This document shows, piece after piece, positions 1 through 9,227 of a stretch of DNA of 9,227 nucleotides. The notes below the pieces were generated by a model. It had not been told where the DNA came from and made no database searches. It saw only the letters and a program-made list of their open reading frames with translations. This DNA comes from Candidatus Cloacimonadota bacterium (lineage in GTDB: Bacteria; Cloacimonadota; Cloacimonadia; JGIOTU-2; B8-G9), in contig QMNM01000040.1 of assembly GCA_003647765.1 (NCBI GenBank), positions 1 to 9,227 of the forward strand, in the 5' to 3' direction. Every line of letters begins with the position of its first letter. The first letter of the stretch is position 1. A program made the position numbers and the translations under genes.

Positions 1-189
1 TGATGTTAACTCTTTTGTATAGAGGATTTCAAAGTTGATTTTTTATTTAGTTTTTTCATTCGTGAAATTCGTGTTAATTCGTGGCTAAATCTTTTTCAGT
101 TTATCCGATTTGGAACGGGTGTGATTCTTGATATTTGCTTAAAATAAAGGCCTATTATCAATTCACCAATTTACTTTTTTTAAATAATT
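1..189. other. Non-coding stretch downstream of pckA
   Basis: No gene is supported here. The interval follows the pckA stop codon and holds one copy of the dispersed TTCGTG repeat (59-88). No clear stem plus T-run terminator for pckA is visible; the AGGCCT palindrome near 150 has only poor flanking pairing. The left window edge cuts whatever lies beyond. Confidence 0.6.
59..88 (+). repeat. TTCGTG-family dispersed repeat, copy A
   Basis: Three TTCGTG words begin at 59, 68 and 78, so they are spaced 9 and 10 bases apart. The last runs into the family's characteristic end GTGGCTAA. The best match in this window is copy G (5372-5405), which has the same three-word structure and the same end. It lies outside any gene, in the pckA 3' flank. 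Confidence 0.75.
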
Positions 190-1833
190 TTATTTGCCAG
201 GACATTGATTAGCAATACTTTTTGAAATGTTCTTATTGCCATAAGCTTTTTCAAAATGGGCATTGAATTCCTGTGCAAGTTTTCTGGCTCTTTGCTCGTA
301 AGCATTTTTATCTGACCATGTATTTTTAGGGTATAATATTTCAGTAGGCACATCTGGGCAATATTTGGGTATAAAGATATGAAAAATTCTGTCCTCTTCA
401 TACTCAACATCTTTTAATTGTCCAGTTAAACTAGCATTGACGATTGCACGAGTAATGTCAATATCTATTCTTTTGCTTACACCATAAGGTCCGCCACTCC
501 AGCCCGTATTGATTAAATATACCTGAGTTCCATGTTGTTCCATCTTTTGTCCCAACATTTTAGCATATACATCTGGATTTCTCGGCATAAATGGCTCGCC
601 AAAGAACCTTGAAAATGTTGATACAGGCTCTACTATGCCTGTTTCTGTGCCAGCAAGTTTACTTGTATATCCCATAAGAAACCAAAGCATTGCCTGTGAT
701 GAACTTAACTTCGCTACAGGTGGCAATACACCATTAGCATCAGCAGTTAAAAATAATATAGTATTCGGATGCCCAGCAGTTGAAGATTTCTTTATATTAG
801 TTAAAAAAGTCAACGGATAAGAGCCCCTGGAATTAGGTGTTAACCGCTCATCATCAAAATCAAATTCACCAGTAGGATACATCATCGTATTCTCTACAAT
901 AGCACCATGTTCTAAATAATCTGCATAATGAGTAATGGCATTGTATATTTCTGGTTCTTTTTCTGGTTTAAGATGAATTAACTTGGCATAACATCCGTTC
1001 TCAAAATTAGCAATACCATTGTTACTCCAACCGTGTTCGTCATCACCTAATAAAGCCCTTCTTGGATCAGCTGATAATGTTGTTTTTCCTGTTCCAGATA
1101 GACCTAAAAGTAAGGCAGTATTACCATCTGGACCTTCATTAGCAGAGCAATGTAAAGGAAGAATGCCCTCAGCAGGTAGTATGTAATTCATCACAGTGAA
1201 CATAAGTTTTTTTACACTTCCGCCATAAGCAGAGCCATATACAATACCAATGCTTCTGTCAAAATCCATTGCTACAACCATATCAGATGTCTTTCCATTC
1301 GGCAACATTCTTAATCTGCCTGTATATTTTTTGCTTTCCAATTTTTCATAAGGAAGAGCAATCAATGTGAAACCCCTGTTTGCAAATACACTTTTCCCAA
1401 TATCATCTGGAACTTGCCTGAACATATTATCAGTAAATAGAGCACTGAGAGCATTATCTGTAACAGTTCTAACTGGCAGAGCATAGGAAGAATCAGCACC
1501 TAATACGCGATCTGTTACATAAAGCTTCTCTTTTTTAGATAGAATTGCTAAAGCATCTTCTGATATCATATCAAATGTATCTTGTGTTATAGGAATATTA
1601 TTAGGTGAGTCCCAATCAATATTTGCCTCGCTCTCTTGCCGTTTGACAATTACTGTGTCTTTAGGGCTTCTACCAGTTGATTCTATAGGGGTCCAGGTGA
1701 CTAAAGCACCATTCTTACTGATTAGTGCTTCCTTATTATGTACTGACTCTTTTATTAAGCCCTTTCGCTCCAAATTATTTAATACATAGGAATGCTTCTG
1801 TAAAACTTTTGTTAATTTATCCTGAAATTTCAT
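190..1833 (-). CDS. pckA: Phosphoenolpyruvate carboxykinase (ATP)
   Basis: This 547-residue cytosolic enzyme interconverts oxaloacetate plus ATP with phosphoenolpyruvate, CO2 and ADP (EC 4.1.1.49). It serves gluconeogenesis or, in many fermenters, works in the CO2-fixing, ATP-forming direction. Visible signatures are the substrate-site loop GRSPKD (54-59), the metal-binding region with K208, K209 and H228 (YGGSVKK, LPLHCSAN), the kinase-1a P-loop GLSGTGKTT (244-252), the kinase-2 motif LLGDDEHGW (261-269), and NSRGSYPL with R336. Length fits the ATP family (about 530-540 residues), and the P-loop form separates it from GTP-type enzymes. The ATG start has AAGGA (1841-1845) seven bases upstream. 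It lies 68 bp after rpmA on the same strand, so cotranscription is possible; no separate promoter is obvious. No key residue is missing. Confidence 0.97.
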   Translation of the reverse strand: MKFQDKLTKVLQKHSYVLNNLERKGLIKESVHNKEALISKNGALVTWTPIESTGRSPKDTVIVKRQESEANIDWDSPNNIPITQDTFDMISEDALAILSKKEKLYVTDRVLGADSSYALPVRTVTDNALSALFTDNMFRQVPDDIGKSVFANRGFTLIALPYEKLESKKYTGRLRMLPNGKTSDMVVAMDFDRSIGIVYGSAYGGSVKKLMFTVMNYILPAEGILPLHCSANEGPDGNTALLLGLSGTGKTTLSADPRRALLGDDEHGWSNNGIANFENGCYAKLIHLKPEKEPEIYNAITHYADYLEHGAIVENTMMYPTGEFDFDDERLTPNSRGSYPLTFLTNIKKSSTAGHPNTILFLTADANGVLPPVAKLSSSQAMLWFLMGYTSKLAGTETGIVEPVSTFSRFFGEPFMPRNPDVYAKMLGQKMEQHGTQVYLINTGWSGGPYGVSKRIDIDITRAIVNASLTGQLKDVEYEEDRIFHIFIPKYCPDVPTEILYPKNTWSDKNAYEQRARKLAQEFNAHFEKAYGNKNISKSIANQCPGK

Positions 1834-1901
1834 AACTCATTCCTTACATTTTATTCGGTCTAAAATACAGAATGAATGCTATAAGTGAAGATATGTATCC
1901 A

Positions 1902-2153
1902 TTATTGATATACGCTTACTTGCTTGCGTGTTTTATTATACCGTTCAAATTTCACATATCCATCAATTAGTGCGAATAGAGTATAATCTCTTCCACATCC
2001 GACATTTCTGCCCGGATGGATTTTTGTCCCTCTTTGACGCACAATTATATTACCAGCATTTACAAATTCTCCGCCGTATTTTTTTACGCCCAAAAATTTA
2101 GGATTGCTATCTCGTCCATTTTGTGTACTACCTACGCCTTTTTTATGTGCCAT
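1902..2153 (-). CDS. rpmA: 50S ribosomal protein L27
   Basis: This 83-residue protein belongs to the large ribosomal subunit. Its flexible N-terminus reaches toward the peptidyl-transferase centre and helps position tRNA. The sequence is the family pattern from end to end: [16 protein letters not shown], then [11 protein letters not shown], then the diagnostic [14 protein letters not shown] and [16 protein letters not shown]. It begins directly with MAHKKG, so it lacks the cleavable N-terminal extension found in Firmicutes and needs no Prp protease; none is encoded between it and rplU. The ATG is preceded by AGGAG (2162-2166) at eight bases. It follows rplU on the same strand, the usual L21-L27 order, but with an unusually roomy 147-bp gap. 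Confidence 0.97.
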
Positions 2154-2300
2154 AATAAATACTCCTTTTTTTCAATTAGTTCCACTACTATTTGAATAAT
2201 GCTATCAAATTTAACAATAAAGAAACACAAAGAATATAAAATCTTTATGCGAGCATATCATCTTTTTTGTAAAGATGCGGTCCAATCACGAAAACTAATA
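2154..2300 (-). other. rplU-rpmA spacer with small hairpin
   Basis: No gene is seen between the two ribosomal protein genes. The spacer contains a perfect 7-bp inverted repeat, CATCTTT at 2259-2265 and AAAGATG at 2271-2277, with a five-base loop and no following T-run on the minus strand, so it does not look like a terminator. A weak, diverged match to the dispersed repeat family (AAAGAAACACAAAGAA, about 2219-2234, minus orientation) also lies here. The hairpin could affect mRNA processing, but nothing in the sequence proves that. Confidence 0.4.
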
Positions 2301-2624
2301 TCAAACATTAGTGGATATAATTTCTTTTATCCTTATTTTAGAAAATTTCTGGCGATGTCCTTGCTTTTTAGAATAAGCTTTGCGTCTCTTCTTTTTGAAA
2401 ACAATTATCTTCTTGTCTTTTTTATGTTCAATTAGTTCTGCTATCACTTTTGCATCGCTAAGATTAGGTGTTCCAATTTCTGTCTCTTTATCATCATTTA
2501 TCAATAAAACATTATCTAATATTACCTCATTCTCTACTTCTTTATCTTTAATAAATGGAACTTTGATTACATCATTTGGCTGAACCTTATACTGAACTCC
2601 TTTGAAATTAACTATTGCATACAT
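2301..2624 (-). CDS. rplU: 50S ribosomal protein L21
   Basis: This 107-residue ribosomal protein of the large subunit binds 23S rRNA. The start MYAIVNFKGVQYKV matches the family N-terminus, and the C-terminal half shows the hallmark KIIVFKKKRRKAYSKKQGHRQ followed by KIRIKEI. I chose the ATG at 2624, not the in-frame TTG two codons earlier. AGGAG (2631-2635) sits six bases from the ATG but directly against the TTG, and family members begin at MYA. It is the first gene of the leftward rplU-rpmA(-pckA) group. A possible promoter lies at 2663-2690, giving a short leader of roughly 30 bases. Confidence 0.96.
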   Translation of the reverse strand: MYAIVNFKGVQYKVQPNDVIKVPFIKDKEVENEVILDNVLLINDDKETEIGTPNLSDAKVIAELIEHKKDKKIIVFKKKRRKAYSKKQGHRQKFSKIRIKEIISTNV

Positions 2625-2662
2625 TTCCAACTCCTTTAATTATCTATTTTTAATAAGCCACA

Positions 2663-2690
2663 ACTAAAAAGTATGCTTTTTATCTGTCAA
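2663..2690 (-). promoter_or_regulatory. Possible sigma70-type promoter for rplU
   Basis: Read on the minus strand, a perfect TTGACA (2685-2690) is followed after 16 bases by TTTAGT (2663-2668), which matches TATAAT at four of six positions. The start would fall about 30 bases upstream of the rplU ATG. The -35 is convincing and the -10 is weak. If the organism uses a Bacteroidota-like sigma factor, this model would not apply. Confidence 0.35.
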
Positions 2691-2851
2691 GATTTTCAAA
2701 CTATAGCATTCCATATAATATTTTGCTTTTATATTTTTGCTACAAATATACACAAATATTTGCGAATTTTTATCCTGATATATTTGGAAAAATATAAGTG
2801 AGTTTACTCTAAAAACCATTAAAATGGTTAAAATGGATTTATTGAGTCCTC

Positions 2852-2878
2852 TTACCCACAACTGAAGTTGTGGGCTAA
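2852..2878 (+). repeat. REP-like palindrome 1
   Basis: The 20-base core CCCACAACTGAAGTTGTGGG forms a 9-bp perfect stem (2855-2863 with 2866-2874). TTA lies on its left and CTAA on its right. Its partner at 2898-2924 carries the same flanks and arms in reverse orientation. Two inner pairs (A-T, C-G) are replaced there by G-C and T-A, preserving the stem. Confidence 0.8.
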
Positions 2879-2897
2879 CTCACTATCTCTTATATGA

Positions 2898-2924
2898 TTA
2901 GCCCACAGTTTTAACTGTGGGTAA
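2898..2924 (-). repeat. REP-like palindrome 2 (inverted copy)
   Basis: The core CCCACAGTTTTAACTGTGGG forms a 9-bp perfect stem (2902-2910 with 2913-2921). Reverse-complemented, it has the same TTA and CTAA flanks as palindrome 1, so the two form a head-to-head pair 19 bases apart. Neither is followed by a T-run directly after the stem, so terminator function is not favoured. Confidence 0.8.
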
Positions 2925-2999
2925 AATGTAAAAAAAAACCTAATTTTAACCCCTTCAGTGGTTTTTAGAGCGGGCTCATAAATCAAATGCCACAATATC

Positions 3000-3033
3000 T
3001 TTTTGTGTTTTTTCGTGTAATTTTGTGGCTTGC
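3000..3033 (+). repeat. TTCGTG-family dispersed repeat, copy C
   Basis: TTTGTG, TTCGTG and TTTGTG begin at 3002, 3012 and 3022, exactly ten bases apart, ending in GTGGCT. An inverted half-copy end, GCCACAA at 2989-2995, mirrors TTGTGGC at 3023-3029, so the copy lies inside a short inverted repeat. It starts 21 bases beyond the composite palindromic element. Confidence 0.65.
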
Positions 3034-3093
3034 TATAATCTTCATTTTTAGTTGAGACCAAATCATTCTAAGCCAACTGAATCCTCTTTAAAT

Positions 3094-3123
3094 TTGACAC
3101 TAGTAATATTGCCTCAATCAAAT
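3094..3123 (+). promoter_or_regulatory. Possible promoter for lolC-lolD
   Basis: A perfect TTGACA (3094-3099) is followed after 18 bases by TCAAAT (3118-3123), which matches TATAAT at four of six positions. Transcription from here would give a leader of about 135 bases running through repeat copy D. No better candidate was seen between the palindromic element and the start codon. Confidence 0.3.
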
Positions 3124-3200
3124 TATATTAAATATATAAATGTCCATTAAGGTTTTAACAGGCAATTAAGTGATGGAGCATAAATTTAAAGTCATATTTT

Positions 3201-3227
3201 TTATTTTTGTGCCTTTGTGGTAAAATA
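3201..3227 (+). repeat. TTCGTG-family dispersed repeat, copy D (diverged)
   Basis: This is a two-word form, TTTTTGTGCCTTTGTGGTAA, with C of the core word replaced by T and the terminal GTGGCTAA seen as GTGGTAA. It lies 39 bases upstream of the lolC start codon, in the same orientation relative to the gene as copy F has to lolD. Confidence 0.5.
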
Positions 3228-3265
3228 TTTTTTTCTGATTCTCAATCTTTTTTAAGAGAGGTGAA

Positions 3266-4498
3266 GTGCAATTGCATTATTTAGTATTTATAATCTCTAA
3301 ATACCTGTCATTAAGAGGCAAAAAGGAATTATTCTCACTTGATTCTATTATCTCTATCACAGGCATTATTATTGGAGTGATTGCTTTAACTATATCTCTG
3401 TCTTTGTTTAGTGGTTATCAAAAAATTATTAAAGATATTATTCTTGGAGTAAATTCACATATTTATATATTCAAATTCTCTAATTTACAGATCACTCAAC
3501 AAGAATATCAAAAGCTAGAAAAATATCTATATTCTCAACAAGAGATAGAAGCGGTTTCACCTTTCATTTATACAGAAGCAATGATTTCTCATTCAGATAA
3601 AATAGCTGGTATTATTTTGCGCGGTGTTTATCCAGAGCTGGAAAAAAATACCACAAGTTTTGCTAAATTCATATCTCAGGGTAAAATTAACATAGAAGAT
3701 AATCAGGCGATTATTGGCGAAAAATTAGCTCAAAGAATTCAATCTAATGTAGGTGATACAATTAAGTTGATTATTCCTATCAGTGCCAAACTATCTCCAG
3801 TAGGAATGATACCTAAAACAAAAAAAGTTCTCGTCTCTGGAATATACAGTTCTGGAATGTATGAATATGACAATAGTTATGTTTATTTGAATATGCATAC
3901 ATCTCAGGATTTTATTGGTGTTGATAATACTTATACTGGAATTGCTGTAAAGTTGAGGACTGAGCATTTAGATGATACAATTATAATAAGTGAGCGAATA
4001 AAAAAATATTTGCCTTTTGAATTTCGGCTTACTAATTGGATAGAGTTAAATGGCAATCTATTTGCTTTATTGACATTAGAAAAATGGGTATTATACATAA
4101 TTCTTAGTTTTATAATATTAGTAGCTGCTTTTGGAATGGTTAGCTCTTTAATAATGCATATTGTTGAAAAAAGAAAAGAGATAGGCATTTTGAAATCCTT
4201 TGGAGTTGCTAATCATAAAATAAAATCCATTTTTATCGTTAAATCATATATATTGGGACTAATAGGCATTATATTAGGTCTTTTGCTTGGCTATATTGGT
4301 TCACAAATATTAGGAAACAGCAGAATAATCTCATTGGATAGCGATGTGTATTTCATTGACCATTTAGTAGTGGAAAATAATCCTTATAATTATATGCTAA
4401 TCTTTGCAACAGCTGTTATAATAATAGTAATAGCAAGTTTGATTCCATTGCGTAAAATATCAAAATTAAATCCTGTTGATATTATAACAAATAGATGA
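3266..4498 (+). CDS. lolC: Lipoprotein-releasing ABC transporter permease, LolC/LolE family
   Basis: This is the inner-membrane permease that extracts outer-membrane-destined lipoproteins and passes them to a periplasmic carrier, powered by LolD. The 410 residues show the family's four-helix plan: TM1 about 27-48, a periplasmic domain of about 220 residues, then TM2 about 274-299, TM3 about 322-347 and TM4 about 376-394. The cytoplasmic loop EKRKEIGILKSFGVANHKIK (301-320) is the FtsX-type coupling-helix region, and the ending LNPVDIITNR is typical. Only one permease gene is present, so it may act as a homodimer; whether it is closer to LolC or LolE cannot be told. The start is GTG with GAGGTGA at 3258-3264, close to the codon; the TTG at 3272 gives better spacing and differs by only two residues. 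A MacB-type exporter is less likely given this topology and neighbour. Confidence 0.88.
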   Translation: MQLHYLVFIISKYLSLRGKKELFSLDSIISITGIIIGVIALTISLSLFSGYQKIIKDIILGVNSHIYIFKFSNLQITQQEYQKLEKYLYSQQEIEAVSPFIYTEAMISHSDKIAGIILRGVYPELEKNTTSFAKFISQGKINIEDNQAIIGEKLAQRIQSNVGDTIKLIIPISAKLSPVGMIPKTKKVLVSGIYSSGMYEYDNSYVYLNMHTSQDFIGVDNTYTGIAVKLRTEHLDDTIIISERIKKYLPFEFRLTNWIELNGNLFALLTLEKWVLYIILSFIILVAAFGMVSSLIMHIVEKRKEIGILKSFGVANHKIKSIFIVKSYILGLIGIILGLLLGYIGSQILGNSRIISLDSDVYFIDHLVVENNPYNYMLIFATAVIIIVIASLIPLRKISKLNPVDIITNR

Positions 4499-4520
4499 GC
4501 CACAAAAGAACACATAAAGG
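4499..4520 (-). repeat. TTCGTG-family dispersed repeat, copy E (inverted)
   Basis: GCCACAAAAGAACACATAAA starts on the base immediately after the lolC TGA. Reverse-complemented, it reads as a diverged family member ending in TTTTGTGGC. It faces copy F across 36 bases, so the lolC-lolD gap contains an inverted pair. Confidence 0.55.
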
Positions 4521-4556
4521 ATTCTATTGAAAATTTATATTCTAAATATATTTGAG

Positions 4557-4583
4557 TGAAATTTCGTGTGTTTTCGTTGCTAA
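4557..4583 (+). repeat. TTCGTG-family dispersed repeat, copy F
   Basis: TTCGTG at 4563 and TTCGTT at 4573 are ten bases apart, and the copy ends in TTGCTAA in place of GTGGCTAA. It ends eight bases before the AAGGAA ribosome-binding site of lolD, so it forms the immediate upstream flank of that gene. Confidence 0.65.
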
Positions 4584-4602
4584 TAAAGAAGAAGGAACAT
4601 AG

Positions 4603-5289
4603 ATGAATAACATAATTTGTCGTGCAGAAGACATTCATAAAAGTTATTATGAAGGTAGCAATAAAAATATACTTCATGTTTTGAAAGGTGTGGATTTAAT
4701 AATTAAAAAAGCAGAGATTGTGTCTATTACTGGTATATCTGGCAGTGGGAAAAGCACATTACTCCACATTCTCGGGACACTTGATAAACAGGATAAAGGA
4801 GAAATATATTATCAAGGCAAAAATATAAAGGATTTTTCAGAAATCGGACTGGCAAAATTGCGTAACAAAAAGATTGGTTTTGTATTCCAATTTCATTATC
4901 TTTTACCAGAATTTACTGCGTTAGAGAATGTAGCTCTGCCAGCAATTATGGGAAGTAAAAATTATCGTGAAAGCATAGAAAAAGCAATGGAATTACTAAT
5001 AAATGTAGGATTAAAAGACCGCGTTTCTCATTATCCTGAACAATTAAGTGGCGGTGAACAGCAAAGAGTAGCAGTCGCAAGAGCATTGATTAACAATCCA
5101 GATATTGTGTATGCTGATGAGCCAACAGGAAATCTTGATAAACAGAATAGTGAGAAATTACTTGAACTTATATGGAATTTGAATCAAAAGTATGAACAGG
5201 CATTTCTATATGTAACTCATAGTGAAAAAGTAGCAGCAAGAGCAAATAAAAGCTATCATTTAATAGATGGAAAGTTATATGAGGATTGA
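4603..5289 (+). CDS. lolD: Lipoprotein-releasing system ATP-binding protein LolD
   Basis: This cytoplasmic ABC ATPase of 228 residues powers lipoprotein release by the adjacent permease. All nucleotide-site motifs are intact: Walker A GISGSGKST (44-52), Q-loop Q96, signature LSGGEQQRVAVARAL (148-162), Walker B IVYADE with E173, D-loop NLD (177-179) and H-loop H206 in VTHS. The stretch FVFQFHYLLPEFTALENVALP after the Q-loop is the LolD hallmark and separates it from the related MacB and FtsE ATPases. The ATG is preceded by AAGGAA (4592-4597) at five bases. It follows lolC on the same strand after 104 bp, so the two are probably one transcript, although the gap is longer than the usual overlap and is filled by repeats. 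Confidence 0.94.
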   Translation: MNNIICRAEDIHKSYYEGSNKNILHVLKGVDLIIKKAEIVSITGISGSGKSTLLHILGTLDKQDKGEIYYQGKNIKDFSEIGLAKLRNKKIGFVFQFHYLLPEFTALENVALPAIMGSKNYRESIEKAMELLINVGLKDRVSHYPEQLSGGEQQRVAVARALINNPDIVYADEPTGNLDKQNSEKLLELIWNLNQKYEQAFLYVTHSEKVAARANKSYHLIDGKLYED

Positions 5290-5327
5290 CAAGAGTTCAA
5301 GAAGACAAGATAGACAAGATGTCAAGA
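5290..5327 (+). repeat. CAAGA short tandem array
   Basis: CAAGA begins at 5290, 5298, 5306, 5315 and 5323, giving five units at 8, 8, 9 and 8 bases. The array starts on the base after the lolD TGA. The units are imperfect between the CAAGA words. The array and repeat copy G make up most of the spacer between the converging lolD and ygfK; no bidirectional terminator hairpin is visible there. Confidence 0.6.
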
Positions 5328-5371
5328 AGTAGAACGTTGATGCTGTGAAATAGGAATGTTTTGGTAGAAAT

Positions 5372-5405
5372 TTATTCGTGTTTTTTCGTGTTCTTCGTGG
5401 CTAAC
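5372..5405 (+). repeat. TTCGTG-family dispersed repeat, copy G (best copy)
   Basis: Three exact TTCGTG words begin at 5375, 5385 and 5394, ending in GTGGCTAAC. This is the most complete copy in the window and closely parallels copy A. It lies 15 bases beyond the ygfK stop codon, in the convergent gap. Confidence 0.78.
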
Positions 5406-5419
5406 AAAGTAGGTGCATT

Positions 5420-8400
5420 TCATTGATAAATATTTCCAGTGATTTCCGGAGCATATTCAATAATACCATTTACAGTATAATACATAAAGACAAAATTTAA
5501 TATGGAATATATTTTCGTATTATCTGGCTTTTTAATAATCTGCGATTCTATTATACGAAACCCATTTTTTAATATTTTTATATTCATTTCAGAATTTTTT
5601 ACTTCAAAATACTTCTTATCCTTTTGAAATTTTATCTCAAAGAATTGACCATTCACCTTACATTCTGCAAGCCAATCATTATTATGTTTGTGCAAAATAA
5701 ATCCTGTATTATCACTATTTGCAAATTCATCTTTTCTGAAAAATATTGTTAATTTATCTTTATACGGTGCTCCGTTATGAGGACAGAATGTCTCACAGTT
5801 TCCGCATTCATTACAAAGAGCATTGATATGCAAAATCTGACGATGCTGTTCAATCTTGAAGCTAGTCCGATTTTCCGATATTTTCAATCCATTTTCATAT
5901 ATTAAATTACTCAATCTTGCAGTAATTGGCTGTATTTCAAAATAAATATTTGCTCTGTTTGGGCATAGCTCAACACATTTTTCGCACAGAGCATTACAGG
6001 CCAAACATCTCTTAGATTCTGAAATCGCATCATCTTTTGTGAAACCTAATTGCACTACATTAAAATTGTGTCTATTATCAAGTCCAACTTTTTTAGGAAT
6101 GATTGGCATTATTTTTTTTGCCCGTCTGATTTTTAATTCCAAAATCTCTTCGTCGGATTTCCTTATGTATTTGCTATGTTGTTTCTCACATTCCTGTTTT
6201 GTTATTAAAGCATAAATTCTGTCAGCAAAATCTTTTCCGTCTGCAATTGCTTTAATAACTGTATTTGCACCTCTTACTACATCTCCACCAGCAAATACAT
6301 TCTTTAGATTTGTCCGATAGGTCAATTCATCAATTTTAACTGTCCTATTTCTATTTAGAACAATGTCCGACTTGCTAAAAAAATCTGTATCAATATCTTG
6401 TCCAATTGCTACAATCACTGTATCTGTCTTCATTTTAGTTAACATAGAAAAGTCATATTTGGGATTAAATCTGCCATTATCGTCAAAAACAGATATACAA
6501 CGCTGAAATTCTATCTCAGTAACTAATCCTTTATTCTGTATGAAATGGACAGGACCCAATGAATTTTCTATGATAATCCCTTCTGATATTGCCTCTTCAA
6601 TTTCATCTTCAAAAGCAGGCATTTCATCACGCTTTTCAAGACATACAATTTTTACCTCTTTAGCACCTTTGCGCAAGGCACTCATAGCAGAATCAATAGC
6701 AGTATTACCACCACCAATTACTATCACTTTATTGCCTAATTGCAGTTTTTCTCCCTGTTTTACTCTGGATAAGAAATCCAATGCAGAATACACATTTTCC
6801 GAGTTCTCGCCATCAATGTTTAGCAATTTTTCCTTTTGCGAACCTAATGCCAAATAAATGTAATCAAATTTCTCTTTTGCAATCGCGAATTTATCCGAAC
6901 TATGCGAACCGACGCGAATCCTTAAATTTTTTATGGATTCAATTTTCGTATTGCATACAAATTTTACTCCGATGTCTTTTATCCATTCTATATCAGTTTC
7001 TATAGCGTATTCTGGCAATCTAAAACAAGGAATAGCATAACGAAGCATTCCACCTGGCTTTGCTCTGGACTCAAACACAGTTACATTATATCCTTTTAAT
7101 GCTAAAAAGTAAGCAGCAGAGAGTCCAGAAGGACCGCTACCAATAATAGCAATTTTAATATCTTTTGTCTTATCAGGATTTATTCTGGCAGTTTTACCAT
7201 TCTCAGAAGCAAATCGTTTTAAGGATTTTATATTCAATGGATTGTCATAGTCCCTGCGAGTGCATTTAATAACGCACTTATGGTCGCATACATAACCACA
7301 TACTGTTGGCAAAGGATTTGTTTCTCGTATAATTTTTAAAGCATCATTAAATCGCTCATCAGAAATGGCTTGGATATACTCAGGAATATTTTGGCTAATG
7401 GGGCAGGAACTTATACACGGTGCAGAAACACAATCAAAAAGCGGAAGTTTGCTCTCTATCTTCGGACTTTCAGTACCATAATATTCTTTCTTATATTTAG
7501 GATTTTGAATGGAATCATATGCTAATCTTTTTAAATTAGCCATTCCATAGATTGTTATTAACGATTTATCAACTTTTGCTTCCCCATCAAAATTTCCTGT
7601 TTTCAAAATATAATCATCTAAATTGGTTGCTTGAATGGACTCCATATCTTTTCTTAAATTTTCCAAGTATTGGACTAAACGAGAATATCCACCTGGCTTT
7701 AATAAATCAGAAGCAACAGTTACAGGACATAAGGACGATTTTATTATTTCAGGAAAGTTGAAAGCATCAACACCACCACAATATGAGATATTCAAATCAC
7801 TATCAAATTCCTTCATAATTTTGTATGCTAAATTTATTGTAATAGGAAAAAGGCTTCTACCTGACATATACATCTCTTTTTCCTGAAATACATTTCTGTG
7901 ATTGGAAACTGGCAAAGTATTGCTCAACTTCACACCAAACTCCAAATCGTGTTTATTTGAGTATGATTTTAGCGACTTGATTAAATCCACAGCCATTCCA
8001 TATTGTAAATCATTTGTAAATACAGCATGTTCAATTTGTATTTCCTTAAAGCCAAGATAATTGTGAAGAATATCCAATACTTGCTCTTTTCCAAGTAAAG
8101 TCGGATTCAATTTTATGTATGTATTCAATCCCTTTTCCGAAATAAGATATTTAGCGATTTTTTCAATTTCTTCTGGTGGACAGCCGTGCATTGTTGAAAT
8201 CGTTACACTATTGCTTATCTTGTCAGGAATATCAATGGAACTAAACTGAGAGAATTCGCTTTGAATGATTTTTCTGATTTCATCAAGTTCATCCTTTGCA
8301 TTCATCATCCTATTGATGAAATCATTCACAGGTTCGCTTTTTATCCCTTTTAAGTCATAACCTACACTCATATTAAAAATGCATCCAAATTCTGTATTGC

Positions 8401-8824
8401 TCTTTTCAGGATATAGATATTTTTTTAAGATATGCAATAGAACCCAGCTGTGTAGATATTCTTTATAAGATTGTGAAAGTGATAGTTCTTGTGACCATTC
8501 TACATTATAGCCCTCATCTTGAATATCAATACAGGGCTTGCTAACATTTATATTATCCAATAATTGCACTGTTTTAAGTTCAATAAATCTTGCACCTGAG
8601 AGCCATGCACAGATGATATTTTGTGCCATTTGTGTATGTGGTCCTGCTGACACTCCCAAAGGAGTCTCACATTTTGAGCCGAACTTATTTATTGAATATA
8701 AATCGGTATCGTGTTTATAAAATAGCTTCTTATGAATCCCGAATATAGAATTTTTCTTCTTATATTCAGTTAATATCCAATTTAATAGATTTGGAAAAGA
8801 TAATGGATACATTTTGTCTGACAT
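5420..8824 (-). CDS. ygfK: YgfK-type multidomain iron-sulfur flavoprotein oxidoreductase
   Basis: This 1134-residue cytosolic protein is collinear with E. coli YgfK (annotated putative selenate reductase subunit; more recently tied to anaerobic purine/urate catabolism). In order it has a dihydroorotate-dehydrogenase-like N-terminal domain (about 1-430; GPHTQ 61-65, STMHGCPP 210-217, KPGGYSRL 376-383), then a GltD-like Fe-S domain (C465, C470, C474, then C509, C513, C517, C521). FAD-site GSGPSG (562-567), NAD(P)-site GGGNTAID (704-711) and FAGGD (845-849) follow. Two cysteine sets come last (940, 943, 947, 950, 954 and 1004, 1007, 1010, 1014) before a C-terminal tail of about 120 residues. I start at ATG 8824: MSDKMYPLSF aligns with MGDIMRPIPF of E. 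coli, and the upstream TTG extension (8890) does not. The ribosome-binding site is weak (AG-rich). It appears longer than the E. coli protein (about 1030 by recall), partly in the tail. Redox partner and substrate are unknown; no purine or molybdenum-hydroxylase genes are nearby. Confidence 0.9.
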   Translation of the reverse strand: MSDKMYPLSFPNLLNWILTEYKKKNSIFGIHKKLFYKHDTDLYSINKFGSKCETPLGVSAGPHTQMAQNIICAWLSGARFIELKTVQLLDNINVSKPCIDIQDEGYNVEWSQELSLSQSYKEYLHSWVLLHILKKYLYPEKSNTEFGCIFNMSVGYDLKGIKSEPVNDFINRMMNAKDELDEIRKIIQSEFSQFSSIDIPDKISNSVTISTMHGCPPEEIEKIAKYLISEKGLNTYIKLNPTLLGKEQVLDILHNYLGFKEIQIEHAVFTNDLQYGMAVDLIKSLKSYSNKHDLEFGVKLSNTLPVSNHRNVFQEKEMYMSGRSLFPITINLAYKIMKEFDSDLNISYCGGVDAFNFPEIIKSSLCPVTVASDLLKPGGYSRLVQYLENLRKDMESIQATNLDDYILKTGNFDGEAKVDKSLITIYGMANLKRLAYDSIQNPKYKKEYYGTESPKIESKLPLFDCVSAPCISSCPISQNIPEYIQAISDERFNDALKIIRETNPLPTVCGYVCDHKCVIKCTRRDYDNPLNIKSLKRFASENGKTARINPDKTKDIKIAIIGSGPSGLSAAYFLALKGYNVTVFESRAKPGGMLRYAIPCFRLPEYAIETDIEWIKDIGVKFVCNTKIESIKNLRIRVGSHSSDKFAIAKEKFDYIYLALGSQKEKLLNIDGENSENVYSALDFLSRVKQGEKLQLGNKVIVIGGGNTAIDSAMSALRKGAKEVKIVCLEKRDEMPAFEDEIEEAISEGIIIENSLGPVHFIQNKGLVTEIEFQRCISVFDDNGRFNPKYDFSMLTKMKTDTVIVAIGQDIDTDFFSKSDIVLNRNRTVKIDELTYRTNLKNVFAGGDVVRGANTVIKAIADGKDFADRIYALITKQECEKQHSKYIRKSDEEILELKIRRAKKIMPIIPKKVGLDNRHNFNVVQLGFTKDDAISESKRCLACNALCEKCVELCPNRANIYFEIQPITARLSNLIYENGLKISENRTSFKIEQHRQILHINALCNECGNCETFCPHNGAPYKDKLTIFFRKDEFANSDNTGFILHKHNNDWLAECKVNGQFFEIKFQKDKKYFEVKNSEMNIKILKNGFRIIESQIIKKPDNTKIYSILNFVFMYYTVNGIIEYAPEITGNIYQ

Positions 8825-8891
8825 TTTACAATCTTCTTTCTTTTTAGAATGCGAGATAAATGCAAGTGTATAGTCACTCGCTAAATCCAAA

Positions 8892-8913
8892 AAAGCATTT
8901 TAAAAAATGCTTT
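8892..8913 (-). terminator. Terminator-like hairpin in the ygfK leader
   Basis: Read on the minus strand, AAAGCATTTT (8904-8913) and AAAATGCTTT (8892-8901) form a perfect inverted repeat with a two-base centre. The T-run reaches six on the 3' side. An overlapping alternative stem, ATGC-TAAA-GCAT, uses the same GCAT and is itself followed by six T. It could end transcripts of a gene to the right, or attenuate ygfK because it lies between the predicted promoter and the start codon. Its G+C content is low, so strength is uncertain. Confidence 0.45.
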
Positions 8914-9027
8914 AGCATCGTCTTGTCTTACACATTCCAACCAGAGTTTGACTCGCTTTCAAAAACACAACTGGCATACAAGCCCTTAAATTATGAGATT
9001 ATCTCTTGCTGGCAATATAGTCATTAG

Positions 9028-9055
9028 ATTAAATATGGCTCTCCGTTTCTGTCAA
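9028..9055 (-). promoter_or_regulatory. Probable sigma70-type promoter for ygfK
   Basis: On the minus strand a perfect TTGACA (9050-9055) and TTTAAT (9028-9033, five of six to TATAAT) are separated by 16 bases. This is the best promoter match in the window. The expected start near 9020 gives a leader of almost 200 bases before the ygfK ATG. Confidence 0.5.
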
Positions 9056-9106
9056 GTGAAAACAGTATGAAAATAATTTAAGAAATAATTTGCTTTATCC
9101 TAAAAA

Positions 9107-9118
9107 TAACGATCGTTA
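9107..9118. promoter_or_regulatory. 12-bp perfect palindrome TAACGATCGTTA
   Basis: This perfect twofold-symmetric site lies about 52 bases upstream of the ygfK -35 and nine bases past the stop codon of the partial reading frame. It could be an operator for a dimeric regulator, but only one copy is seen and no regulator gene is near. It has no loop, so an RNA hairpin is unlikely. Confidence 0.25.
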
Positions 9119-9126
9119 GAGAGAAA

Positions 9127-9227
9127 TTAATTTTTCATATCTTCAACAAATAGAGATGTCTTACCACGATATATTTTTTTTCTGTAATCATATTTAAATT
9201 GAGATTTATCTAATTTATGAACATACA
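9127..9227 (-). CDS. Possible C-terminal end of an unidentified protein (partial)
   Basis: An open frame enters from the right edge on the minus strand and ends at TAA (9127-9129), giving 32 residues that finish RGKTSLFVEDMKN. It is rich in lysine and tyrosine, with no motif I recognise. The other two minus-strand frames close quickly, and the palindrome and ygfK promoter follow it, as expected for the end of a gene. At this length in AT-rich DNA it could still be chance. Confidence 0.35.
   Translation of the reverse strand, partial: YVHKLDKSQFKYDYRKKIYRGKTSLFVEDMKN

Follow-up and report, generated by a model that had tools for sequence, protein, structure and literature searches.

A probable REP-cored MITE from a Cloacimonadota genome and the association of its two-hairpin module with TnpA_Y1 genes

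Introduction

Miniature inverted-repeat elements (MITEs) often contain internal inverted repeats, and the combination of terminal inverted repeats with 4-bp target duplications is the mark of a DDE-type transposase. IS200/IS605 and REP processing, in contrast, leaves no target duplication. The functions proposed for REPs concern transcript 3' ends and supercoiling. Among Y1 transposases, the signature Y...Q..HH defines subclass 1.2 of TnpA_Y1, for which Table 1 of the main survey of these genes gives REP as 'no' (Quentin et al., 2018, PMC6006769). The same survey puts TIRYT proteins mainly in subclass 2.1, and the text of a review of MITEs names neither RAYT nor IS200 (PMC10969869).

The locus compared here with these systems lies in a stretch of 9,227 nucleotides (the window), in which positions 2799-2978 form a 180-base, gene-less intergenic element with palindromes in the order outer, inner, inner, outer. 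The element is best explained as a REP-cored MITE; the kind is known, and the core is the less familiar part.

Anatomy of the element

The element as a whole (2799-2978, no strand assigned), a MITE with a REP-doublet core and without coding capacity, is flanked by rplU on the minus strand and by a lolC/E permease gene on the plus strand. At its left, TAAG (2795-2798, no strand assigned) is one half of a presumed 4-bp target-site duplication, the site being fixed by the 22 of 39 copies that have exact duplications. The left terminal inverted repeat, TGAGTTTACTCTAAAAACC (2799-2817, plus strand), is common to copies in the source genome and in relatives. It is followed on the same strand by the outer palindrome AACCATTAAAATGGTT (2814-2829), with a 7-bp stem and the loop AA, and by the inner palindrome CCCACAACTGAAGTTGTGGG (2855-2874), with a 9-bp stem, the loop GA and then CTAA. 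The inverted inner palindrome CCCACAGTTTTAACTGTGGG (2902-2921, minus strand) has a 9-bp stem and the minus-strand loop AA, and the inverted outer palindrome AACCCCTTCAGTGGTT (2948-2963, minus strand) forms six of seven pairs; the mismatched pair is peculiar to the window copy, and relatives have a perfect palindrome (AACCCCTTCAGGGGTT). The right terminal inverted repeat, GGTTTTTAGAGCGGGCTCA (2960-2978, minus strand), was placed by copy alignment, and TAAA (2979-2982, no strand assigned) is the right half of the presumed duplication. Because four bases, AACC, are common to both, the hairpin core and the terminal repeats are not cleanly separated in the window family. A first-pass annotation of the window had described four palindromes in mirror order, which are confirmed at these positions. 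The spacers of 18, 19 and 19 bases that it gave are correct only with arms longer than the palindromes, and the distances between the palindromes themselves are 25, 27 and 26 bases.

Three or more non-overlapping perfect palindromes arose in only 1 of 2000 dinucleotide shuffles of 2799-2978, and the element folds more strongly than its shuffles both as single-stranded DNA (z = -6.6) and as RNA (z = -9.6). It contains one weak terminator-like match, of 5 pairs. A tRNA gene scan of the window found none, and an Rfam search with the element gave no family at gathering score (Acido-Lenti-1, 21.6 vs 37). Adjoining the element, at about 3000-3030 of the window, is TTTTTGTGTTTTTTCGTGTAATTTTGTGG, which recurs elsewhere in the source genome and once in genome G013 (L003, L007, L202, L261, L291).

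Copies, ends and target duplications

A search of the source genome (1.97 Mb in 360 contigs, 89% complete) with the element gave 63 matches, including those to a second, inside-out family; by our own count from these matches, about 29 distinct places hold copies or fragments of the window family. Related copies are present in 9 of 59 relatives (source genome counted) from six genera, the best covering the whole element at 86% identity. The aligned copies start with TGAGTYYRCTMTAAAAACC and finish with its inverse, precisely at 2799 and 2978 (TGAG...CTCA), and these terminal inverted repeats are common to copies in the source genome and in relatives. All 22 copies examined in these genomes are intergenic, none overlapping an ORF of at least 90 codons, and the genes around the examined copies are arranged in tandem (11), convergently (4) or divergently (3).

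The end points proposed in the first-pass annotation, 2799 and 2978, are therefore the exact ends of a repeated element. That neither flanking gene accounts for the symmetry, as it had argued, agrees with the position of copies at unrelated intergenic places, and the judgement that no plausible protein is encoded holds for an element without coding capacity whose 22 copies overlap no ORF. Its suggestion of a composite mobile repeat of the BIME or MITE type is borne out by multiple sharp-ended copies that keep the four-part layout. A single copy in the genome with nothing related in sister strains, or conservation only at rplU/lolC, had been named as evidence to the contrary; instead, the family occupies about 29 places and has copies in relatives.

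An exact 4-bp duplication borders 11 of 21 window-family copies, as against 0.6 expected from mismatched pairs, and 0 of 20,000 permutations were as high. Lengths of 2, 3 and at least 6 bp are at chance level in these copies, and a length of 5 was seen once. The duplication is found in 22 of 39 REP-core copies (1.34 expected) in a wider set taken from a stricter end-pair scan, an earlier loose scan having mixed in many chance pairs. The window copy, with TAAG/TAAA, has one mismatch, and an exact duplication is kept by only three copies in the source genome; the window copy is an old insertion with an imperfect duplication. The same ends also enclose other cores. Genomes G008 and G013 contain a second family in which these ends enclose an unrelated core, CGCGAAATAC, and 9 of 10 copies have the duplication (0.11 expected), and G003 has another REP-core family with window-family ends.

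A longer form is present at L003, L006 and L008 (G000), in which about 60-80 bp of common flank adjoin the element left and right and the ends are near CTTACGCA; an empty-site search with the joined flanks of this longer form found no uninterrupted copy. An identical 60-bp insertion (CACCCTGTTAGATA...TATCTAACTGGG) is present at the same point, the foot of the inner palindrome, beside different genes at L013/L202 and L020/L201 (G000 C24, C240). A mini-element, CCCRGTNAAAT...ATTTNACNGGG, lies in outer or inner palindrome loops in several genomes (L093, L097, L206, L214, L221, L223, L248, L313), as if hairpin loops were its target.

The two-hairpin module and its vehicles

The core unit comprises the outer palindrome AACCRTTnnAAYGGTT, about 25 nt, and then the inner palindrome CCCAYnnnTnnAnnnRTGGG. 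The element at 2799-2978 holds this unit twice, inverted, and is thus equivalent to two REPs in inverted orientation, each with two hairpins. Covariation was scored in 127 distinct doublets drawn from fetched loci, only at those stem positions that the search pattern did not constrain; these positions are complementary in 126, 123, 126 and 126 doublets, with two or three base-pair types. On the outer-to-inner strand the two-base loop is N-A in 126 and 125 of the 127 doublets, so that the loops are strand-specific and the two hairpins have the same orientation. Behind the inner hairpin CTTC is most frequent, and in front of it GAAG; this GAAG/CTTC foot was counted in 67 of the scanned doublets, and CTAA occurs in part. 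The doublet pattern occurs in 9 of the 59 relatives and in 15 of 24 genomes chosen for a tnpA gene, in none of which, relatives or tnpA-chosen, did a reversed control pattern find a match.

The two-hairpin unit is also carried by no fewer than three further MITE types, which differ in their ends and in the length of their duplication. In the second family of the source genome the units are inside out (inner, outer, outer, inner) between AGTGCAGTGTAAAGT ends (L190, L192-L200), and its sites look like TA duplications, judged from four pairs only; very short derivatives of this family, of 77-83 bp, are also seen (L260, L262). The inside-out form of G008, G013 and G016 has ends near CTTWCCATTATACA and duplications of about 8-10 bp, read from six flanks. 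G060 contains a three-palindrome form with GTAACCGATCAC ends, all four copies of which show an 8-bp duplication. Since one set of ends encloses several cores, and one kind of core is found between several sets of ends, core and ends are two separable modules. Compared with the window MITE family, the hairpin module probably has the greater age and the wider distribution. Most likely, MITEs would have acquired its units by insertion or recombination, and the units would then have multiplied along with them; entry may have been by recombination or by the insertion activity of a Y1 enzyme. Hairpins in place could act on neighbouring transcripts as REPs do.

Association with Y1 transposase genes

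In several phyla the two-hairpin unit borders genes whose Y1 transposase products have the Y...Q..HH signature; their assignment to subclass 1.2 rests here on this motif and on length rather than on the profile of PMC6006769. Two-base-loop palindromes lie within 100 bp upstream of 56 of 80 such tnpA genes, compared with 22 of 420 control windows (Fisher p 8e-37), and within 130 bp downstream of 50 of 74, compared with 21 of 402 controls (Fisher p 2e-32); the 80 loci, from many phyla, were collected by their similarity to an alignment whose seeds were Cloacimonadota proteins, and the rates are therefore those of a sample and no census. Upstream, the loop closest to the gene is mostly T-N, and downstream it is mostly N-A, a mirror orientation. 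The outer palindrome is always the one adjoining tnpA, and downstream its loop often supplies the stop codon. Of 97 doublets, fourteen are no more than about 300 bp away from a Y...Q..HH tnpA gene, where about 0.1 would be expected by chance (estimated from genome sizes). In G026, tnpA has a complete four-part element at either side, and similar four-part arrangements, some with one side altered, are present in G013, G008, G002 and G001. The palindromes beside tnpA belong to the doublet class without being an exact copy of 2799-2978, and the four-part elements that flank the gene have no TGAG ends.

The only Y1 transposase gene of the source genome (assembly 89% complete) lies where a contig ends and has the motif YIKNQ..HH. 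Its protein scores 23 bits against the NCBIfam RAYT model, which has a cut-off of 80, and the palindromes downstream of the gene are another set than those of the element. This protein (L104, L031; G000 C246) is like that of G013 C255 over most of its length and like that of G013 C11 at its C-terminus, and the downstream palindromes (ACGCCC, CCCAGTCG) match those of G013 C11; it is possibly a recombinant. A gene pair read from its ORFs as MazF-like adjoins the source tnpA.

Which enzyme moves the element

The element has the features of a MITE: terminal inverted repeats, a duplication fixed at 4 bp, no coding capacity, many copies and a mostly intergenic distribution. Most likely, it is moved at its TGAGTYYRCTMTAAAAACC ends by a DDE-type transposase supplied in trans, with the hairpin module as cargo. 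Such an enzyme would recognise both inverted ends of a short non-autonomous transposon, and insertion into A/T-rich intergenic DNA would duplicate 4 bp of target. We infer this mover indirectly, because the transposase itself was not found. In G003, at least 14 contigs stop inside a longer element with window-family ends and the start of an ORF; an autonomous parent IS whose interior was lost in assembly would look like this. Genes with these ends were absent from the results of a DNA search with the G003 IS end, of a PF01609 search (which did give genes) and of a Pfam scan of the G026 IS C-terminus, all in the fragmented MAG assemblies of the source and relative genomes. Probable autonomous IS ends with a TGAG inverted repeat are seen at many contig ends (L211 and L213 in G003; L226, L246 and L247 in G026), their interiors missing.

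Alternatively, the element could be REPIN-like, a pair of inverted double-hairpin REPs that a TnpA_Y1 (HuH) enzyme mobilises in trans in single-stranded form. The similarly designed four-part elements that directly adjoin tnpA at either side in G026, G013 and G008, with the outer palindrome gene-side, would fit this, as would the strand-specific loops, the covariation and the lack of doublets in most relatives. However, the terminal inverted repeats lie outside the palindromes and come with 4-bp target duplications, the elements flanking tnpA lack TGAG ends, and the same ends are mobile without any REP core. In addition, the only Y1 gene of the source genome has downstream palindromes of another set, and this explanation is unlikely. 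Enzymes of the IS200/RAYT type make no duplication whereas the copies have 4-bp ones, which argues against such movement, and a RAYT-driven REPIN was rejected as the mover on this ground. The first-pass annotation had suggested mobilisation by a RAYT-like transposase. What stands of this is that relatives have a Y1 gene between two four-part elements of the same kind; as the mover, a RAYT conflicts with the 4-bp duplications and terminal inverted repeats, and with a Y1 protein of the Y...Q..HH type that reaches 23 of the 80 bits required. An IS200/IS605 derivative, which would end at cleavage sites by subterminal hairpins with neither terminal inverted repeats nor duplication, does not fit either.

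About as improbable as the REPIN-like reading is an ordinary MITE whose palindromes are incidental and have no special relation to tnpA. Internal inverted repeats are common in MITEs, but here MITEs with different ends repeat the doublet motifs, their order and their loop orientation, and so do the flanks of tnpA genes from several phyla, at rates much higher than in controls. A regulatory hairpin array or bidirectional terminator of rplU or lolC, suggested by the site between divergent genes and by the strong RNA fold, has very little to recommend it and was rejected on the terminator scan, with its single weak match, and on copies at unrelated tandem, convergent and divergent intergenic places, no Rfam family being reached at gathering score.

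Any part that a Y1 enzyme plays for the element is inferred. Subclass-1.2 HuH enzymes might, rather speculatively, put hairpin doublets into resident MITEs while these are single-stranded, to be spread afterwards by various DDE transposases. If so, one REP family would travel in several unrelated vehicles across phyla.

Comparison with known systems

The main survey of these genes had listed the association of tnpA with such hairpins as absent. In a literature search, with most subscription journals outside its scope, neither REPs belonging to subclass 1.2 nor REP-cored MITEs turned up. TnpA_Y1 subclass 1.2, described without REP and without IS properties, gains a candidate DNA substrate conserved in sequence, order and strand, so that what these widespread enzymes act on becomes a directly testable question. 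Moreover, as one palindromic module is common to MITEs of several transposase types, palindromic repeats can spread without an enzyme of their own.

Like other bacterial MITEs, the element is short, non-coding, intergenic and multi-copy, with terminal inverted repeats and target duplications; it differs in its core of REP-like doublets, which are common to MITEs with different ends, and its parent IS was not found (PMC10969869). With the REPINs and BIMEs of RAYT systems it shares an inverted palindromic pair, strand-specific hairpins, intergenic dispersal and related units flanking a Y1 transposase gene (PMC3116915, PMC2817692, PMC8266576). However, each half of the element has two hairpins rather than one, the hairpin lacks a GT[AG]G foot on its 5' side (GAAG/CTTC being commonest), the partner protein is Y...Q..HH and not the class-2 Y...NP, and the vehicle leaves 4-bp duplications. 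No cognate class-2 RAYT gene flanked by the same REP was found in the source genome (89% complete), the only Y1 gene being of the Y...Q..HH type. The tnpA products resemble TnpA_Y1 subclass 1.2 in length (about 147 aa), in the Y...Q..HH motif and in their occurrence in Bacteroidetes and related phyla (PMC6006769). While that subclass was described with no REP and generally no terminal IS200 structures, oriented palindromes flank most of the genes sampled here. TIRtrons also consist of Y1 (TIRYT) genes bracketed by paired palindromic repeats, some of them in dispersed families, but their TIR consensus, GGGGWSAS, is unlike the motifs described here (De Nocera et al., 2013, PMC3733652). Of the systems known, the double-palindromic TIRs around some TIRYT genes come closest as a precedent (PMC3733652).
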